DNA of 63,850 bases from NCBI GenBank assembly GCA_013214575.1, contig JABSSD010000218.1, positions 1 to 63,850 of the forward strand. Direction: 5' to 3'. The notes beneath the pieces were generated by a model. It searched no databases, was not told the DNA's origin, and worked only from the letters and a program-made list of their open reading frames with translations. Below, one piece after another: positions 1 to 63,850 of the stretch; positions within the stretch are counted from its first letter, which is position 1, and each line of letters opens with the position of its first letter. This DNA is from Paracoccaceae bacterium (lineage in GTDB: Bacteria > Pseudomonadota > Alphaproteobacteria > Rhodobacterales > Rhodobacteraceae). A program made the translations under genes and the position numbers.

Positions 1-17
1 GCCGGGCTCCGCCCGGC
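1..17. repeat. GC-rich hairpin at window start
   Basis: A perfect 7-base stem (GCCGGGC / GCCCGGC) around a 3-base loop. It is followed by text (ACGCCCAACGGGAGCGGGCA) that recurs in similar form near 11,728, downstream of another gene. It looks like one of the intergenic palindromic repeats scattered over this chromosome. It may belong to the terminator zone of the ABC operon that ends at 133. Confidence 0.4.
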
Positions 18-75
18 GCCACGCCCAACGGGAGCGGGCATCGCCCAGATGCCTGGTGACGGGCGGGAGGTCCAA

Positions 76-105
76 AACAGCGCCCGACACAGGGCCGGGC
101 GTTGT
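76..105 (-). terminator. possible terminator of the BMP-type ABC operon
   Basis: On the minus strand, 28 bases after the stop codon of the last permease, CGCCCG pairs with CGGGCG across a short loop, flanked by AACA and TGTT that extend the stem. No long T run follows, so it is a weak candidate for intrinsic termination. Confidence 0.35.
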
Positions 106-132
106 TGATGCAGGAGAGCGGGCTGTGGGGCC

Positions 133-1098
133 TTAGCGTTCTTTCACATAGGGCTCACCGCCGGCCTTGGGCGGGATGGCCTTGCCGACAAAGCCGGCCA
201 GGATCACCACCGTCAGGATATAGGGCAGTGCGTCCATCATCTGAACCGGGATGGTTATGCCGCCCAGCTCGATATTCTGGAACCGCAGGGCGACGGCCTG
301 CAGCAGGCCAAACAACAGGCAGGCCCCCATGGCGTGCCAGGGACGCCATTTGGCAAAGATCAGGGCGGCCAGGGCGATATAGCCACGGCCTGCGGTCATG
401 TCCTTGACAAAACCAGCCTGTAGCGAGGTAGCGAGGTAGGCGCCGGCAAGGCCACAGAGCACGCCGCAGATGCCCACCGCGGCAAAGCGCAGGCCAACCA
501 CCGAGATGCCAGCCGTATCCACCGCCTCGGGGTTTTCACCCACCGCGCGCAGGCGCAGGCCAAAGCGGGTGCGATAGAGCAGCCACCAGGAGGCGGGCAC
601 GGCCGCAAAGGCCAGGTAGACCAGAATTGAGTGGCCGGACAGCAGCTCGGCGTAAATTGGCCCAATCACCGGCACCTCTGCTATGGCCTCGGCAAAAGGC
701 AAGGTAATGGGGCCAAAGCGGCCTTCGGCCATCAGCGATGGGGTTCGGCCGCCCTGCTGGAACCATCTTTGCGCAATCACCACCGTAAAGCCCTGCGCCA
801 GCATGGTCACTGCCAGGCCGGAAATCAGTTGGTTGCCACGAAAGGTGATCGAGGCCAGCCCGTGCAAGCCGCTGAGCACCAACGAAGCGGCAATCCCTGC
901 CAGCAGGCCAAGCCACACGTCGCCAGTGACGGAAGCAACCGCAGCCGAAAAGAACGCTGAGGCAAGCATCTTGCCCTCAAGGCCGATGTCGAAAATGCCT
1001 GCCCGTTCCGAGAACAGGCCGGCCAGACAGGCCAGCAGCAGCGGAGTGGCCAGACGCACTGTGCTGTCCAGAACCTGGATGAGTGTCAGGAAATCCAT
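133..1098 (-). CDS. ABC transporter permease, BMP/nucleoside type (second permease)
   Basis: This 321-residue, very hydrophobic protein is a permease of the BPD_transp_2 type that works with BmpA-like binding proteins to import nucleosides or related compounds. It starts MDFLTLIQVLDSTVRLATPL and then has about eight to nine membrane segments, typical for this subfamily. Its ATG shares one base with the stop codon of the upstream permease (TGATG), so the two are translationally coupled. It is the last gene of the operon binding protein - ATPase - permease - permease, the same content as nucleoside systems such as Bacillus nupNOPQ. Substrate is inferred from family only; purine nucleosides are the best guess. 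Confidence 0.9.
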   Translation of the reverse strand: MDFLTLIQVLDSTVRLATPLLLACLAGLFSERAGIFDIGLEGKMLASAFFSAAVASVTGDVWLGLLAGIAASLVLSGLHGLASITFRGNQLISGLAVTMLAQGFTVVIAQRWFQQGGRTPSLMAEGRFGPITLPFAEAIAEVPVIGPIYAELLSGHSILVYLAFAAVPASWWLLYRTRFGLRLRAVGENPEAVDTAGISVVGLRFAAVGICGVLCGLAGAYLATSLQAGFVKDMTAGRGYIALAALIFAKWRPWHAMGACLLFGLLQAVALRFQNIELGGITIPVQMMDALPYILTVVILAGFVGKAIPPKAGGEPYVKER

Positions 1099-2192
1099 CA
1101 GGCTTTTCCCTTCCGAAATGCGATAAAGATTTTTTCAAGTGGCATCCGGACCATATTGTCCAGAGCGCCAGTGAACAGAATAACCAGCGCCTGGATCACT
1201 ACGATCATTTCTCGGGGGATCTTGGTCCACAGGGCCAGCTCAGCGCCGCCCTGATACAGGAAGCCAAACAGGATTGCCGCAAGGAAGACGCCAAAGGGAT
1301 GCGACCGTCCCATCAGGGCCACTGCGATACCGATAAAGCCGGCGCCTTCGGTGGAGTTCAGCACCAGTCGTTCGGCTTCGCCCATGACGTTGTTGATCGC
1401 CATCATGCCCGCCAGAGCGCCGGAGAGCAGCATGGCGATCATGGTGATTTTGAACGGTGAGATACCGGCGTAGAGCGCGCCTTGTTCGGATTTGCCATAG
1501 GCCCGGATCTCATAGCCCAGTTTGGTGCGCCAAATCAGCAGCCAGACAAAGACACAGGCGGCGAGGGCGACCAGGAAGCTGACATTGGCCGGTGCTGCCT
1601 TGGAGAACTCGATGCCCAAGGGGGCCAGCAACTCGTGCAGGGTGGGCAGGTGGACCGCATCGGGGAACCGGGCGGTGGCCGGGTCCATAGAGCCGGCAGG
1701 GCGCAGCACGTTGACCAGCACATAGTTCAGCACCGCCGCAGCGATAAAGTTGAACATGATGGTGGTGATCACGATGTGGCTGCCGCGTTTGGCTTGCAGA
1801 TAGGCCGGAATGGCCGCCCAGGCGGCGCCAAAGATGGCAGCGCCAATAGCGCCGCCGGCCAGCGCCATCGACCAGTGGGGCCACGGGATATAGAGACAGA
1901 CAAGGGCCGCACCCAGCCCGCCCAGCATCGCCTGGCCTTCGCCGCCGATGTTGAACATACGGGCGTGAAAGGCGACAGAAACCGCCAGCCCGGTGAACAG
2001 AAAGTTGGTGGCATAGTAGAGCGTATAGCCCCAGCCATAGGTCGATCCCAACGCGCCATCAACCATCAGTTTGACGGCTGCAACGGGATCTTCGCCAATG
2101 GCCAGGATCACCAGCGCGGAAATAGCGGCGGCCAACAGCAGGCTGATAAGCGGGATCAGCACCACATCGGCCCATTTGGGCATCTTTTCCAT
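1098..2192 (-). CDS. ABC transporter permease, BMP/nucleoside type (first permease)
   Basis: A 364-residue integral membrane protein of the BPD_transp_2 family, partner of the next permease. The reading frame is open to a GTG at 2216, but the ATG at 2192 is preferred: a GGGGAGG ribosome site lies 9 bases upstream of it and the ATPase gene stops at 2194, leaving a 1-base gap. The N-terminus (MEKMPKW) leads directly into the first membrane helix. The central motif with NIGGEGQAMLGG (about residues 85-100) is characteristic of permeases in this group. Tight packing on both sides supports co-expression with the ATPase. Confidence 0.9.
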   Translation of the reverse strand: MEKMPKWADVVLIPLISLLLAAAISALVILAIGEDPVAAVKLMVDGALGSTYGWGYTLYYATNFLFTGLAVSVAFHARMFNIGGEGQAMLGGLGAALVCLYIPWPHWSMALAGGAIGAAIFGAAWAAIPAYLQAKRGSHIVITTIMFNFIAAAVLNYVLVNVLRPAGSMDPATARFPDAVHLPTLHELLAPLGIEFSKAAPANVSFLVALAACVFVWLLIWRTKLGYEIRAYGKSEQGALYAGISPFKITMIAMLLSGALAGMMAINNVMGEAERLVLNSTEGAGFIGIAVALMGRSHPFGVFLAAILFGFLYQGGAELALWTKIPREMIVVIQALVILFTGALDNMVRMPLEKIFIAFRKGKA

Positions 2193-2193
2193 C

Positions 2194-3726
2194 TTATGCG
2201 GCCTCCCCGGCGACACCGGCCATCAACAGGCCCAGTTCTTTTTCGTCAGTTTCATGTGGCAGGCGTTCGCCCATGATGTGACCATCAAACATCACCGCCA
2301 CACGGTCGGCCAGTGACAGGATTTCTTCCAGCTCGACCGAGACCAGCAGGATCGCCTTGCCCTGATCACGCAGCTCGACGATTTGTTTGTGAATGAATTC
2401 AATCGCGCCAATGTCGACGCCGCGGGTCGGCTGGCCGATCAGCAGCAGCTCCGGATTGCGCTCAATCTCACGCGCCACCACCAGCTTTTGCTGGTTGCCA
2501 CCCGAGAAATTCTTGGCGGCGAGCCAGGGATCCGGCGGCCGCACGTCGAATTTCTTCATCTTGGCTTCGGTATCGGCGAGCAGGGCGGCGTTGTTCATGA
2601 AGATGCCGGATTGATACATCGGGTCGCGATGGTAGCCAAAGGCAATGTTTTCCCAGGCGTGGAAGTCCATGATCAGACCTTCGCTCTGGCGGTCTTCGGG
2701 GACATGGGCAATATGGGCGCGGCGACGGGCCTGACCGTGTGATCCGGACCCGGAGAGCGGCAGTTCGACGCCCTGCATACGGATCGAACCGGTGCCACTG
2801 CGCATGCCACCCAGCACTTCGAGCAATTCCGACTGGCCGTTGCCGGCAACCCCGGCGATGCCCAGGATCTCGCCTGCGCGGACCTGCAGGTTGATGCCTT
2901 TGACACGTTCTACCCCGTCGTCGTCGCGGACCGACAGGTTTTCGATCTCCAGCACCGGGGCCCCCGGCTTGGCCGGAGTCTTGTCCACTTTCAACAGCAC
3001 TTTGCGGCCTACCATCAGCTCGGCCAGATGGGCCGGGCTGGTTTCCGAGGTCTTGACCGTGGCGGTCATTTCGCCACGGCGCATCACCGAGACAGTGTCG
3101 GTGATATTCATGATCTCGCGCAGCTTGTGGGTGATCAGGATGATGGTTTTGCCCTCTTCCCGCAGCCGGTGCAGGATGCGGAACAGCTGGTCGGCCTCGG
3201 GCGGGGTCAGCACTCCGGTGGGCTCGTCCAGGATCAGAATGTCGGCGCGGCGATACAGCGCCTTGAGGATTTCGACCCGCTGTTGCTGGCCAACACCGAT
3301 TTCATCAATGCGGGCGTCGGGGTCGATGTTCAACTCATATTCAGCGGCCAGCTCTTTCAGAATGCGGCGGGCCTTGGCCAGCGATGGTTTCAATAGTCGG
3401 CCGTCCTCGGCTCCGAGGATGATATTCTCCAGCACGGTGAAGTTTTCCACCAGCTTGAAATGCTGAAACACCATGCCGATGCCAGCGGAAATAGCGGCCT
3501 GACTGTCAGAGATCACGGTGGTCTTGCCGTTGATCAGGATCTCGCCCTTATCAGCCTTATAGAACCCATACAGGATGCTCATCAGGGTTGATTTGCCGGC
3601 GCCGTTTTCGCCGATGATACCGTGGATGGTACCCGGGGCAACGCTGATCGAGATGTCCTTGTTGGCCTGGACCGGGCCAAAGGCTTTGGAAATGCCTCTT
3701 AGTTCAATGGCTGGGGTAACGGTCAT
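2194..3726 (-). CDS. ABC transporter ATP-binding protein, sugar/nucleoside type with two NBDs
   Basis: A 510-residue protein with two tandem nucleotide-binding domains, as in the RbsA/YufO class. The first domain has the Walker A GENGAGKST near residue 40, a signature region GVGQQQRVEILKAL and Walker B ILILDEPT. The second has a changed Walker A (GVAGNGQSE) and signature FSGGNQQKLVVAREI, the usual asymmetric pattern in this family. It energises uptake together with the two permeases. It starts 162 bases downstream of the binding-protein gene, with a strong hairpin between them, which probably lowers its expression relative to the binding protein. Confidence 0.93.
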   Translation of the reverse strand: MTVTPAIELRGISKAFGPVQANKDISISVAPGTIHGIIGENGAGKSTLMSILYGFYKADKGEILINGKTTVISDSQAAISAGIGMVFQHFKLVENFTVLENIILGAEDGRLLKPSLAKARRILKELAAEYELNIDPDARIDEIGVGQQQRVEILKALYRRADILILDEPTGVLTPPEADQLFRILHRLREEGKTIILITHKLREIMNITDTVSVMRRGEMTATVKTSETSPAHLAELMVGRKVLLKVDKTPAKPGAPVLEIENLSVRDDDGVERVKGINLQVRAGEILGIAGVAGNGQSELLEVLGGMRSGTGSIRMQGVELPLSGSGSHGQARRRAHIAHVPEDRQSEGLIMDFHAWENIAFGYHRDPMYQSGIFMNNAALLADTEAKMKKFDVRPPDPWLAAKNFSGGNQQKLVVAREIERNPELLLIGQPTRGVDIGAIEFIHKQIVELRDQGKAILLVSVELEEILSLADRVAVMFDGHIMGERLPHETDEKELGLLMAGVAGEAA

Positions 3727-3841
3727 TCACCAGTTCCTGTTCCGACGGATGTCTCTTTCTGCGCGCATGTGATGTCACTGGACAGGCCGGTGATGTCAAA
3801 AACGGATCTGAACACATGGCTTGCAAGCGCGACTAGGGAAA

Positions 3842-3865
3842 GGGCCGCGCATAGGTGCGCGGCCC
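3842..3865 (-). promoter_or_regulatory. hairpin between binding protein and ATPase genes
   Basis: GGGCCGCGC pairs perfectly with GCGCGGCCC across a short loop, just downstream of the BmpA-like gene. ABC operons often place such a stem after the binding-protein gene to stabilise its mRNA or cause partial termination, so that more binding protein than ATPase or permease is made. No T run follows on the minus strand, so stabilisation is as likely as termination. Confidence 0.5.
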
Positions 3866-3888
3866 CGTAGACTTGTTTGCGAGTAGGC

Positions 3889-4887
3889 TTAGAACTTCAG
3901 AGCCGGGCAGCTGTCGTCGGACATGTAGTTGTGCACGACCAGCTCGCCTGATGCGATTTTGGCCGATGCGGCATCCACTGCGGCCTTCATTTCAACACTG
4001 ACCAGAGCGGCGTTGTGCTCGTCCAATGCATAGCCGACGCCGCCATTGGCGACCCCCATGTGAAAATTGCCGCTTTCAAGGTTTTCACCCTGGGTAAAGG
4101 CATCAAATACCGCGTTATCCACGCGCTTCATCATCGAGGTCAGAACCTTGCCCGGGTGCAGGTGGTTCTGGTTGCTGTCGACGCCGATTGACAGGATGCC
4201 TTCGTCTGCTGCGGTCTGCAGAACGCCAACACCGGTGCCGCCGGCCGCCGCATATACCACATCAGCGCCCTGGCTGATCTGCGCCTTGGTCAACTCAGAG
4301 CCCTTAACCGGGTCGTTCCAGGCTGCCGGGGTGGTGCCGGTCATGTTGGAAATGATTTTGGCATCGGGGTTGGCCGCCATGACGCCCTGGGCATAGCCAC
4401 AGGCGAATTTGCGAATCAGCGGGATATCCATGCCGCCGATGAAGCCAACGGTGCCGGTTTCGGAGGCCAGAGCAGCCATCATGCCAACAAGATACGATCC
4501 TTCGTGCTCCTGAAAGCCGATGCCGCGTACGTTGGGCAGGTCAAGCCAGTCCACATCGATGACGGCGAATTTGGTGTCCGGGTAGTCCGGTGCGACCTGG
4601 CTCAGGGCGTCTGAGAAGGCAAAGCCAGCCATCACGATCGGGTTGGAGCCCGCTTCGGCGAAGCGACGCAGGGCCTGCTCACGCTGGGCTTCGGACTGCA
4701 GTTCAACTTCGCGGAACGTGCCACCGGTTTCTTCTGCCCAACGCTGAGCGCCGGCAAAGGCTGCTTCGTTGAAGCTTTTGTCGAATTTGCCGCCAAGGTC
4801 AAAGATGAGGGCCGGTTCGGCCAGAGCAGCGCCAGCGGTCAGAGCGATCGTAGCGGCCGCTCCCATCAGGGATTTCATCAGAGTCAT
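3889..4887 (-). CDS. bmpA: BMP-family substrate-binding protein
   Basis: A 332-residue periplasmic binding protein. The first 23 residues (MTLMKSLMGAAATIALTAGA and following) form a Sec signal peptide with an ALA end. There is no lipobox cysteine, so it should be soluble in the periplasm. The mature part matches the Bmp/Med family: a FDLGGKFDKSFNEAAFAGA motif at the start of the domain, followed by the two-lobe fold of nucleoside-binding proteins. It is the first gene of the four-gene importer operon. The name bmpA is used in the family sense only. Ligand is not visible from sequence; nucleosides are likely. Confidence 0.92.
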   Translation of the reverse strand: MTLMKSLMGAAATIALTAGAALAEPALIFDLGGKFDKSFNEAAFAGAQRWAEETGGTFREVELQSEAQREQALRRFAEAGSNPIVMAGFAFSDALSQVAPDYPDTKFAVIDVDWLDLPNVRGIGFQEHEGSYLVGMMAALASETGTVGFIGGMDIPLIRKFACGYAQGVMAANPDAKIISNMTGTTPAAWNDPVKGSELTKAQISQGADVVYAAAGGTGVGVLQTAADEGILSIGVDSNQNHLHPGKVLTSMMKRVDNAVFDAFTQGENLESGNFHMGVANGGVGYALDEHNAALVSVEMKAAVDAASAKIASGELVVHNYMSDDSCPALKF

Positions 4888-4970
4888 GTGGGTACTCCCG
4901 GTTGTTTTTTGTTTGGGGCGACATTATGTATCAGCCGCCCAGGCAGAGACTTATCTTAAAAGGTGCAATG

Positions 4971-5000
4971 ATTAAGGCCGTAGCCCGGCCAAGGGGTCAA
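4971..5000 (-). promoter_or_regulatory. candidate sigma-70 promoter of the BMP operon
   Basis: On the minus strand TTGACC (4995-5000) is followed after 18 bases by CTTAAT (4971-4976), about 85 bases before the bmpA start codon. This is the best match to a housekeeping promoter in the 165-base gap between bmpA and the divergently placed rimI end. It was identified by eye only. Confidence 0.35.
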
Positions 5001-5052
5001 CCGCTTTTTGACCATTTGGTGTGATTTTGGGGTGTTGGCCTCGGGTCAACAG

Positions 5053-5487
5053 CTATTTGGCACCTGCGAAGGCCTGTCGCATCAGGATGGCGTCCACCGG
5101 CGGCGCGTTTTGGCGGCGGTAATAGCCGGGGCGATTCCCACAAACCGAGAAGCCGCAAACCCGGTAAAGATCAGTGGCGGCGGCATTGTCGGCGGCCACC
5201 TCCAGAAACCCGGTTTCTGCGCCGCGCTGAGTGGCCAATTGCCGCCAGGAGGTCATCAAAGCGCGCGCCAATCCCTGCCGTCGGTGGGCCGGGTGGGTGG
5301 CGATGGTCAGCAATTCTGCCTCGTCAACTATCACCCGCACCAGCGCGAAACAGCGCTCATCGCCGACCGCAAAGGTCAGCGGGCTGTCGAGAAACGCGGC
5401 AAATTCGGCTTTGGTCCAGGGCCGGGACTGGGTAAATGCAGCTGCATGGGTGGTGGCCATCGCCGCAGCAGATGGCGGGCTAGTCAT
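5053..5487 (-). CDS. rimI: ribosomal-protein-alanine N-acetyltransferase-like (GNAT)
   Basis: A 144-residue GNAT acetyltransferase. The acetyl-CoA loop is HRRQGLARAL, followed by FLEVAADNAAATDLYRVCGF, the usual RimI ending that includes the Asn and Tyr of the acceptor region. RimI acetylates the N-terminus of ribosomal protein S18. The start at 5487 is chosen because it overlaps the tsaB stop by eight bases and the frame upstream of it reads as a shadow of tsaB. Co-location of tsaB and rimI is common in proteobacteria, which supports the assignment over a generic GNAT. Confidence 0.85.
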   Translation of the reverse strand: MTSPPSAAAMATTHAAAFTQSRPWTKAEFAAFLDSPLTFAVGDERCFALVRVIVDEAELLTIATHPAHRRQGLARALMTSWRQLATQRGAETGFLEVAADNAAATDLYRVCGFSVCGNRPGYYRRQNAPPVDAILMRQAFAGAK

Positions 5488-6076
5488 CAAGCAGCCTCGG
5501 CGGCACATCCCGCGAGGGGGCGGCATCGGCGGCGCGCAGATACAGCGGCGCCGGGGCGGCAGTGATGGTGTCATAGCGCTGCGCGGCGCAGCGGGCGATG
5601 GCCTCGGCCATTCCTGCCGGGGTTGCCTCGGGCGCAAAGGCCAACCCGGCATCGTGGGCGGCCTCAGTGGCCTCGGAGACTGCCATCAGACGCGGTGCCT
5701 GATCCGGCAGTGCGGCATAGACCTGATCCCGTGGGGCAGGGATTGCGGCGAGCGCGCCCTCGGTCTGGCGCGCCTCAAAGCCGGTGACGCCGACAGCGGG
5801 TATATCAAGCCCCAGCGCCAGCCCGCGGGCGGCAGAGACGCCGATGCGGATGCCGGTGAAATTGCCGGGGCCCACCCCCACACCAATGGCTGTCAAATCG
5901 CTCCAGCTGGCACCGCCCTCAGTCAGGACCTCTTCCAGCAGCAGCATCAAGCGTTCGGCCTGGCCGCGGGTCATCAATTCTATGCGCTCGGCAATGATCT
6001 GGTCGCCGCGCAGCAAAGCGGCCGCGCAGTGCGCGGCCGATGTGTCAAACCCCAGTATCAGTGGCTCAGACGGCAA
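5480..6076 (-). CDS. tsaB: tRNA threonylcarbamoyladenosine biosynthesis protein TsaB
   Basis: A 198-residue member of the ASKHA superfamily. It begins LILGFDTSAAHCAAAL, the phosphate-1-like motif, and has GPGNFTGIRIGVSAARGLA near residues 69-87, diagnostic for TsaB (YeaZ). TsaB has no ATPase activity of its own in known systems; it scaffolds TsaD and TsaE in making the t6A modification at position 37 of ANN-decoding tRNAs. It overlaps the NifU-domain gene upstream by 11 bases and rimI downstream by 8, forming a housekeeping operon. Confidence 0.93.
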   Translation of the reverse strand: MPSEPLILGFDTSAAHCAAALLRGDQIIAERIELMTRGQAERLMLLLEEVLTEGGASWSDLTAIGVGVGPGNFTGIRIGVSAARGLALGLDIPAVGVTGFEARQTEGALAAIPAPRDQVYAALPDQAPRLMAVSEATEAAHDAGLAFAPEATPAGMAEAIARCAAQRYDTITAAPAPLYLRAADAAPSRDVPPRLLDD

Positions 6077-6632
6077 CAGGACGGACCTCGGTCACTTCGG
6101 GGATATAATGGCGCAGCAGGTTCTCGATGCCCATTTTCAGGGTCAGAGTGGACGAGGGGCAGCCCGCGCAGGCACCCTGCATGTGCAGATAGACGACGCC
6201 GCGGTCAAAGCCGTGAAAGGTGATGTCGCCGCCATCCTGGGCCACCGCCGGACGCACCCGGCTGTCGAGCAGTTCTTTGATCTGGTTGACGATTTCAGCG
6301 TCTTCACCGCTGTGCTCGGCGTGACCCGAACTCGGCGCTGTGCCGTCCTCATCTATCACCGGCTGACCGGACTGGAAATGCTCCATCACCGCGCCCAGAA
6401 TGGCTGGCTTGATGTGATCCCACTCGATGGCTTCTGCCTTGGTGACAGTAATAAAATCATTGCCAAAGAAGACACCGGTTACACCACTCACGGCAAAGAT
6501 ACGCGTTGCCAGCGGCGACTTGCCAGCGGTGTCTGGTGTGGGAAAGTCGGCGGTGCCAACTTCGAGTACGGCCTGACCCGGAAGGAATTTCAGCGTCGCC
6601 GGGTTGGGTGTGGATTCAGTCTGAATGAACAT
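6066..6632 (-). CDS. nfuA: NifU-domain iron-sulfur carrier (Nfu type)
   Basis: A 188-residue iron-sulfur cluster carrier. Residues 1-88 are the Nfu N-terminal domain (MFIQTESTPNPATLKFLPGQ) and the C-terminal NifU domain carries the cluster-binding C155-x2-C158 in GACAGCPSS. It should deliver 4Fe-4S clusters to client enzymes in the cytoplasm. Start 6632 is preferred to the upstream ATG at 6677 because the family begins with MFIQTE and GGAGA lies a few bases before it. This alphaproteobacterial/mitochondrial-type Nfu differs in domain order from E. coli NfuA, so the symbol is approximate. Confidence 0.9.
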   Translation of the reverse strand: MFIQTESTPNPATLKFLPGQAVLEVGTADFPTPDTAGKSPLATRIFAVSGVTGVFFGNDFITVTKAEAIEWDHIKPAILGAVMEHFQSGQPVIDEDGTAPSSGHAEHSGEDAEIVNQIKELLDSRVRPAVAQDGGDITFHGFDRGVVYLHMQGACAGCPSSTLTLKMGIENLLRHYIPEVTEVRPVAV

Positions 6633-6748
6633 ATCGGGTCTCCGTAAAGCTGCTACCGATATGCGCCCGACAGCCAATCAAGTCAAGGATTAGAACGATT
6701 CTAATTTGGCCCCCGATGCTTTCTGCGGCGCAGATACCGGGTTGCAGA

Positions 6749-7204
6749 TCAGGTGATGGCTTCCAGCTTTTCCTTCGAGAGGTCGCCCGGCACTATGGTT
6801 ATCGGGATCGGCAGGCTGCCCGAGGAGCGGCTGAGCTGGCTGACCAGAGGACCGGGGCCCTTGCGGTCATTGCCGGCCCCCAGAACCAGCACGCCGATGT
6901 CAGGATTGCTCTCGATATGGGCGATAATCTCCTGCACGGGTTCGCCTTCGCGGATCACCAGAACCGGGTCGATACCCTGACGGTCCCGCATCCATTTGGC
7001 AAATACCTCAAAATGCGCATGGATGCGTTCGCGGGCCTCCTCACGGATCATCTCGCCGACGCCGATCCAGTGATTGAACTCATCCGGGGGAATGATCGAC
7101 AGGATTTCCACACCGGCACCGGTATTTGCAGCCCGCATGGCGGCAAAGCGCATGGCGTTCAGGCATTCGCGGCTGTCATCCAGCACCACTAGAAATTTGC
7201 GCAT
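6749..7204 (-). CDS. universal stress protein (UspA family)
   Basis: A 151-residue single-domain UspA-type protein. It starts MRKFLVVLDDSRECLNAMRF, where the Asp of the first strand contacts nucleotide. It ends with VLGAGNDRKGPGPLVSQ and LPIPITIVPG, a slightly altered version of the usual G-2x-G-9x-G(S/T) ATP-binding motif. The start at 7204 rather than 7219 fits the conserved family N-terminus. Role is probably a stress-responsive nucleotide-binding protein; there is no operon partner that narrows it. Confidence 0.85.
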   Translation of the reverse strand: MRKFLVVLDDSRECLNAMRFAAMRAANTGAGVEILSIIPPDEFNHWIGVGEMIREEARERIHAHFEVFAKWMRDRQGIDPVLVIREGEPVQEIIAHIESNPDIGVLVLGAGNDRKGPGPLVSQLSRSSGSLPIPITIVPGDLSKEKLEAIT

Positions 7205-7225
7205 CTCGGTCCTCCACAATCCTAG

Positions 7226-8296
7226 TCAATCTGCCCGAGGGGGGGGGCGCTGTCCATCAGTTTCCTTGGTGCCCTTGCGGTGTATATGCGTGGCGTAGAG
7301 TGTGAGAACGATCGCCAGTATCAGCAGGCGGAACACATGGGCCGCCGCGACAAAGCTTGGATCCGCGCCCATTGCGGCGGCCACAATGATCATGGTTTCC
7401 AATCCGCCGGGGGCAAACCCAAGCAATACATCGGTGATCGGCAGTCCGGAAAGCCGGGCGGCTGGGATGGCAAAGGCAACAGCAAGACCTGATGTCAGGA
7501 CAACAATAGACAGGCCGGCCAACAGGCTGTGGCGCAGGTCCTGCCAGCTCATGCCGCTAAAGCGGGTGCCGATCAGGCTTCCCATCAGCACCAGCGCCGC
7601 CTGGGCCAGCCAATCTGGCAGGGTGCCGGTGATCACAGAGGTCAGATGGGTGCTGGCCGCCACCATAATTCCGGCCAGCAGGGTCGGGGCTGGCAGCTTG
7701 AGCCAGTGCAGGATGGGAGACAGCGCCAGGGCCGCCGCAATTTGTAGCACAATCCAGGCCCAGGATGCGGAGCCATAGCCGCGTGGCAGGCCTGCCCCAA
7801 TGTCCATCCCGGCAGCCTGCGCCGCCAGCGGCACCACCAGAGTCAACACCATAAGGCGGATCGACGCCAGCACCACCGGTCGCGTCAATGACAGTGACAG
7901 GCTGTCCGCCAGCGCAATCACCAGGCTCAGATGACCGGGAGCCGCGGCCAGAAAGGCTTCGTCGCGGCCAAAGGGCAGCAGGCGTGGCACCAGCCAACGG
8001 CCAATCCACGGCGTTATCAAAGTCAGAACTGCCAGCATGAAAAAGGCAATCGGCCAGCGTATCATTGCCTGAACACTGTCCGGGCCAATCATCGATCCGA
8101 TGCTCAGCCCGACCAGTAGAAAACCTGCGTTTCGCAGCGCCGGGGCAATGCCGGTCTGCAGGCCGCAAAGGCCAGCAAGCGCAACCGCCACAGCTGGGCC
8201 GGCCAGCAAGCCCATAGGCATGTCTATGGCAAGTGCCACCAGTGCTCCGATCCCCCCGATAACAAGGGTCACGGCGCTCTGACGCAGGTCAGCCAT
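7226..8296 (-). CDS. AbrB-family membrane protein
   Basis: A 356-residue polytopic membrane protein of the AbrB/PF05145 family, often misnamed ammonia monooxygenase. It has two repeats of about five helices each and the conserved LPDWLAQAALVLMGSLIGTRF and LLGFAPGGLETM segments, the latter a hallmark of the family. Function is not established; transport or a regulatory role has been proposed for relatives. The start at 8296 (MADLRQSAV) overlaps the stop of the aminotransferase gene by eight bases, which favours it over the ATG at 8371 that lies inside that gene. Confidence 0.8.
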   Translation of the reverse strand: MADLRQSAVTLVIGGIGALVALAIDMPMGLLAGPAVAVALAGLCGLQTGIAPALRNAGFLLVGLSIGSMIGPDSVQAMIRWPIAFFMLAVLTLITPWIGRWLVPRLLPFGRDEAFLAAAPGHLSLVIALADSLSLSLTRPVVLASIRLMVLTLVVPLAAQAAGMDIGAGLPRGYGSASWAWIVLQIAAALALSPILHWLKLPAPTLLAGIMVAASTHLTSVITGTLPDWLAQAALVLMGSLIGTRFSGMSWQDLRHSLLAGLSIVVLTSGLAVAFAIPAARLSGLPITDVLLGFAPGGLETMIIVAAAMGADPSFVAAAHVFRLLILAIVLTLYATHIHRKGTKETDGQRPPPRAD

Positions 8297-9152
8297 TCGA
8301 TCTGGCCCAATCCCAGTACATATCCCGCAGTTGCTTTGCCACCGGTCCAATTTGATACTGGCAATCGTCAAAAGCGGTAACCGGGGTGACCTTGTTCATA
8401 TTGCCAGAGGTGAACACCTCGTCCGCCGCCTCGAAATCAGCATAGCCCAGCACCGTCTCATGTACGGTGATGCCATTGGCGCGCAGGTTGGTGATATGGC
8501 GGGCGCGGGTGATACCGCTAAGAAAAGTGCCATTGGCGATCGGGGTAAACACCTCGCCGTCGCGCACCATAAAGATATTGGCGGTGGCGGTTTCTGCCAC
8601 ATTGCCAAGGGCATCCAGCACCAGAGCGTTAGAGAACCCCTTGGACTGGGCCTCGCGGAGCATGCGGGCGTTGTTGGGATACAGGCAACCGGCCTTGGCG
8701 TTGATCACTGCGCTGTCCAGCACCGGGCGACAGAACCGGGTGCGGGTCAGGGTGGCGCTGGCGCTGGCAGGGGCCATTGGGATCTGCTCCAGGCAGAGCG
8801 CAAACCCGGTGGTCTCGGAGCAGGGAGCGATGGTGGTGACATCGCCGTCGATACCCCAGTACATCGGCCGGATATAGACTGCGGCGCCAGTGTCATATGA
8901 CGCCAGACCTTCGCCTGCGATGGCCACCATGTCGCCAACAGTGACGGTAGGAGTCAGCATCAGGGCCTCGGCCGAGCGGTTGACGCGGGCGCAATGCAGG
9001 TCCAGATCAGGGGTCATCCCATCAAAGAGCCGGGCGCCGTCAAACACCGAAGAGCCAAGCCAGGCCGCGTGATCAGCCGCCCGCATGATCGGCAGGTTGC
9101 CGTCGTGCCAGCTGCCATTGAAATAAGTGCGGATATTGCTGCCAGTCGCCAT
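8289..9152 (-). CDS. ilvE: class IV aminotransferase, branched-chain type
   Basis: A 287-residue PLP enzyme of fold type IV. The N-terminus (YFNGSWHDGNLPIMRAADHA) and SSVFDGARLF are typical of IlvE-like branched-chain aminotransferases. The PLP lysine lies in SAVINAKAGCLYPNNARM and the phosphate-binding part near GNVAETATANIFMVRDGEVF. It would interconvert Leu, Ile or Val and their keto acids, though D-amino-acid or aminodeoxychorismate-lyase-like activities occur in the same family. It shares its upstream region with the tubulin-ligase-like gene (see repeats at 9189 and 10498). Confidence 0.8.
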   Translation of the reverse strand: MATGSNIRTYFNGSWHDGNLPIMRAADHAAWLGSSVFDGARLFDGMTPDLDLHCARVNRSAEALMLTPTVTVGDMVAIAGEGLASYDTGAAVYIRPMYWGIDGDVTTIAPCSETTGFALCLEQIPMAPASASATLTRTRFCRPVLDSAVINAKAGCLYPNNARMLREAQSKGFSNALVLDALGNVAETATANIFMVRDGEVFTPIANGTFLSGITRARHITNLRANGITVHETVLGYADFEAADEVFTSGNMNKVTPVTAFDDCQYQIGPVAKQLRDMYWDWARSNG

Positions 9153-9188
9153 CAGTGTGCCTCGGGGGAAAGTGGGGGTTGAGGGAGA

Positions 9189-9222
9189 CTAGGCAGAGAT
9201 GGGTCAGTCGTCCAGACCTTTT
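9189..9222 (-). repeat. promoter-region repeat, copy A
   Basis: CTAGGCAG, then ATGGGTCAG, then CGTCCAGACC followed by TTT: a 34-base block 37 bases upstream of the ilvE-like start codon. The same block, with about five differences, occurs at 10,498, 34 bases upstream of the next gene on the same strand. A shared promoter or operator is the simplest reading. Confidence 0.6.
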
Positions 9223-9336
9223 ATGAGATGCGCCTGGGGCTGCGGTACGGCGCGCAAGAAACGGCCAGGCGGCTCAGCCCAGCCTTGGCTAGGGGGGGGC
9301 GTTGAAAGGGTGGTGTTATCCGGTGATGACGGGATT

Positions 9337-10464
9337 CTACTCGGCCTCATCTACAACCCATTGGTATTTGTCCACGCTTTGTAAGCCTTTGAGGCACCGA
9401 CCGCTGAGGCGACGATTGCGAATTTCCAGCATAATTCTTGCCGCCTCGCCGAGCATTGGCGGGATGACATCGCGTTTCACCACGTCACTAAAGCTCAAAC
9501 CGGGGCTTTTCTGCACCTCCAGTAGCCAGGGATTCAGGTCCTCGTCGAGTATCAGATCGGCGCCAAACACCGCAAAACAATCCCCTTGTTTCGGATAGTT
9601 TAGTTTCAGTTTTTCGCGCGACGCCAAGGAGACCGTATGAAGTATTAGCCGAATTTGCGGAATTAGGTGAGCCTGAAGGAAGTCTGCATCGGCAATTCCA
9701 AGCTGTTGGGACAAATAGCGCCCCAGGTCTTCGAATTTCCACTTCAAAACCACGCTCGGATCAAACCCGGGGTGGTTCTTTTGCTGATAAACATTGGTCA
9801 CATGCACCAGTTGATTGGTAAAATCGTCAAGTTTGTAAGGCAAACTGTTGAGCCGCACCGTTGCCTCAGGATATAGTAACACAAGCAACGGATCGAGACT
9901 GGCAATAAGCCAGTAGACCCGAAGTTCGGATTTTCGACCCTCCAACAGCAACGGGTTGTTTATGTACCGCTGCATGATTCCCTGATCACGCTTGGCGGTG
10001 ATGGGCTGCTGTCCCAGCGCCGCATATTGTGCCCGCAATTCATCGAATTGCCACATGATCTTGATGCCACGGCCCCTTGAATTGTTGCCGGGTTTGTAGA
10101 TCCATAGATTGTCAGGCGTGTCGATCTCGGGCAGTTGGCTGAAAAACATTTGCCGCTCGGCGGGGTCATACAGCCGATAACTCTCCCGGTAAAATTGCGA
10201 CATCACCAGTGAGCTTTTGGTTCGCCGCTGATCGTGTTGGGCCAGCGTTTCTGTCAAATACCCCTTGTTGATGATCGCCGACTCATTTTGAAAGTGATTG
10301 ATGAGCTGGTAGGGGGCCAGATCGCCAATTTTCCGTTTGTAATTCTTGCGAAGCCAAAGAATTGCGGCATCCCGATGCTGGGATGTTTCTTTATGGCCTT
10401 CAAGATGCATCGCTTTTCTGGCCGCCCTGGAGCTCCGGTCAAAATAAATGTCGTCTGAAGCCAT
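9337..10464 (-). CDS. tubulin-tyrosine-ligase-like ATP-grasp protein
   Basis: A 375-residue protein with the full motif set of the tubulin-tyrosine ligase (TTL) family. It has YKPGNNSRGRGI at 123-134 (nucleotide-binding lysine and glycine loop), QRYINNPLLLEGRKSELRVY at 165-184, and FGADLILDEDLNPWLLEVQ at 300-318 with the metal-binding Glu. TTL enzymes join an amino acid (Tyr, Glu or Gly) to a protein by ATP-dependent amide formation, mostly on eukaryotic tubulin. Bacterial members are uncommon and uncharacterised as far as I know. No tubulin or FtsZ gene is nearby. The target is unknown; a peptide ligase activity is likely from the intact ATP-grasp residues. Confidence 0.85.
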   Translation of the reverse strand: MASDDIYFDRSSRAARKAMHLEGHKETSQHRDAAILWLRKNYKRKIGDLAPYQLINHFQNESAIINKGYLTETLAQHDQRRTKSSLVMSQFYRESYRLYDPAERQMFFSQLPEIDTPDNLWIYKPGNNSRGRGIKIMWQFDELRAQYAALGQQPITAKRDQGIMQRYINNPLLLEGRKSELRVYWLIASLDPLLVLLYPEATVRLNSLPYKLDDFTNQLVHVTNVYQQKNHPGFDPSVVLKWKFEDLGRYLSQQLGIADADFLQAHLIPQIRLILHTVSLASREKLKLNYPKQGDCFAVFGADLILDEDLNPWLLEVQKSPGLSFSDVVKRDVIPPMLGEAARIMLEIRNRRLSGRCLKGLQSVDKYQWVVDEAE

Positions 10465-10497
10465 GGGATGTCTCGGCGAAATGAGGTTTGGGGAATC

Positions 10498-10531
10498 CTA
10501 GGCAGCAATGGGTCAGCCGTCCAGACCGTTA
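10498..10531 (-). repeat. promoter-region repeat, copy B
   Basis: Diverged copy of the block at 9189-9222, 34 bases upstream of the TTL-like start codon. CTAGGCAG, ATGGGTCAG and CGTCCAGACC are identical in both copies. The sequence beyond the block differs, which suggests either selection on the block or an old duplication of the promoter. Confidence 0.6.
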
Positions 10532-10691
10532 TGCGTTCGGGGGGCTGTTGCGCGTAGGGGCAATTTGGCATCGGCCAGGGCAATGTTTGGGCGGCGCGGC
10601 AATGCGCCTCGGGGTTGCGTTTCACTTCTATACACAATCGAAAGCTCTAGTTATGGTTCCGGGTATAGATAATTGCTTGGATTGATCCCTG

Positions 10692-11690
10692 ATGAAAACT
10701 CTTTTTCCAGCCCTCGTGGCTCTGCTTATTTCGTTTGCACTGCCTGCAAGGGCTGTCGAAATTCCCGGACAAGACAGCCCTGCCTTTCAGACCGCCCTGC
10801 AAGATTGGTTGGACGGGAAAGACATGACAGCGCTGACCCAACTGGCGGAACTGGCGCGACAGGACAATCGCGCCGCTCAGATATTTCTCGCGCGGGTGGC
10901 CGAAGAAACGCATCTTCATGCGCATGTTACCGGTTCTCTGCCCCGGGCTGAAAGAATGGCCTTGCTGCGCCAACCCGGCGGATTGTCGGGTAAAAGCTGG
11001 CTGAAGGCCGCGCAGGTGGATGTGCCTTTGGCAATGGCTATCTTGCAGTCCAAGAACATCAGAGAACGGGAGAGAGCAGGAGCGACTCTCTTGGAATACG
11101 GCGAATCCACTCTAGCGCTCAGGCTGGCGAATACGCTCATGCAGAATTGGCAGTTTTCCGAAGCGCGCCGGATACTTGTGTTGATGGACCTAAGCCTCGG
11201 CGCGGTTAAGGTCCTGATGTTTTCGGTTGTAAATAAAGGCGCTATGGGGCGCCCGTTGTTTGGGCCAGAAGAACATCGTGTTCAAAATCATGTCGACCCA
11301 GTGACTGGTATCAGCGTTGCTGCTCAACTCGCTGTTTTCCCTGAACCGCTCCGTGTTTTCTTTGAAGACAAGCGATATAGAGAGTTTGTCTTGACAGGTG
11401 TGATGGAGGTTCCTGAGCTTGAACCTGCCATAAGCTGGTGCAGTGCCCATTGTGGAAGGAGTGTTCCACAGTGTGTCCTTGCAGCTTCGTTTGTTGGTCA
11501 AGGAAAATATAGTCCATTTTCCAGTCCAGTGGAGAGCCTGTTGCCGAATGATGTGTATTGGTCCAGTTCCAGAATTGAGGCGGATATCGCCCGAAGTGCG
11601 CCTGACCTAACTCACTACGGCAAGTATCTTCGCAAGTATGACGCATGTTTTGTTGAAACAGTGAACGCTTTTCAAGCACAGGCGCGCTGA
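10692..11690 (+). CDS. secreted protein of unknown function
   Basis: A 332-residue protein with a clear Sec signal peptide (MKTLFPALVALLISFALPAR, cleavage after ARA). The following part (FQTALQDWLDGKDMTALTQL, then LAELARQDNRAAQIFLARVA) looks like a helical Sel1/TPR-like repeat region. The C-terminal half has four to five cysteines (CSAHCGRSVPQCV and YDACFVE) that could form disulfides in the periplasm. I do not recognise the family. It stands alone, divergent from the TTL-like gene, with no clear ribosome site; translation may be weak. Base composition becomes less GC-rich in the second half. Confidence 0.6.
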   Translation: MKTLFPALVALLISFALPARAVEIPGQDSPAFQTALQDWLDGKDMTALTQLAELARQDNRAAQIFLARVAEETHLHAHVTGSLPRAERMALLRQPGGLSGKSWLKAAQVDVPLAMAILQSKNIRERERAGATLLEYGESTLALRLANTLMQNWQFSEARRILVLMDLSLGAVKVLMFSVVNKGAMGRPLFGPEEHRVQNHVDPVTGISVAAQLAVFPEPLRVFFEDKRYREFVLTGVMEVPELEPAISWCSAHCGRSVPQCVLAASFVGQGKYSPFSSPVESLLPNDVYWSSSRIEADIARSAPDLTHYGKYLRKYDACFVETVNAFQAQAR

Positions 11691-11697
11691 GTCCGTT

Positions 11698-11775
11698 TTG
11701 CGACTGCGCGCCGCCAGGCGCGCCACGCCCAAGGGGAACGGGGGCATCTTTGATGCTCCCGTTCCGGGCGGGAGA
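11698..11775. repeat. palindromic intergenic repeat
   Basis: After the secreted-protein gene, GGGAACGGGGGCATC pairs imperfectly with GATGCTCCCGTTCC around TTT (about 11,736-11,767). The flanking text ACGCCCAAGGGGAACGGG resembles positions 24-38 of the window. The block sits between two convergent genes and could serve as a bidirectional terminator. Confidence 0.45.
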
Positions 11776-11790
11776 CCATGGGTGCCGACC

Positions 11791-12552
11791 TCAGGACGCG
11801 GGCTTCAAGCCGTGTTTTGCCAGCGCCGCGGTGGCCGCTTGCTGCCAGCGGGCCTTGAGCGCCGCGTTGCTGGTCTTGCGCAGCCCCATGGCCCTGAGCC
11901 CGTCGAATTTCTGCGAACTTTCAGTGCCAAAGCTGGCGGCGACGCGGGGCCACCAGTAGTTTACCAAACCCTGCAAGGCGGCGGCGGGGCGCTGTTCGGA
12001 CAGGTTGCTCAGGCCTTTGTCCGCCAGTTCGGCATGCTGTGCTTCGATCGGCAGGATGGTGCGAAAAGCCTCGGCCAGGGGCTGGTAGGAGACCTGCTGC
12101 AACTCATCAAGCTGCACCGCCACAGCGAGCCCCATCAGCAGGTTCATCACCACCGCATCTGCCCAGCCGGTGAGGGGGGCGTTGAACACCGCCAGCCGCA
12201 TATCGTGATCGCTGCGATGCTGGGTGACAGCAGCGTCCCGGGGCAGGCGTGCGGTCCAGGGGTGGTGGCTGGCATAGCGTGTGGTGTCGGCGCCAAACTC
12301 TCCCATCAGGGTCAGGACACGATCGGCGTTGGCGGTCTTTTCATACACGATCCGTGCCGCTGCCATTCGTTCGCGGACACCGGGGCCGGCGTTGATCACC
12401 TCGGCAAAACCTGCCGCGCCGGCCAGTTCGCTGTCGACAAAGATCGCCATGATTTTCATCAACTCAGCGCGGTAGCGCGGCGGCACATTGCTGGGACTGG
12501 TCAGCACGCCGCCGGCGGCGAGGTAGTTTTCAATGCTCATATCATCGGCCAT
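11791..12552 (-). CDS. ferritin-like protein related to PaaA/PaaC, end of paa operon
   Basis: A 253-residue helical protein. VDSELAGAAGF, LTLMGEFGADTTRYASHHPW and LPIEAQHAELADKGL carry Glu and Glu-x2-His patterns that resemble the ligands of a ferritin-like diiron four-helix bundle, as in the phenylacetyl-CoA epoxidase subunits. It is the last gene of the paa operon, 23 bases after paaE. It is distinct from PaaA and PaaC encoded upstream and may be an additional component or a repair or accessory factor. The role is inferred from context. The start at 12552 gives the sequence MADDMSIENY and has a GGAGAGACC ribosome site. Confidence 0.65.
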   Translation of the reverse strand: MADDMSIENYLAAGGVLTSPSNVPPRYRAELMKIMAIFVDSELAGAAGFAEVINAGPGVRERMAAARIVYEKTANADRVLTLMGEFGADTTRYASHHPWTARLPRDAAVTQHRSDHDMRLAVFNAPLTGWADAVVMNLLMGLAVAVQLDELQQVSYQPLAEAFRTILPIEAQHAELADKGLSNLSEQRPAAALQGLVNYWWPRVAASFGTESSQKFDGLRAMGLRKTSNAALKARWQQAATAALAKHGLKPAS

Positions 12553-12575
12553 GGTGGTCTCTCCATCCAAACGTT

Positions 12576-13649
12576 CTATTGATCGTAGTCTACCACCACG
12601 GTGTCGGTCACCGGATAGGACTGGCAGGACAGGACATAGCCCTTTTCGACTTCGTAATCCTCGAGCGAGTGATTGACCGCCATTTCCACTTCGCCTTCGA
12701 TCACCTTGCAGCGGCAGGTCGAACAGACCCCGGCCTTGCAGGCATAGGGCACATCCATATCATTGCCCAAAGCGGCATCGAGGATTGTCAGATCCTTGGC
12801 CATCTCGATGGTGCGGGTGGCGCCGTCCAGGGTGATGGCGGCGCGGGTCAGATTGCCACTGCTGGTGGCACCCGCCGAGACCGCCTTGCGGGCTGCGCGG
12901 CCCGGTTGGGCGCTGGCAAACAGTTCGAACTTGATTTGGGCGTCGTCCAGGCCGGCGGTGCGCAGGGCAGATGCGATGCCCAGCATCATCGGTTCGGGAC
13001 CGCAGATAAAGGCGGTGTCGGTGTTTTTGATGTCGATCCAATGCTGGAACAACAAAGCGCACTTCTCTTCTGTCACCAACCCGGTGAACAGGTCGATTTC
13101 CTGCGCGTCGCTTTCCAGGATGTGGATCACGTTGAGGCGGGTCATATAGAGGTTCTTCAGGTCCTCCAGCTCCTCGCGGAACATGATCGTGTTCACCCCC
13201 TTGTTGGCATAGACCAGCGTAAAGCGCGAGTTGGGCTCGGCGGCCAGGATGGTCTTTAGGATCGACAGCACCGGGGTGACGCCTGATCCGCCGGCAAAGC
13301 CGAGGTAGTGTTTGCTGGCATCCGCCGCAACCGGAGTGAAGAAGCTGCCCATCGGCGGCATCGCCTGCAGAGTGTCGCCGACCTTCAGGTCCTGATTGGC
13401 CCAGGTTGAAAAGGCACCGCCGTCAACGCGTTTGATGCCAACCTGCAAGATACCGTCGTCTTTGCCCGCACAGATCGAGTAGGACCTGCGCAGTTCTTCG
13501 CCGTCAAAGTCGCGGCGAAAGGTCAGGTACTGGCCCTGGGTAAAGTCAAAATGCTCAGCCGCGCCATTGACGGGCTTGAGGGTGACCACCACGGCGTCGC
13601 GGATGGTCTTGTGTATGTCTGTAACGGTCAGGTCGTGAAAGCGCGCCAT
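12576..13649 (-). CDS. paaE: phenylacetyl-CoA epoxidase reductase subunit PaaE
   Basis: A 357-residue flavin and iron-sulfur reductase. Residues 1-110 are a ferredoxin-reductase FAD domain with the RRSYSICAG flavin motif. An NAD(P)H domain with GFAGGSGVTPVLSILK follows. The C-terminus is a plant-type 2Fe-2S domain with C-x4-C-x2-C (CKAGVCSTCRC) and a final CQ near the end. It passes electrons from NADPH to the PaaA diiron centre. The start at 13649 (MARFHDLTV) follows a GGAGA ribosome site and comes 10 bases after the paaD stop. Confidence 0.95.
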   Translation of the reverse strand: MARFHDLTVTDIHKTIRDAVVVTLKPVNGAAEHFDFTQGQYLTFRRDFDGEELRRSYSICAGKDDGILQVGIKRVDGGAFSTWANQDLKVGDTLQAMPPMGSFFTPVAADASKHYLGFAGGSGVTPVLSILKTILAAEPNSRFTLVYANKGVNTIMFREELEDLKNLYMTRLNVIHILESDAQEIDLFTGLVTEEKCALLFQHWIDIKNTDTAFICGPEPMMLGIASALRTAGLDDAQIKFELFASAQPGRAARKAVSAGATSSGNLTRAAITLDGATRTIEMAKDLTILDAALGNDMDVPYACKAGVCSTCRCKVIEGEVEMAVNHSLEDYEVEKGYVLSCQSYPVTDTVVVDYDQ

Positions 13650-13659
13650 GGGTGTCTCC

Positions 13660-14121
13660 TCAGATGCACTTGAAATAATCAAAAGGTTCAAGGCAGTCTT
13701 GGCAGCGCCAGTGAGCCTTGCAGGGGGTCGAGCCAAACTGGCTGACCTTGGTGAGGTTGGTACTGCGGCAGTTCGGGCATCTTTCCGGTCCGCCTGCGGG
13801 TTGCGGCGGCGCGATGCCGTAGGCTTCCAGCTTGTCGCGGCCCTTATCGCTGAGCCAATCGGTGGTCCAGGCGGGGGAGATCTGGGTTTTCAGTTGCAGT
13901 TTTTCGATGCCGTGATCGCGCAGCGCGGTTTCGATATCGAGGTTGATGATCGAGGTTGCCGGGCAGCCCGAGTAGGTTGGCGTGACCGAGACGGTCAGCA
14001 TATCGCCGTTCCACTCGACGCCGCGAATGATGCCCAGATCCACCAGCGAGATCACCGGGATTTCCGGATCAGGCACGCCGTCCAGCCATTGCCAGATCTG
14101 CTCTGAGGAGGGTCGCGTCAT
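13660..14121 (-). CDS. paaD: phenylacetyl-CoA epoxidase assembly protein PaaD
   Basis: A 153-residue protein with a DUF59/MIP18 domain at the front (WLDGVPDPEIPVISLVDLGI) and a zinc-ribbon-like tail (CPNCRSTNLT and CKAHWRCQDC). PaaD is needed for epoxidase maturation, probably iron-sulfur delivery, and is not part of the catalytic core. The start at 14121 is chosen because AAGGAAGG lies 7 bases before it; the ATG two codons earlier is too close to that site. Confidence 0.92.
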   Translation of the reverse strand: MTRPSSEQIWQWLDGVPDPEIPVISLVDLGIIRGVEWNGDMLTVSVTPTYSGCPATSIINLDIETALRDHGIEKLQLKTQISPAWTTDWLSDKGRDKLEAYGIAPPQPAGGPERCPNCRSTNLTKVSQFGSTPCKAHWRCQDCLEPFDYFKCI

Positions 14122-14161
14122 GTCCATGCCTTCCTTGGGTTTCAAACGTCGCGTCTTGCAC

Positions 14162-14205
14162 CGGAATTTTTGAAAATTCCGTCCCGGTTTCTTGCAAGAA
14201 ACCGG
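14162..14205. repeat. two adjacent palindromes between paaC and paaD
   Basis: CGGAATTTT and AAAATTCCG form a 9-base stem with a 2-base loop (14,162-14,181). Directly after it, CCGGTTTCTTG and CAAGAAACCGG make a perfect 22-base palindrome (14,184-14,205). They sit inside an otherwise tightly packed operon in a 101-base gap. They could be an mRNA-stabilising structure or part of a dispersed repeat family; a related palindrome is at 38,775. Confidence 0.6.
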
Positions 14206-14222
14206 ATGTAATTGCTGGCCGG

Positions 14223-14996
14223 TTACCAGTTGGCGCCGGGATAGGCGCGTTGCAGCCATTGCATCTGGGTCAGCAGATGGCCCAGGTGTTCGGTGTGCAT
14301 CTTGCCGCTGCGACCGCCCTTGTGGCCAAAGCTGCTGTCCGGGATGGTCAGCGTGGCCGTCGCCAGAATACGTCCGATCAAGGCATCGTATTCGTCGCGC
14401 AAGCTGGCCGGGTCGGGGGCGATGCCGGCGGCAACCATTTCGGCGTCGATGGCATCCGACTGGAACATCTCGCCCACATAGGGCCACAGATAATCCAGCG
14501 CCTCTTGCATGCGGCGATGGCTTTCCTCGGTGCCGTCGCCCAGACCAACAACAGTGTCGGCAGAGCGCTCCAGATGGTAGGCCACTTCCTTGCTGGTTTT
14601 CTCGGCAATACCGGCAACCCGGCTGTCCGAGGATGTCATCAACCGGCCCAGCTGGATCGAATGCCAGGCATCAAACAGGAACTGGCGCATCAGGGTGCGG
14701 CCAAAGTCACCATTTGGCACCTCGACCAGCAGAATATTGCGAAAATCCCAGACGTCGCGCAGGAAGGCGATGTCATCAGCAGATTTGCCTTCGCCCTCAA
14801 CCTCGCCCGCAAGACCCAGCCAGAACCGGGTCTGACCGATCAGATCCAGCGCGGTATTGGCCAGCGCAATGTCTTCCTCCAGCACCGGCGAATGGCCACA
14901 CCATTCGCTGACCCGGTGGCCCAGGATCAGGGTGTTGTCGCCCATCCTGAGCAGAAACTGCAGGAAAGCCTGGTCCCTTGTGATTGGGGCGGTCAT
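14223..14996 (-). CDS. paaC: phenylacetyl-CoA epoxidase subunit PaaC
   Basis: A 257-residue structural subunit of the epoxidase that pairs with PaaA. The opening FLLRMGDNTLILGHRVSEWC and the helix with LANTALDLIGQTRFWL are typical. Known PaaC proteins keep the ferritin-like fold but do not hold the catalytic diiron site. The ATG overlaps the paaB stop by one base (TAATG-like junction at 14,996), which shows tight coupling. Confidence 0.94.
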   Translation of the reverse strand: MTAPITRDQAFLQFLLRMGDNTLILGHRVSEWCGHSPVLEEDIALANTALDLIGQTRFWLGLAGEVEGEGKSADDIAFLRDVWDFRNILLVEVPNGDFGRTLMRQFLFDAWHSIQLGRLMTSSDSRVAGIAEKTSKEVAYHLERSADTVVGLGDGTEESHRRMQEALDYLWPYVGEMFQSDAIDAEMVAAGIAPDPASLRDEYDALIGRILATATLTIPDSSFGHKGGRSGKMHTEHLGHLLTQMQWLQRAYPGANW

Positions 14997-15280
14997 TACA
15001 TAGCTCCAATATCGTCAGGAATGTCAAAGAAGGTCGGGTGGCGATAGACCTTGGATTCCGAGGGCTCATACAGCGGGCCTTTGTCGCTGGGCGAGGAGGC
15101 GGCGATGTGGTTGGATTCGACCACCCAGATCGACTGACCTTCGTTGCGACGGGTATAGACGTCGCGGGCGTTCTTGATCGCCATTTTCGCGTCAGGCGCG
15201 TGCAGGCTGCCCACGTGGCGGTGGCTCATGCCGTGCTGGCCGCGGATAAAGACTTCCCAAAGGGGCCATTCGTTTTTCAT
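14996..15280 (-). CDS. paaB: phenylacetyl-CoA epoxidase subunit PaaB
   Basis: A 94-residue small subunit needed for assembly and activity of the PaaABCE complex. The sequence MKNEWPLWEVFIRGQHGMSH and the later WVVESNHIAASSPSDK are family hallmarks. The ATG at 15,280 is preferred to the TTG two codons upstream, since GGAGG lies 8 bases before the ATG and only 2 before the TTG. Confidence 0.94.
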   Translation of the reverse strand: MKNEWPLWEVFIRGQHGMSHRHVGSLHAPDAKMAIKNARDVYTRRNEGQSIWVVESNHIAASSPSDKGPLYEPSESKVYRHPTFFDIPDDIGAM

Positions 15281-15301
15281 GTTCAATTCCTCCTCGAGAG
15301 A

Positions 15302-16294
15302 TTATTCGGCTGCAACCTTGGCAGCGGCTTTCTTTCTGGCGTGGGCCAGCAGCCCGTCGCGGACCCATTTGCCGTCGTCCCAGGCCTTGTTGCGGGCGGC
15401 GAGCCGGTCGACGTTGCAGGGGCCGTTGCCTTTGATCACATCAAAGAACTCGGACCAGTCGGGATCGGTGTAATCATAATGGCCGCGCTCCTCGTTCCAC
15501 TTGGTGCCAGGATCCGGCAGGTCGAGACCGAGGAATTCGATCTGTGGCACGGTTTGATCGACAAACTTCTGACGCAGCTCGTCATTGGTGTTCATCTTGA
15601 TCCGCCAGGCCATCGACTGTTCCGAGTGGACCGAGTCCTTGTCAGGAGGGCCAAACATCATCAGCGCCGGGAACCACAGACGGTTGACGGAATCCTGCGC
15701 CATTTTCTTTTGCGCCGGGGTGCCTTCGGCCATCTTGCGGATGGCGTCAAACCCCTGCCGCGCGTGAAAGCTTTCTTCTTTGCAGACCCGGACCATGGCG
15801 CGGGCATAGGGGCCAAACGAGGTCCGCTGCAGCGGCACCTGGTTGATGATCGCAGCGCCATCGACCAGCCAGCCCACGGCGCCGATGTCGGACCAGTTCA
15901 GGGTTGGGTAGTTGAAGATCGACGAGTATTTCATGCGGCCGTCCAGCAGCATTTCGGTCAGATCATCCCGCGATACGCCCAGCGTTTCGGCGGCACAGTA
16001 CAGATACAAGCCATGGCCGGCCTCGTCCTGCACCTTGGCCAGCAGGATCGCCTTGCGCTCTAGCGTCGGGGCACGGGTGATCCAGTTGCCCTCGGGCAAT
16101 TGGCCAACGATTTCACTATGGGCGTGCTGACCAATCTGACGGATCAGGGTCTTGCGATAAGCCGGCGGCATCCAGTCTTTCGGCTCGATTTTCTCACCGG
16201 CGTCGATACGGGCCTGAAAGGCGGCCTCTTGCGGGGTCATTTCGGCGGTGGTTTTGACATCTTTGCCGGTTGATTGAACCATCTGTGCATACAT
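15302..16294 (-). CDS. paaA: phenylacetyl-CoA epoxidase catalytic subunit PaaA
   Basis: A 330-residue diiron oxygenase. The helices with [20 protein letters not shown] and [17 protein letters not shown] carry the E-x2-H ligand pairs of the diiron site. It forms 1,2-epoxyphenylacetyl-CoA from phenylacetyl-CoA and oxygen, the committed step of aerobic phenylacetate breakdown. First epoxidase gene of the operon, 21 bases before paaB and 73 bases after the thiolase gene. The Lys/Ala-rich C-terminus is ordinary for the family. Confidence 0.95.
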
Positions 16295-16333
16295 AATTCA
16301 GGTCTCCCTTATCATTCTGGTCGCGCAATTGGG

Positions 16334-16360
16334 TCCGAAAACCGGTGCCCACTTTTCGGA
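16334..16360. repeat. alphaproteobacterial palindromic repeat
   Basis: TCCGAAAA pairs with TTTTCGGA around an 11-base loop that contains ACCGGTGCC. It lies in the 73-base gap between the thiolase gene and paaA. The pattern resembles the dispersed repeat with CCGAAAA...TTTTCGG arms that is very common in Rhizobiales genomes. It ends just before the thiolase stop codon. Confidence 0.6.
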
Positions 16361-16367
16361 TCGCGCT

Positions 16368-17570
16368 TTAAACGCGTTCCAGGATCAGGGCGGTGCCCTG
16401 CCCAACGCCGACGCACATGGTGCACAGCGCATAGCGCCCACCGGTGCGTTGCAATTGATAGGCGGCGGTCAGAACCAGCCTGGCTCCGGACATGCCCAGC
16501 GGGTGGCCAATGGCGATGGCGCCGCCGTTGGGGTTAACATGGGGTGCATCATCGGCAACGCCAAGTTCGCGCAATGTGGCCAGCCCCTGGGCCGCAAAGG
16601 CCTCGTTCAATTCTATCACATCCATCTGCTCAATGGTGAGCCCGGTGCGGGCCAGCAATTTCCGGGTGGCGGGCACCGGGCCGATGCCCATGATGCGGGG
16701 CTCAACCCCTGCGGCCACCATGCCAACAATCCGCGCCATTGGCTTTAGCCCGTTTTTGGCAGCGGCGGCTTCACTGGCCATCAGAATGGCCGCAGCACCG
16801 TCGTTGACGCCACTGGCATTGCCGGCGGTCACGGTCATCTCCGGGCCGTTGATGCCACGCAGTTTGGCCAGCTTGTCGGCGCCTGAGCCGGGGCGGGGGT
16901 GTTCGTCCGTATCGATAATCACCGGATCGCCCTTGCGCTGTGGCACATGGACTGAGGTGATTTCGTCACCAAAGACACCAGCCTCATGGGCGGCGGCCCA
17001 GCGGGCCTGCGACCGGGCCGCAAAGGCATCCTGATCCTCGCGGCTGATGCCATAGTCGGCTGCAACATTGTCAGCGGTTTGCGGCATCGAGTCGGTGCCG
17101 TATAATTTGTCCATCTTTGGGTTGACGAAGCGCCAGCCGATGGTGGTGTCGTAAACGGCATTGGCACGGCCAAAAGCCGATGTTTGCTTGGGCATCACAA
17201 ACGGCGCCCGGCTCATGCTTTCCACACCGCCGGCGATGGCCATGTCATAGTCGCCAGCCTTGATCCCGCGTGAGGCCATGCCCACCGCATCCATGCCGCT
17301 GGCGCAGAGGCGATTGATGGTGGTACCGGGCACCTCGCATGGCAAGCCGGCCAGCAGCGCCGCCATGCGGGCCACGTTGCGGTTGCTTTCGCCGGCCTGG
17401 TTGGCGTCACCATAGATCACATCGTCGATGCTGGCCCAGTCCACCTGAGGATTGCGGGCCATCAATGCGGCGATCGGCAAGGCCGCAAGATCGTCCGTGC
17501 GCACCGACGACAAAGCGCCGCCATATCGGCCAATGGGGGTCCGGGTTGCGTCGCAGATAAATGCGTCCAT
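16368..17570 (-). CDS. paaJ: 3-oxoadipyl-CoA / beta-ketoadipyl-CoA thiolase
   Basis: A 400-residue thiolase. The acylated cysteine is C89 in NRLCASGMDAVGMA; the acid-base residues are in NPNGGAIAIGHPLGMSGAR and CTMCVGVGQGTA. The sequence MDAFICDATRTPIGRYGGAL is the usual start of PcaF/PaaJ thiolases, which cleave 3-oxoadipyl-CoA to succinyl-CoA and acetyl-CoA. As first gene of the paa operon it supplies the last step of the pathway. It would be called pcaF in a protocatechuate setting; the context here favours paaJ. Confidence 0.9.
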   Translation of the reverse strand: MDAFICDATRTPIGRYGGALSSVRTDDLAALPIAALMARNPQVDWASIDDVIYGDANQAGESNRNVARMAALLAGLPCEVPGTTINRLCASGMDAVGMASRGIKAGDYDMAIAGGVESMSRAPFVMPKQTSAFGRANAVYDTTIGWRFVNPKMDKLYGTDSMPQTADNVAADYGISREDQDAFAARSQARWAAAHEAGVFGDEITSVHVPQRKGDPVIIDTDEHPRPGSGADKLAKLRGINGPEMTVTAGNASGVNDGAAAILMASEAAAAKNGLKPMARIVGMVAAGVEPRIMGIGPVPATRKLLARTGLTIEQMDVIELNEAFAAQGLATLRELGVADDAPHVNPNGGAIAIGHPLGMSGARLVLTAAYQLQRTGGRYALCTMCVGVGQGTALILERV

Positions 17571-17603
17571 GGTTTTGTGTCTCCTCGATCGGTCAAAAAT
17601 AAT

Positions 17604-17619
17604 CCGACCGGTAGGTCGG
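17604..17619. promoter_or_regulatory. palindromic operator upstream of the paa operon
   Basis: CCGACC-GGTA-GGTCGG is a perfect 6+6 inverted repeat 34 bases upstream of the paaJ start codon, in an AT-rich gap otherwise typical of a promoter. The spacing fits a TetR-family repressor such as PaaR, which in other bacteria releases paa promoters on binding phenylacetyl-CoA. No PaaR gene is adjacent, so the regulator is an inference. Confidence 0.55.
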
Positions 17620-17715
17620 TGATAGGGCTTGCTACGATTCGTGGCAAGGGAAATGTAACAATATGTGGCCTGCGTCGAATAAACTGTAACGTATCATGCA
17701 AATGGCCTGGGTGGT

Positions 17716-18240
17716 TTAGGAGCCGTATTGCAGGATGTCATTCAGATAGGCTGTATCTTGAATTTGGAAATATGTCTGACCGACAGGGGTAAAGCCGTGG
17801 CGCTGGTAAAATGCGATGGCCCCGGTATTTTCAGAGTTCACCGCCAGCCAGGGCTGCGCCCAATTTCGCGCCTGGCCCTGCTCCAGGGCCGCGCGCAGAA
17901 GCTGCAGGCCGATGCCTTTTCCCTGATGGCGGGGCTGGACGTAAAGCGTGGCAATTTCGGTATCTGAGGCGCTGCCCGCTGGCGGAGTCTGGCAGCTGCG
18001 TAGCCGGATGTAACCGTCAATGCCGGTGCGGTTCTGGGAGACCAGAAGCAGTTCAGATGGGTCATCCAATATCCGGGCAAAGCGATCCGCAGTGAATTCC
18101 GCGAGGGCATAGTCGGCAAAGAAGCCGCTGATGCCCTCGCGGATATAGCTGTTAAGCCAAACCTCGATCGACAGCGCCGCCAGACTGGAACAATCGGTGG
18201 CAAGGGCTGGCCGCAGAGCGGCAACGGGGGCGGTGGGCAT
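17716..18240 (-). CDS. GNAT-family N-acetyltransferase
   Basis: A 174-residue acetyltransferase. The acetyl-CoA-binding loop QPRHQGKGIGLQLLRAAL is near residues 100-117 and the final strand-helix region reads NSENTGAIAFYQRHGFTPVG. Substrate cannot be told from sequence. It stands alone upstream of the paa operon on the same strand, about 145 bases away, with a different promoter region. An intact gene of normal length for the family. Confidence 0.8.
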   Translation of the reverse strand: MPTAPVAALRPALATDCSSLAALSIEVWLNSYIREGISGFFADYALAEFTADRFARILDDPSELLLVSQNRTGIDGYIRLRSCQTPPAGSASDTEIATLYVQPRHQGKGIGLQLLRAALEQGQARNWAQPWLAVNSENTGAIAFYQRHGFTPVGQTYFQIQDTAYLNDILQYGS

Positions 18241-18454
18241 TGTAAATCACCTTTGTAAAAATCAGGGCAGCACAGCGGCCTTCTGATGCAAGGCCTGGAT
18301 TTGACCAAAACTCAGATTTTCTGAATTGTACAGGACGGTGGTCTGCTTTGCCTGGGCGCGTCATTTTCCGGGCGGGGTGATGCAAACTGGTTGCGTTCAG
18401 CGGGGGCCGCGCAACAAACGCCACCGCGCCGCGCAGCGGCGCCACCGAAGGCGC

Positions 18455-18479
18455 GGGCCCGAAGCCCTGCTTCGGGCCC
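18455..18479. repeat. strong GC-rich hairpin
   Basis: GGGCCCGAAGC pairs perfectly with GCTTCGGGCCC around a 3-base loop. It lies in a 298-base gap that also contains other GC-rich text (GCGCAGCGGCGCCACCGAAG). It is upstream of the GNAT gene and downstream of the aminotransferase remnant. It is one of the palindromes typical of this chromosome. Confidence 0.55.
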
Positions 18480-18538
18480 GCCATGGTATCTGGTGGCGCC
18501 CAACCTGCGGCCGGGCGCGGCTGCGGCCGACCGAGAGC

Positions 18539-18740
18539 TCAGGTCGTAGCTGCAAAGCTGGCATCCAGTGCGGTCAGAATACCCGTGACGTCATCGGCAG
18601 TGAGCACCAGCGGTGGTGACAGGATGATATTGGCCCCTGAGATCCGCGCCATGGCCCCTACGCGATAGGTCTCTTGCTGGATATCGGTGATTGTTGTCTT
18701 GTCGATCGCTGTTTTGTGACAGCGGCCCGAGATCAGTTCC
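18539..18740 (-). pseudogene. C-terminal remnant of a class III aminotransferase
   Basis: On the minus strand the last 50 or so codons read ITDIQQETYRVGAMARISGA, then NIILSPPLVLTADDVTGILT, ending in ALDASFAATT. This is the typical C-terminus of class III PLP aminotransferases. The catalytic domain with the PLP lysine is absent; upstream sequence does not resemble the family and soon merges into unrelated text. The remnant probably arose by insertion of the IS110-like element seen at 19.2-19.5 kb, followed by deletion. The 5' boundary is approximate. Confidence 0.7.
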
Positions 18741-19227
18741 ATCGCGCACATCAACCGATGTCGACAACGCTGCCGCTTCGGCGCGGCGGGCATTTGACGA
18801 TGGCCGCTGGTCGCGTCAGTCCCCCGCCGCACGGGAGTAAGGTGCTTTTTGCCATTGCTGACCGGATTGAGGCCGAGGCAGTGAGCCTCGGCGGTTATGG
18901 ACGTGCCTTGACAACGTCCTACCTTCGGAAGGTTATGCTGGATCAGGCATTAACTCAGGGTACATCAGGTTGTCCTGAGGCTCTGAAATTTTGGTCCCAA
19001 GCAGGTTCGGCAGTCAAGACGTGGCCTCCCCCATAGCAAACACAGAGTACGCAGATTTGCGGCTCTCACCGGCCTTAAAACGAGACCCTGTAGTCCCAGC
19101 GGACTGCGGAGGATCAGGACAGGCCCCGGTGGGGTGTCTGCCCGACAAATACGAACATTATCTACCAGGTCGGCTATGCGCCTCCACATCCACTACAGAG
19201 AGATTCCCTCCCGCCTGGGCTCGCCCT
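18741..19227. other. gene-free degenerate stretch
   Basis: About 490 bases with no convincing gene on either strand. It lies between an aminotransferase remnant and an IS110 remnant. The only clear structure is a hairpin at 18,872-18,892 (GCCGAGGC / GCCTCGGC). It is most simply read as eroded mobile-element DNA. Confidence 0.5.
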
Positions 19228-19458
19228 TCAAAGAAAGGGGGGCTCTCGGTGATGGCGGAAGCGACGCAGATCTCCAGCCTCGGCCAAGATCATGAGGGCG
19301 TTGATCGCACCGATGCCGGGGACTGATGTCAGCAGTTGGCAATCCTCACGGTCGGACAAAAGCGCAACAGCGCGCGCCTCGATCTCGTTGAATTGCCAAA
19401 TAAGGCTCCGGCCATCGTCACAGAAATGACCCGTGGTGCGACGCTGTTCCAGCGCCAA
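19228..19458 (-). pseudogene. IS110-family transposase fragment
   Basis: On the minus strand, WQFNEIEARAVALLSDREDC, then QLLTSVPGIGAINALMILAE and AGDLRRFRHHR, correspond to the start of the C-terminal transposase domain (Transposase_20) of IS110/IS1111 elements, where the VPGIG helix-hairpin-helix motif is diagnostic. The N-terminal DEDD catalytic domain is missing and the frame runs into unrelated residues after HHR. It is a dead fragment; no terminal repeats could be defined. Confidence 0.75.
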
Positions 19459-19490
19459 GTGTTCGGACCAGTCACGCCCATAACCGGCTT

Positions 19491-19733
19491 ATGGCCTCCG
19501 CAGCGCTGACCACAGAGGAAAGACGCAAAGTGGCCGGTGTTCTGTGTGGGGAGATGTCGCAGGCAACCGGCCCGGTGGCCATGTTGTTGCCCCGGAAGGG
19601 CTGCAACGAATGGGACCGGCCCGGTGGTGATCTGCATGTGCTGGACTGTCATATCAAGGGCCGGGCTTTCAGCACATCTGCACTGAAGCTGTTTGACGTC
19701 TGGTTGCAGAGTGGCACCGTGAAGGCGGGGTAG
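19491..19733 (+). pseudogene. remnant of a UPF0261 / Tm-1-like protein
   Basis: The 80-codon frame contains ATGPVAMLLPRKGCNEWDRP and then GGDLHVLDCHIKGRAFSTSA plus LKLFDVWLQSG. These are two conserved blocks of the C-terminus of UPF0261 (Tm-1-like) proteins, but the stretch that should separate them is deleted and the N-terminal 300 or so residues are missing. It lies next to the IS110 fragment, so an insertion-deletion event explains the loss. Confidence 0.65.
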
Positions 19734-19842
19734 AAAAAGGGGCCGTGGTCTGGCTCATGGGGGGGATGCCGTCACAGAGCTTGCCAAATTGCGCCGTTTC
19801 GATACAGCTGACCGGTAAGACCTCTAACACCGGATTTCCCCC

Positions 19843-21048
19843 ATGCAAATTGCCACTACTCCCAATCAGTCCTCGTATGATGTTGTAATCATTGGAGGCG
19901 CCATGATGGGGGCCTCGGTGGCCTGGTTTCTGGCCAATCATCCCGGTTTTGACGGCTCGGTTCTGGTGGTAGAGCGCGACCCTGGATATGAGCTGAGCTC
20001 GACCGCTCATAGCAACAGCTGCATTCGCCAGCAGTTCACCCAGCCGATCAACGTGCAGGTCAGCCAGTTCGGCGCCGATTACCTGCGCAATTTCCGCCAG
20101 TACATGGGCGGCGACCCGGAGGTGCCCGAGCTGCATATGCAGAGCTTTGGCTACCTGTATCTGGCCTCCACGGCTGCGGGCGAGCAGGTGCTGCGGGCGG
20201 CGCAGGCAATGCAGGCGGCTGAGGGCGCGGCGACGCAGATCCTGACGCCTGAGATGCTGGCCGAGAAATTCCCGTTCTACAATCTGGCTGGCATTCGGGT
20301 GGGCAGCCACAATCCGGTGGACGAGGGCTATTTTGACGGTGGATCCATGTTCGACTGGTGGCGGCGCAAAGCAAAATCTGCCGGCGTTGAAACCATCCGG
20401 AATGAGGTCACGGGAATATCTCGGGACGGCGCGCGCGTGACTGGGGTAGAACTGGCGGATGGCACCCGGGTTGGCGCTGGCCATGTGGTGAATGCGGCAG
20501 GTCCGCGCGCCGGGTTGGTGGCGCAAATGGCGGGTGTCTCGCTGCCGGTTGAGCCGCGCAAACGCTATACTTTTGTGTTTGAAGCGGCCCGGCCTCTGGC
20601 GGTGGATCTGCCGCTGACGGTTGACCCCTCTGGCGTGCATGTGCGCAGCGACGGTAAATATTACATGGCTGGCTGCCCGCCGCATGAGGACCCGGCGGTT
20701 GCGCCGGACGACTTTATTGCCGACCATAGCCTGTGGGAAGAAAAGGTCTGGCCGGCTATTGCCGAGCGCATTCCGCAGTTCGACGCGCTAAAGCTGATGC
20801 AGAGCTGGGTCGGGCATTACGCCTATAACACTCTGGACCAAAACGCGATCCTCGGACCACATCCGGAGGTTGGGAATTTCATGCTGATCAACGGCTTTTC
20901 CGGGCATGGCTTGCAGCAGTCCCCGGCCATGGGGCGGGGGCTGGCCGAGTGGATCGTCTCGGGGTGCTATGAAACGCTGGACCTGTCGCCTTTTGCCTAT
21001 GATCGGATTGCGGCGGGTCGACCCTTGCTGGAACAGGCGATAATCTGA
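19843..21048 (+). CDS. FAD-dependent oxidoreductase (DAO family)
   Basis: A 401-residue flavoenzyme. The dinucleotide-binding motif is VVIIGGAMMGASVAWFLANH, followed by VVERDPGYELSSTAHSNSCI; the C-terminal NGFSGHGLQQSPAMGRGLAE is the usual FAD-contacting end of glycine-oxidase/sarcosine-oxidase-like proteins. It probably oxidises an N-substituted or secondary amino acid, with substrate unknown. Conversion of the first motif from GxGxxG to GxMMG is tolerated in the family. It stands alone between the pseudogene zone and the beta-oxidation operon. Confidence 0.85.
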   Translation: MQIATTPNQSSYDVVIIGGAMMGASVAWFLANHPGFDGSVLVVERDPGYELSSTAHSNSCIRQQFTQPINVQVSQFGADYLRNFRQYMGGDPEVPELHMQSFGYLYLASTAAGEQVLRAAQAMQAAEGAATQILTPEMLAEKFPFYNLAGIRVGSHNPVDEGYFDGGSMFDWWRRKAKSAGVETIRNEVTGISRDGARVTGVELADGTRVGAGHVVNAAGPRAGLVAQMAGVSLPVEPRKRYTFVFEAARPLAVDLPLTVDPSGVHVRSDGKYYMAGCPPHEDPAVAPDDFIADHSLWEEKVWPAIAERIPQFDALKLMQSWVGHYAYNTLDQNAILGPHPEVGNFMLINGFSGHGLQQSPAMGRGLAEWIVSGCYETLDLSPFAYDRIAAGRPLLEQAII

Positions 21049-21203
21049 CCAGGCCAGCGCGCCGATCGATGCTGAACAAGTGACGTAGGGTTCGATCATC
21101 GCCGCCACACCAAAGGGCTTGGCGGCGATAGGTCATCCATGGCTAGACTAACACAACATCGGGGCACAGCAGTGATGCGCCCCATCTGATAAGGGGAAAA
21201 CGG

Positions 21204-23297
21204 ATGAGCGACGCCATTAGATATGAACGGGTTGGTGACATTGCGGTGCTAACAGCGCAGAATCCGCCGGTAAATGCACTGGGACTTGATGTGCGTCGGG
21301 GGCTGCTGGCCGGGTTTGAGCGGGCCGAGGCCGAGGGTGCCAAAGCGGTGCTGATCTACGGCGATGGGCGCACCTATTTCGCCGGCGCCGACATCCGCGA
21401 ATTTGGCAAGCCAATTCAGGCCCCCAGCTTTCCCGACCTATGCACCCGCATCGAAGCCTCGCCGCTGATTGTGGTCTCCGCCCTGCATGGTACCGCGCTG
21501 GGCGGTGGGCTGGAGGTGGCGCTAAGCTCACATTACCGCATCGCAGTGCCAAGCGCCAAGATGGGGCTGCCAGAGGTCAATCTGGGTATTCTGCCCGGTG
21601 CAGGTGGCACCCAGCGATTGCCTCGGGTGGCCGGGGTCGAGATGGCACTGGATATGATTACCACTGGCCGTCCGATTGGCGCTGCCAAGGCGCTGGAAAA
21701 TGGCATCATCGACCGTGTTGTCGAGGGGGAGCCGCGCGATATCGGTCTCGCCTATACCCAGGAGCTGCTGGAGGCTGGCGCGCCGCGTCGTGCGGTCTGT
21801 GACCTGCCTGCGCCCAAAGGCGTGGATTTCGACGCAATGCACGCTGCGCTGCTTAAGAAAGGCCGGGGCCAGATGTCTCCGGCTACTGCATTGCGGGCGG
21901 TACAGGCGGCCTGCGAGGCGGACAGTTTCGCGGCCGGGCTGCAGCGCGAACGGGAATTGTTCATGGAGCTGATGAACTCGGACCAGCGGCTGGGGATGAT
22001 CCATGCGTTCTTCTCGGAGCGTGCGGTTTCAAAACTGCCCGAGCTCAAGGGCGTTGCGCCGCGCCCGCTGGCTGAGGTCGGTGTCATTGGCGGCGGCACC
22101 ATGGGGGCCGGTATTGCCACTGCGGCGCTGTTGTCAGGGCTGAAAGTCACCCTGCTGGAAATGACCGAGCCGGCTGCCGCTGCGGCCCGGGACCGAATTG
22201 AGGGCAACCTGAAGGGGGCGGTGAAACGTGGCAAGATCAGCGCCGATCAATTCACCGCGCTGACCAACGAGGCGCTGTCGCTGGCCACGGATTACAGCGC
22301 TTTGGCGCAGGTCGATCTGGTGGTTGAGGCCGTGTTTGAGGACATGGCGGTGAAGAAAACCGTGTTCACCCAGTTGGATGCCGTCTGCAAGCCCGGTGCA
22401 ATACTGGCGAGCAACACTTCCTATCTGGATATCAATGAAATCGCCGCCTGCACCTCGCGACCTGAGGACGTGATCGGGCTGCATTTCTTCTCGCCTGCCC
22501 ATGTGATGAAGCTGCTTGAGGTGGTGGTGGCAGACAAGACCGCAATCGACGTTGTTGCCACCGGCTTTGCACTGGGCAAGATGCTGGGTAAGATCTCGGT
22601 GCGCTCCGGGGTTTGTGATGGCTTTATCGGCAATCGCATTCTGGCCGCCTATCGCACTTGCGCCGACCACATGATCCTGGATGGCGCCAGCCCTTATCAG
22701 ATCGACGCTGCCATGACCGCGTTTGGCTTTGCCATGGGGCCATTTGCGGTGGCCGATCTGGCCGGGCTTGATATCGGATGGGCGGCGCGCAAACGGCTGG
22801 CGCCAACGCGCGATGCCCGCGAACGGGTGCCCAGCTTTCCCGACAAGCTGTGTGAAGAGGGCCACTTCGGCCAGAAAACCGGCAAGGGGTATTATGTCTA
22901 TGAGGCGGGCAAACGGGGCGGCACTCCGAACCCGGATGTGCCGGGGCTGATTGAGGCCAACCGCGCCGATCTGGGCCTTACCCCGCGCGCCTTTACGGAC
23001 GCGGAAATCACCCGCCGCTATATGTGTGCCATGGTCAATGAGGCGGCATTGGTGGTGGGCGAGGGCATTGCCCGGCGGCCGCTGGACGTGGATATGACGC
23101 TGCTGTTTGGCTATGGCTTTCCGCGCTACCACGGTGGGCCGCTGAAATGGGCCGATATTGTCGGGCTGGACGGCATTCTGGCCGATATCAACACCTATGC
23201 GAAAGGCGATGACTTCTTCTGGCAGCCCGCGCCCCTGCTGCAGCAACTGGTGGCGGAGGGTCGTTGCTTTGATGATCTGAACAAGGAGGCCCGTTGA
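21204..23297 (+). CDS. fadJ: bifunctional enoyl-CoA hydratase / 3-hydroxyacyl-CoA dehydrogenase
   Basis: A 697-residue fusion. Residues 1-190 are a crotonase domain with the oxyanion-hole GADIREFG and [20 protein letters not shown], and the two acid residues (E103 region and E124 in [11 protein letters not shown]). Residues 292-470 form the NAD-binding 3-hydroxyacyl-CoA dehydrogenase domain ([20 protein letters not shown]) and the rest two C-terminal helical domains. It performs the second and third steps of fatty-acid beta-oxidation. The stop is one base before the thiolase start, so the two form the usual trifunctional pair. The name fadB would be equally valid. Confidence 0.93.
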
Positions 23298-23298
23298 G

Positions 23299-24471
23299 AT
23301 GAAACAGGCTGTTATTGTCTCCTCCGCCCGCACCGGGCTGGCCAAATCCTTTCGCGGATCGTTCAACATGACCCATGGCGCCAGCCTGGGCGGCCACGCG
23401 GTGCAGGCCGCCGTCGCCCGCGCCGGAATTGATCCCGGCATGATCGAGGATTGCGCCATTGGCTGTGGCTTTCCCGAGGCAGAGACCGGCGGTAATATCG
23501 CCCGCCAGATTGCGCTGCGGGCGGGGCTGCCGATCAGCGTTGCGGGCATGACGGTGAACCGGTTCTGTTCCTCGGGGTTGCAGACCGTTGCCCTGGCCGC
23601 CAATGCGATCACCTCTGAGGGCGCGGGCCCGATGGTCGCAGGCGGTGTCGAGAGCATCTCGATGGTGCAGCCCAAGCTGCGCGCGGCGCAGGACGCCTGG
23701 ATTGCGGAACACAAGCCCGCCATCTACATGGCAATGATCGAAACTGCCGATATTGTGGCGCAGCGCTATGGTATCAGCCGCGAGGCGCAGGACCAATATG
23801 CGCTGCGCAGTCAGCAAAGGATTGCAGCCGCACAGGCGGCGGGATTGTTCGGTGATGAAATCGCTCCGATGTTGACCACCATGGCGGTCAAGGACAGGGA
23901 CAGCGGCGAGGTCTCGATGCACGAGGTCACCGTGGACCGGGATGAATGCAATCGCTCCAATACGGTGATCGAAGGGTTGCAGGGGTTGAACCCGGTGCGC
24001 GATGGCGGCTTTGTCACCGCCGGCAATGCCAGCCAACTGTCGGACGGTGCGGCGGCGCTGGTGCTGATGGACAGCAAACAGGCCGAGCAGCAGGGGATTG
24101 AGCCGATGGGCGCCTTCAAGGGCTTCTGTGTTGCAGGCTGCGAGCCAGACGAGATGGGCATTGGCCCGGTGTTTGCAGTGCCGCGTCTGTTGCAGCGTCA
24201 CGGGCTGAAAGTTGAAGACATTGATATCTGGGAGCTGAACGAGGCCTTTGCATCACAGGCGCTGTACTGTCGCGACCGGCTGGGCATCGACGATGCGAAA
24301 TGCAACGTCAACGGCGGCTCCATTGCCATTGGTCACCCCTTTGGCATGACCGGCGCCCGGATGACCGGCCATATCCTGCGCGAGGGCAAGCGACGCGGGG
24401 CCAAGCTGGGGGTGGTCACCATGTGTATCGGCGGCGGCATGGGCGCGGCGGGTTTGTTCGAGATTTACTGA
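23299..24471 (+). CDS. fadA: acetyl-CoA C-acyltransferase (FadA-like thiolase)
   Basis: A 390-residue thiolase with the nucleophile C90 in NRFCSSGLQTVALA, GHPFGMTGARM for the catalytic histidine, and VVTMCIGGGMGAAGLF for the second cysteine. It cleaves 3-ketoacyl-CoA in the last step of beta-oxidation and probably complexes with the preceding multifunctional enzyme, whose stop codon lies one base upstream. AAGGAGG sits before the start inside the end of the upstream gene, a sign of coupled translation. Confidence 0.93.
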   Translation: MKQAVIVSSARTGLAKSFRGSFNMTHGASLGGHAVQAAVARAGIDPGMIEDCAIGCGFPEAETGGNIARQIALRAGLPISVAGMTVNRFCSSGLQTVALAANAITSEGAGPMVAGGVESISMVQPKLRAAQDAWIAEHKPAIYMAMIETADIVAQRYGISREAQDQYALRSQQRIAAAQAAGLFGDEIAPMLTTMAVKDRDSGEVSMHEVTVDRDECNRSNTVIEGLQGLNPVRDGGFVTAGNASQLSDGAAALVLMDSKQAEQQGIEPMGAFKGFCVAGCEPDEMGIGPVFAVPRLLQRHGLKVEDIDIWELNEAFASQALYCRDRLGIDDAKCNVNGGSIAIGHPFGMTGARMTGHILREGKRRGAKLGVVTMCIGGGMGAAGLFEIY

Positions 24472-24494
24472 GGTAGCCGTAAGAAATAAGGGCG

Positions 24495-24569
24495 GCGCCC
24501 GAACATGGGTGGGTGCGAAAGCGCCCTCCCATGGGGAGGGTCGGGCGCGGCCCGGCGGTGCCGCCGGGC
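24495..24569. repeat. nested hairpins inside the beta-oxidation operon
   Basis: GCGCCCGA (24,495-24,502) pairs with TCGGGCGC (24,541-24,548). Inside this, CATGGGTGGG pairs with CCCTCCCATG with one mismatch. A second perfect stem GCCCGGCGG / CCGCCGGGC follows at 24,550-24,569. The block fills the 122-base gap between fadA and the first acyl-CoA dehydrogenase and could stabilise or partly terminate the transcript. Confidence 0.6.
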
Positions 24570-24593
24570 AAGACAGTGAGAAGGAGTGCATCC

Positions 24594-25793
24594 ATGGACT
24601 TGAGTTTCTCTGCTGAAGAGCAGACATTTCGCGCCGAGCTGCGGCTTTTCCTTGCTGACAAACTGCCGCCAGAGATGGCGGATGCGGTGCGTTTGGGGCG
24701 CGGCCTGAGCAAACAGGATCACCAAGGCTGGCATGCGATTCTGAACGCTCAGGGCTGGCTGGCGCCAAATTGGCCGAAAGAGTTTGGCGGCTGTGAATGG
24801 GGTGCGGTGCAGCGGCATATCTTTGAGGAGGAATGCGCCCGCGCCCATGCGCCGCGCATTGTGCCTTTTGGCCTGTCGATGCTGGCGCCGGTGCTGCAGA
24901 AATTCGGCTCTAAAGCGCAGCAAGACCATTATCTGCCGCGTATTCTGTCGGGCGAGGACTGGTGGTGTCAGGGATACTCGGAACCGGGCGCGGGCTCAGA
25001 TCTGGCGTCGCTCACGACCAAGGCCCTGCGCGATGGTGACCATTACGTGGTCAATGGCCAGAAAACCTGGACCACGCTGGGGCAACATGCCAACTGGATC
25101 TTCTGTCTGGTGCGCACTGATCCAACCGTCAAACAGCAGGCCGGGATCTCGTTTCTGCTGATCGACATGGACAGCCCGGGCATCGAAGTTCGCCCCATCA
25201 TCTTGCTGGACGGCAGTGACGAGGTGAACGAGGTCTGGTTCTCGGACGTCCGGGTGCCGGTGGAAAATCTGGTCGGTGAGGAAAACAAAGGCTGGACCTA
25301 TGCCAAATACCTGCTGACCCATGAACGCACCAATATCGCCGGGGTTGGCTTTAGTCAGGCCGGATTGGCGGCGGTGAAACGGCTGGCCCGCAGTCAGCAA
25401 CATCGCGGCCGCCCACTGATCGAGAACCCGCATTTTGCCGCCCGGGTGGCACAGGTCGAAATCGACCTGATGGCCCTGTCCACCACCAACCTGCGGATTG
25501 TCTCGGCTGCCGCCAAGGGGCAGGCGCCGGGCGTTGAAAGTTCGATGCTCAAGGTCAAGGGCACGCAGGTCCGGCAGGAAATCAACGATCTCGCCCGCCG
25601 CGCTGCCGGGGTCTATGCCATGCCGTTTGCCTCGGAAGCGGTGCAAGGCAGCAACGAAGCACCTATCGGCCCCGATGGCACTGCGGCGGTGGCGGCGCAG
25701 TATTTCAACAATCGCAAACTGTCGATCTTTGGCGGCAGTAACGAGATCCAGCGCAATATCATTGCCAAGGTAAAACTGGGAGGCGGCGGATGA
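24594..25793 (+). CDS. acyl-CoA dehydrogenase, large partner
   Basis: A 399-residue flavoprotein of the acyl-CoA dehydrogenase family. CQGYSEPGAGSDLASLTTKA is the substrate/FAD-binding signature and IFGGSNEIQRNIIAKVKLG the C-terminal one. Such proteins paired with a second dehydrogenase gene resemble PimC/PimD-like or steroid-side-chain heterodimers. The start at 24,594 (MDLSFSAEEQTFRAEL) has an AAGGAG ribosome site 7 bases upstream; the open frame before it is repeat sequence. It overlaps the next gene by four bases (ATGA). Confidence 0.88.
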   Translation: MDLSFSAEEQTFRAELRLFLADKLPPEMADAVRLGRGLSKQDHQGWHAILNAQGWLAPNWPKEFGGCEWGAVQRHIFEEECARAHAPRIVPFGLSMLAPVLQKFGSKAQQDHYLPRILSGEDWWCQGYSEPGAGSDLASLTTKALRDGDHYVVNGQKTWTTLGQHANWIFCLVRTDPTVKQQAGISFLLIDMDSPGIEVRPIILLDGSDEVNEVWFSDVRVPVENLVGEENKGWTYAKYLLTHERTNIAGVGFSQAGLAAVKRLARSQQHRGRPLIENPHFAARVAQVEIDLMALSTTNLRIVSAAAKGQAPGVESSMLKVKGTQVRQEINDLARRAAGVYAMPFASEAVQGSNEAPIGPDGTAAVAAQYFNNRKLSIFGGSNEIQRNIIAKVKLGGGG

Positions 25794-26923
25794 ACTTTGA
25801 GCTAACCCTTGAGCGGCAGATGATGCAGGACAGCCTGCGCCGGTTCCTGTCTGATCGCTATACCACCCAGGTGCGCAACGACCTCCTCGACAGTGATGCT
25901 GGTTTCAGCGCCGATATCTGGGCGCAACTGGCTGAGCTTGGCATTCTGGGCGCATTGTTTGCCGAGACACAGGGCGGCTATGGCGGCGCTGGCTTTGATC
26001 TTGCCGTGGTGTTCGAGGAACTGGGCCGCGCCGGTGTGGTTGAGCCACTTCTGGACAGTGCCATTCTGGGCGGTGGTCTGATTGCGGCGCAGGGCTCGGC
26101 TGATCAGCAAAAACTGGTCGAGCAGGTGATCGCGGGGTCGCTGCATCTGGCCCTTGCCCATGGCGAGCCGGGCAGCCGGTATGACCTGCCCCATGTTGAA
26201 ACCACCGCCAGTCAGCAGGATGATGCGGTGATCCTGAACGGGTGTAAGGCGGTGGTGGTCAATGCCGAGGCGGCCGGATATCTGATCATCTCGGCCCGCG
26301 AGTATGGTGCGCCTAGGGATGAGGCTGGGATCTCGCTGTTTCTGGTGCCGTCTGATGCCTCCGGGCTATCCATGCGCGGGTATCCGTTGCTGGCTGGCGG
26401 TCGCGCTGCCGAGGTGGTGCTGGACAGGGTGACCCTGCCTGTCTCGGCCCGGCTGGGAGCTGCTGGGGCGGGTTATCCGGCGCTTGCTGAACGGGCTGCG
26501 GCGGCCTCGGTTGCGCTGGCGGCGGAAACACTGGGGGCGATGGAAACCGCCATGGCGTTGACCGGCGACTATCTGCAGGTCCGGCAGCAATTTGGCCGCC
26601 CGATTGGGGCGTTTCAGGCGTTGCAACACCGTATGGCCGATCTGTTGATCGAGCTCACGCAGGCGCGCTCGGCGGTGATCAACGCAGCCGGGCATCTGAG
26701 TGCAGAGCCGCGCTTGCGGGATCTGCATATCAGCGCCGCCCGCAATCTGGTGGCGCGGGTCGGCCGTCTGGTGGCGGAAGACAGCATTCAATTGCATGGG
26801 GGAATTGCCATGACACAAGACTACGCGCTGGCCCATTTCGCCAAGCGGATCGTAATGGCCGAGCACCGGTTTGGTGACGCCGACTATCATTTGGAGCAGT
26901 TCATTGACCTTACCGCCACCTGA
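25790..26923 (+). CDS. acyl-CoA dehydrogenase, small partner
   Basis: A 377-residue acyl-CoA dehydrogenase that overlaps the preceding dehydrogenase gene by four bases, which supports a heteromeric enzyme. GGAGFDLAVVFEELGRAGVV and YLQVRQQFGRPIGAFQALQH are typical, and SIQLHGGIAMTQDYALAHFA is the FAD-contacting end. Heterodimeric dehydrogenases of this kind act on dicarboxyl-CoA or sterol side-chain CoA esters. The exact substrate cannot be read from sequence. Confidence 0.87.
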   Translation: MNFELTLERQMMQDSLRRFLSDRYTTQVRNDLLDSDAGFSADIWAQLAELGILGALFAETQGGYGGAGFDLAVVFEELGRAGVVEPLLDSAILGGGLIAAQGSADQQKLVEQVIAGSLHLALAHGEPGSRYDLPHVETTASQQDDAVILNGCKAVVVNAEAAGYLIISAREYGAPRDEAGISLFLVPSDASGLSMRGYPLLAGGRAAEVVLDRVTLPVSARLGAAGAGYPALAERAAAASVALAAETLGAMETAMALTGDYLQVRQQFGRPIGAFQALQHRMADLLIELTQARSAVINAAGHLSAEPRLRDLHISAARNLVARVGRLVAEDSIQLHGGIAMTQDYALAHFAKRIVMAEHRFGDADYHLEQFIDLTAT

Positions 26924-27320
26924 TCACATTCGCCAGATCGAGGCTTCGGGCTGCCAGCAGATGGTGGGCTTTTGCACCGAGCTGGACCCGCGCGATGGCA
27001 GCTTTCGGGTGACGCTGGAGCTGGGGCCGCAGCATCTGAACCGGATCGGAGTGCTGCACGGAGGCATTGTGGCAACGCTGCTGGATGTGGTCTGCGGCAA
27101 TACCGCCTCGGCCTATTTCGACCGCGCCGAGCATCCCTTTGTGGTGACCGTCTCGCTGAACATCAGCTATGTCGCGGCGGCCCGGGCCGGGCGGGTGACG
27201 GCAACGGCACAGGCTAAGGGCGGCGGCCGCAGCATTGCCTATGTGAACGGCGAATTGCACGGCGAAGACGGCAACCTGCTGGCCACCGCGACAGGGGTAT
27301 TCAAGCGGATCCGGGGCTGA
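26904..27320 (+). CDS. PaaI-type hotdog thioesterase
   Basis: A 138-residue hotdog-fold acyl-CoA thioesterase. The family motif is RIGVLHGGIVATLLDVVCGN, with His-Gly-Gly and the acidic residue downstream, then VSLNISYVAAARAG. It probably releases free acid from CoA esters at the end of the operon. I place the start at the TTG at 26,904, since GGAG lies 7 bases upstream; the frame is also open to a TTG at 26,871 but without a ribosome site. Either way the gene overlaps the end of the dehydrogenase. Confidence 0.82.
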   Translation: MTLPPPDHIRQIEASGCQQMVGFCTELDPRDGSFRVTLELGPQHLNRIGVLHGGIVATLLDVVCGNTASAYFDRAEHPFVVTVSLNISYVAAARAGRVTATAQAKGGGRSIAYVNGELHGEDGNLLATATGVFKRIRG

Positions 27321-27365
27321 GACAGCAACACCAGATCCGGTCTGCAGGCAAAGGGCGGCGGGTCA

Positions 27366-27710
27366 TCACTGGCTTTGAGCCGTTGATCCGGCAAGGATGA
27401 TGGCCATGCCCAGCAGGCAGAAAGCCGCGCCCGTCAGATCCCACCGTGTTGGCGCCTGTCCCTCGACAGCCCAAAGCCAGATCAGTGACGCGCCAATGTA
27501 AATTCCGCCGTAAGCCGCGTAGGCTCGGCCGGCAAACGAGACATCGGCGCGGGTGAGCAACGCCGCGAACAGAACAAGGCAGGCCAGGCCGGGGATCAGC
27601 CAGAGGATGCTGCCATTGGCACGAAGCCAGATCCAGAACGCGAAACATCCTGCGATCTCGGCCACTGCGGCCAGACAATATATCCCGGTGGTCCATATGA
27701 GTGTGGTCAT
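27366..27710 (-). CDS. UPF0060 (YnfA) family small membrane protein
   Basis: A 114-residue protein with four membrane helices: [20 protein letters not shown], a second in [16 protein letters not shown], a third in [20 protein letters not shown] and a fourth in [25 protein letters not shown] and [15 protein letters not shown] are YnfA hallmarks. It is distantly related to small multidrug-resistance transporters; function is not settled. The start at 27,710 (MTTLIWTTG) has a GGAGG ribosome site before it. Confidence 0.88.
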
Positions 27711-27884
27711 GCATTTTTTCCTCCACCAGGTGTGTCTCATCAACAGGGTCCAAAACCCGAAGCTCGAAGGCGCTGATGCAAAGTTAGCGTTCAGGAGAGC
27801 AATTTTACGGGCTGTTGCGATCCCTACTGGATCAGCTGACCGCAATTGAATACATCAACGGTGAAATTTCAAATGGGTCAAGTC

Positions 27885-28445
27885 ATGACAACAAAACCGC
27901 GCACACAGATTTTCATCAAGTTCTTTCTCCTGTGTGGTCTTCTGGTCGGGTATTTTGGTTATCTCAGTTACCAGTATGATTTTGCCACCGGTGGCGTGGC
28001 GACGCTGCTGACGTGGAGTTTCTTTGTCTTATGTACGCCGGTCGCCGATGCAGGTTTCCTGTTGGATCTGCCGCTCCGATTGCTGTTCGGAATTCGTATG
28101 GTGATATCTGAAATAGCGGTCTGGGTGGTGGCTGTTGGTCTGAACGTAGCGATTTTTCTTTTTTGGCCAAGCTCCTACCAGACCACCGTCCTGACCGAAC
28201 TGCTGCATACCATATTCACCAATCCATATCCCTATTGGGGGGTGATTGTACTGTCAGGCTTGGGCTCGTTCCTGTCGATCCGCTTTGGCGACGAATTGAT
28301 GGATATTATTCATCATCATGACAGATCGTTCTTCCATTCCCATCACTTCAAGCATGAGCTGATACTCTTTGCCTTCTTCTTGGTGGTAATTTTTGGCTAC
28401 TACGAGCTTATTTCGTCCATTGGCATAGAGGAATACGTGAAATAA
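27885..28445 (+). CDS. five-helix membrane protein with a histidine cluster
   Basis: About 186 residues, starting MTTKPRTQIFIKFFLLCGLL. Five membrane segments can be seen. Between the fourth and fifth is DIIHHHDRSFFHSHHFKHE, a cluster of eight histidines plus acidic residues that suggests metal binding on one membrane face. I do not recognise the family. The start is uncertain: ATG at 27,873 and TTG at 27,846 are also in frame and none has a strong ribosome site. Convergent with rpe, with a perfect hairpin between. Confidence 0.65.
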   Translation: MTTKPRTQIFIKFFLLCGLLVGYFGYLSYQYDFATGGVATLLTWSFFVLCTPVADAGFLLDLPLRLLFGIRMVISEIAVWVVAVGLNVAIFLFWPSSYQTTVLTELLHTIFTNPYPYWGVIVLSGLGSFLSIRFGDELMDIIHHHDRSFFHSHHFKHELILFAFFLVVIFGYYELISSIGIEEYVK

Positions 28446-28545
28446 TCATCGCTCCTAGAGCCATTGCATGGGGGCATTGGGGGCGGTTGCCCCCCCCCTA
28501 ATATTAATGACCCCGCCTTTGGACTTGCGCGGCCATTTTAGTTTC

Positions 28546-28569
28546 AGGGTGCGTGCAAGCACGCACCCT
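28546..28569. terminator. perfect hairpin between convergent genes
   Basis: AGGGTGCGTGC pairs with GCACGCACCCT around AA, an 11-base perfect stem 12 bases downstream of the rpe stop (minus strand) and 100 bases after the membrane-protein gene (plus strand). Both strands can form it, so it may end both transcripts. The same core (GGTGCGTGC / GCACGCACC) recurs at 57,096. Confidence 0.6.
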
Positions 28570-28580
28570 ACACAGAACGC

Positions 28581-29273
28581 TTAGGCCCAGACGCCTTCAG
28601 CCGCGGCGCGGATGGTGCGGATGTTGTCGCCGTAGGGCGCTGGGTTGCTGACGGACCCGCCTTTGAACACGGCGGAGCCTGCCACCAGCACGTCGGCGCC
28701 GGCCTGAGCGACCAGCGGCGCAGTGATGGGATCAACACCGCCATCGATCTGGATGTGGATCGGACGGTCTCCGATCATCGCCCGCAGTTGCTTTACCTTG
28801 GCGATCTGCGAATGGATGAATTTCTGGCCGCCAAAGCCGGGGTTCACTGTCATCACGCAGATCAGGTCCACCATATCGAGGTAATACTCCACCTCGGAGG
28901 CCGGGGTGCCGGGGTTCAGGGCCAGACCTGCTTTGGCGCCGGCCGCGCGAATAGCCTGCAGGGTGCGGTGGGTATGCGGTCCGGCCTCGACATGGGCGGT
29001 GATGACGTCGGCGCCGGCCCTGGCAAAGGCCTCGATATAGGGATCGACGGGTGCGATCATCAGATGCACGTCCATCACCCCCTTGATATGCGGCCGTATC
29101 GCGGCGCAGGTGGCTGGGCCAAAGGTGATGTTGGGCACAAAATGCCCGTCCATCACATCCACATGCACCCAGTCGGCGCCCTGGGCTTCGATGGCCTCAC
29201 ATTCGGCGCCAAAATTGGCAAAGTCGGCGGCTAGGATGGAGGGGGCGATTTTGATCTTGCGGTCAAAGGACAT
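28581..29273 (-). CDS. rpe: ribulose-phosphate 3-epimerase
   Basis: A 230-residue TIM-barrel enzyme that interconverts ribulose 5-phosphate and xylulose 5-phosphate (pentose phosphate and Calvin-type routes). IAPSILAADFANFG at the start, HVDVMDGHFVPNITFGP with metal ligands and the general base, VMTVNPGFGGQKFI and IQIDGGVDPITAPL are all diagnostic. The start at 29,273 (MSFDRKIKIAPS) is the normal family start; the frame upstream is non-coding. Single gene downstream of the glycosyltransferase operon on the same strand. Confidence 0.95.
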   Translation of the reverse strand: MSFDRKIKIAPSILAADFANFGAECEAIEAQGADWVHVDVMDGHFVPNITFGPATCAAIRPHIKGVMDVHLMIAPVDPYIEAFARAGADVITAHVEAGPHTHRTLQAIRAAGAKAGLALNPGTPASEVEYYLDMVDLICVMTVNPGFGGQKFIHSQIAKVKQLRAMIGDRPIHIQIDGGVDPITAPLVAQAGADVLVAGSAVFKGGSVSNPAPYGDNIRTIRAAAEGVWA

Positions 29274-29376
29274 GGGGCGGTTTCCTTCAGCATGGGGTTT
29301 CGAGGGGCGTATACCCCCTCTGGCCTCAGAGCGGTAGGAGGGTTTTATGTCGCGGTATAGGTCAGGCGGTGCCCGG

Positions 29377-29853
29377 TCAGGCCCGGTAGAACATATAGCG
29401 CCCCGGTGCGATGCCTTCGGGACCGGCCAGTTCTTCAAAGCCAACCAGCGGCTGGCCAGATACGATCAGGCCTCCGGCTGTCATCACCGAGGCAATGATG
29501 GGGGACAGGCGGGCGGCCTCGGCGATATCGTCTGCCTTTACGCCAAAGCCAAAATCATAGTGGGCCAGGGCCACTTTGTGACCCTGTTGCACCAGTCGGT
29601 TGATCATCGGTTCGGCCTCGCCCTGCAGAAAATCTGCCTCAGGGGGGACACAGGAGGGGTGGCATTGCAGGACCCGGTCAATCACCCAGATGCGGCGATT
29701 GGCCAGGGTCTCGCGCAGGTGGTCATAGGTGCGGCCATTGCCCAGCCCCATGTCCAGCACGTCCCCCGGTACCGGTGATATTTGCTCTGCGGCCCAGTTG
29801 AGCCCGTCGCGTTGGGCGGTAAAGCGGCGGAGCATGGAATCCAATCGGCTCAT
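29377..29853 (-). CDS. class I SAM-dependent methyltransferase (Methyltransf_17-like), last gene of the glycosyl operon
   Basis: A 158-residue methyltransferase. The SAM-binding glycine motif is VLDMGLGNGRTYDHLRETL near residues 31-49, with an acidic residue in IWVIDRVL. A close paralogue lies at 46,280 in this window. It overlaps the upstream deacetylase-like gene by four bases and ends the seven-gene operon. It may O-methylate the product made by the glycosyltransferases. Substrate is inferred from position only. Confidence 0.78.
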   Translation of the reverse strand: MSRLDSMLRRFTAQRDGLNWAAEQISPVPGDVLDMGLGNGRTYDHLRETLANRRIWVIDRVLQCHPSCVPPEADFLQGEAEPMINRLVQQGHKVALAHYDFGFGVKADDIAEAARLSPIIASVMTAGGLIVSGQPLVGFEELAGPEGIAPGRYMFYRA

Positions 29854-30614
29854 GAAATTGTCCTTTGTGCATGGGTCCAGGGGGTGGCAGGGCCGGCCAG
29901 CAGGCGGCGGATCAGGGCTTCGGTGAAATCCCAGATTGCGGTGTCATGGACCAGATGATGGGTCAGGATGCCATAGGGCTCGGCGCTGTCCGCCGAGCCG
30001 TGGCGGCGGCTGTTCAGCTGGAGGGTGACCTGATCCAGCAATTGTTGGGGTGGCACCAGTGAGCGGCTGCCCTTCCAGTGGATCGGGTCGAGGTGGCTGT
30101 TGATCTGCGCCAGGCCGGGGGCTGCTTCGGCCGTGCTGCGCGGCTTGAAGGTCGAAAGACTGGTGTAGCCGAGCCTTGTCAGTCCTTGGGTGATGTCATC
30201 GGTGATCCGGTTCCACGGCGGCACAAACATCGGGATCACCGCATCGCCGAGCAAATCGCGCAGGGTGTCCAGACCGCGGCCTGCATCCGCCAGCGCCTGC
30301 TCGACTGGGCGATGGGCGCCAAATTCAGCCTTCTTCTGCCCCTGTGGCGCATGGTTCTGATGCGCCCAGCCGTGCACAATTGGGATAAGCTGCGAGGCGC
30401 TGATGATATAGCTGGCAAGCGCCGGTGTGGCATCGCGGGGGATCACCGCCAGATGCACCGGAAGGTTCAGCGTTTCTGAGAGGCTGGTGAGCCGGTCCAG
30501 ATGCGGCGTTGGTTCAATGGCATCATCGTCGCGCCACCACAGCGGCAGGGTCAGGCCCTGATCCTGCCAGGCTTGCAGCTCTTGCTCCAGTGCGGTCCAA
30601 TCGGGGCTCGTCAT
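29850..30614 (-). CDS. polysaccharide-deacetylase-like protein
   Basis: A 254-residue protein of the NodB/CE4-like type: LPLWWRDDDAIEPTPHLDRL carries the Asp pair expected at the metal site, followed by VHLAVIPRD, then HGWAHQNHAPQGQKKAEFG and MFVPPWNRI. A histidine pair (HGWAHQNH) suits the zinc triad. It could remove N-acetyl or O-acetyl groups from a glycan. No signal peptide is visible, so it would act in the cytoplasm. Four-base overlaps on both sides. Confidence 0.75.
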   Translation of the reverse strand: MTSPDWTALEQELQAWQDQGLTLPLWWRDDDAIEPTPHLDRLTSLSETLNLPVHLAVIPRDATPALASYIISASQLIPIVHGWAHQNHAPQGQKKAEFGAHRPVEQALADAGRGLDTLRDLLGDAVIPMFVPPWNRITDDITQGLTRLGYTSLSTFKPRSTAEAAPGLAQINSHLDPIHWKGSRSLVPPQQLLDQVTLQLNSRRHGSADSAEPYGILTHHLVHDTAIWDFTEALIRRLLAGPATPWTHAQRTIS

Positions 30615-31744
30615 CGTTGATTGGCCATGTTCACGGCAATCTCAACCGAATGGGCGGCGCCGTCGAATTGCAGCCCCTTGGTCGCGCGGCGCGGCGCTGC
30701 CATTGCAGCCTGAACGGCAGCGCGCAGGCTCTCAGGGGTCAGGTTGGCACTGATGACAACTTCGATTCCGTTCAGTGGAGCAATACTAGTGGCGCGCAGG
30801 CCTTGTTCGACCTCGTTGCCGGCGTCAAAGGGGATCAGCACCGAGGGCGTGCCGCATTGCAGCAGGTCCAGCGCGGTATTGTAGCCACACATGCTGCCCG
30901 AGGCAGCGGCGCGCGGCAGCATGTGGCGGAAATCGGCGCGGGTGGGCTCGATTTTGGCGGGCGATCCTTTGGCCTGAAGGCGGGCGATCCGGTCCGCCCT
31001 GTCGCTGCCGCCGACCAGCAAACGCCAGCGGGTGTTGGGCATCAGTTCAGCGGCTTTCAGGGCGGCCTCGAACAGCGCATCACCGACGCTGCCGCCTCCG
31101 GCGCTGACAAGGATCTCGCCCAGACCTGCGCCCTGAGGCTGTGGCTGGGGGGCGGGAGGGGCGACATAGCCAGTGTAGCGCAGTTTGCTTTGCAGCATCT
31201 CGGAGACCGGCCAGCTGATCTCAAGCCGGGTGGCTGCGGGGTCGGAATGCACCAGCACCGCGTCGTAGAACTTGGCAATCATGGTATCCGCCTGGGTGGC
31301 CTTCTTTGGCTTCGACGGTGGCGCAAGGATATCGCGGATCGAGGCCAGAACCACCGGGCGTTGCGGCAATGTCTGGGCCGCTGTGAGCAGCGCTTGGAAT
31401 TCTGCTGCCAGACTGCGGCGGCCAAAGGGGTAGAGTTCGGTAATCAGGATGTCTGGGCCAAGATCGGTCAGCGCGGCGCAAAGTGCAGCCTGTCTCTGGT
31501 CATAATAACCCGCCTCCGCAACCTCGCCGGTGGCGGTGAGCAGCCGGGTGAAATCGACCCCGTCCGAGCGGAGCGGTGGCAGTTGCCGCAGCTCTATGTC
31601 CTCTGCGTTCAGTTGCGGTGCGGCAAAGCCGCCCGAGGCAACACAGACCTGATGACCGGCGGCGCTAAAGGCGCGGCCCAGGGTGAGCGCCCGGCTCAGA
31701 TGCCCAGTTCCCAGCAGATGGGTGACTGCGATCAGGACTTTCAT
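30611..31744 (-). CDS. glycosyltransferase, MurG/GT28-like
   Basis: A 377-residue GT-B protein. It begins MKVLIAVTHLLGTGHLSRAL, where GTGHLSRAL is the nucleotide-sugar loop of MurG/UGT-type enzymes. The C-terminal half has SMCGYNTALDLLQCGTPSVL, like the donor-binding motif (GGxxT..E....P) of GT28. It has no membrane segments. It shares this layout with the enzyme at 34,654, so the operon encodes two of this kind plus two GT4 enzymes. Acceptor and donor unknown. Confidence 0.82.
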   Translation of the reverse strand: MKVLIAVTHLLGTGHLSRALTLGRAFSAAGHQVCVASGGFAAPQLNAEDIELRQLPPLRSDGVDFTRLLTATGEVAEAGYYDQRQAALCAALTDLGPDILITELYPFGRRSLAAEFQALLTAAQTLPQRPVVLASIRDILAPPSKPKKATQADTMIAKFYDAVLVHSDPAATRLEISWPVSEMLQSKLRYTGYVAPPAPQPQPQGAGLGEILVSAGGGSVGDALFEAALKAAELMPNTRWRLLVGGSDRADRIARLQAKGSPAKIEPTRADFRHMLPRAAASGSMCGYNTALDLLQCGTPSVLIPFDAGNEVEQGLRATSIAPLNGIEVVISANLTPESLRAAVQAAMAAPRRATKGLQFDGAAHSVEIAVNMANQR

Positions 31745-32331
31745 GAGGTGCCGGTGCGTTTGATAAGCCGGACGGGATCTGGCTGAGGGGTCAGCCGGTC
31801 GCCGTCCACTTCAACCACAAACAGCCGGTTGCGTTTGATGCGGAACGGCACCGGGCCGTCAAAATCCCAGTCATAGGCGCGGGCAAGGATCATCCGCATG
31901 ATGCCGATATGGCAGACCGCAACACTGTCTCGCTGCAGGGTTTTCAGCCAGGGTTCAATCCGGGCCCAGACCTGCGCCGGGGTCTCGCCGCCGGGGGGCT
32001 GATAGTCCCAGCCCCAGCTTTCAATATCGCGAAAGCCGCTGTTGGGGTCGGCCTTTAGGTCCAGGCCATGCTTTCCCTCCCAATCGCCCCAGAACATCTC
32101 GGTCAGTTCGGCGGCTGTTTGGGGGTCGCGGTTGGCGACGATCTGCGCGGTCTCGGTGGCGCGTTTCAGTGGGCTGGACCACAGGTCGGCCTGATCCCAG
32201 GGCGCCGGCAGCGCAAAACCTGCCAGATCAGCGCGGGCGCCATCGTCCAGGGGGATGTCGCTGCGGCCCTGAATGCGGCCGGCGCGGTTCCAGTGGGTGT
32301 GGCCATGGCGCAGCAGAGCAAGACGGATCAT
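31741..32331 (-). CDS. histidine phosphatase family protein
   Basis: A 196-residue phosphohistidine-type phosphatase. The catalytic RHG motif is in MIRLALLRHGHTHWNRAGRI; WSSPLKRATETAQIV and the later VCHIGIMRMIL with the second histidine complete the site. Relatives dephosphorylate sugar phosphates or metabolites such as cobalamin precursors. Placed between glycosyltransferases, it probably acts on a phosphorylated sugar or lipid intermediate of the same pathway. Four-base overlaps on both sides. Confidence 0.85.
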   Translation of the reverse strand: MIRLALLRHGHTHWNRAGRIQGRSDIPLDDGARADLAGFALPAPWDQADLWSSPLKRATETAQIVANRDPQTAAELTEMFWGDWEGKHGLDLKADPNSGFRDIESWGWDYQPPGGETPAQVWARIEPWLKTLQRDSVAVCHIGIMRMILARAYDWDFDGPVPFRIKRNRLFVVEVDGDRLTPQPDPVRLIKRTGTS

Positions 32332-33416
32332 GTGGAGATCTCCAGTATGGGGGATACGGCGCGCCAGAACCGTTGGGTGGCGGCAAGTGCAAGATGGGTC
32401 GCGGCAATGAAGGCCCGCGCGTCGGCACCCTGCTTGGCACGTAGGTCAGGATTGCCCAGCAGCTGCGAGATCTGAGCGGCCAGCGCCCGGGGGCCCAGCT
32501 CGGGGGCTGGATATTGCCCGCCAGCCAAGACATCACGCAGGCCGGGGCGATCCTGCGCCACCACCGGCAGCCCGTGGCTTTGCGCCTCAAGATAGACCAT
32601 GCCAAAGGCCTCGTTGACACCGGGCCACAGGAACAGGCTGGCCTGCCCATAGGCGCTGGCCATTTGAGGGCGGTCCAGTTGACCCAGAAAGCTGACGCGC
32701 GGGCCAAACGGGGCCATCAATGTCTCGATTTCGGCGCGTGCAGGGCCGTCGCCGGCAATGTCCAGCTGCCAGTCGCCGGACAGATGCGACAAGGTTTCGG
32801 CAATGATGCGGTATGAGGCCAGCTTGTCGCCCCTGCGCATCATGCCAGCGGTCAGCATTGGGCCCGTCAGGAAAGAAGGTCGGGGCAGGATCTCGGCGGG
32901 CAAGAACGGCGGCAGATGGACCAGGGCCTGTTGACCATAGCGCTCGCGCTCCAATGTAATCCGGTCATTGGCGGTCAGGTAAAAGATCACATCCGCCGCA
33001 TCACAGGCGTCATGAGCGGACCGGGCAAAGCCGGCCCAGGCACCGGTCAGGCGGCTGCTGGCGCGGGTGGATTCGATTTGCACATAGGGAATGCCACGCG
33101 CACGGGTGACTGTGGGGCCAATCAGGTCCGGTGCTTTGTAATAATTGTGGTAGGTGACCCAGAGATCAGCATCGGGCATGTCGCGGATCAGCCGCGCCGC
33201 CTCGACCTGGGCCTGGGCGCGCAGGTCCTGCTGCACAGTGACATCGCCGTGTTTGTCATAGATCTTTTGCTCGGAGACCAGATCCACATCGGCGCCACCG
33301 GCGCCCATCACCGTGATCAGGTTGCAGGCCATTTCGCGATCCCCCGAAGGCACCGGGTGATGCGGCGACTTCATCGGCGCGTAAAAGGCAACCCGTTTGC
33401 CCTGACCCAGGTTCAT
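32328..33416 (-). CDS. glycosyltransferase family 4 protein
   Basis: A 362-residue GT-B enzyme. The C-terminal donor site is FLWPGVNEAFGMVYLEAQSH, with the E-x7-E motif of retaining GT4 enzymes. The N-terminal part begins MNLGQGKRVAFYAPMKSPHH. The conserved glycine-rich stretch GDKLASYRIIAETLSHL precedes it. It has no membrane anchor. Joined to its neighbours by 4-base overlaps. The sugar and acceptor cannot be inferred. Confidence 0.85.
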   Translation of the reverse strand: MNLGQGKRVAFYAPMKSPHHPVPSGDREMACNLITVMGAGGADVDLVSEQKIYDKHGDVTVQQDLRAQAQVEAARLIRDMPDADLWVTYHNYYKAPDLIGPTVTRARGIPYVQIESTRASSRLTGAWAGFARSAHDACDAADVIFYLTANDRITLERERYGQQALVHLPPFLPAEILPRPSFLTGPMLTAGMMRRGDKLASYRIIAETLSHLSGDWQLDIAGDGPARAEIETLMAPFGPRVSFLGQLDRPQMASAYGQASLFLWPGVNEAFGMVYLEAQSHGLPVVAQDRPGLRDVLAGGQYPAPELGPRALAAQISQLLGNPDLRAKQGADARAFIAATHLALAATQRFWRAVSPILEIST

Positions 33417-34657
33417 TTGCCCGCCAGCATCGTGGTCAGGCGGTGCGACAGTCGCGCGATACCTGGGGGCATGCCGAAGTCGGATTTCAGACGTGCCAGC
33501 GCCGCCTCGGCCATGTGGGCAGATTGCTCCGGATGGTTGGCCATTTGCAGGATGGCCCGGGCCAGAGCCTCCGGCGCATCATCTGCCAGCAGGCCATGAG
33601 TGCCGCTGGTGATGAATTCGGGGATCGCCGAGACTGTGGTGGACAGGATTGGAAGGCGCTGCGAGGCGGCCTCCATCAGCACATTGGGTAGCCCGTCCCG
33701 GTCGCCGTCGGCGGCTATGCGGCTGGGCAGCACAAACAGATCGGCAGCGCGCATGGCGGCGATGACCTCGGGCTGATCGCAAGCGCCGCGCCAGGTGATG
33801 CGGTGATCAATGCCCGCCTCTTTGGCCATGCTGGACAGCCTGGCTTGCAGGGTGCCGCCGCCTATCTGCGTCCAGTGCCAGTCAAGATCCGCAGGCAGCA
33901 GCGCCAGCGCCGCGATCAGATTGTCGAATCCCTTTTTCTCCACCAGCCGGCCGACAGACATCAGATGCAGCGGATCACCGGCATGCCGCCAGACCCGGTC
34001 CGGTGCGGCGGGAAAGCGGCTGAGATCGAGCCCGTGGTAGATCAAGTCGATCCGGGCGGGCTCATCCGACATCTGTTGCAGGTGCCTGGCGCCAAAACCA
34101 GTGCAGGTGGCGCCAAAGGTCGCCCCGTGATGGGCGCTGGACAGTTTCTCGGAGATCTCCCAGTCGGGCGAGGTCCAGATGTCTTTGGCATGGGCGGAAA
34201 AGCTCCAGGGTAGCCCGCGCATGATCGCGCCGTAGCGTGCAACCGAGGAGGGCGTGTGCAGGAAATGAGCATAGAGCCCCAGCACCGCAGCGGGCATTTC
34301 AGCGGCCAGAACGCAGGCCTGGCCAAATCGGCGGATGCGGTTGTGCGAGGGGTCACGTTTCAAATCGGCGCGCCAAACCCGGTAAGCCTCGGGGTAGCCC
34401 GGCAGAGACTGAGCGATGGCCCGCGCCTGCCAAACCCGCTCTGGTTCTTGATACAGGTATTCCGGCAGGTATTTCACAGTCGCCTGCAATTGATCATGCA
34501 GGGGATGGCGCTTGACGTCGGTCGGGTGCCTGAGCGACCAGATCTCAAAGCCATGGCCTGCCGCCTCAAGCGCCACCAGTTCCTGGGCGATAAAGGTCTC
34601 GGACAATCGGGGCCAACCCTTGACCAGAATCGCCAGCGGCGGCGATGTATCGGTCAT
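33413..34657 (-). CDS. glycosyltransferase family 4 protein, second
   Basis: A 414-residue GT4 enzyme. It begins with LPRLSETFI-like text (ILVKGWPRLSETFIAQELVA), a signature of colanic-acid/exopolysaccharide type transferases. The donor site reads LPSRIAADGDRDGLPNVLME with a final acidic residue, and HMSVGRLVEKKGFDNL-like text (LMSVGRLVEKKGFDNLIAAL) marks the start of the C-terminal domain. Second transferase of the operon and again coupled by ATGA overlaps at both ends. Confidence 0.88.
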   Translation of the reverse strand: MTDTSPPLAILVKGWPRLSETFIAQELVALEAAGHGFEIWSLRHPTDVKRHPLHDQLQATVKYLPEYLYQEPERVWQARAIAQSLPGYPEAYRVWRADLKRDPSHNRIRRFGQACVLAAEMPAAVLGLYAHFLHTPSSVARYGAIMRGLPWSFSAHAKDIWTSPDWEISEKLSSAHHGATFGATCTGFGARHLQQMSDEPARIDLIYHGLDLSRFPAAPDRVWRHAGDPLHLMSVGRLVEKKGFDNLIAALALLPADLDWHWTQIGGGTLQARLSSMAKEAGIDHRITWRGACDQPEVIAAMRAADLFVLPSRIAADGDRDGLPNVLMEAASQRLPILSTTVSAIPEFITSGTHGLLADDAPEALARAILQMANHPEQSAHMAEAALARLKSDFGMPPGIARLSHRLTTMLAGK

Positions 34658-35880
34658 TCGGCGGCCTCATAGGCGGCACCGCTCAGCAGCTTGGCCACGC
34701 GGTCTGTGACGTAGTCGAGCCCATCCAGCAGCCCCGCAGGAAAGGCCGTTGAGGGTGGTTTCTGCTGTGCCAAGGCGCGGATCGCGCAGATCATGGTCTC
34801 GGGCGTCATGCCGTCGCGGTTTTCGTCCAGCATGGTGATCAGGCCCAGCTGCTCAGCCCGGCTGGCGCGGATCCATTGCTCCAGACGAGGGGTGGTGCGG
34901 GGCACGATCACCGCCGGTTTGTTAAATGACAGAACTTCGCAGAAGGTATTATAGCCGCCCATGCAGACCACGCCCTGAGCGCCGGCAAACAGGGTTTCGA
35001 TCTCGGATTCAAAGCCGACGGTCGTGACCCTGCCGTTCAGCTTTCCGACGCGGGTTTCAAAGGCGGCCCGGGTCTCGCCGGACAAAAACGGCCCATAGAC
35101 CAGTATAGCACGCGGGTTAAGATCCGGGTCGCGCTCATAGGCTGCCAACACAAGATCGACCATTGCAGCGCCGTCGCCGCCACCGCCGGGGGTGATCAGC
35201 ACATAAGGCGGCTTGGGGGCGTCTCCGACCGAGCCAAGATCACGGCGCAGATAGCCGGTCCAATGGGTGCGGGCCTGCACTGCGGGGCTCAGATCAAGCC
35301 CGGCGGTGGGGTCGTAGATCGAGCGCAGCCCATAGACCCAGAGTTCATCATAGAAGTTTTCGGTGGCTTCGATGGCGCCTTTGCGCCGCCATTCGGCCGC
35401 CAGCACCTCGGGCTCGTCCAGCACGTCCCGCAGCCCCAGCACCAGCCGCGCCTTGCCGCGGGATTTCAACAGGTCCAGCGTTGGCAGCAGCTCGCCGTGA
35501 AAACCGGTGGGCTCTTTGTCGACGATCAGCACATCGGGATTGTATTGCTCGGCGGTCGAGCGGATCAGCCCGGCCCGCAGACTGGTGGTCTCATCAATGC
35601 TCATCCCCATGGTGCGCGAGGCATAAGATCCGTCCGAGCGTTTGATGACGCCGGGCAGCCGCACATGGTCCACCCGGCTGGGAAAGGCAAACCGGCCAGC
35701 GACGGGTGAGCCGGTCAGGATGAGAGCTGAGGCGGTGGGATCGGCTGCGGTAATGGCGCCGGCCAATGCGCGCGACCGGCGCAGATGGCCCAGGCCGAAG
35801 GTATCGTGGCTGTAGAGCATCACCCGCGGCGCGCGTGGTTTATCGGCCGCTTTGGTGTTGGAGAGGGTGTGGACTGTCAT
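34654..35880 (-). CDS. glycosyltransferase, MurG-like, first large gene of the operon
   Basis: A 408-residue GT-B protein. PRVMLYSHDTFGLGHLRRSR carries the GLGH donor-loop motif of GT28-type enzymes. LITPGGGGDGAAMVDLVLAA and GFESEIETLFAGAQGVVCMG, then GYNTFCEVLSFNKPAVIVPR, give the C-terminal nucleotide-sugar site. The protein may add the first sugar to a lipid carrier. Its ATG overlaps the stop of a small upstream frame by four bases. Confidence 0.86.
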   Translation of the reverse strand: MTVHTLSNTKAADKPRAPRVMLYSHDTFGLGHLRRSRALAGAITAADPTASALILTGSPVAGRFAFPSRVDHVRLPGVIKRSDGSYASRTMGMSIDETTSLRAGLIRSTAEQYNPDVLIVDKEPTGFHGELLPTLDLLKSRGKARLVLGLRDVLDEPEVLAAEWRRKGAIEATENFYDELWVYGLRSIYDPTAGLDLSPAVQARTHWTGYLRRDLGSVGDAPKPPYVLITPGGGGDGAAMVDLVLAAYERDPDLNPRAILVYGPFLSGETRAAFETRVGKLNGRVTTVGFESEIETLFAGAQGVVCMGGYNTFCEVLSFNKPAVIVPRTTPRLEQWIRASRAEQLGLITMLDENRDGMTPETMICAIRALAQQKPPSTAFPAGLLDGLDYVTDRVAKLLSGAAYEAAE

Positions 35881-36053
35881 GAATGAGCCTGAGAGAATGG
35901 GTCGAAGAAGCGGGAAGCGGCGGGGCAGGCGGTAAAGAAAGACGTCAATTGCAACGTTTGGGATGGGCGCAGACAGAGAGAGCGCACAGCGCTATAGGCC
36001 GCCAAGAACGGCGCCACTAGAGGTGTCGGGAAAATCCCTATCTGCTCGGCCAT
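35877..36053 (-). CDS. possible small leader protein of the glycosyltransferase operon
   Basis: A 58-codon frame starting MAEQIGIFPTPLVAPFLAAY and ending SFFTACPAASRFFDPFSQAHS. GAGG lies 6 bases before its ATG and its stop overlaps the ATG of the next gene by four bases, the same junction type as every other gene in this operon. Composition is unremarkable and I recognise no family, so it may be a translated leader or a small membrane-associated peptide. A chance frame cannot be excluded. Confidence 0.4.
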   Translation of the reverse strand: MAEQIGIFPTPLVAPFLAAYSAVRSLCLRPSQTLQLTSFFTACPAASRFFDPFSQAHS

Positions 36054-36327
36054 TGTCCGCCTCAGGTTGCGCCGCCAGCTCCAAAATTTGAATCCGGCAC
36101 GGTCCATGTTGTTTTCCGCGTTTCTCCGTGGGCTTTCCGGCTGCCAAACTGTTTGCAGACAGCTGTCCCGTCACGGAGCATCGTGAACAGGAAGTGTATA
36201 GCCTGCGAGAAAATAACATGCAATCGGCCGAGGTTAACCTGGGCGCAAAACTCTGTGTGGTGATGGGGTTTGCGCTCTGGCTTGGGCTGGGCTAATTTTG
36301 CGCAAATCACCCGAGGATCATTTCCCC

Positions 36328-38658
36328 ATGACGCATCCGTTTTTCCGATTTTTATTGAGCGGCTTGCTGGCACTGATGCTGGCGGCTCCCTTGGCCTCTC
36401 CGCTGGCGGCGCAGAGCGACGATGGGGCGGGTGCAGAGGCGCTGGCCCAAGCCATTGAGCAGGCTGCAGACAGCGGTGTTGGCGTCATCGTGCTGAATGG
36501 GCGGGGACAGCTGATCAGCGAGGCTGGCGGTGCAGAACCACCCGAGGGCTCAGTCGATCCGATGGGGGGACCGTCGGCGCTGATGAAGGCGCAATCCGAA
36601 GTGGACAAATTCCGCCAGGAGCTGCGCAGCCGGTTGGCGGCCTTGCCCTATTCGGTGTTCGAAGTGAAGTACATCCTGCGGCAGACCAGTCCCGATGGGC
36701 GTATTCAGACCTATCTGGAGGTCCTGGGCTGGAATGTATTACTGTTGTTGATTGGCCGCTGGCTGTCGATCGAGATCTACGGCAAACGCATTGCCAAACG
36801 GCTGGTGGTGGCGCGCATTAAATCGGCGCCAGAGGGCTATCGCGAGAAAATGCCGTTTTTGGTGTTCCGCTTCTTTATGGGCATTGGCGCCACCATCTTT
36901 GCGATGATCTTTGCCGGGCTGGCGGGCTTTCTGATCTTTGGTCCAGCCCAGGATAGTTCGGTCAAATTCACGATCACAGCGGTTTATACCGCCTTCTTCC
37001 TGGCTCGCACCGTTTCGGACCTTTGGCGGATGGTGCTGTCACCGTTTCTCAGTCAATACCGTATTCCGAGTTTTTCGGATCGCGATGCCAGGCGGCTCTA
37101 TATCTGGGCGTCGGTGTTGGCGACCTATGATATTTCCTCGATATTGTTCGCCACCTGGATTGGCGATTTTGGCCTGAACTACAATGTCTATGCCATGGTC
37201 CATGGCGTGCTGACGCTGGCGGGAACCCTTGGCAACCTGGCAATGGTGATCTTTAACGCAGGCGCCATCGGCAATGCCATTCGGGGCGCGCGAAGCCGGA
37301 ATGAGTGTAGCTGGATGGTGCAGGGCCTGAGCACATTCTGGGTACCGGTGATCATGACCTATATGGTGTTTGGCTGGTTCAAGCTGGCCTTTGATCTGGT
37401 GCTGGAGCGGCAAGCGTCCATTCCGCTGATGGCCGGAACCTACATCACCCTGACGTCAATCCTGATTGTTTACGGGGTCATTAACTTTGTCATCGAGCGT
37501 TTCTTTGATCGCTCACGCCGGGTGCTGCAGCTGAATGAGGAGACGGTCGGAACTGATTTGGCGATGGACCCGGACGGGGAGCCGCAGCGGGTTTTGCAGG
37601 ATCAGCAACCCATTGCCACATTTGAGGATCTGGCCCGCCGGGTCGCGGGGGTTCTGGCCTTTGTGGTGGGGGCGTATGCGCTGATCGTAATCTGGAACCC
37701 GGATGCCAAATGGATGGGCAGTGTGGCCTCGGAGCGGGCAATCGACGTGACGTCGATCCTGTTCATTGGCTATGTTGTTTACCACCTGTTTCGGATTTGG
37801 ATCGACAGCAAGATCGCCGAAGAAACCGGTGATGTTGACGAAGGTGAGTTGGGGGACGAGGGCGGCGCCAATGGGGCCAGCCGGTTGGCGACGCTGCTGC
37901 CTCTGTTTCGCGGCGGTATCTTGGCGGTGGTTGTGGTGTCGATTGGTTTGATTGTGCTGCTGGAACTGGGGATCAACGTCAGCCCATTGTTCGCCGGCGC
38001 TGGTGTTGTTGGTCTGGCGATTGGATTTGGCTCGCAGACATTGGTGCGCGACATTTTTTCGGGGGCGTTTTTCCTGGTGGATGATGCGTTTCGCAAAGGC
38101 GAGTACATCGACATTGGCGACGTTAAGGGCACCGTCGAGAAGATCTCGGTGCGGTCGTTCCAGCTGCGCCACCACTTAGGCGCGCTGCAGACCATCCCCT
38201 TTGGGGAGATCCGGGTGCTGACCAATTATTCACGCGATTGGGTGATCATGAAGCTGCCGTTGCGGGTGACCTATGACACCGATGTGGAAAAGGTCCGCAA
38301 GATGATCAAGAAGCTGGGTCAGGAGCTGCTGAATGATCCGGTGATCGGCGAGAACTTCATCCAGCCACTGAAATCCCAGGGCGTTATCGAGATGCAGGAT
38401 TCGGCGATGATTATCCGGGTGAAATTCATGACCAAACCGGGGGATCAATGGTTGGTGCGAAAGAAGGTCTACGAGGAAATCCGCCAGTTGTTTGAACGGG
38501 AGGGCATCCGTTTTGCGCATCGCGAAGTGACCGTGCGACTGGCTGAGGGGCGCAGTGAAGATCTGAGCCCGCAGCAAAGGCAAGCGGTCGCCGCGGCGGC
38601 GCAGGCGGCGATTGAAGAGGATGTGCTGGAGGACAATGGTGGCGGTGACGACCGCTAG
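36328..38658 (+). CDS. large MscS-family mechanosensitive channel
   Basis: A 776-residue membrane protein. A signal peptide-like start (LLSGLLALMLAAPLASPLAA) is followed by a periplasmic domain of about 120 residues, then about ten membrane helices. The MscS core sits at about 540-700: the pore helix region LFAGAGVVGLAIGFGSQTLV and the beta domain with FFLVDDAFRKGEYIDIGDVK. The family releases solutes on osmotic downshock. The start at 36,328 follows GAGG by about 11 bases. The extended N-terminus is like MscK/MscM rather than MscS. Divergent from the glycosyltransferase operon. Confidence 0.9.
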   Translation: MTHPFFRFLLSGLLALMLAAPLASPLAAQSDDGAGAEALAQAIEQAADSGVGVIVLNGRGQLISEAGGAEPPEGSVDPMGGPSALMKAQSEVDKFRQELRSRLAALPYSVFEVKYILRQTSPDGRIQTYLEVLGWNVLLLLIGRWLSIEIYGKRIAKRLVVARIKSAPEGYREKMPFLVFRFFMGIGATIFAMIFAGLAGFLIFGPAQDSSVKFTITAVYTAFFLARTVSDLWRMVLSPFLSQYRIPSFSDRDARRLYIWASVLATYDISSILFATWIGDFGLNYNVYAMVHGVLTLAGTLGNLAMVIFNAGAIGNAIRGARSRNECSWMVQGLSTFWVPVIMTYMVFGWFKLAFDLVLERQASIPLMAGTYITLTSILIVYGVINFVIERFFDRSRRVLQLNEETVGTDLAMDPDGEPQRVLQDQQPIATFEDLARRVAGVLAFVVGAYALIVIWNPDAKWMGSVASERAIDVTSILFIGYVVYHLFRIWIDSKIAEETGDVDEGELGDEGGANGASRLATLLPLFRGGILAVVVVSIGLIVLLELGINVSPLFAGAGVVGLAIGFGSQTLVRDIFSGAFFLVDDAFRKGEYIDIGDVKGTVEKISVRSFQLRHHLGALQTIPFGEIRVLTNYSRDWVIMKLPLRVTYDTDVEKVRKMIKKLGQELLNDPVIGENFIQPLKSQGVIEMQDSAMIIRVKFMTKPGDQWLVRKKVYEEIRQLFEREGIRFAHREVTVRLAEGRSEDLSPQQRQAVAAAAQAAIEEDVLEDNGGGDDR

Positions 38659-38730
38659 GTTTTAACGGCACCGGGGCTCTCCCGTCCCCGCGCGGATCCG
38701 CTGGCGCGGCTGGCTTGGGGTTGGGCGTGG

Positions 38731-38794
38731 CACCGCGCCAAGGCGCGGTGAAAAAACCTTGTAGGATTTTTGGTCGGAAAATTCGAATTTTCCG
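38731..38794. repeat. hairpin plus palindrome between convergent genes
   Basis: CACCGCGCC / GGCGCGGTG (38,731-38,750, 2-base loop) is followed by A6. At 38,775-38,794 comes CGGAAAATTCGAATTTTCCG, a perfect 20-base palindrome. The block lies between the convergent mscS and CoA-transferase genes. On the minus strand it is placed where a terminator of the peptide-transport operon would be expected only after its stop at 38,806. Related palindromes are at 14,162 and 46,834. Confidence 0.55.
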
Positions 38795-38805
38795 GGTGGT
38801 GGTTG

Positions 38806-40152
38806 CTACTCTTGCCAAACCGCGTGCGCGCTGCCGCATTGGGTCGCCGGGTGATCCCAGTTCATCGAGGTTGATGACAGCTGCAATGGCGGTGCCAGAC
38901 GCCGACCTGGGCCCCAGCCGCTGTGCTCGGTTGTGCTTGAGTAGTCTGCGTTTGTGGCCGCCGTTATGTCCGGGCCAGAAGCGGTTTTTTCCAGCCCGTC
39001 GAGCAATACCGCAGTGCGGGCCAGTGAAAGGCGTGCCTGAGGGACGGACTTGTTTGTGGCTGCAGCCGGCAGCGCCGAGAGGACGGCGGCGGCCATCAGA
39101 TAACCGGTGGCGTGGTCGAGGGCCTGTACCGGCAGCGGGCTTGGCTGACGGGTTCCGGCCCAGGTGCGGCCGGCATCGGCGATGCCGCAACTCATCTGCA
39201 CCAGGCTGTCAAAGCCGCGCCGCCCGGCCCAGGGGCCGGTCCAGCCGTAGGCATTCAGGGTGACCTCAATCAGGTTGGGGGCCAGTTTCTGGCGAGACTT
39301 CAGATCATAACCTAACCCGTCAAGGGCGCCGGGGCGGTAGCCATGCACCAGCACGTCCGCCTGTGTGAGCAGCGACTCGAACCGGTCCCGGCCCTCCGGG
39401 CTGCGCAGGTCGAGGGCGGCGCAGCGTTTGCCCAGCGAGATGTCGGGGATCACTCCGGGCTCGTCCCAGCCGGGGGGATCAATGCGCAGCACCTCGGCGC
39501 CAAACCCGGCCAGGGTGCGAGTGGCGATGGGGCCTGCCAGAACCCGGGTCAGATCGAGAACGCGCAGCCCTGCCAGGGGGCGGGCAAGGCTGGCTTGCGG
39601 GCGTTTCCGCAGGGTGATCGGGCGGGCAGAGATCCAGTCGATCAACGGCTCGGTAGCCACGGCAGCCCCCTGTGGATGCGACAGCCAGTCGGATCGCGAG
39701 CGCAGGGCTGCGGCCACACCTCCGCTGTTCACAATGGCGCTTTCCAGCGCGTTGCCGGACCATTTAATCACCGCGTCGGCCACTGCCTCGCGGGTGTTGG
39801 CGCAGTCTAAAACCCGCAGCGCTGCGGCGCGGTGGTGGGGCAAGTTGGTATGCAGGCGAATCCATCCATCCGCAGTTTCATACACCCCGGCGATTGCATC
39901 CCACAGGCTGGGCATATGCCAGCCGGAGGGGCGAAAGCTATAGCCATACCAAAGCGAGCACAGGCGTTGGTCCAGGGTGACCTCAGCGCGGTCAGCCGAG
40001 AGGTTGAGGGCCTGTATCAGCGCCGCCAGTTCTGTCCCCACCGCCGCAAGAGAGGCCACGGCCAGCTCGGTGACGGCATAGGCGCTGGGGCGCTGGCCGG
40101 AGCCTGTTACCCGGTAGCTGGCCGCATCCGGCAGGGCGCCAAACAGGGTCAA
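38806..40152 (-). CDS. CaiB/BaiF family CoA-transferase with permuted halves
   Basis: A 448-residue family III CoA-transferase. The segment that normally forms the N-terminus (PLAGLRVLDLTRVLAGPIAT) begins only at about residue 192. The catalytic Asp region ALDHATGYLMAAAVLSAL has Asp at about 346. Residues 1-190 resemble the usual C-terminal half (YETADGWIRLHTNLPHHRAA, then WLSHPQGAAVA). The two halves thus appear swapped. It overlaps the permease gene upstream by four bases and is the last gene of a peptide-type ABC operon. It probably transfers CoA to an imported acid. Confidence 0.82.
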   Translation of the reverse strand: MTLFGALPDAASYRVTGSGQRPSAYAVTELAVASLAAVGTELAALIQALNLSADRAEVTLDQRLCSLWYGYSFRPSGWHMPSLWDAIAGVYETADGWIRLHTNLPHHRAAALRVLDCANTREAVADAVIKWSGNALESAIVNSGGVAAALRSRSDWLSHPQGAAVATEPLIDWISARPITLRKRPQASLARPLAGLRVLDLTRVLAGPIATRTLAGFGAEVLRIDPPGWDEPGVIPDISLGKRCAALDLRSPEGRDRFESLLTQADVLVHGYRPGALDGLGYDLKSRQKLAPNLIEVTLNAYGWTGPWAGRRGFDSLVQMSCGIADAGRTWAGTRQPSPLPVQALDHATGYLMAAAVLSALPAAATNKSVPQARLSLARTAVLLDGLEKTASGPDITAATNADYSSTTEHSGWGPGRRLAPPLQLSSTSMNWDHPATQCGSAHAVWQE

Positions 40153-41303
40153 TGGTGGTAGGGGTCAAGACTGTCGCGCAGCCCATCGCCAAGGAAGTTG
40201 AAGGCCAGTACCACGATGATGATCGGCAACATCGGGATGGCCGTCCAGGGGTAGATCTCAATCGAGGCGAGGTTCTGGGCGTCGTTCAGCATCACCCCCC
40301 AGCTGACCGCCGGTGCGCGCAGGCCAAGGCCGAGGAACGACAGTGCGGTTTCGCCCAGGATCATCGCCGGGATCGACAGGGTGGCCGAGGCAATCAGGTG
40401 CGACATGAAATTGGGCAACATGTGTTTGCGGATCACCCGGCCGGGGCTGGCCCCCATCATTTCGGCGGCGCGGACATATTCCTCTTCGCGCAGGGATAGG
40501 AATTTGGCCCGCACCGATCGGGCCAGGCCGGGCCAGTCCAGGATGCCGAGGATCACAGAGATGATGAAGAACACCGCGACCGGGCCCCAGTTTGAGGGCA
40601 CCGCAGCCGACAGCGCCAGCCAGAGCGGCAGTTCAGGCAGCGACCGCAGGACCTCAATCACCCGGTTGATGCACCAGTCGATACGACCGCCAAAGTAACC
40701 GGCGATCGAGCCGAAGGTGATGCCCAGCAGGAACGATACAGTGATGCCGATAATGCCCACCGTCAGCGACAGTTGGGCGCCGTAAAGGATGCGGCTGAAC
40801 ACGTCACGACCCAACCGGTCCGAACCCCAGAGGAACACTGTGGCGTCTCCGGGGGCGCAGAACAGGTGGATCTTGGTTGGGATCAGGCCAGACAGCCGGT
40901 ATTCCTTGCCGGTGCAGAAAAACTCAAGCGGCGCAGGATTGTCGGTATCGGCGACAAATTCCCATTGGAATGTCTGCAGATTGGCCTCAGAGGTCATCGG
41001 GTAGACATAGGGGCCAATGAAGGCGCCCTCGTGGTACCAGTTGACCGATTGCGGTGGTGAAAAGAGGTGATCGGGGTGGCGCTCATTCGGGGTGTAGGGG
41101 GCGATAAAGCCGGCAAAGGGCAGCATCAGATAGCTGATCAGCAGGAACACACCCGAGATCAGCCCCAGTTTGTGGGTCTTGAACTGGCGCCAGATCAACA
41201 CCCAGTTGGCGGCATCCATATCCCGTCTTTCAAGCTCCTGCAAAGAGGCATCGGCATCAAAGGGTGCGTCATTGACATAACGTCCGTCGGGCAACTGGGT
41301 CAT
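40149..41303 (-). CDS. peptide-type ABC transporter permease (YejE/DppC-like)
   Basis: A 384-residue permease of the binding-protein-dependent type with a long soluble front and the EAA loop EYVRAAEMMGASPGRVIRKH near residue 285. An insertion after the first helix (about residues 80-170) is periplasmic; such inserts are typical of YejE. It pairs with the next permease for import of oligopeptides or related molecules. Four-base overlaps with both neighbours. Confidence 0.9.
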   Translation of the reverse strand: MTQLPDGRYVNDAPFDADASLQELERRDMDAANWVLIWRQFKTHKLGLISGVFLLISYLMLPFAGFIAPYTPNERHPDHLFSPPQSVNWYHEGAFIGPYVYPMTSEANLQTFQWEFVADTDNPAPLEFFCTGKEYRLSGLIPTKIHLFCAPGDATVFLWGSDRLGRDVFSRILYGAQLSLTVGIIGITVSFLLGITFGSIAGYFGGRIDWCINRVIEVLRSLPELPLWLALSAAVPSNWGPVAVFFIISVILGILDWPGLARSVRAKFLSLREEEYVRAAEMMGASPGRVIRKHMLPNFMSHLIASATLSIPAMILGETALSFLGLGLRAPAVSWGVMLNDAQNLASIEIYPWTAIPMLPIIIVVLAFNFLGDGLRDSLDPYHH

Positions 41304-42328
41304 GTTTCACGCCCCTCATATCGAATGCGGGGATCGAGCAGAACCAACAGAACATCGGAAACCATGGTGCCAATGAGCGTCAGCAGCGCCACGAACATCA
41401 AAACAAAGGCCGACAGGAACAAATCCTGAGTTTTCAGCGCGGTCAACAGGGTGGGGCCGATGGTTTGCAGCCCCAGCACCACCGAGACCAGAACCGAGCC
41501 CGAGATCATCGAGGGCAGCAGGTTGCCGATGTCGGCGACAAAGGGGTTAAAGGCCATCCGCAGAGGGTATTTGGTCAGCATTCGGGCCGGGGCCATGCCC
41601 TTGGCGACGGCGGTCTCCACATAGGGTTTTCCCAACTCGTCCAGCAGGTTGGCGCGCAGCCGCTGCATCATTGCCGCCGCCCCCGAGGTGCCGATCACAA
41701 AGGTTGGCACAATCAGGTGAACAAGGATCGACTTGACCTTGTCCCAGGACATAGGCTCGCCCTCATAGACCGGGTCCATAAGCCCGCCAATGGGCAGATC
41801 GAAATACTTGTGGCCATAGTAGAACAGGATCAGCGCCAGCAGGAAGTTGGGCGTTGCCAGTCCCAGATAGCCAACAAAGGCCGAGGTGTAGTCGATCCAG
41901 GTGCGCGACTTTGCGGCGGCGATCACCCCCAGCGGCAAGGCCACCAGATAGACAAACAGCACCGCTGAAAGATTGACCAATACGGTCAGCCAGAGGGTGT
42001 CGCCGACGATATCGGCCACCGGCTGGTCAAACTCAAACGACCAGCCGTAGTTGCCCTGTATCAACCCGTAAAACCCGTGTGGGCCGGGCATGAAGCCAAC
42101 CCAGATCAGATATTGTTGATACAGAGGCCGGTCGAGCGAATATTCGCTGCGCAGGAACTCGGCCTTGGCAACGCCAGCGGATTGCCCGGTGGCGCGCAGC
42201 TCGGCGATCTGGTTGCTGAGATAATCACCCGGCGGCAGGTTGATGATGGCAAACACCATCACCGAGACCACCAGCAAGGTCAGCAACATGGTGCCAAATC
42301 GATAGACCGCGTAGCGCAGGATCTCCAT
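41300..42328 (-). CDS. peptide-type ABC transporter permease (YejB/DppB-like)
   Basis: A 342-residue permease, with the opening MEILRYAVYRFGTMLLTLLV and the EAA loop region ELGKPYVETAVAKGMAPARM. Six membrane helices. The start codon overlaps the stop of the binding-protein gene by one base. It forms the membrane channel with the following permease. Substrate is inferred to be a peptide or amide from family only. Confidence 0.9.
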   Translation of the reverse strand: MEILRYAVYRFGTMLLTLLVVSVMVFAIINLPPGDYLSNQIAELRATGQSAGVAKAEFLRSEYSLDRPLYQQYLIWVGFMPGPHGFYGLIQGNYGWSFEFDQPVADIVGDTLWLTVLVNLSAVLFVYLVALPLGVIAAAKSRTWIDYTSAFVGYLGLATPNFLLALILFYYGHKYFDLPIGGLMDPVYEGEPMSWDKVKSILVHLIVPTFVIGTSGAAAMMQRLRANLLDELGKPYVETAVAKGMAPARMLTKYPLRMAFNPFVADIGNLLPSMISGSVLVSVVLGLQTIGPTLLTALKTQDLFLSAFVLMFVALLTLIGTMVSDVLLVLLDPRIRYEGRET

Positions 42329-44247
42329 CAGCCGTCACCACCTTCAAAGAAGAACTCGTCCATGCGGTGGATGCCAAAGTGGGCTCCGGGATCCCAGGCC
42401 CAGATGCCGTTGACCGGAACATTGCGCAGGGATTTGTTGACCACCACTGGCTGTGGGGCGCCGGCCAGGATGCCGATACCATAGACCTGATCAGCGTGGA
42501 TTCTCAGCATTTCAGTCCAGGCGGCAGTGCGTTCGGCATCTGTGGTGGCGACCTCCCAGTTTTTCACCAGCTGCATCAGGCGCTGTGCTTCTGGCATGTC
42601 GGGGGCCTCGCCGGCCTCGCCACCGGTCTGGTGGAACTGGCCCCATTTGGGCCAGGCCAGAAACACCTGATCCGTCGGTGCCAGATAGGCGGGCGAGGTA
42701 TAGGGACGCGGCAAGCCGTTGTCCCAGCCATACCAGACCGAGGCCATGGAGGAGCCAGAGAACACCCGGTTGCGCAGGATGTCGCGGTCCAGTGGCCGCA
42801 TGACCAGTTTGACGCCAATTTCGCGCCAGTCATCGGTGATGATCTGCAACGCGTTTTCGACCTCCTGGCGTTCGCCTGCGGTCTCAATCACCAGTTCCAT
42901 CAGACGGCCATCGGGCAGTTTGCGGATGCCATAGCGGTCCTTTTGGTTCAGGCCGGCAGCGTCCAGCAGCTCATTGGCCTGATCCGGGTCCCAATCGGCC
43001 CAGGCCCGGCGCAGCTCGGGATCAAAAAACGGGCTGGGCTCCAGCACGGTCATCGCACCGGGTTTGGCCAGCTTGAAATACAGCGCCTTGTTGATCGAGT
43101 CACGGTTGATCGCCAGCGACAGGGCGCGGCGCACCCGCACGTCTCGCAGCACAGTACGCCAGATGTCGTCGTTGACGTTCAGGTTTGGATAGATGGCGAT
43201 CTGCGAGGCGGTACCGGTGCCCCAGAGATAGGTCTCATAATTGCTGCCATCGGCCTCGCCCTTGCGCAGGATTGCAATATCGCGAAAGCCCAGCCCGCGC
43301 GCCTGCAGGTCGGCCTCGCCGGCATTGGCCTTGGCGGCCACCAGCCCCCCCGAGACGATTTCCATTTCGACAACGTCGATATAGGGCAATTGCACGCCGT
43401 TCTCATCGATGCGGTGGAAATAGGGATTGCGCACAAACATGTGGCGGATCTTTTTGCCCGAGGTCGCATTGATCCAGGGCTGCAGGGTTGGCAGCTCGTG
43501 ATTGTCGAACTTGTACATGTTGTCGCGTTTGTTGTGCAGCGCCGCCCAGCTTTTGACGCGGGCGTCATTGACCTCAAAGGCGAGCTCATCCGGGTCGGCA
43601 TATTTGATGTGGTATTTCTTCAGGAATTCTGCCGGGCGAAAAATAAACGGAGGCCGCGCCTGGGCCAGGCTTTGCAGGAAATTGGGGTTCGGTTTGGTCC
43701 ACTCATAGATGACGGTTTGCAGATCGGGAAAGCTGACCTCCGGCAATTCCCCTTCGACACGCAGAAAGTCGGGCGGGCCGGTTGGGTTGAGCAGGGTGTT
43801 GTTGGCGACATCTTTCCACCAGTATTCAAAATCATCCGAGGTAAAGGGGGCGCCATTTGACCAACGGTGCCCGGGCCGTAGGTTCAGGGTGAAACGGCGG
43901 TTGTCCTGATTTTCAAATGACATCAGCAGATCGGGGCGCAGTTCATAATCACTGTCATAGCCAATCAGCCGGGTGTAGCCGTAGACCACCATCTGCCGGA
44001 TATCCTTGGAGCGGGTGATCATCGTGTTCAAAGTGCCACCCTGCACCCCAGCGGTGCGGCCACGGGAGGCCAGATCCACCTGCAGGGGAACATCGGGAAT
44101 GCGTTCGGTGGCAGGGGGCAAATCGCCTGCCTCAACCTCGGCCCGCCAGAAGTCGCTTTCCTGCACCGGCGGAGCGGCCAATGCGGCAAGCGGTGACAAC
44201 AGCACCGTCATGGAAACTGTTAATATGACCTTGGGTATCTTAAACAT
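42328..44247 (-). CDS. peptide-type ABC transporter substrate-binding protein
   Basis: A 639-residue extracellular solute-binding protein of family 5 (SBP_bac_5). A Sec signal peptide (LTVSMTVLLSPLAALA) ends at about residue 24. Next comes a domain of about 600 residues typical of oligopeptide-binding proteins, with NLRPGHRWSNGAPFTSDDFE near residue 120. It overlaps the ATPase gene upstream by eight bases. Longer than standard DppA, as in YejA-like proteins. Ligand unknown. Confidence 0.9.
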   Translation of the reverse strand: MFKIPKVILTVSMTVLLSPLAALAAPPVQESDFWRAEVEAGDLPPATERIPDVPLQVDLASRGRTAGVQGGTLNTMITRSKDIRQMVVYGYTRLIGYDSDYELRPDLLMSFENQDNRRFTLNLRPGHRWSNGAPFTSDDFEYWWKDVANNTLLNPTGPPDFLRVEGELPEVSFPDLQTVIYEWTKPNPNFLQSLAQARPPFIFRPAEFLKKYHIKYADPDELAFEVNDARVKSWAALHNKRDNMYKFDNHELPTLQPWINATSGKKIRHMFVRNPYFHRIDENGVQLPYIDVVEMEIVSGGLVAAKANAGEADLQARGLGFRDIAILRKGEADGSNYETYLWGTGTASQIAIYPNLNVNDDIWRTVLRDVRVRRALSLAINRDSINKALYFKLAKPGAMTVLEPSPFFDPELRRAWADWDPDQANELLDAAGLNQKDRYGIRKLPDGRLMELVIETAGERQEVENALQIITDDWREIGVKLVMRPLDRDILRNRVFSGSSMASVWYGWDNGLPRPYTSPAYLAPTDQVFLAWPKWGQFHQTGGEAGEAPDMPEAQRLMQLVKNWEVATTDAERTAAWTEMLRIHADQVYGIGILAGAPQPVVVNKSLRNVPVNGIWAWDPGAHFGIHRMDEFFFEGGDG

Positions 44248-46012
44248 GGCAACGTACCTTATGTCCAGGTTCCACTTGCACCAGTGACGGTATCATGGTG
44301 TCGGAAAAACGAAAATTCTCGGGCCAGCAGTCCGGCGAGCCGGCGCCAGATGCGACCAGTTTCAGATCAATTGGTCGGTCAATATCCGGCTCGGGCTGGG
44401 CAGCGATCAATGCTTTGGTATAGGGGTGTTTGGGGTTGTGAAACAGGGTGCCCGGTGGCGCCTGTTCAACCACCAGACCGCCGCGCATCACCGCCACTTC
44501 GTCGGCAATTCGGGCGACCACGGCAAGGTCATGGCTGATGAACAGATAAGACAGGTTCTCACGTTCCTGGATCTCTTCCAGCAGCCGCAGGATTTGCTCC
44601 TGCACCGAAACATCCAGCGCCGAGGTCGGCTCGTCGCAGACCAGCAGCGACGGGCCCAGCATCAGGGCGCGGGCAATCGACAACCGCTGGCGCTGACCGC
44701 CAGAGAACGCATGGGGATAGCGTAGCAGCATATCCGGCCCCAGACCCACCAGCCGCAACATCTGCTTGGCGCGCTCGCGCCGTTCCGCCTTGGAGCCAAT
44801 ACCGTGAATTTCGAGCGGCTCGCATAGCGCATCCAGAATGCGCATCCGCGGCGAGAGCGACGAATAGGGGTCCTGAAACACCATCTGTGCCTCGCGCTGG
44901 AACGCGGTGCGGGCGGCGCGGGTCATCTGGTGTACGGCGATGGCCTCGGATTGCGCGGTGGCGCGAAACAGCACTTCGCCGCCCTTGTCGGGCAATTCCG
45001 CCCCCAGGGCAATGCGTGCGGCTGTGGTCTTGCCCGAGCCACTTTCGCCAACGATGGCAAGCGTCTTGCCACGCTGCAATGCAAAGTCGACGCCCCGGCA
45101 GGCCTGGATCTTGGACCCCGCCTGCCACGACTTGCCGGCCCGCATCGTATAGGTCTTGGAGACCGATTTCAGTTGCAGGATCAAATCATCCTGAGGCAGC
45201 TCCGGGGCTATTTGCGGCTGTGCGGGAATGGCCGGCGCCGCATCGAACAATTGCTGGGTATAGGGATGGGCTGGCGTGCGCAGCAGCGGCTCGGCGGGGC
45301 CGGATTCCATCACCCCTCCCTTGTGCATGACAACCACTTGCTCGGCCATATTGGCCACCACACCCAGATCATGGGTGACCAGGATCATCGCCATGCCGGT
45401 ATCGCGCTGCAGCTCTTTCATCAGTCCCAGAACCTGCGCCTGGGTGGTCACGTCCAGCGCCGTGGTCGGTTCATCGGCAATCAGCAAATCGGGTTTGGCC
45501 ACCATCGCCATTGCAATCATCGCTCGCTGGCGCATGCCGCCGGACAGCTCAAACGGATAGGATCTATAGGCGCGTTCAGGGTCGGGAAACCCAACCCGCT
45601 CAAAGCACTCCAGCACAATTTTACGGGCGGCCGCTTCGCGCATGCGGCCATGCAGCCAGAGCACCTCGGACACCTGATTGCCGATCCGGTGCAGCGGCGA
45701 CAGCGAATGCATCGGCTCCTGAAAAATCATCGAGATCGCATTGCCGCGGACATTTCGCATTTGCCGCTCGCTCAGAGAGGTCAGCTCTTGGGGGCCGCCA
45801 CTGCCGTTCAGCATGATGGTGCCCGACTGGAGCCGCGCTGCCCGTGGCAGGATCCGCAGCACCGATCGGCAGGTCACGGTTTTGCCAGAGCCACTTTCGC
45901 CGACAAGCGCCAGTGTCTCGCCGGGTTTTACCTCAAAACTGACATTGCGGACCACCGGAGTGCCACTGCCAAATGCAATGCTAAGATTGTCCACCAACAG
46001 CAAAGGCCGCAT
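44240..46012 (-). CDS. peptide-type ABC transporter ATP-binding protein, two NBDs
   Basis: A 590-residue protein with two complete ATPase domains. Each has the Walker A GESGSGKT and the signature ([15 protein letters not shown] and [15 protein letters not shown]) and Walker B ([11 protein letters not shown] and [11 protein letters not shown]). This is the YejF-like fused arrangement. It is the first gene of the operon, followed by binding protein, two permeases and the CoA-transferase, all overlapping. It starts at 46,012 ([17 protein letters not shown]). Confidence 0.93.
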
Positions 46013-46279
46013 TCAGGTCCACCCAACCAGCTTTGGAGCCGCTGTCATCTTTCTCTCCCTTATTTTTTGACACCATCGCGTGACCTGACCTGTCTAGTCA
46101 AACCCAATTACCAGATGTCATAACATGGAATGGCGGAAATCATTGTTGAGACACAGTAAAACCACAGGTTAATATGAGAGGGCAGGCTGAATTCCGTGCC
46201 GCTACCCATTTGTTGCATTCTCTGCCACACGGCACTGCAAAAGCCCGAAGTAGATTGTCGGGCAAAAAGGAGATTACTT

Positions 46280-46783
46280 ATGCTGTCCCGTCTTGATTTG
46301 TTTATCGACCGAATGGTGTCCCAGCGGGCTTGCCTGGACTTTGCGATTGCGGAAACGGCTGCGATGGAGGGCCCGGTGTTTGAGCTGGGATTGGGCAATG
46401 GCCGAACCTATCACCACATGCGCCATTATGTGGAACGGCGTGACATCTATGTTTTTGAGCGTGCGGTTGCCTCGCATCCGGACAGCACCCCTCCCGAAGA
46501 TCGGGTTATCCTGGGGGATGTGCGCCAAACCCTGCCCGCATCCCTGGAGCGGTTTGGCCCCACCGCCAGTTTGGTTCATGCGGATCTGGGCGGTCATAAT
46601 CGCGAAAAGAACGATGTGTTTGCGCGATTTGTCTCGCCGCTGATCGAGCCACTGTTGGCACCGGGAGGGGTGATGGTGTCGTCGGACCGGATGTATTTTG
46701 AAAACCTGTCAGAGATGAAACTGCCCGCGGGGGCCGTCGAGGGGCGTTGCTTTATCTATCGTCAGGGCGGCGACTTAGGCTAA
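46280..46783 (+). CDS. class I SAM-dependent methyltransferase (Methyltransf_17-like), paralogue
   Basis: A 167-residue methyltransferase. FELGLGNGRTYHHMRHYVE is the SAM-binding motif; compare DMGLGNGRTYDHLRE in the protein at 29,377. Both open with SRLD and share the overall layout. The start at 46,280 is fixed by AAGGAG 7 bases upstream. It stands alone and is divergent from the peptide-transport operon. Substrate unknown. Confidence 0.78.
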   Translation: MLSRLDLFIDRMVSQRACLDFAIAETAAMEGPVFELGLGNGRTYHHMRHYVERRDIYVFERAVASHPDSTPPEDRVILGDVRQTLPASLERFGPTASLVHADLGGHNREKNDVFARFVSPLIEPLLAPGGVMVSSDRMYFENLSEMKLPAGAVEGRCFIYRQGGDLG

Positions 46784-47101
46784 CCAGATCTCCCGCCCGT
46801 CCTCGGCCTCTTGACAGAGTCTCTCCTCCCGTTGGGCCCGGCACCGCGCGAAGCGCGGTGCCGGGCCCAAGACCGCAAGGTCCATCGGTGTTTGCCGATG
46901 CACCGCGTGGCCGCGGGAGCCTCTGGTGTGACGCGCTGTCCGTTCAGGCCAGCAGCAGCCGGAGCGTGATTTTATCCAGCATCTGTGAGCCGGACGCGGA
47001 TTGGGGTTTCAAACCCAGCATTCGTAAGCTCTTTCTGAGCTTGCCGGGCTGCCTGTTTGCCGTCTAGGCTGCCTAAAACGCGCCTGTGACAGGAATGATC
47101 C
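46784..47101. other. gene-free gap with one strong hairpin
   Basis: 318 bases without a convincing gene. The main structure is a perfect 16-base stem around a 3-base loop at 46,834-46,868 (GGGCCCGGCACCGCGC / GCGCGGTGCCGGGCCC). It follows the methyltransferase gene by about 50 bases and may end its transcript. The remainder (46,870-47,101) holds no recognisable signal beyond the upstream region of the glutathione transferase. Confidence 0.6.
46834..46868. repeat. 16-base perfect hairpin
   Basis: GGGCCCGGCACCGCGC pairs with its exact complement, separated only by GAA. It is the strongest stem seen in the window. Its core CACCGCGC/GCGCGGTG is shared with the hairpin at 38,731, which supports a dispersed repeat family. 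A poly-T tract does not follow on either strand. Confidence 0.65.
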
Positions 47102-47731
47102 ATGATCTTTTACGATTGCCCGACCGCCCCCAATCCCCGCCGAGCGCGGATGTTTATTGCGGAAAAGGGTCTGACCCTTGAATGCCACAACATCTCGATT
47201 GCCAAAGGGGAACAGTTGGGTGAGGCGTTCAAAGCCGTCAACCCTCAGGCCACGGTGCCGGTTCTGATCACCGAGGCGGGCACCACTTTGACCGAAAACC
47301 TTGGCATTGCCGCCTATCTGGAGGCAATCCACCCCAAACCGCCGCTAATGGGGGATACCGCTGAGGAAAAAGGGCTGGTGCTGATGTGGAACGCAATTGC
47401 CGAGCAGCAGGGCGGCGTGCCGATTGCCGAAGCCCTGCGCAATGGCAATCCGTTTTTCGCCGACCGTGCCATCCCCGGTCCATCAGACTATGGCCAAATT
47501 CCGGAACTGGTTTCGCGCGGGCTGGAGCGGACCGAAAAGTTCTTTGAGCTTCTGGAGAAACGCCTGCAGGTCAGCCCCTATCTGGCCACCCATAAGTTCA
47601 CCCTGGCGGATATCAGCGCCTTTGTGTTTGTTGAGTTTGCCCGGGTGATAAAAATGCGTATCCCGGCTGCGAACGAAGCCACTTTGGCCTGGCAGGCTGG
47701 CATCAAACAGCGCCCCAGTGCACAGGTATGA
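47102..47731 (+). CDS. glutathione S-transferase
   Basis: A 209-residue GST with an N-terminal thioredoxin-like domain (LECHNISIAKGEQLGEAFKA, with QATVPVL and TENLGIAAYLEAIHP) and a helical C-terminal domain (LATHKFTLADISAFVFVEFA). It begins MIFYDCPTAPNPRRARMFI. The active residue in this subfamily is often a Ser or Cys in the opening; here DCPTAPNPRR offers Cys6. It may detoxify electrophiles; substrate unknown. Confidence 0.88.
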   Translation: MIFYDCPTAPNPRRARMFIAEKGLTLECHNISIAKGEQLGEAFKAVNPQATVPVLITEAGTTLTENLGIAAYLEAIHPKPPLMGDTAEEKGLVLMWNAIAEQQGGVPIAEALRNGNPFFADRAIPGPSDYGQIPELVSRGLERTEKFFELLEKRLQVSPYLATHKFTLADISAFVFVEFARVIKMRIPAANEATLAWQAGIKQRPSAQV

Positions 47732-47800
47732 ATAAGCAATAGACAGCGCCCCGATAACGGTGTTTGACCGTTTGAGGTGCCATGATGCCAAGGGAAACAG

Positions 47801-48466
47801 ATGACACAGAAACCGATCCTGCGACGTGACGATCCCAAGGCCGAGCCTTTGATCGGCAATGTCCGAGTGACCCGCGATGATTGGCTGAATGTGGCAATGG
47901 ACGTGCTGATTTCGGATGGGGTTGAACAGGTCAAAGTGCTGGCACTGGCTGAGAGGATGGCGGTGTCGCGGTCCTCCTTCTACTGGTATTTCAAATCGCG
48001 CCAGGATCTGCTGGATGCTCTGCTGAAAACCTGGGAACAGACCAACACGGCGGGGCTGGTTGGCCAGGCGACAATGGCGGCCGAGACGATAACGGCGGCG
48101 GTGTTGAATGTCTGGCGCTGTACTGCCAACCCCGACTTATTCAACACATCACTGGATTTTGCGGTGCGGGACTGGGCGCGCCGATCCGGGCCTGTGCGGC
48201 ATCTGCTGGATCAATCTGATACCCGCCGGGTTGAAGCGCTGACGCAGATGTTTCAGCGGTATGAGTTTCCAGAGGTTGAGGCGCTGGCTCGTGCCAAGGC
48301 GCTTTATTACATGCAGTTGGGCTATGATATGGCGGGGCTGAACGAAACGGGCGCCTATCGGCTTATGATGACGCCAGAATATCTGAAAGTGTTCACCGGC
48401 TGCGAACCTCAGCCCGGAGAACTGGAGGACTTCACCGCCTATTCTCTCCAGTTCTGGACGCCCTAA
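47801..48466 (+). CDS. TetR-family transcriptional regulator
   Basis: A 221-residue regulator. Residues 25-75 form the TetR helix-turn-helix (VKVLALAERMAVSRSSFYWY, then FKSRQDLLDALL). The C-terminal part binds an unknown ligand. It lies after the GST gene and ends convergently with the indolepyruvate oxidoreductase gene, overlapping its stop by four bases, so their expression may interfere. It might control the upstream GST or itself. It could also be the PaaR-like regulator of the operon 30 kb away, but nothing in the sequence shows it. Confidence 0.88.
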   Translation: MTQKPILRRDDPKAEPLIGNVRVTRDDWLNVAMDVLISDGVEQVKVLALAERMAVSRSSFYWYFKSRQDLLDALLKTWEQTNTAGLVGQATMAAETITAAVLNVWRCTANPDLFNTSLDFAVRDWARRSGPVRHLLDQSDTRRVEALTQMFQRYEFPEVEALARAKALYYMQLGYDMAGLNETGAYRLMMTPEYLKVFTGCEPQPGELEDFTAYSLQFWTP

Positions 48467-51400
48467 AGGGTCGAAAGCATTGCGGTGGTTGCCGATTTCA
48501 CCCTTTCGGCGGCCTGCTGCCGGATGGGGCCGTAGCCACGGATCTCCATCGGGGCGGACAGGATGGCGAGGCAGCGGTCATGATGATCCGCGCAATAGCG
48601 CTGTTCGACCTGCTTCAGGGCGCCCTCAAACCAAGCCAACAGATCGCGGTGCAACCGGGCCTCGGCGTGATATCCAAAAATATTAAAACGGCTGCCGCGG
48701 AGTGGTTTCCCCCTAGCTAGAAGGCCCAGAACAGGCCGTAACCAGGGGCCAAAGGCGCGTTTCACCGGGCGACCCCGGGCGTCTTTCCTGTTGCTCAACA
48801 GCGGCGGCGCCAGGTGGTGATGAACTGAGTAATTCCCCTCAAATTCCGCTTCGATCTGATGTTTGAAGGCCGCACTGGTCAACAGCCGCGCCACTTCGTA
48901 TTCGTCCTTATAGGCCATCAGTTTGAACAGCGATTTTGCCGCTGCAAGGATCAGGTCTTCGGAAGTGTTGGCGGGCAGCGCGTTGCGGAAACGGGTTAGG
49001 GCGTCGGTATATCGCCTGGCATAGGCGATATCTTGATAGCCGGTGAGAAAACTGGCCCGCCGCGCAATGACATCATCCAGCGTTTCCAGCGCCGCTGGGA
49101 TGTCGTTGTACCAGTCTTTTAGCAGCCCCGGGTCAACGGCGATAGCGCGTCCAATGGCCAGTGCCAGACGGTTCTTGTCGACGGCCACCGCGTTGAGTTC
49201 AATGGCCTGCTCCAGCGCCGCGGCCGAGACCGGCAGCAGGCCTTTTTGCCAGCCAAACCCAAGCATGATCATATTGGCGAGGACTGAATCGCCGAGCATT
49301 GTCTCGGCGATCTCGTTGGCATTGATGGCGCTCAGGTTCTTGGTGCCGATCACATCTACAATCGCCTGCTCACGCGACCCTGCCATAAGATCCGCATCGC
49401 GTCGCAGCACCAGATCCCCGGTGGGCATTTCCGCGCGGTTGAGGACAATGCGGGTGCTGGGGTGGTAATGTGCCGATGCCTTGGGGGCCGAACTGGCCAC
49501 GATATCGCAGCCAATCACCGCATCGGCGGCGCCCATATCAATGCGCACCTGGTTCACGTCGTCCGGGTTGGCCGACAGTCGAATATAGCTGAGGACGGTC
49601 CCGAATTTCTGCGCAAACCCGGTGAAATCCAACACCGTTGCGCCCTTGCCCTCAAGATGCGCCGCCATGGTGATCAATGCGCCCAACGTCACCACTCCGG
49701 TGCCACCGACGCCGGTGATCAGCAAATTATACGGCTGGTCGAGTGCGACAAAATCCGGGGTGGGCAGGGTTGCCACCAATTGCGCTGCATCCAGACCAGG
49801 GGTTTGTTTCTGACGGCGGCGGCCACCCTCGACGGTGACAAAGCTGGGACAGAACCCGTTCAGGCAGGTGAAATCCTTGTTGCAGCTGGACAGGTTGATT
49901 TTGCGTTTGCGGCCAAATGCGGTCTCTTTTGGCTCAACGCTCAGGCAGTTCGATTCAACCGAGCAATCGCCGCATCCCTCGCAGACCAGATCATTGATGA
50001 CAACAAACCGTTTGGGGTCATCCAGAGTGCCGCGTTTGCGGCGGCGGCGCTTTTCGGCGGCGCAGGTCTGTTGGTAGATCAGCACCGAGACACCGGGGAT
50101 CTTGCGCAGCTCGCGCTGGACCCTGTCCAGATCCACCCGGTGGTGAAAGGTGGTGCCGCCGGGAAAGCCCGAGCGATTGAACTTGGTGATGTCATCGGAC
50201 ACCAGAGCAATGCGCTGCACCCCCTCAGCCCGGCAGGTCAGAGCAATTCCGGTGACGCTGATCGGGCCATCCACCGGCTGCCCACCGGTCATGGCCACGG
50301 CATCATTATAAAGGATTTTGTAAGTGATATTGGTCTGCGCCGCCACCGCCTGACGGATCGCCAGGGATCCGGAATGGTACCAGGTGCCTTCGCCGAGGTT
50401 CTGAAACACATGCTTGCCGCCGTTGAACAGCGAGGCCGCAACCCAAGTCACACCTTCGCCGCCCATCTGCGCATATCCAGCGGTCTCGCGGTCCATCCAG
50501 CTGGCCATCACATGGCAGCCAATGCCCGAATTGGCGGCGCTGCCATCGGGCAGTTTGGTTGACGTGTTATGCGGGCAGCCCGAGCAGAAATAGGGGCTGC
50601 GGCTGGCCCCTGGGATGTCTAGCACAACGGGCGGCCTCTCCGTCAAGGCCCGCGCCCTGGCGGTAAATCCTTCGTCCGGGAAAAACGGATCGAGCCGCCG
50701 CGCTATGATTGGCACCAGCTGCAGCGGGCTTAACTCTCCGGTCCAGGGGATCAGCGGCGCGCCGTGGCTGTCGTATTTGCCGACCATCTTGTCCGGTTTG
50801 TTGCCGGGCCAGTCATAGAAATACTCTTTGAACTGGCTCTCAATAATGCCGCGCTTTTCCTCGACCACCAGCACTTCTTTCTTGCCGTGGACAAACCGCA
50901 GGGCGTTGCGGCGGGCCAGCGGCCAGACCATTCCAACCTTGTAGATATCGATGCCCAACCGGTGACAGGCCGCCTGGTCCAGCCCCAGCAGCCGTAGCGC
51001 CTCCATCAGATCTAGGTGGCCTTTGCCGGTGGTGACAAAGCCAAAACTGGCATCGGGCAGATCATAGATGCGATGATCGATCGGGTTGGCCTCGGCAAAG
51101 GCGCGCACGGCTTTCAGTTTGGCGCGGATCCGTATCTCGATCTCGGGGCTGGGCAAATCGGCGCGGCGCACGTGCAGCCCGCCGGGGTAGGGCTGCAGTT
51201 CAGGCAGCACAAAGTTCCGACCTGGTTTCAAGTCGATGGAGCGGCCACTTTCCACGGTTTCCGAGATCGCCTTGAACCCGACCCAGCAGCCGGAGTAGCG
51301 CGACAGGGCAAAGCCGTACTCGCCAAAACTCAGGAACTCGCTGACTGACGCGGGGTTCAGGACCGGCATGAACCAGGCCAGAAAGGCGGCGTCGGACTGA

Positions 51401-51885
51401 TGCGGCATCGACGAGCTGACGCAGCCATGATCATCTCCCGCGACCACCAGCACGCCGCCCTTGGGGGAGGAGCCATAGGCGTTGCCATGTTTCAATGCAT
51501 CGCCAGAGCGGTCAACCCCGGGGCCCTTACCGTACCACATGGAGAACACGCCCTCGACCTGGCATCGGGGGTCCAGCACCGCCTGTTGGGCGCCCAAGAC
51601 CGCGGTTGCAGCCAGATCTTCATTGACCGCGGGCAGAAAGCGGATGCCATTGTCTCGCATCCTATCCGCCGACCGCCACAGCTCCAGATCCACCCCGCCC
51701 AGCGGTGAGCCGCGATAGCCCGACACAAAACCCGCGGTGTTCAGGCCGGCCTGTTGATCGCGTCGCGCCTGATCCAGCATGATCCGCGCCAGCGCCTGGG
51801 TGCCAGTCAGAAAGACCCGGCCCTTGGTCAGATCATATCGGTCATTTAGGTGATACTGATAGGAGTCATCTGTCTGCTGGGTCAT
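48463..51885 (-). CDS. indolepyruvate:ferredoxin oxidoreductase, fused
   Basis: A 1140-residue fused enzyme with alpha and beta parts (IorA- and IorB-like). It converts aryl-pyruvates to aryl-acetyl-CoA with ferredoxin reduction, which links with the paa operon in this genome. TPP-binding text (YFCSGCPHNTSTKLPDGSAA) appears around residue 480. A ferredoxin-like 4Fe-4S region follows (VCEGCGDCSVESNCLSVEPK). The second half begins NLLITGVGGTGVVTLGALIT. Start 51,885 is favoured: AAGGG lies 9 bases upstream; the ATG at 51,894 has none. Confidence 0.9.
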   Translation of the reverse strand: MTQQTDDSYQYHLNDRYDLTKGRVFLTGTQALARIMLDQARRDQQAGLNTAGFVSGYRGSPLGGVDLELWRSADRMRDNGIRFLPAVNEDLAATAVLGAQQAVLDPRCQVEGVFSMWYGKGPGVDRSGDALKHGNAYGSSPKGGVLVVAGDDHGCVSSSMPHQSDAAFLAWFMPVLNPASVSEFLSFGEYGFALSRYSGCWVGFKAISETVESGRSIDLKPGRNFVLPELQPYPGGLHVRRADLPSPEIEIRIRAKLKAVRAFAEANPIDHRIYDLPDASFGFVTTGKGHLDLMEALRLLGLDQAACHRLGIDIYKVGMVWPLARRNALRFVHGKKEVLVVEEKRGIIESQFKEYFYDWPGNKPDKMVGKYDSHGAPLIPWTGELSPLQLVPIIARRLDPFFPDEGFTARARALTERPPVVLDIPGASRSPYFCSGCPHNTSTKLPDGSAANSGIGCHVMASWMDRETAGYAQMGGEGVTWVAASLFNGGKHVFQNLGEGTWYHSGSLAIRQAVAAQTNITYKILYNDAVAMTGGQPVDGPISVTGIALTCRAEGVQRIALVSDDITKFNRSGFPGGTTFHHRVDLDRVQRELRKIPGVSVLIYQQTCAAEKRRRRKRGTLDDPKRFVVINDLVCEGCGDCSVESNCLSVEPKETAFGRKRKINLSSCNKDFTCLNGFCPSFVTVEGGRRRQKQTPGLDAAQLVATLPTPDFVALDQPYNLLITGVGGTGVVTLGALITMAAHLEGKGATVLDFTGFAQKFGTVLSYIRLSANPDDVNQVRIDMGAADAVIGCDIVASSAPKASAHYHPSTRIVLNRAEMPTGDLVLRRDADLMAGSREQAIVDVIGTKNLSAINANEIAETMLGDSVLANMIMLGFGWQKGLLPVSAAALEQAIELNAVAVDKNRLALAIGRAIAVDPGLLKDWYNDIPAALETLDDVIARRASFLTGYQDIAYARRYTDALTRFRNALPANTSEDLILAAAKSLFKLMAYKDEYEVARLLTSAAFKHQIEAEFEGNYSVHHHLAPPLLSNRKDARGRPVKRAFGPWLRPVLGLLARGKPLRGSRFNIFGYHAEARLHRDLLAWFEGALKQVEQRYCADHHDRCLAILSAPMEIRGYGPIRQQAAERVKSATTAMLSTL

Positions 51886-52159
51886 GGCTGGCATCCCTTG
51901 CGTGATCAGTACTGCTAACGGTAAGGTAGTCCTGATTGGCGGGCGTGTTGCCAAATTACCGGGTCTGTGATCAAATTTAGGATGATCCGCTCATTTATCA
52001 GATCTTATGGCGACAGGCTGACCCCGAACCAGCAGGCGTTCTTCAAGGCAAGGCAATCCGCTGCCTGCCAGCGGCTGATCCAGCTTCATCTGGCCAATAA
52101 TATCCCGGGGTTTGGGTCAGTGCCAGTCTGTCAGGGCCTTGTCAAAAGACCCCAGGCGG

Positions 52160-52552
52160 TCACGACGCAGTAAATTCCACCCAGGCCCATACCATGGCCA
52201 GATAGGTAAAGTGATGCAGCGCCTGATCGGTTCCCATCGCGCGCCAGAACCCCGCCATATTCGGCATCAGTTGTTTGGAGTGGGAATACCTTGCTTTGCA
52301 GTAATCAATGTTGAAATGAACAAACCACTCCAGCGCGCAAATGATCAGTATGAACGCCACCGGTGTCTGGAAAGCCAGAAAGACCAGTATCGACCCCAAA
52401 ACATGCACGCCGGCGTGCTGCGCCCGCCCCAGGTGAAAATACACGCCGCGTCCGCATAGCATTTTGGGTGTTTGCAAATAGAAATCAGCAAACATGTGCT
52501 TGACCTGCAGCAGGCCCAACAGCAGCAGAACAGATCCGACATAGTCCGGCAA
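52160..52552 (-). CDS. DUF3307 membrane protein
   Basis: A 130-residue membrane protein. FADFYLQTPKMLCGRGVYFH and QHAGVHVLGSILVFLA, then ALEWFVHFNIDYCKARYS, belong to DUF3307, where His and Asp residues inside helices are conserved. Four membrane helices. It starts at a TTG with AGGAG 8 bases upstream, which fixes the start. Function unknown; some relatives are encoded next to SatD but no such gene is here. Confidence 0.8.
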   Translation of the reverse strand: MPDYVGSVLLLLGLLQVKHMFADFYLQTPKMLCGRGVYFHLGRAQHAGVHVLGSILVFLAFQTPVAFILIICALEWFVHFNIDYCKARYSHSKQLMPNMAGFWRAMGTDQALHHFTYLAMVWAWVEFTAS

Positions 52553-52719
52553 AGCGGCAACTCCTGTTTATCACGTGTAAGATGAGCTTAAGGATTTTTT
52601 CGCTGCAGGCAATCGCCTGTTAAGCTTCTTCCGCAACGGGACATTTGACGCTAAACCATTGCCTGCGACAGTGGAACCGCGCTAGGCATGACGATGTACT
52701 GATTTGTCCTAGTCATGTT

Positions 52720-52733
52720 GGAGGCCTTCCATC
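52720..52733 (+). promoter_or_regulatory. ribosome site before an ATC start codon
   Basis: GGAGG at 52,720-52,724 is followed after six bases by ATC at 52,731. The frame upstream is closed by TAG at 52,710 and contains no ATG, GTG or TTG between that stop and 52,731. This decides the start of the next gene. Confidence 0.6.
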
Positions 52734-55700
52734 GAACGCTCTCTTTTCCGTTTTATCTGGAAGTACTCGAAACGTGACCAGCTGGTTCTGCTGCTGATCA
52801 CCACCACTCTGTTCCCGCTGCTGTACCTGACGCTTGAATTGCCCAAGCGGATAATCAACGACGCCATTGGCGCGCAAAGCTCCACCGTTGATGTGCTGGG
52901 CCGCTCGGTGGATCAGCTGACATTCTTATGGTTGCTGTGCTCGGGGTTTCTGCTGGCGGTGACGGCGCATGGCCTGATGAAAATGCGTATCAACACCCTG
53001 AAGGGGATATTGGCCGAGCGCATGTTGCGTCGGTTTCGCTACCAGTTGATTGCCCGGGTGCTGCGCTTTCCACAGCCCTACTTTGAGCGGATCAGTCAGG
53101 GCGAACTGGTGTCGATGATCACCGCCGAAAGCGAGCCGATGGGCGGCCTGATGGGCGACGCGATCAGCCAGCCTGTGTTGCAAGCCGGGCAAATGATCAC
53201 CATCCTGACGTTCCTGTTTCTGCAAAACGTCTGGTTTGGTGCTGCCGCCGTTGCCCTGATCCCCTTGCAGGGCTGGTTGATTCCAGTGCTGCAGCGGCGC
53301 ATCAACCTGTTGAACAAGAAACGTATCAAACAGGTTCGCGCCTTGGCCGCCGAGATCGGAGAGAGCGCCGTCGGCGCCTCGACGTTGCGGATCAACGGCG
53401 GCTGGCGCTATCGCATGGCGGTTATCACCACCCGCTTGGGCCGGTTGTATGACATTCGCCTCGAGATCTACCAGAAAAAGTTCTTCATGAAGTTTATCAA
53501 CAACTTCATCACCCAGCTGACGCCGTTTTTATTCTATGCGATTGGCGGCTACCTGGTGCTGCAGGGCTCGGTCTCACTGGGCGCGCTAGTGGCAGCCTTG
53601 GCGGCCTACAAGGACCTTGCCTCGCCGTGGAAAGAGCTATTGGCCTATTACAACCAGACCCAGGATATGGCCCTGCGCTGGGAGGTGATTTTGGAACGGT
53701 TTGCACCTTCGGGCATGATTGATGAGACATTGATGGAGGGTGAACCCGAGGATTTGGTGCACCTGAAGGGAGACGTGGTTCTGACCAATGTCAGCGTCCG
53801 GGATGCCGATGGTAATTTGGTGCTGGAGGATCTCAGCGCCCGCCTGCCGGCTGGCAAGGTGGTTGGAATCGCGGCACCGTCAGAGGAAGACCGCCGCGCC
53901 ATGGCCGAGCTTTTGACCCGCGAGTTGCTGCCCTCGGCGGGCAGTGTTTTTATTGCGGGACATGATCTGACCAAGCTGCATCAGGCGGTGATTGCGACGC
54001 GTATCGGCCATGCGACATCGCGCCCAGTGCTGTTTCAGGGGTCGTTTGGCGACAATGTCATGATGCCGATGCGGCGACGCCCCACCGGGGTTGCCGGCGA
54101 CAGCGAACAGTTCGAGAAGGCGCAGAAGGCCGGGAACAGCCCCGACCCGCAGGATACCCGCTGGCTTGATCCGTCGGTAGCCGGGTTTTCGAGTGAGGCT
54201 GAATTGCGCGATTGGTGGCTGCAGCTGGTCGAAGGCATTGGCTCGGACACCGCCCTGTTCCGGCGCGGAATGGAGCAGCGGTTTGATCCCAAAACCCACC
54301 CTATTCTGGGCGCCCATCTGGTGCAGTTGCGGGATCAGGTTCAGCAAGCGGTGCGCGACGCTGGGCTGCGCCAGCATGCATTTTTCCTGAACCCGGATCA
54401 CTATAACCCGGCGCTGCCTGTGGCGGAAAACCTGTTGTATGCGACTCCACATGAGCCAATCACCGAAACGGTTTTGGCAAAACAGACGGAGTTTCTCGAC
54501 CTGATCAAAGAGCTGAAGCTGGACGAAGACCTGGTGGCCCTGACTCAGGACGTGGTGGATATGCTGCGGCAGATTTTTGGGCTCGATGGCACCGACCACC
54601 CTCTGTTTCGCAAGCTAGGGCTAGAGCCTTCAGCCTATGAGGTGGCGCTTTCGCTGGTTGAAAAGACCCGCTCCAAGGGCGCGGGCGCTTTGGATCACAA
54701 GGAACTGGCGCAACTGTTGATCGTGCCATTCCGGATCTCGGCGGAACAAATCGGCCCGGCCTTTAGTGAGGACATGCAGAGCCGTATTTTGGCCTTCAGG
54801 AAAAGCCACTCAACCCGGTTGATGGCCACCCTGGGGGACCTGTTCGTGCCGCTGGATATTGATAGTTTTGCGCCGGGATTGACGGTTCTGGAAAACGCCC
54901 TGTTTGGTAAGATTTCAGACCTGGCCGGCGGCAAGGGGGATGAACTTCGCAAACTGGTCTCCGAATTACTGGTGCAAAATGGGGTGCGCGATTTGGTGGT
55001 CGAGTTGATTTTTGAATTGCCGATTGCTCTGGGCGGCCAGGGGCTGGCGGCCAGTTTTGCTGAACCACTGGCCTTTTCCCGCGCCACCATCAAGCGGCCC
55101 GATATCCTGATCATGGACAGTGCAATGTCCAGCTATGATTTGGAAACCCGCATCTCGGTGCATAAGAACCTGCGTAAACTGCTGCCAGACACCACCGTGA
55201 TTTATCTAAGCGACAGCTTTGAGAGCCCAGAGGTGTTCGATGTCTATTACGAGCTGCGACAGGGTCGGCTGGTCAGTGATGAGGCGCAGAAGGTGGCTGT
55301 TGAGGACGGCGCCGCCAGTGCGGATCTGGCGCGCAAACTCAGGGCGTTGGAGCAGACTGAACTGTTTTCGGGATTGAACCGGCGTCAATTGCGGCTGCTG
55401 GCCTTTGGTGCGCGCTGGTATCAGGCTGCTGCCGGCGAGGTGGTGTTTCTGAAAGACGATGATGCCAGTGACGGCGCCTATATGATCCTCGAGGGTGAGG
55501 CCGGCCTGTACTTGCCCATCGACGGACAGGACGACCGGCTGATCGCCAGTGTGGGGTCCGGCCGGCTGGTGGGCGAATTGGGGTTGATACGCAAGGAGCC
55601 GCGGTCGCTGAGCATGATTGCAAAAACCGATCTGACCTGCCTTCGTATCGGTGAAGAAGAGTTTTTTGCGGTGGTTGAGAACGACGCGGCGACTGCCTTT

Positions 55701-55739
55701 AGGCTGTTGCAGGTGGTCGCCGGATACGTGTCCAATTGA
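52731..55739 (+). CDS. ABC-exporter-like protein with dead ATPase and cyclic-nucleotide-binding domain
   Basis: About 1002 residues if it begins at the ATC codon (first residues then read ERSLFRFIWKYSKRDQ). Layout: six-helix ABC exporter membrane domain (to about 330); a nucleotide-binding domain that lacks the Walker A lysine (VVGIAAPSEEDRRAMAELL, about 377-395), has a 280-residue insertion, a signature-like LGGQGLAASF and Walker B DILIMDSAMSSYD with Ser for the catalytic Glu; and no switch histidine. A cyclic-nucleotide-binding domain at 872-1002 follows, with the phosphate cassette VGELGLIRKEPRSLSMIAKT. It is unlikely to be a working ATP pump; it may be a sensor or structural protein. Stands alone between DUF3307 and the enolase-superfamily gene. 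The first conventional in-frame alternative is a TTG at 52,839. Confidence 0.8.
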   Translation: MERSLFRFIWKYSKRDQLVLLLITTTLFPLLYLTLELPKRIINDAIGAQSSTVDVLGRSVDQLTFLWLLCSGFLLAVTAHGLMKMRINTLKGILAERMLRRFRYQLIARVLRFPQPYFERISQGELVSMITAESEPMGGLMGDAISQPVLQAGQMITILTFLFLQNVWFGAAAVALIPLQGWLIPVLQRRINLLNKKRIKQVRALAAEIGESAVGASTLRINGGWRYRMAVITTRLGRLYDIRLEIYQKKFFMKFINNFITQLTPFLFYAIGGYLVLQGSVSLGALVAALAAYKDLASPWKELLAYYNQTQDMALRWEVILERFAPSGMIDETLMEGEPEDLVHLKGDVVLTNVSVRDADGNLVLEDLSARLPAGKVVGIAAPSEEDRRAMAELLTRELLPSAGSVFIAGHDLTKLHQAVIATRIGHATSRPVLFQGSFGDNVMMPMRRRPTGVAGDSEQFEKAQKAGNSPDPQDTRWLDPSVAGFSSEAELRDWWLQLVEGIGSDTALFRRGMEQRFDPKTHPILGAHLVQLRDQVQQAVRDAGLRQHAFFLNPDHYNPALPVAENLLYATPHEPITETVLAKQTEFLDLIKELKLDEDLVALTQDVVDMLRQIFGLDGTDHPLFRKLGLEPSAYEVALSLVEKTRSKGAGALDHKELAQLLIVPFRISAEQIGPAFSEDMQSRILAFRKSHSTRLMATLGDLFVPLDIDSFAPGLTVLENALFGKISDLAGGKGDELRKLVSELLVQNGVRDLVVELIFELPIALGGQGLAASFAEPLAFSRATIKRPDILIMDSAMSSYDLETRISVHKNLRKLLPDTTVIYLSDSFESPEVFDVYYELRQGRLVSDEAQKVAVEDGAASADLARKLRALEQTELFSGLNRRQLRLLAFGARWYQAAAGEVVFLKDDDASDGAYMILEGEAGLYLPIDGQDDRLIASVGSGRLVGELGLIRKEPRSLSMIAKTDLTCLRIGEEEFFAVVENDAATAFRLLQVVAGYVSN

Positions 55740-55834
55740 CCAGAGAGGGGCGCCGCCAGTCCCAAGACCTCCAAGTCGATGGGCCGCGCAGCCACTGCTG
55801 AGCGATAGGCTGTCGCGGCCCCCGGTCCCGGCCG

Positions 55835-57073
55835 CTATGTGGGGATTTCCAGCGGCGGCGATCCTCCGGCAAAGGCGTTTGGGGCCGCATAGTCGCAAGG
55901 CGGTTCCTGCATGTTGAGGTGCAGATCTGTGCGGGTAAAGGGATGGGCGCGGGCCAGAGCCTCGTCCACCTCAATACCAAGACCGGCTGTCGTGGGGGGG
56001 CTGACAAACCCATCCTCAACCCGAATTGTTCCCTTGATCAATGCATCATGAAACGGCGTCTCGATGGTTTCGGCCATCAGAATGTTGGGGATCGAGGCTG
56101 CAAGCTGGATATTGGCGGCCCACTCAATGGGTCCGGCGTAAAGATGCGGGGCGATCTGCGCGTTGTAGACCTCGGCTATTGCGGCGATTTTCTTGACTTC
56201 CCAAATGCCACCGGCCCGGCCCAGGGCGGGTTGCAGGATGGTGGCGGCTCCGGATTGCAGAACGGCGGCAAACTCGGCTTTTGTTGTCAGCCGTTCACCG
56301 GTGGCGATGGGAATGCGCACGGCCTGCGCAACTTTGGCCATCTCGGAGGCATTGTCCGGCGGCGTTGGCTCCTCGAACCATAGGGGCGCATAGGGTTCCA
56401 AAGCCTGGCCCAGGCGGATGGCGCCGGCGGTGGTGAATTGTCCGTGGGTGCCAAACAGCAGGTCGGCCTTGTCGCCCACCGCCTCGCGGATTGCCTGGCA
56501 AAATGCCACGGAGGTTGAAATATCATTCATTGCCGGCATGTGGCCACCGCGCAGCGTATAGGGGCCTGCGGGGTCGAATTTGACGGCTGTGTAGCCCTGA
56601 CTGACCATCTGAGCGGCGCTCTCGGCGGCCATGTCAGGCGAGGCCCAGAAGCTGTCGGTATCGTGCTGGGGCAGCGGGTAGAGATAGGTATAAGCGCGAA
56701 TGCGGTCATTCATCCGGCCGCCGATCAAGGCGTGCACCGGCCGGTCACGGTCTTTGCCCAGAATATCCCAGCAGGCGATCTCGAGCCCGGAGAAGGCCCC
56801 CATGACCGTCAGGTCTGGTCGCTGAGTAAAGCCGGAGGAATAGGCGCGCCGGAACATCAGCTCGATATTTTCCGGGTTTTCATCTGCCATATGGCGTTCA
56901 AACACATCGCGAATAACATGGGTCATCGCCTCTGGCCCGACCGAGGCCGCATAACATTCCCCCCAACCGGTGATGCCGCTGTCGGTGGTCAGTTTGACGA
57001 GAATCCAATAGCGGCCGCCCCAGCCGGGGGCCGGGGGGGCGGTGACGATCACCTCGAGGTCTTGCAGTTTCAT
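55835..57073 (-). CDS. mandelate racemase/muconate lactonizing enzyme family protein
   Basis: A 412-residue enolase-superfamily enzyme. The N-terminal capping domain starts MKLQDLEVIVTAPPAPGWGG; then AVKFDPAGPYTLRGGHMP carries the first lysine, FEEPTPPDNASEMA and ATGERLTTKAEFAAVL the acidic metal ligands. The expected first metal Asp is replaced in LLFGTHGQFTTAGAIRLG. It probably dehydrates or epimerises a sugar acid. A perfect hairpin (GGTGCGTGC / GCACGCACC, 57,096-57,115) sits in its upstream region. Confidence 0.82.
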   Translation of the reverse strand: MKLQDLEVIVTAPPAPGWGGRYWILVKLTTDSGITGWGECYAASVGPEAMTHVIRDVFERHMADENPENIELMFRRAYSSGFTQRPDLTVMGAFSGLEIACWDILGKDRDRPVHALIGGRMNDRIRAYTYLYPLPQHDTDSFWASPDMAAESAAQMVSQGYTAVKFDPAGPYTLRGGHMPAMNDISTSVAFCQAIREAVGDKADLLFGTHGQFTTAGAIRLGQALEPYAPLWFEEPTPPDNASEMAKVAQAVRIPIATGERLTTKAEFAAVLQSGAATILQPALGRAGGIWEVKKIAAIAEVYNAQIAPHLYAGPIEWAANIQLAASIPNILMAETIETPFHDALIKGTIRVEDGFVSPPTTAGLGIEVDEALARAHPFTRTDLHLNMQEPPCDYAAPNAFAGGSPPLEIPT

Positions 57074-57095
57074 GGGCGCTCTCCTGTTGCTGTAG

Positions 57096-57115
57096 GGTGC
57101 GTGCTTGCACGCACC
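57096..57115. repeat. perfect hairpin at the edge of the foreign element
   Basis: GGTGCGTGC and GCACGCACC around TT. The same motif is at 28,546, so it belongs to the chromosome's own repeat family. It marks the last host-like sequence before the AT-rich element, since base composition changes directly to the right of it. Confidence 0.6.
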
Positions 57116-57178
57116 GCTGGGGGATATTGTATGTAATTAACACACGCACTATGCTTTCATCACAGCAGGGGTAGTATT
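57116..57178. other. probable left junction of an integrated element
   Basis: Between the hairpin at 57,096 and the recombinase start the text shifts from GC-rich to AT-rich (ATATTGTATGTAATTAACAC). Large serine recombinases usually lie next to their own attachment site, so the left junction is likely here. No right-hand partner lies in the window, so the core site cannot be fixed. Confidence 0.45.
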
Positions 57179-58978
57179 ATGAAAAAAGTGTTGGCTTACA
57201 GTTACTTGCGTATTAGTACAGATCAGCAGGTAGTCGGGGATGGCATTCGTCGTCAGATGGAAGCAAGCCAGAAGTACGCCAAAGACCACGATTACGAGCT
57301 TGTCGAGACGATACAAGACATAGGGATCAGCGCGTTCAAGGGTAAAAACGCAAAAGAGGGCGCGTTCGCTCAGTTTCTTGCAGCGATTGATGACGGGCGA
57401 GTCGCGCCGGGTAGCGTTCTAATTGTCGAGTCTCTTGACCGTATCTCTCGCGATGGGGCGCTGAAAGCGTTCGCTCAGTTTGGTGGAATCGTCACCAAAG
57501 GGATAACAATCGTCACTCTGATGGACGGGCAAGTCTATTCAGAAGACAGCATGGAGAAGAACCCCGGTCAGTTGTTCATGAGCATCGGCATTATGATGCG
57601 GGCGAACGAGGAATCTGAAACGAAGTCGAAGCGACTGAAAGCAGCTTGGCAGAAAAAACGAGATGACATCGAGGGCAAGAAGCTGAGTAAGAATATTCCA
57701 GCTTGGCTTGAACTGAGTGATGATCGAAAAGAATTCACAGTGAAAGAGAAGGCGGCTGAAACAATTCGAGAACTCTTTGATCTGAGTATAAACGGCATGG
57801 GCGTCTATTCGATCACTAGACACATGAACGAAAACCCCAAAAAATACCCGACGATTTCTGGCCAAAAAAGCTGGAACGAAAGCTACGTAATCAAGATACT
57901 GAAAACCCCTGCTGTTCACGGAAGTTTTCAACCGAGCACACGAGTTGACGGAAAGAAAATTCCAGCAGGTGATCCCACCAAAGATTACTTTCCAGTCGTC
58001 GTAAGCGAAGAGACTTTCTTTCTGGCTCAAAGCAGGCTGAAAGAGCGTAAGACGGGTGCTGGGCGCAAGGGCGAGAACTTCGCTAATCTATTCTCTAATA
58101 TATCGAAGTGTGGCTACTGCGGTGCAGGAATGCTTCATCGCAACAAGGGAAAACCACCCAGAGGTTACAGATATTTGAGATGCGCGAACGCGATCAAGAA
58201 CAACGGCTGTAAGTCGCCAGCTTGGCGTTATTCAGAATTTGAAGGGTTGTTCTATCAGTTCGTTCAAGAGGTCAATTTCTCTGATGTGTTAAGCGATGAT
58301 GGAAAAGACAGTCAAATCGCTATTCTGGAAAAACAAAAATCTTCGTCACTCGCTAAGTTGTCAGACTCGCAAACACAGTACGACGCTTTGATTGAACGAC
58401 TGACTAGTCCAGTCCTGTCTGACACGGTTCTGGAAAGTCTGGGCAAGAAAGCCGAAGAAATAGCTGAGTCAATAAAGCAACTGAAAAGCGATATCACCGA
58501 ACTAAACGTCAACACAGCCAGTGTGAGCGATGACGACGTAGAGCGCGATCAAGAGGATTTTCTAGCTGAGTACAAGAAACTTGAGGACGACCGGCCAGCA
58601 AGCGAGTTGAAGGCGATACGATTTCAGCTCCACGGACTTATCAAGCGCTCTATTGATCGTGTCACAGTCTATAATGATGCTCAGCTTGATCCGTGGGACA
58701 TCATGCAAACGACTGACGATGGCGAGGAAGTTCTTACAGGCGAGATATCAGACAAGTTTCTGGCGAAGCTGGACGAGCGCGGGTTAACAACGGTCAAGGA
58801 TATAGAGGATTACCTCTCAACTGGCTACGGACAGCGGGTCTACAAGCACTCACAACGATTTTTCAGGGTACACTTCAAAAATGGGACTGAACGCACTGTG
58901 AGGGCGTTTGAGAAGCAATCCCTGCTCACTCTATCCGAAAAACTGGCCGCGTTGAGGGCGAAGACAGTAGGCGCGTAA
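57179..58978 (+). CDS. large serine recombinase (integrase)
   Basis: A 599-residue site-specific recombinase. Residues 5-150 form the resolvase catalytic domain: YSYLRISTDQQVVGDGIRRQ has the nucleophile S13, and VLIVESLDRISRDGALKAFA the essential arginines. Then comes the recombinase domain (about 165-290), a zinc ribbon with C-x2-C and C-x7-C-like spacing (CGYCGAGMLHRN, LRCANAIKNNGC) near 312-345 and a coiled-coil tail. It should integrate and excise the element that begins just left of it. AGGGGT lies 8 bases upstream of the ATG. Codon use is AT-richer than in all genes to the left. Confidence 0.95.
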   Translation: MKKVLAYSYLRISTDQQVVGDGIRRQMEASQKYAKDHDYELVETIQDIGISAFKGKNAKEGAFAQFLAAIDDGRVAPGSVLIVESLDRISRDGALKAFAQFGGIVTKGITIVTLMDGQVYSEDSMEKNPGQLFMSIGIMMRANEESETKSKRLKAAWQKKRDDIEGKKLSKNIPAWLELSDDRKEFTVKEKAAETIRELFDLSINGMGVYSITRHMNENPKKYPTISGQKSWNESYVIKILKTPAVHGSFQPSTRVDGKKIPAGDPTKDYFPVVVSEETFFLAQSRLKERKTGAGRKGENFANLFSNISKCGYCGAGMLHRNKGKPPRGYRYLRCANAIKNNGCKSPAWRYSEFEGLFYQFVQEVNFSDVLSDDGKDSQIAILEKQKSSSLAKLSDSQTQYDALIERLTSPVLSDTVLESLGKKAEEIAESIKQLKSDITELNVNTASVSDDDVERDQEDFLAEYKKLEDDRPASELKAIRFQLHGLIKRSIDRVTVYNDAQLDPWDIMQTTDDGEEVLTGEISDKFLAKLDERGLTTVKDIEDYLSTGYGQRVYKHSQRFFRVHFKNGTERTVRAFEKQSLLTLSEKLAALRAKTVGA

Positions 58979-59054
58979 CAGCAAACACGAAAAATCCCGG
59001 CTGAGCGATCAGACGGGCGAACACGTTGTGTCGTGTAAAATTCTTATATTGATT

Positions 59055-59090
59055 TAAGCACGTCTTTAGGAGCGTCCAAAGACGTGCTTA
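59055..59090. terminator. bidirectional terminator between recombinase and minus-strand gene
   Basis: TAAGCACGTCTTT (59,055-59,067) pairs perfectly with AAAGACGTGCTTA (59,078-59,090) around a 10-base loop. It lies between two convergent genes, 77 bases after the recombinase stop. A second weaker stem (CCCGG...CAGACGGGC, about 58,997-59,016) followed on the minus strand by TTTTTC is also a candidate terminator. Confidence 0.65.
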
Positions 59091-59112
59091 GTTGTTTGAT
59101 TGTGTTGAAATC

Positions 59113-59790
59113 TTAGATCGGCAGCGAAAGTTCACAGTCTGCGTGAACGCTGTTGAAGTGCTTAATCACTAGCTCTTGAACATCGTTGCTCATAGCGACA
59201 GCGGAAATCCCACAAGCATCAGAGTCGTCACAGAGATACAAACTCGCATCTAGAATAGCTTCACGAACAGCCGATTTGTACATGGAATCGCTACTGTGAA
59301 AGTAGCTGTAGAGCACGTATAGCTTTTTGTTCGGCTTTGTAGACCCATCGTGAAAATCAAGTTTTGTGTTTACGTTCTCTGAAATTGAACGTGAAACGTC
59401 TTGATAACCACAACATAAAGATTCAATAGGGAGTGAATGCTCACACGAATGATAGACTTCTTCGTAGTCTTTCAAAAATCCAGTAATCATAGTTGCTGCA
59501 TCTTCGTCTGTTTCGAATACACCAACGTAAGTTAGTACAGTCCACAAACCACTAGCTAGATCGTCGTCATTTTCTTTCAGGCAGTTTGGTAGTTCGTTTT
59601 CGACCACAGCGATAGTCAAAGAACTAATCTCAGAAGCATATTGTGCTACAAGATGCCTGCGACCATCAAGAATGTCATGTCTGTCAAGAAACTTCTGAGT
59701 ACCGAGACCGTACTGAACGGTGTACTTTCCCGCGATTACTGTAGTCTCTGAACTATCGAATGTTTCGATGTGATTGTTGGCTGTATTCAT
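59113..59790 (-). CDS. unknown protein of the integrated element
   Basis: A 225-residue acidic protein with no signal peptide or membrane segment. Two similar Cys-containing blocks are seen: YHSCEHSLPIESLCCGYQDV near 112-131 and HADCELSLPI at the very end. The N-terminal stretch FLDRHDILDGRRHLVAQYAS resembles the ParB/nuclease-fold DGxxR motif, but only weakly. I do not recognise the family. It ends at 59,113, 23 bases from the bidirectional terminator. Confidence 0.7.
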   Translation of the reverse strand: MNTANNHIETFDSSETTVIAGKYTVQYGLGTQKFLDRHDILDGRRHLVAQYASEISSLTIAVVENELPNCLKENDDDLASGLWTVLTYVGVFETDEDAATMITGFLKDYEEVYHSCEHSLPIESLCCGYQDVSRSISENVNTKLDFHDGSTKPNKKLYVLYSYFHSSDSMYKSAVREAILDASLYLCDDSDACGISAVAMSNDVQELVIKHFNSVHADCELSLPI

Positions 59791-60110
59791 GTTTAAATCT
59801 CCAATTTAGCGCACGTTTTCTGGATCACCCAGAGGTGTGCATTATGTTTGTTTTCAGTGAGTTAGCTTTGCTTATTAGCTCTGCTGTCCGTCTTCGTTAT
59901 CAGCTTTAAATGGTTGTTATTCGCTGGGAACGAGAAAAGGTATAGCCCGGAAATCTTATTAACGTCAATGGACTTATTAGAAAAATGTTTCAATATGGAC
60001 TATATTTAAGCTAGTTGAGCTTAATCGTTCATATTAATAAGGGACTTCAAGCACGAAAAAACCCGCCGAAGCGGGCCTTAATAGTGTCAAAATGTAGTCG
60101 AGTGGACGTG
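59791..60110. other. gap between unknown gene and H-NS-like gene, promoter likely
   Basis: 320 bases without a gene. At the left is the start region of the unknown gene (minus). AT-rich text (TTCAGTGAGTTAGCTTTGCT, ATATTTAAGCTAGTTGAGC) can hold its promoter. At the right, from 60,055, is the terminator of the H-NS-like gene. Nothing else is recognised. Confidence 0.5.
60055..60078 (-). terminator. terminator of the first H-NS-like gene
   Basis: On the minus strand CCCGC pairs with GCGGG over a short loop (CCCGCTTCGGCGGG), followed by TTTTTT. It lies 33-56 bases after the stop codon. A textbook intrinsic terminator. Confidence 0.85.
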
Positions 60111-60509
60111 TTAGTAGCGAATTCGAGAGCGATCTTTCGCTTCATCAGCGGTGAGTCGCTCTGATTCCATCAGGTCATTGAACCAGATCGGACGTTTGCC
60201 CTTGCCTGTCCACGTCTGCGTTCCGTTGGGATTCTTGAACTGCGGTCGAGCAGGCGCGCGTGTAGTAGTGCGTTCATGGCCAGTAAGAGCGTCTAGGGAG
60301 AAGCCATGTGACGCCGCGATGCGCTCACACAGCGTCCTAAAATCAATCTCTAGCTGGCGAACCTCTTCTTTGTGCGTCTCTTCTGCACGTTTGATCTCTG
60401 TCCGCGCTGTGGCTTTCGCTTCCTGCTCAAGCTGGGCCTTTGATTGCTCTAGCTGCTCTTGGAGCGCGGTGATCTCTGCAAATGTCAGTTTCGATACATC
60501 TATAGTCAT
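60111..60509 (-). CDS. H-NS-family nucleoid protein, copy 1
   Basis: A 132-residue protein. Residues 1-85 are a coiled coil rich in Glu, Gln and Lys (LTFAEITALQEQLEQSKAQL). The C-terminal DNA-binding motif reads FKNPNGTQTWTGKGKRPIWF, the H-NS hallmark TWTGKGKRPxW that binds AT-rich minor groove. The start at 60,509 (MTIDVSKL) is the family start. H-NS-like proteins carried by mobile elements usually silence the element or host AT-rich genes. A second member lies 220 bases upstream on the same strand. Confidence 0.9.
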   Translation of the reverse strand: MTIDVSKLTFAEITALQEQLEQSKAQLEQEAKATARTEIKRAEETHKEEVRQLEIDFRTLCERIAASHGFSLDALTGHERTTTRAPARPQFKNPNGTQTWTGKGKRPIWFNDLMESERLTADEAKDRSRIRY

Positions 60510-60675
60510 TGTCTGCTCCAATATGTCTGTCACGTTGATAAGTGACTCATTTAAGCCGTGCAACACCTAAGTCTATTAAGGGCCGCGGACGTCAGTGCTA
60601 ATAGGGTGTGAGAAGCGCTGAGCGGGTCGAGTAGGCGGGGGTAGCAGTTCTGATGCGCTGAGCCAGCGAAGGCAT

Positions 60676-60706
60676 GAAAAAGCCCACCTGAATGAACAGA
60701 TGGGCG
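60676..60706 (-). terminator. terminator of the second H-NS-like gene
   Basis: On the minus strand GCCCATCTG pairs with CAGGTGGGC (one mismatch), around TTCATT, followed by TTTTTC. It lies about 25 bases after the stop codon at 60,730. Text around it (CAGATGGGCGAACTCGTT) is close to that near 59,008 (CAGACGGGCGAACACGTT). Confidence 0.8.
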
Positions 60707-60729
60707 AACTCGTTACTTACTATTTGGAT

Positions 60730-61068
60730 TTACTGATTTTCGATTTTCAGTGTCTCGATATCAACACCTGAGTCAATCATTGCTTTCAACCACTTGGGCT
60801 TAGCGCCGCGCGCGCCCGCTGTTTCGTCGTGATTGTTCGGGTTACGATAGACAGGTTCAACGGGTTCTTTCGAAGCTTTCGTACCACCCTTATAAGCTGT
60901 GGAGGGGAAGATGTCTTTAACATCGAAACCAGCGTCGAAGATCATTTCCAGAACTTTTTCCCTAAGTTCTTTGATTTCAGTCTCGCGCTGTTCTGCAATG
61001 CGGCTCTGCGCATCTTCAACAAGTGCTGACAATTCTTTTGTGGACATGCTTGTAAGATCGACGGTCAT
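60730..61068 (-). CDS. H-NS-family nucleoid protein, copy 2
   Basis: A 112-residue protein. Residues 1-50 are a helical dimerisation segment. The C-terminal DNA-binding part is PVYRNPNNHDETAGARGAKP followed by KWLKAMIDSGVDIETLKI; compared with copy 1 the central motif is GARGAKPKW rather than GKGKRPIW. The start MTVDLTSMSTKELSALVED is normal. It is preceded by a GGAG ribosome site. The two copies differ enough to be separate genes and not a recent duplication. Confidence 0.88.
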   Translation of the reverse strand: MTVDLTSMSTKELSALVEDAQSRIAEQRETEIKELREKVLEMIFDAGFDVKDIFPSTAYKGGTKASKEPVEPVYRNPNNHDETAGARGAKPKWLKAMIDSGVDIETLKIENQ

Positions 61069-62466
61069 AGTTGTTTCTCCTGTTTAATCAATTGAGGTCT
61101 TGTTAGTCGGTGATTAAACAAGGCGCAACAGAAAACTGATTAACAAAACCGGAACGGAAACAAACGAACCGCAGGTTCCAAGAGAGGCATAGTCCTAGGC
61201 GGATAAGATATAGATCAATATCCTTATCCTAATATAGCGAAAAGTTGGCCATTTTGGATCATAAAAGCAAGGGCTTCAGGCCACCTGAAAAACACAGATT
61301 TACTGAACATTGGCTCTAATGTGGATTAGTAGACTAAACTTATCTTAAGTGCCTCTAATCCTAATCTATTGTAGGGCTTCGCCCTCTCGGCTTCGCCGAG
61401 AATCTCTCTTTTGGATAATGTAGAATACTCTTAGGAATAAGTATATGATATTCTTAGACGTAAAATCATTATTCAACCTTGATCTAATATATTATTCAGA
61501 TTTTTGATCTAAGGACCTTTAAGGTGAATATTAATAAAAACTCTATGTTGATATAAGAATTCTTATTGATATTCATTTATGTGTTAGTGAGCGAAGCGAA
61601 CTAGGCGAAGCCTCTAAGACTTCTTAGAGTATTCTAATAACGGCTGCGCCGTGATCAGCGGCTTCACCGCTGCTCTATCCTTTTTTGGATAAGGTAAAGA
61701 TAAGATTTAATGTGTTTAAGTGTCTGGGAGACACACTTATCCTAACCGAAAGGATAAAGTGCAAAAAACGTAAGTGACGTTTCTAACATTTCGAATGCAA
61801 CGATTGCTTTTCAGCGCGAATGGCGGTCAGCCGGTCTCATTCTACGTTACGTCTTAACTGACGGCTAGTTTGCGATTGAACGCGGCTATAGACAATCGAA
61901 AACGTCTTTTAGCAACTAGGCAGGTTATATCCTACTTCGTGACAGATCATTTGTTACTCGGTCTTCTGTCTTGCCGAGACGAGGAATATCAAGCTCTAAC
62001 CGATCTGAACAGCATCTCACGGACAACCCGCTACATTCAGTGACTAGTTCGATACTCAGCGCTTGTGTAAAAGTTAGCTATCTGCCCGCGTCTTTATTCG
62101 TTCGGGATATCTGTGATCCGAGCACCTCTGGCTCTTCTCCGATAGTCTAATCTACGCTGATTACGTTATGTCGTCATACACTTCTGTATGACTCACATCT
62201 ATTTATACGCGCGCCATAGTTCGAATTCGCAAATTCACCAAAATGGTTCACTAATCTGGTAACATTTTCGTGAGCGACGCGTGATCTTTTCGTACCTATC
62301 TGATGTTTACTGACACTCAGGCGCCGGAAACGAAAAAATCTCCGGGCTGACCGTCCTAGAGACTTCAATTCGATTTGACGCTCCATTTGGTGACTGAAAA
62401 AGAAATTCAATGTGTGTCTGCTGTCTACAATAACGGTAATTTCTTACTCGGTGAGACGATTGGCAG
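61069..62466. other. 1.4 kb gene-free AT-rich tract with small GC hairpins
   Basis: No frame above 78 codons and stops in all six frames. Several short perfect stems break the AT background: GGGCTTCGCCC (61,374), CTCGGCTTCGCCGAG (61,386), AGGCGAAGCCT (61,603), ACGGCTGCGCCGT (61,640), CAGCGGCTTCACCGCTG (61,656), GTGTCTGGGAGACAC (61,720) and GTCATACA/TGTATGAC (62,173). GGATAA/TTATCC recurs at least six times, with an inverted pair at 61,201-61,229. It may hold a promoter array, RNA structures or an origin. Confidence 0.6.
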
Positions 62467-63003
62467 TCATTCAATGACAGTTATCTCGTTTGAAAGTAGG
62501 TGGCCTCGGCATTGTGATTTATTAAATCCAGCAAGAATGACGAACTTTGCGTCTAGTTCTTGAAGGGCCTCTGAAGAGCCGCTAGTTTGGAGTTCGTAGA
62601 AAATGAAATTTCTGGCAAATAGAGAATAGTCACCAACCCCAGGGCTCACCAAGCCATCTTCATATACTCCTGCACTAAAGCGAACTCTATTAAGTAGATC
62701 CTTGCAGAGCAACATTGTTCGCTCATCGGTGTAGTAATCATCATCCCCGAAGACGGCATCATGTACAATCACATTTATCGTATCATCATTCCAAGTGTAT
62801 ACTACATTGACTGAGGTGCTGCGCTCGTCGGTGTAGGGGGCGCTGAACAAAATGAACTCTAAGTTGGATTTAAGTTTAAACATTCCCCATTCCAGTACTG
62901 AAACGGGCTGATCCAAAAACATCTGAGTAGTGGCGTCTGGCCCCGCAACTGCTTGACACGCGAGCAATGCTATTGCGGCTGCTGTTTGAATAACTCTTTT
63001 CAT
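62467..63003 (-). CDS. secreted protein of unknown function in the element
   Basis: A 178-residue protein. The signal peptide MKRVIQTAAAIALLACQAVA is clear, cleavage before GPDATTQ. The mature part is beta-rich and acidic (FGDDDYYTDERTMLLCKDLL) with two cysteines after the signal. I do not recognise it. It lies on the minus strand, next to the small plus-strand genes. Its composition is closer to the element than to the host. Confidence 0.7.
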   Translation of the reverse strand: MKRVIQTAAAIALLACQAVAGPDATTQMFLDQPVSVLEWGMFKLKSNLEFILFSAPYTDERSTSVNVVYTWNDDTINVIVHDAVFGDDDYYTDERTMLLCKDLLNRVRFSAGVYEDGLVSPGVGDYSLFARNFIFYELQTSGSSEALQELDAKFVILAGFNKSQCRGHLLSNEITVIE

Positions 63004-63126
63004 ATCACAATCACTCCTGATCTAAGTCGCGTACCATTTCGTGAGCATTTTCGCACAACTGCCCGTACGGCGTCATCTCCGCAATGTAACGCTCGCATAA
63101 ATACATAAAAGACAGGGAGTTACACC

Positions 63127-63327
63127 ATGACAGCAACACCAATGAACTTTCGCGTGCCGGTCGATCTCAAGAACGAGTTCGAGCGCACGTGTCGATCACT
63201 GAACTTACCGATGACAGCGCAGCTGATTTTCATGATGCGTGCGTTCGTCGAAAGTGAAGCTAACAAGCGTCGTCTGAAATCAGACGACGACAACAGCCCG
63301 CTGCCATTTTTCAGCCCCAACACATAA
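63127..63327 (+). CDS. small protein, ribbon-helix-helix type likely
   Basis: A 66-residue basic-acidic protein starting MTATPMNFRVPVDLKNEFER. The strand NFRVPVDLKNEFERTCRSLN plus helices LPMTAQLIFMMRAFVESEAN match the pattern of ribbon-helix-helix DNA-binding domains (RelB/DinJ, Arc). GGGAG lies about 7 bases before the ATG. It is followed by the phage-like gene within 15 bases, so both are likely one transcript. Confidence 0.65.
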   Translation: MTATPMNFRVPVDLKNEFERTCRSLNLPMTAQLIFMMRAFVESEANKRRLKSDDDNSPLPFFSPNT

Positions 63328-63341
63328 CGGAGAAACCACAC

Positions 63342-63653
63342 ATGAAGTCATTCACAGAATTCCATGACGAACAGCAGCAGCTCGACGAGGGCATCATTCG
63401 TTCGGGCTCAGTCGCTACGTTTGCTGTCAGATCCGCAACAGCTGGCAAGAAAGCCGATAGAGCGTACAGACGAGGTTTGTCTGCGCTGAATGAACCATCT
63501 GGCCGTGATGACCTGGTCGAACAGCTAGAGCGTATAAATGCGGCACTGAAAGCTCTGCTCGAGGGGCAATTGCACCAACTTCAGCAGGGTCGCAATCATG
63601 TCGCGCTTGATACCGTTGGGCATCTTTCCAGGGGCAAGAAGCCACACCGGTAA
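63342..63653 (+). pseudogene. phage-like gene truncated by an IS30-type insertion
   Basis: The frame begins MKSFTEFHDEQQQLDEGIIR, a start pattern (SFxxF...LDEG) seen in proteins of marine T4-like myoviruses. It is open for 103 codons but the last 20 or so (GRNHVALDTVGHLSRGKKPH) seem to belong to other DNA: an IS30-family transposase ends at 63,726 on the other strand, so the insertion edge is probably between 63,590 and 63,680. The rest of the gene would then lie to the right of the window. Confidence 0.5.
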
Positions 63654-63725
63654 ATTCAGGGTAGAGAATGGCCCACTGCCGCCATTCGAGCCAAACCCGT
63701 CAAACGGCAGCTTCCAGCGGCGGTT

Positions 63726-63850
63726 TCAACGGGTCGACGCAACACATGCATTGAAACGCTCGGCTGGTGTCTCATATCCTAGCGTTTTTCGAGGTCGTTC
63801 ATTGAGCTGTCTCGCGACAGCACTCAGCTTTGCTTGACTATGTATCGACA
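63726..63850 (-). mobile_element. IS30-family transposase, C-terminal end (partial)
   Basis: On the minus strand the last 41 codons read SIHSQAKLSAVARQLNERPR followed by KTLGYETPAERFNACVASTR and a stop at 63,726. NERPRKTLGYxTPAE is the diagnostic end of IS30-family DDE transposases. The rest of the gene runs past the window edge. The terminal inverted repeat should lie at about 63,650-63,690 (near GTAAATTCAGGGTAGAGAAT), inside or beside the phage-like frame. Confidence 0.85.

Follow-up and report, generated by a model that had tools for sequence, protein, structure and literature searches.

The window, i.e., the whole 63,850-nt stretch of DNA that was analysed, contains on its forward strand a frame that is open for 1002 codons (52731-55739). 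Its product consists, in this order, of an ABC-exporter membrane domain, a domain resembling a nucleotide-binding domain (NBD) that is split by an insert, and a C-terminal cyclic-nucleotide-binding (CNB) domain. The features of the locus are listed below; clade A denotes the orthologues of this fused protein.

52160-52552 (-): divergent DUF3307 gene (PF11750, 33.0 bits, cut-off 23)
52720-52724 (+): Shine-Dalgarno-like motif GGAGG, separated from the start codon by 6 nt
52731-52733 (+): proposed start codon ATC (AUA/AUC in 97/99 clade A members)
52731-55739 (+): CDS of the ABC-exporter-like protein with CNB domain, 1002 codons plus stop
52743-53705 (+): membrane domain, residues 5-325, the most conserved part of the protein
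53763-54071 (+): degenerate NBD, part one, residues 345-447
53865-53903 (+): Walker A remnant GIAAPSEEDRRAM, residues 379-391, with no Lys and no Gly-rich loop
54072-54971 (+): insert region, residues 448-747, between the Q-loop and signature regions
54312-54650 (+): repeat module 2, residues 528-640, containing VAENLL (hhalign)
54744-55100 (+): repeat module 3, residues 672-790, containing VLENAL and extending into the signature region (hhalign)
54972-55313 (+): degenerate NBD, part two, residues 748-861
55101-55139 (+): Walker B remnant DILIMDSAMSSYD, residues 791-803, catalytic Glu replaced by Ser
55197-55226 (+): H-loop remnant VIYLSDSFES, residues 823-832, with Asp in the His column
55338-55736 (+): C-terminal CNB domain, residues 870-1002 (Pfam, cassette and model)
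55572-55607 (+): phosphate-binding cassette GELGLIRKEPRS, residues 948-959 (Gly, Glu and Arg each in 99/99 clade A members)

The initial annotation had placed an ABC-exporter-like protein at 52731-55739, which is borne out by the open frame and by a Pfam match to ABC_membrane (PF00664, residues 41-290, E=3.9e-17, 63.3 bits against a cut-off of 28). The best Foldseek matches to the predicted structure (pLDDT 88) were ABC exporters, namely P-glycoprotein, TmrA (TMt 0.59) and PCAT1 (TMt 0.60); thus, the domain match and the fold search both identify an exporter-type membrane domain. Superposition of the whole chain on exporters was poor, with TMq values of 0.22-0.37 among the matches listed. ABC_tran (PF00005) scored 15.7 bits (E=0.024), short of its 25-bit cut-off, the MsbA model scored the protein at 113.5 bits against a cut-off of 602, and the Pfam scan found no peptidase domain in the protein. 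The CNB domain and its well-formed phosphate cassette, also claimed previously, were recovered as a match to cNMP_binding (PF00027, residues 900-985, E=1.5e-14, 54.2 bits against a cut-off of 27.5) and as GELGLIRKEPRS from residue 948, whose Glu and Arg are invariant in clade A.

The Walker A Lys, the Walker B Glu, the signature and the H-loop His of a canonical NBD are all absent from the protein. In the alignment, the Lys column of Walker A holds Arg in GIAAPSEEDRRAM, a segment modelled as a strand up to residue 381 and a helix from residue 385, while Ser occupies the Glu column of Walker B (MDSAMSSYD) and Asp the His column of the H-loop. These three replacements agree with those read earlier from the sequence; the signature said to be retained does not. 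The string LGGQG is present, but the 218-sequence alignment puts it just before the signature columns, with G769 opposite the Gly that precedes the signature, and the signature columns themselves read LAASF, without Ser, GG and Gln. LGGQG was therefore rejected as a retained signature. Across the 99 clade A orthologues, the Walker A Lys, the H-loop His and the signature Gln never occur (0/99 each), the Walker B Glu occurs in 3 and the signature Ser in 8; in the sister paralogue B, Lys, Glu and His are each found in 0/13. Since near relatives have the same losses (Lys and His, 0/99 and 0/13), this is not a recently decayed gene. The Walker B Asp is retained in 63/99 clade A members and the D-loop Asp in 100/120 fused proteins, so some site geometry may remain, and the degenerate NBD may bind ATP without hydrolysing it.

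A family match was found in 132 of 385 genomes of the class (Alphaproteobacteria). The conserved pseudo-transporter proposed in the initial annotation holds for the near relatives, clades A and B, to which the losses are common, but not for the distant relatives, which keep part of the motifs, the Walker A Lys being present in 52/99 of them. Clade A is thus an eroded branch of an Alphaproteobacteria-wide family. Among the 218 sampled members, 36 retain both K and E, and one distant member (L229, with signature LSGAQ) retains K, S/T, D, E and H; the nucleotide-binding motifs have also disappeared, on separate branches, in some of the other lineages. The openly licensed literature searched contained no description of the family or of an AUA/AUC start on it; in one paper that uses the term 'pseudo-ABC transporter', it means SufBCD.

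The protein is under purifying selection, with a median dN/dS of 0.037 over 21 same-genus pairs; by part, the medians for these pairs run from 0.030 (CNB) to 0.069 (insert), purifying throughout. Full-length homologues with 89-98% identity are present in six of the seven other same-genus genomes, and in the seventh (G002, 85% complete) the gene is split over frames. Within clade A, mean pairwise identity is 0.81 for the membrane domain, 0.75 for the CNB domain and 0.63 for the NBD, 61% of membrane-domain positions are conserved at 95% or more, and none of 1500 sampled pairs had a higher identity in the NBD than in the membrane domain. The membrane domain is therefore conserved above the NBD, the reverse of 30 MsbA-like controls, where mean identity is 0.33 for the membrane domain, a value that paralogue mixing may lower, and 0.57 for the NBD, the NBD being the higher in 94.5% of 435 pairs. 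Because the control frames (30/30 loci gave one) were selected by matching a Walker A pattern, a canonical Walker A is built into them. The sequence data thus show strong constraint on the membrane and CNB domains and loss of the nucleotide-binding motifs.

In ordinary exporters, about 60 residues separate the Q-loop from the signature. Here the distance is about 340 residues, which fits the insertion of about 280 residues claimed previously. Modules 2 and 3 are mutual repeats (hhalign: unfused members, probability 98.8 and E 7e-17; fused members, 97.6 and 4.9e-12), and a single unrelated inserted domain was therefore rejected for them. In unfused members they resemble module 1, the normal post-Q-loop segment, less strongly (93.2 over 22 columns and 68.9 over 61), and in fused members hhalign did not see this similarity (5.3 and 4.2). 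Consequently, triplication of the normal post-Q-loop segment is likely, though not proven.

Of 99 members that do not belong to the fused clade, 89 have a same-strand CNB ORF no more than 1.5 kb downstream. Here, the CNB protein, elsewhere mostly the product of a nearby gene, is fused to the C-terminus. The cassette Gly, Glu and Arg are intact in 24/24 separate CNB ORFs counted, and in paralogue B Asp replaces the Glu in 13/13. Some relatives of the membrane domain lack an NBD altogether, including one encoded in the window genome; a CNB ORF was not found next to these NBD-less relatives, so the membrane domain is not always paired with a CNB partner. The CNB partner offers a candidate signal. 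In the window genome, PF00211, the nucleotide-cyclase domain, was matched 14 times. A CNB fold does not by itself imply a cyclic nucleotide as ligand: that of HetC binds ppGpp according to the cited part of the source (PMC10986499).

ATC very rarely serves as a protein start codon; its presence as the first codon here is absent from the initial annotation. Among the 97 clade A members that start with AUA/AUC, GG occurs jointly at -11/-10 in 91. No ATG, GTG or TTG lies between the preceding in-frame stop and the ATC in the window; 56/97 members, the window included, have no such in-frame codon after the preceding stop, and 41/97 have one upstream before a stop. Conservation begins at the start codon, covering residues 1-20 but not codons -20 to -1, and a start at TTG 52839 or further down was rejected for this reason. 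An ordinary internal Ile codon was likewise rejected, because ATA and ATT make up 3.5% and 24% of internal Ile codons as against 67 and 0 of the 97 starts (the binomial test ignores shared ancestry). The infC gene starts at AUA/AUC in 20/20 genomes checked. With infC at ATC, the start here was ATC in 4/4; with infC at ATA, it was ATA in 9 and ATC in 4 (Fisher p 0.029), a co-variation that is confounded by phylogeny and was not used as evidence. The annotated protein of Ruegeria sp. TM1040 begins at codon 18, so annotation can miss an AUA/AUC start. By analogy with infC, we infer IF3-sensitive translation through this codon. Few conserved non-canonical starts are known, and the AUA/AUC start would place a membrane protein among them.

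We propose, as a reading with about an even chance of being correct, a conserved ATPase-dead ABC-exporter-like protein that serves as a gate or sensor responsive to a CNB ligand and whose synthesis is tuned by IF3. The protein would dimerise through its exporter-type membrane domain, and the NBD-like part, which contains the repeated helical segments, would now serve as a structural platform for coupling. Binding of a cyclic nucleotide or other ligand to the CNB domain, not ATP hydrolysis, would shift the membrane domain, making the protein a ligand-controlled gate, sensor or allosteric partner. Its role could perhaps lie in the traffic of glycans or lipids at the cell surface, in line with the surroundings of the unfused relatives: of 50 unfused loci, 38 and 34 have glycosyltransferase-like genes (two assignments, one of them weak: Glyco_tran_28_C, 19.5 bits, cut-off 22) and 26 have methyltransferase genes. 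Around the fused gene this glycan context was not seen, its neighbours being DUF3307 and metabolic genes. Synthesis would be kept at a low level that IF3 adjusts by way of the AUA/AUC start.

It is rather unlikely that the exporter-shaped body is a scaffold or assembly factor that organises membrane enzymes (e.g., glycosyltransferases or the DUF3307 protein) and forms no conduit. The persistence of NBD-less relatives is in keeping with such a role, as are the DUF3307-type gene adjoining 76 of the 78 clade A loci for which flanks were available and the glycosyltransferase-like genes next to unfused relatives. However, gene adjacency alone is weak evidence, and the conservation of the membrane domain seems to exceed what a pure scaffold needs.

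We consider it unlikely that the protein is still an exporter, either through weak ATP binding by its NBDs or by pairing with a competent ABC half-transporter to leave one degenerate site. Heterodimers with one degenerate site are common according to the cited part of PMC7756269, and the residues kept by L229 and by the 36 members with K and E, together with five MsbA-type exporter matches (E<=1e-80) in the window genome, agree with this possibility. However, known degenerate sites still bind ATP, whereas here the P-loop Gly and Lys, the signature and the His are gone, and paralogue B, the obvious partner type, has itself lost Lys, Glu and His. Moreover, within the family itself the window genome holds one full-length member (E<=1e-60), though a partner may come from unrelated ABC proteins, and inspection of the adjoining ORFs by eye showed no ABC genes. 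A gene in decay, suggested by the missing motifs, the frame split in G002 and a break in one MAG (L048), is highly improbable and was rejected on the dN/dS value and the losses shared across 99 orthologues, the remnant motif ApseEDRrA itself being mostly conserved across clade A.

The ligand-controlled gate or sensor extends to a broader, tentative and on balance doubtful proposal: that Alphaproteobacteria converted an ABC exporter into a membrane device that works without ATP under the control of a nucleotide second messenger, in which the ATP sites were discarded, the CNB protein, first a neighbour and then fused, took control, and in roseobacters IF3 control was exerted via the AUA/AUC start. 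Since ATPase residues are lost by degrees within one family, from L229 to members without K, E and H, an ATP-free function of the ABC-exporter membrane domain is testable with natural variants.

The protein resembles type IV ABC exporters (MsbA, TmrAB, PCAT1 and P-glycoprotein) in the sequence and fold of its membrane domain and differs from them in lacking an intact nucleotide site and in having a repeat-bearing insert and a C-terminal CNB domain. NHLM-type CNB exporters also carry a CNB domain on an ABC exporter body. So does HetC, whose CNB domain, according to the cited part of PMC10986499, is N-terminal, is needed in vivo and binds ppGpp in vitro; HetC also has a peptidase domain, and one of its ATPase residues is essential. 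Here, the CNB domain is C-terminal, no peptidase domain was found by Pfam and the ATPase motifs have been lost. Non-canonical catalytic motifs retained by selection are likewise a feature of ABC exporters with one degenerate site; in the cases described in the cited part of PMC7756269, which include ABCC1, ABCC7 and ABCC9, the other site is active and the degenerate site still binds ATP, whereas here both paralogue clades lack the residues and the P-loop is gone. Regarding translation, infC and Streptomyces sigR have conserved non-canonical starts under IF3 control (cited part of PMC5472188). The gene described here likewise combines a Shine-Dalgarno motif with a start outside ATG/GTG/TTG that is conserved across species, within the AUU/AUC/AUA set of infC-type genes, and its start codons are those of infC in the same genomes; for infC and sigR, whose products are an initiation factor and a sigma factor, IF3 control has been shown, whereas this gene encodes a membrane protein for which such control is inferred.

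The window gene is a 1002-codon open frame (52731-55739, + strand), and a Pfam scan of its protein identified ABC_membrane at residues 41-290 and cNMP_binding, the cyclic-nucleotide-binding (CNB) domain, at residues 900-985, with ABC_tran under the curated cut-off. From NCBIfam, 77 models matched at E ≤ 0.1, and all 25 of those listed were far under their own cut-offs, the best being MsbA (113.5 bits versus 602). The AlphaFold2 model (106 family sequences; mean pLDDT 88, pTM 0.76) has low-confidence stretches near 160-173 and 853-859. Its top Foldseek matches were ABC exporters (TMt 0.59 for TmrA and 0.60 for PCAT1), with a whole-chain TMq of just 0.22-0.37 among the 50 matches listed. The ATPase motif losses described in the initial annotation are all present, but in the family alignment the LGGQG string that it read as a kept signature immediately precedes the true signature columns (LAASF in the window protein). 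Directly beyond the neighbouring mandelate racemase-like gene, we read by eye a large serine-recombinase-like ORF (57179-58978, + strand).

The profile of the family alignment, A1, matched 305 open frames, 240 of which passed the length and score filter, leaving 218 distinct sequences, including that of the window; split, truncated and low-scoring frames (e.g., L010, L014, L048, L183 and L190) were left out. This sample is part of the class matches, with roseobacters over-represented, since the best 80 of at least 557 genome-contig stretches encoding a relative (Zongyanglinia, Phaeobacter, Leisingera, Ruegeria and Tateyamaria are among these 80) supplied 78 of the 99 sequences in clade A. In a single FastTree tree, we recovered clade A, the orthologues including the window gene (n=99, support 0.95), its union with the sister paralogue clade B (n=112, support 1.0), and the clade with the CNB domain fused at the C-terminus (n=119, support 0.997). 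The 99 members outside the fused clade are all unfused except L218.

Residues present in clade A, clade B, other fused members and the rest, respectively (218 sequences, one alignment)
Walker A Lys: 0/99, 0/13, 2/7, 52/99
Ser/Thr following the Walker A Lys: 0/99, 5/13, 0/7, 8/99
Walker B Asp: 63/99, 10/13, 1/7, 19/99
Walker B Glu: 3/99, 0/13, 0/7, 53/99
H-loop His: 0/99, 0/13, 0/7, 31/99
Signature Ser: 8/99, 0/13, 2/7, 53/99
Signature Gln: 0/99, 0/13, 4/7, 89/99

Lys, Ser/Thr, Asp, Glu and His occur together in one sequence (L229; signature LSGAQ), and Lys, Glu and His in 16/218. On this one alignment and tree, a minimum of 19 changes is needed at the Lys, 14 at the Glu and 13 at the His; therefore, the changes recurred. 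The initial annotation would have taken close relatives with an intact Walker A as a sign of recent decay: near relatives have the same loss, which favours a conserved one, but distant relatives partly do not.

Full-length homologues are present in 6/7 other genomes of the genus; in the seventh (85% complete), the homologue is split across frames. Using A1 at E ≤ 1e-60 on even genome samples and scoring few candidates in each genome, we found matches in 42/149 genomes of the order, in 132/385 genomes and 88/277 genera of the class (partial matches counted), and in 32/398 genomes of the phylum; 31 of the latter are the window's own genome or the same class, and the other, from outside the class, matches the membrane domain only. 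At E ≤ 1e-40, 328 plasmid records matched, chiefly from Rhizobium and Sinorhizobium. A typical roseobacter copy (78% identity) also occurs in a record under the name Nocardioides marinus; the assembly is perhaps mislabelled or contaminated.

Among 21 same-genus pairs (Nei-Gojobori), median dN/dS was 0.037 overall, 0.036 for the membrane domain, 0.042 and 0.045 for the NBD halves, 0.069 for the insert and 0.030 for the CNB domain, with dS near saturation because its median exceeds 1; the closest pair (G000 and G003) has dN 0.010 and dS 0.186. Mean pairwise identity in clade A is 0.812 for the membrane domain, 0.751 for CNB, 0.625 for the NBD and 0.567 for the insert. In the rest of the family, the membrane domain and NBD average 0.534 and 0.406, with NBD identity the higher in 3.2% of 1500 pairs, and in 30 MsbA-like controls, 0.333 and 0.570 (27/30 fit the canonical form of four motif patterns, which for Walker A follows from how the controls were chosen). 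Constraint has shifted from the ATPase onto the membrane and CNB domains.

Among same-genus, order, class and phylum matches, we picked membrane domains without an NBD, as open frames of 309-493 codons, at 18 separate places (19 loci, of which L189 and L207 coincide): L019:5541-6467 (- strand) in the window genome, and also L020, L028, L029, L192-L204 and L207. An NBD-like frame lies close to two of them (L019 and L204), in a separate MsbA-like frame, and the surroundings of the 18 yielded no CNB-like frame. The family membrane domain can persist without an NBD. Several of these domains are preceded by an N-terminal extension bearing a WVHP..H-like motif.

The insert contains a repeat: module 2 (528-640) is homologous to module 3 (672-790) over ~78 columns (with a probability of 98.8 among unfused members and 97.6 among fused ones), and a strand-helix-strand recurs in the model at 550-573 and 705-728. 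Both modules resemble the normal post-Q-loop segment less strongly (probabilities in unfused members, 93.2 across 22 columns and 68.9 across 61; in fused members, about 5). L190, L191 and L206 encode ABC-like proteins with a similar expanded NBD, their membrane domain being unmatched by the family profile.

Outside the fused clade, 89/99 members have a downstream same-strand CNB ORF within 1.5 kb, one is fused, and nine have none in that range; a methyltransferase ORF may stand in between (L026). The phosphate-cassette Gly, Glu and Arg are each present in 99/99 of clade A and in the 24/24 separate CNB ORFs counted; Arg is present in 119/119 of the fused clade, and all 13 clade B members have Asp in place of the Glu. 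A cyclic nucleotide is a plausible ligand because PF00211 matches 14 times in the window genome.

Neighbours were grouped as single-linkage clusters of open frames named from single representatives. Of the 50 unfused loci compared, the CNB cluster occurs in 44, two glycosyltransferase-like clusters in 38 and 34, mainly divergent upstream, and a methyltransferase downstream in 26. Their representatives matched PF00534 (113 bits, cut-off 26.4; a similar-looking protein is in L026), Glyco_tran_28_C weakly (19.5 bits, under the cut-off of 22) and PF12692 (194 bits, cut-off 27). A divergent DUF3307-type gene is found at 76/78 clade A loci. In the unannotated record of Sinorhizobium medicae pSMED01 (L319:4296-13191), read by eye, an unfused member stands behind a run of glycosyltransferase-like ORFs; the protein match continues through the CNB part, and the following ORF is presumably an FkbM-like methyltransferase. 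We infer that the window protein would lack ATPase activity and act as a gate or sensor controlled by its CNB ligand. By transfer of its relatives' glycan context, it may have a role in glycan or lipid traffic. A pure scaffold seems unlikely to us, and an exporter with an active partner slightly more so.

Beginning with the in-frame stop ahead of the gene, the window reads TAG TCA TGT TGG AGG CCT TCC ATC GAA, with ATC at 52731-52733. The clade A codon aligned with the relatives' Met1 is ATA in 67/99, ATC in 30/99 and ATG in 2/99; all 13 clade B members have ATG there. At internal positions of these genes, Ile is encoded by ATC in 72.5%, ATT in 24.0% and ATA in 3.5% of cases. Among the 97/99 AUA/AUC-start members, which include clade A loci in the range L030-L109, SD spacing is near-fixed, with GG at -11/-10 in 91/97; after the preceding stop, 56/97 have no in-frame ATG, GTG or TTG and 41/97 have one. 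The share of the commonest residue does not exceed 0.45 across codons -20 to -1; at codon 1, it is 0.98. As a control, the infC start, located by its conserved N-terminal motif, is ATA in 14 and ATC in 6 of 20 roseobacter genomes; the orthologues and infC of the same genomes share these codons. The one public annotation checked, of Ruegeria sp. TM1040, starts the protein 17 codons downstream. A Ruegeria pomeroyi proteogenomic study checked new starts against ATG, GTG and TTG (PMC3305630); thus, the start described here would probably have gone unreported there. For Streptomyces sigR, control of a rare start by IF3 has been demonstrated, in a study whose authors state that the characterised starts of this kind are very few (PMC5472188). 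Translation of the window gene may be under the same control.
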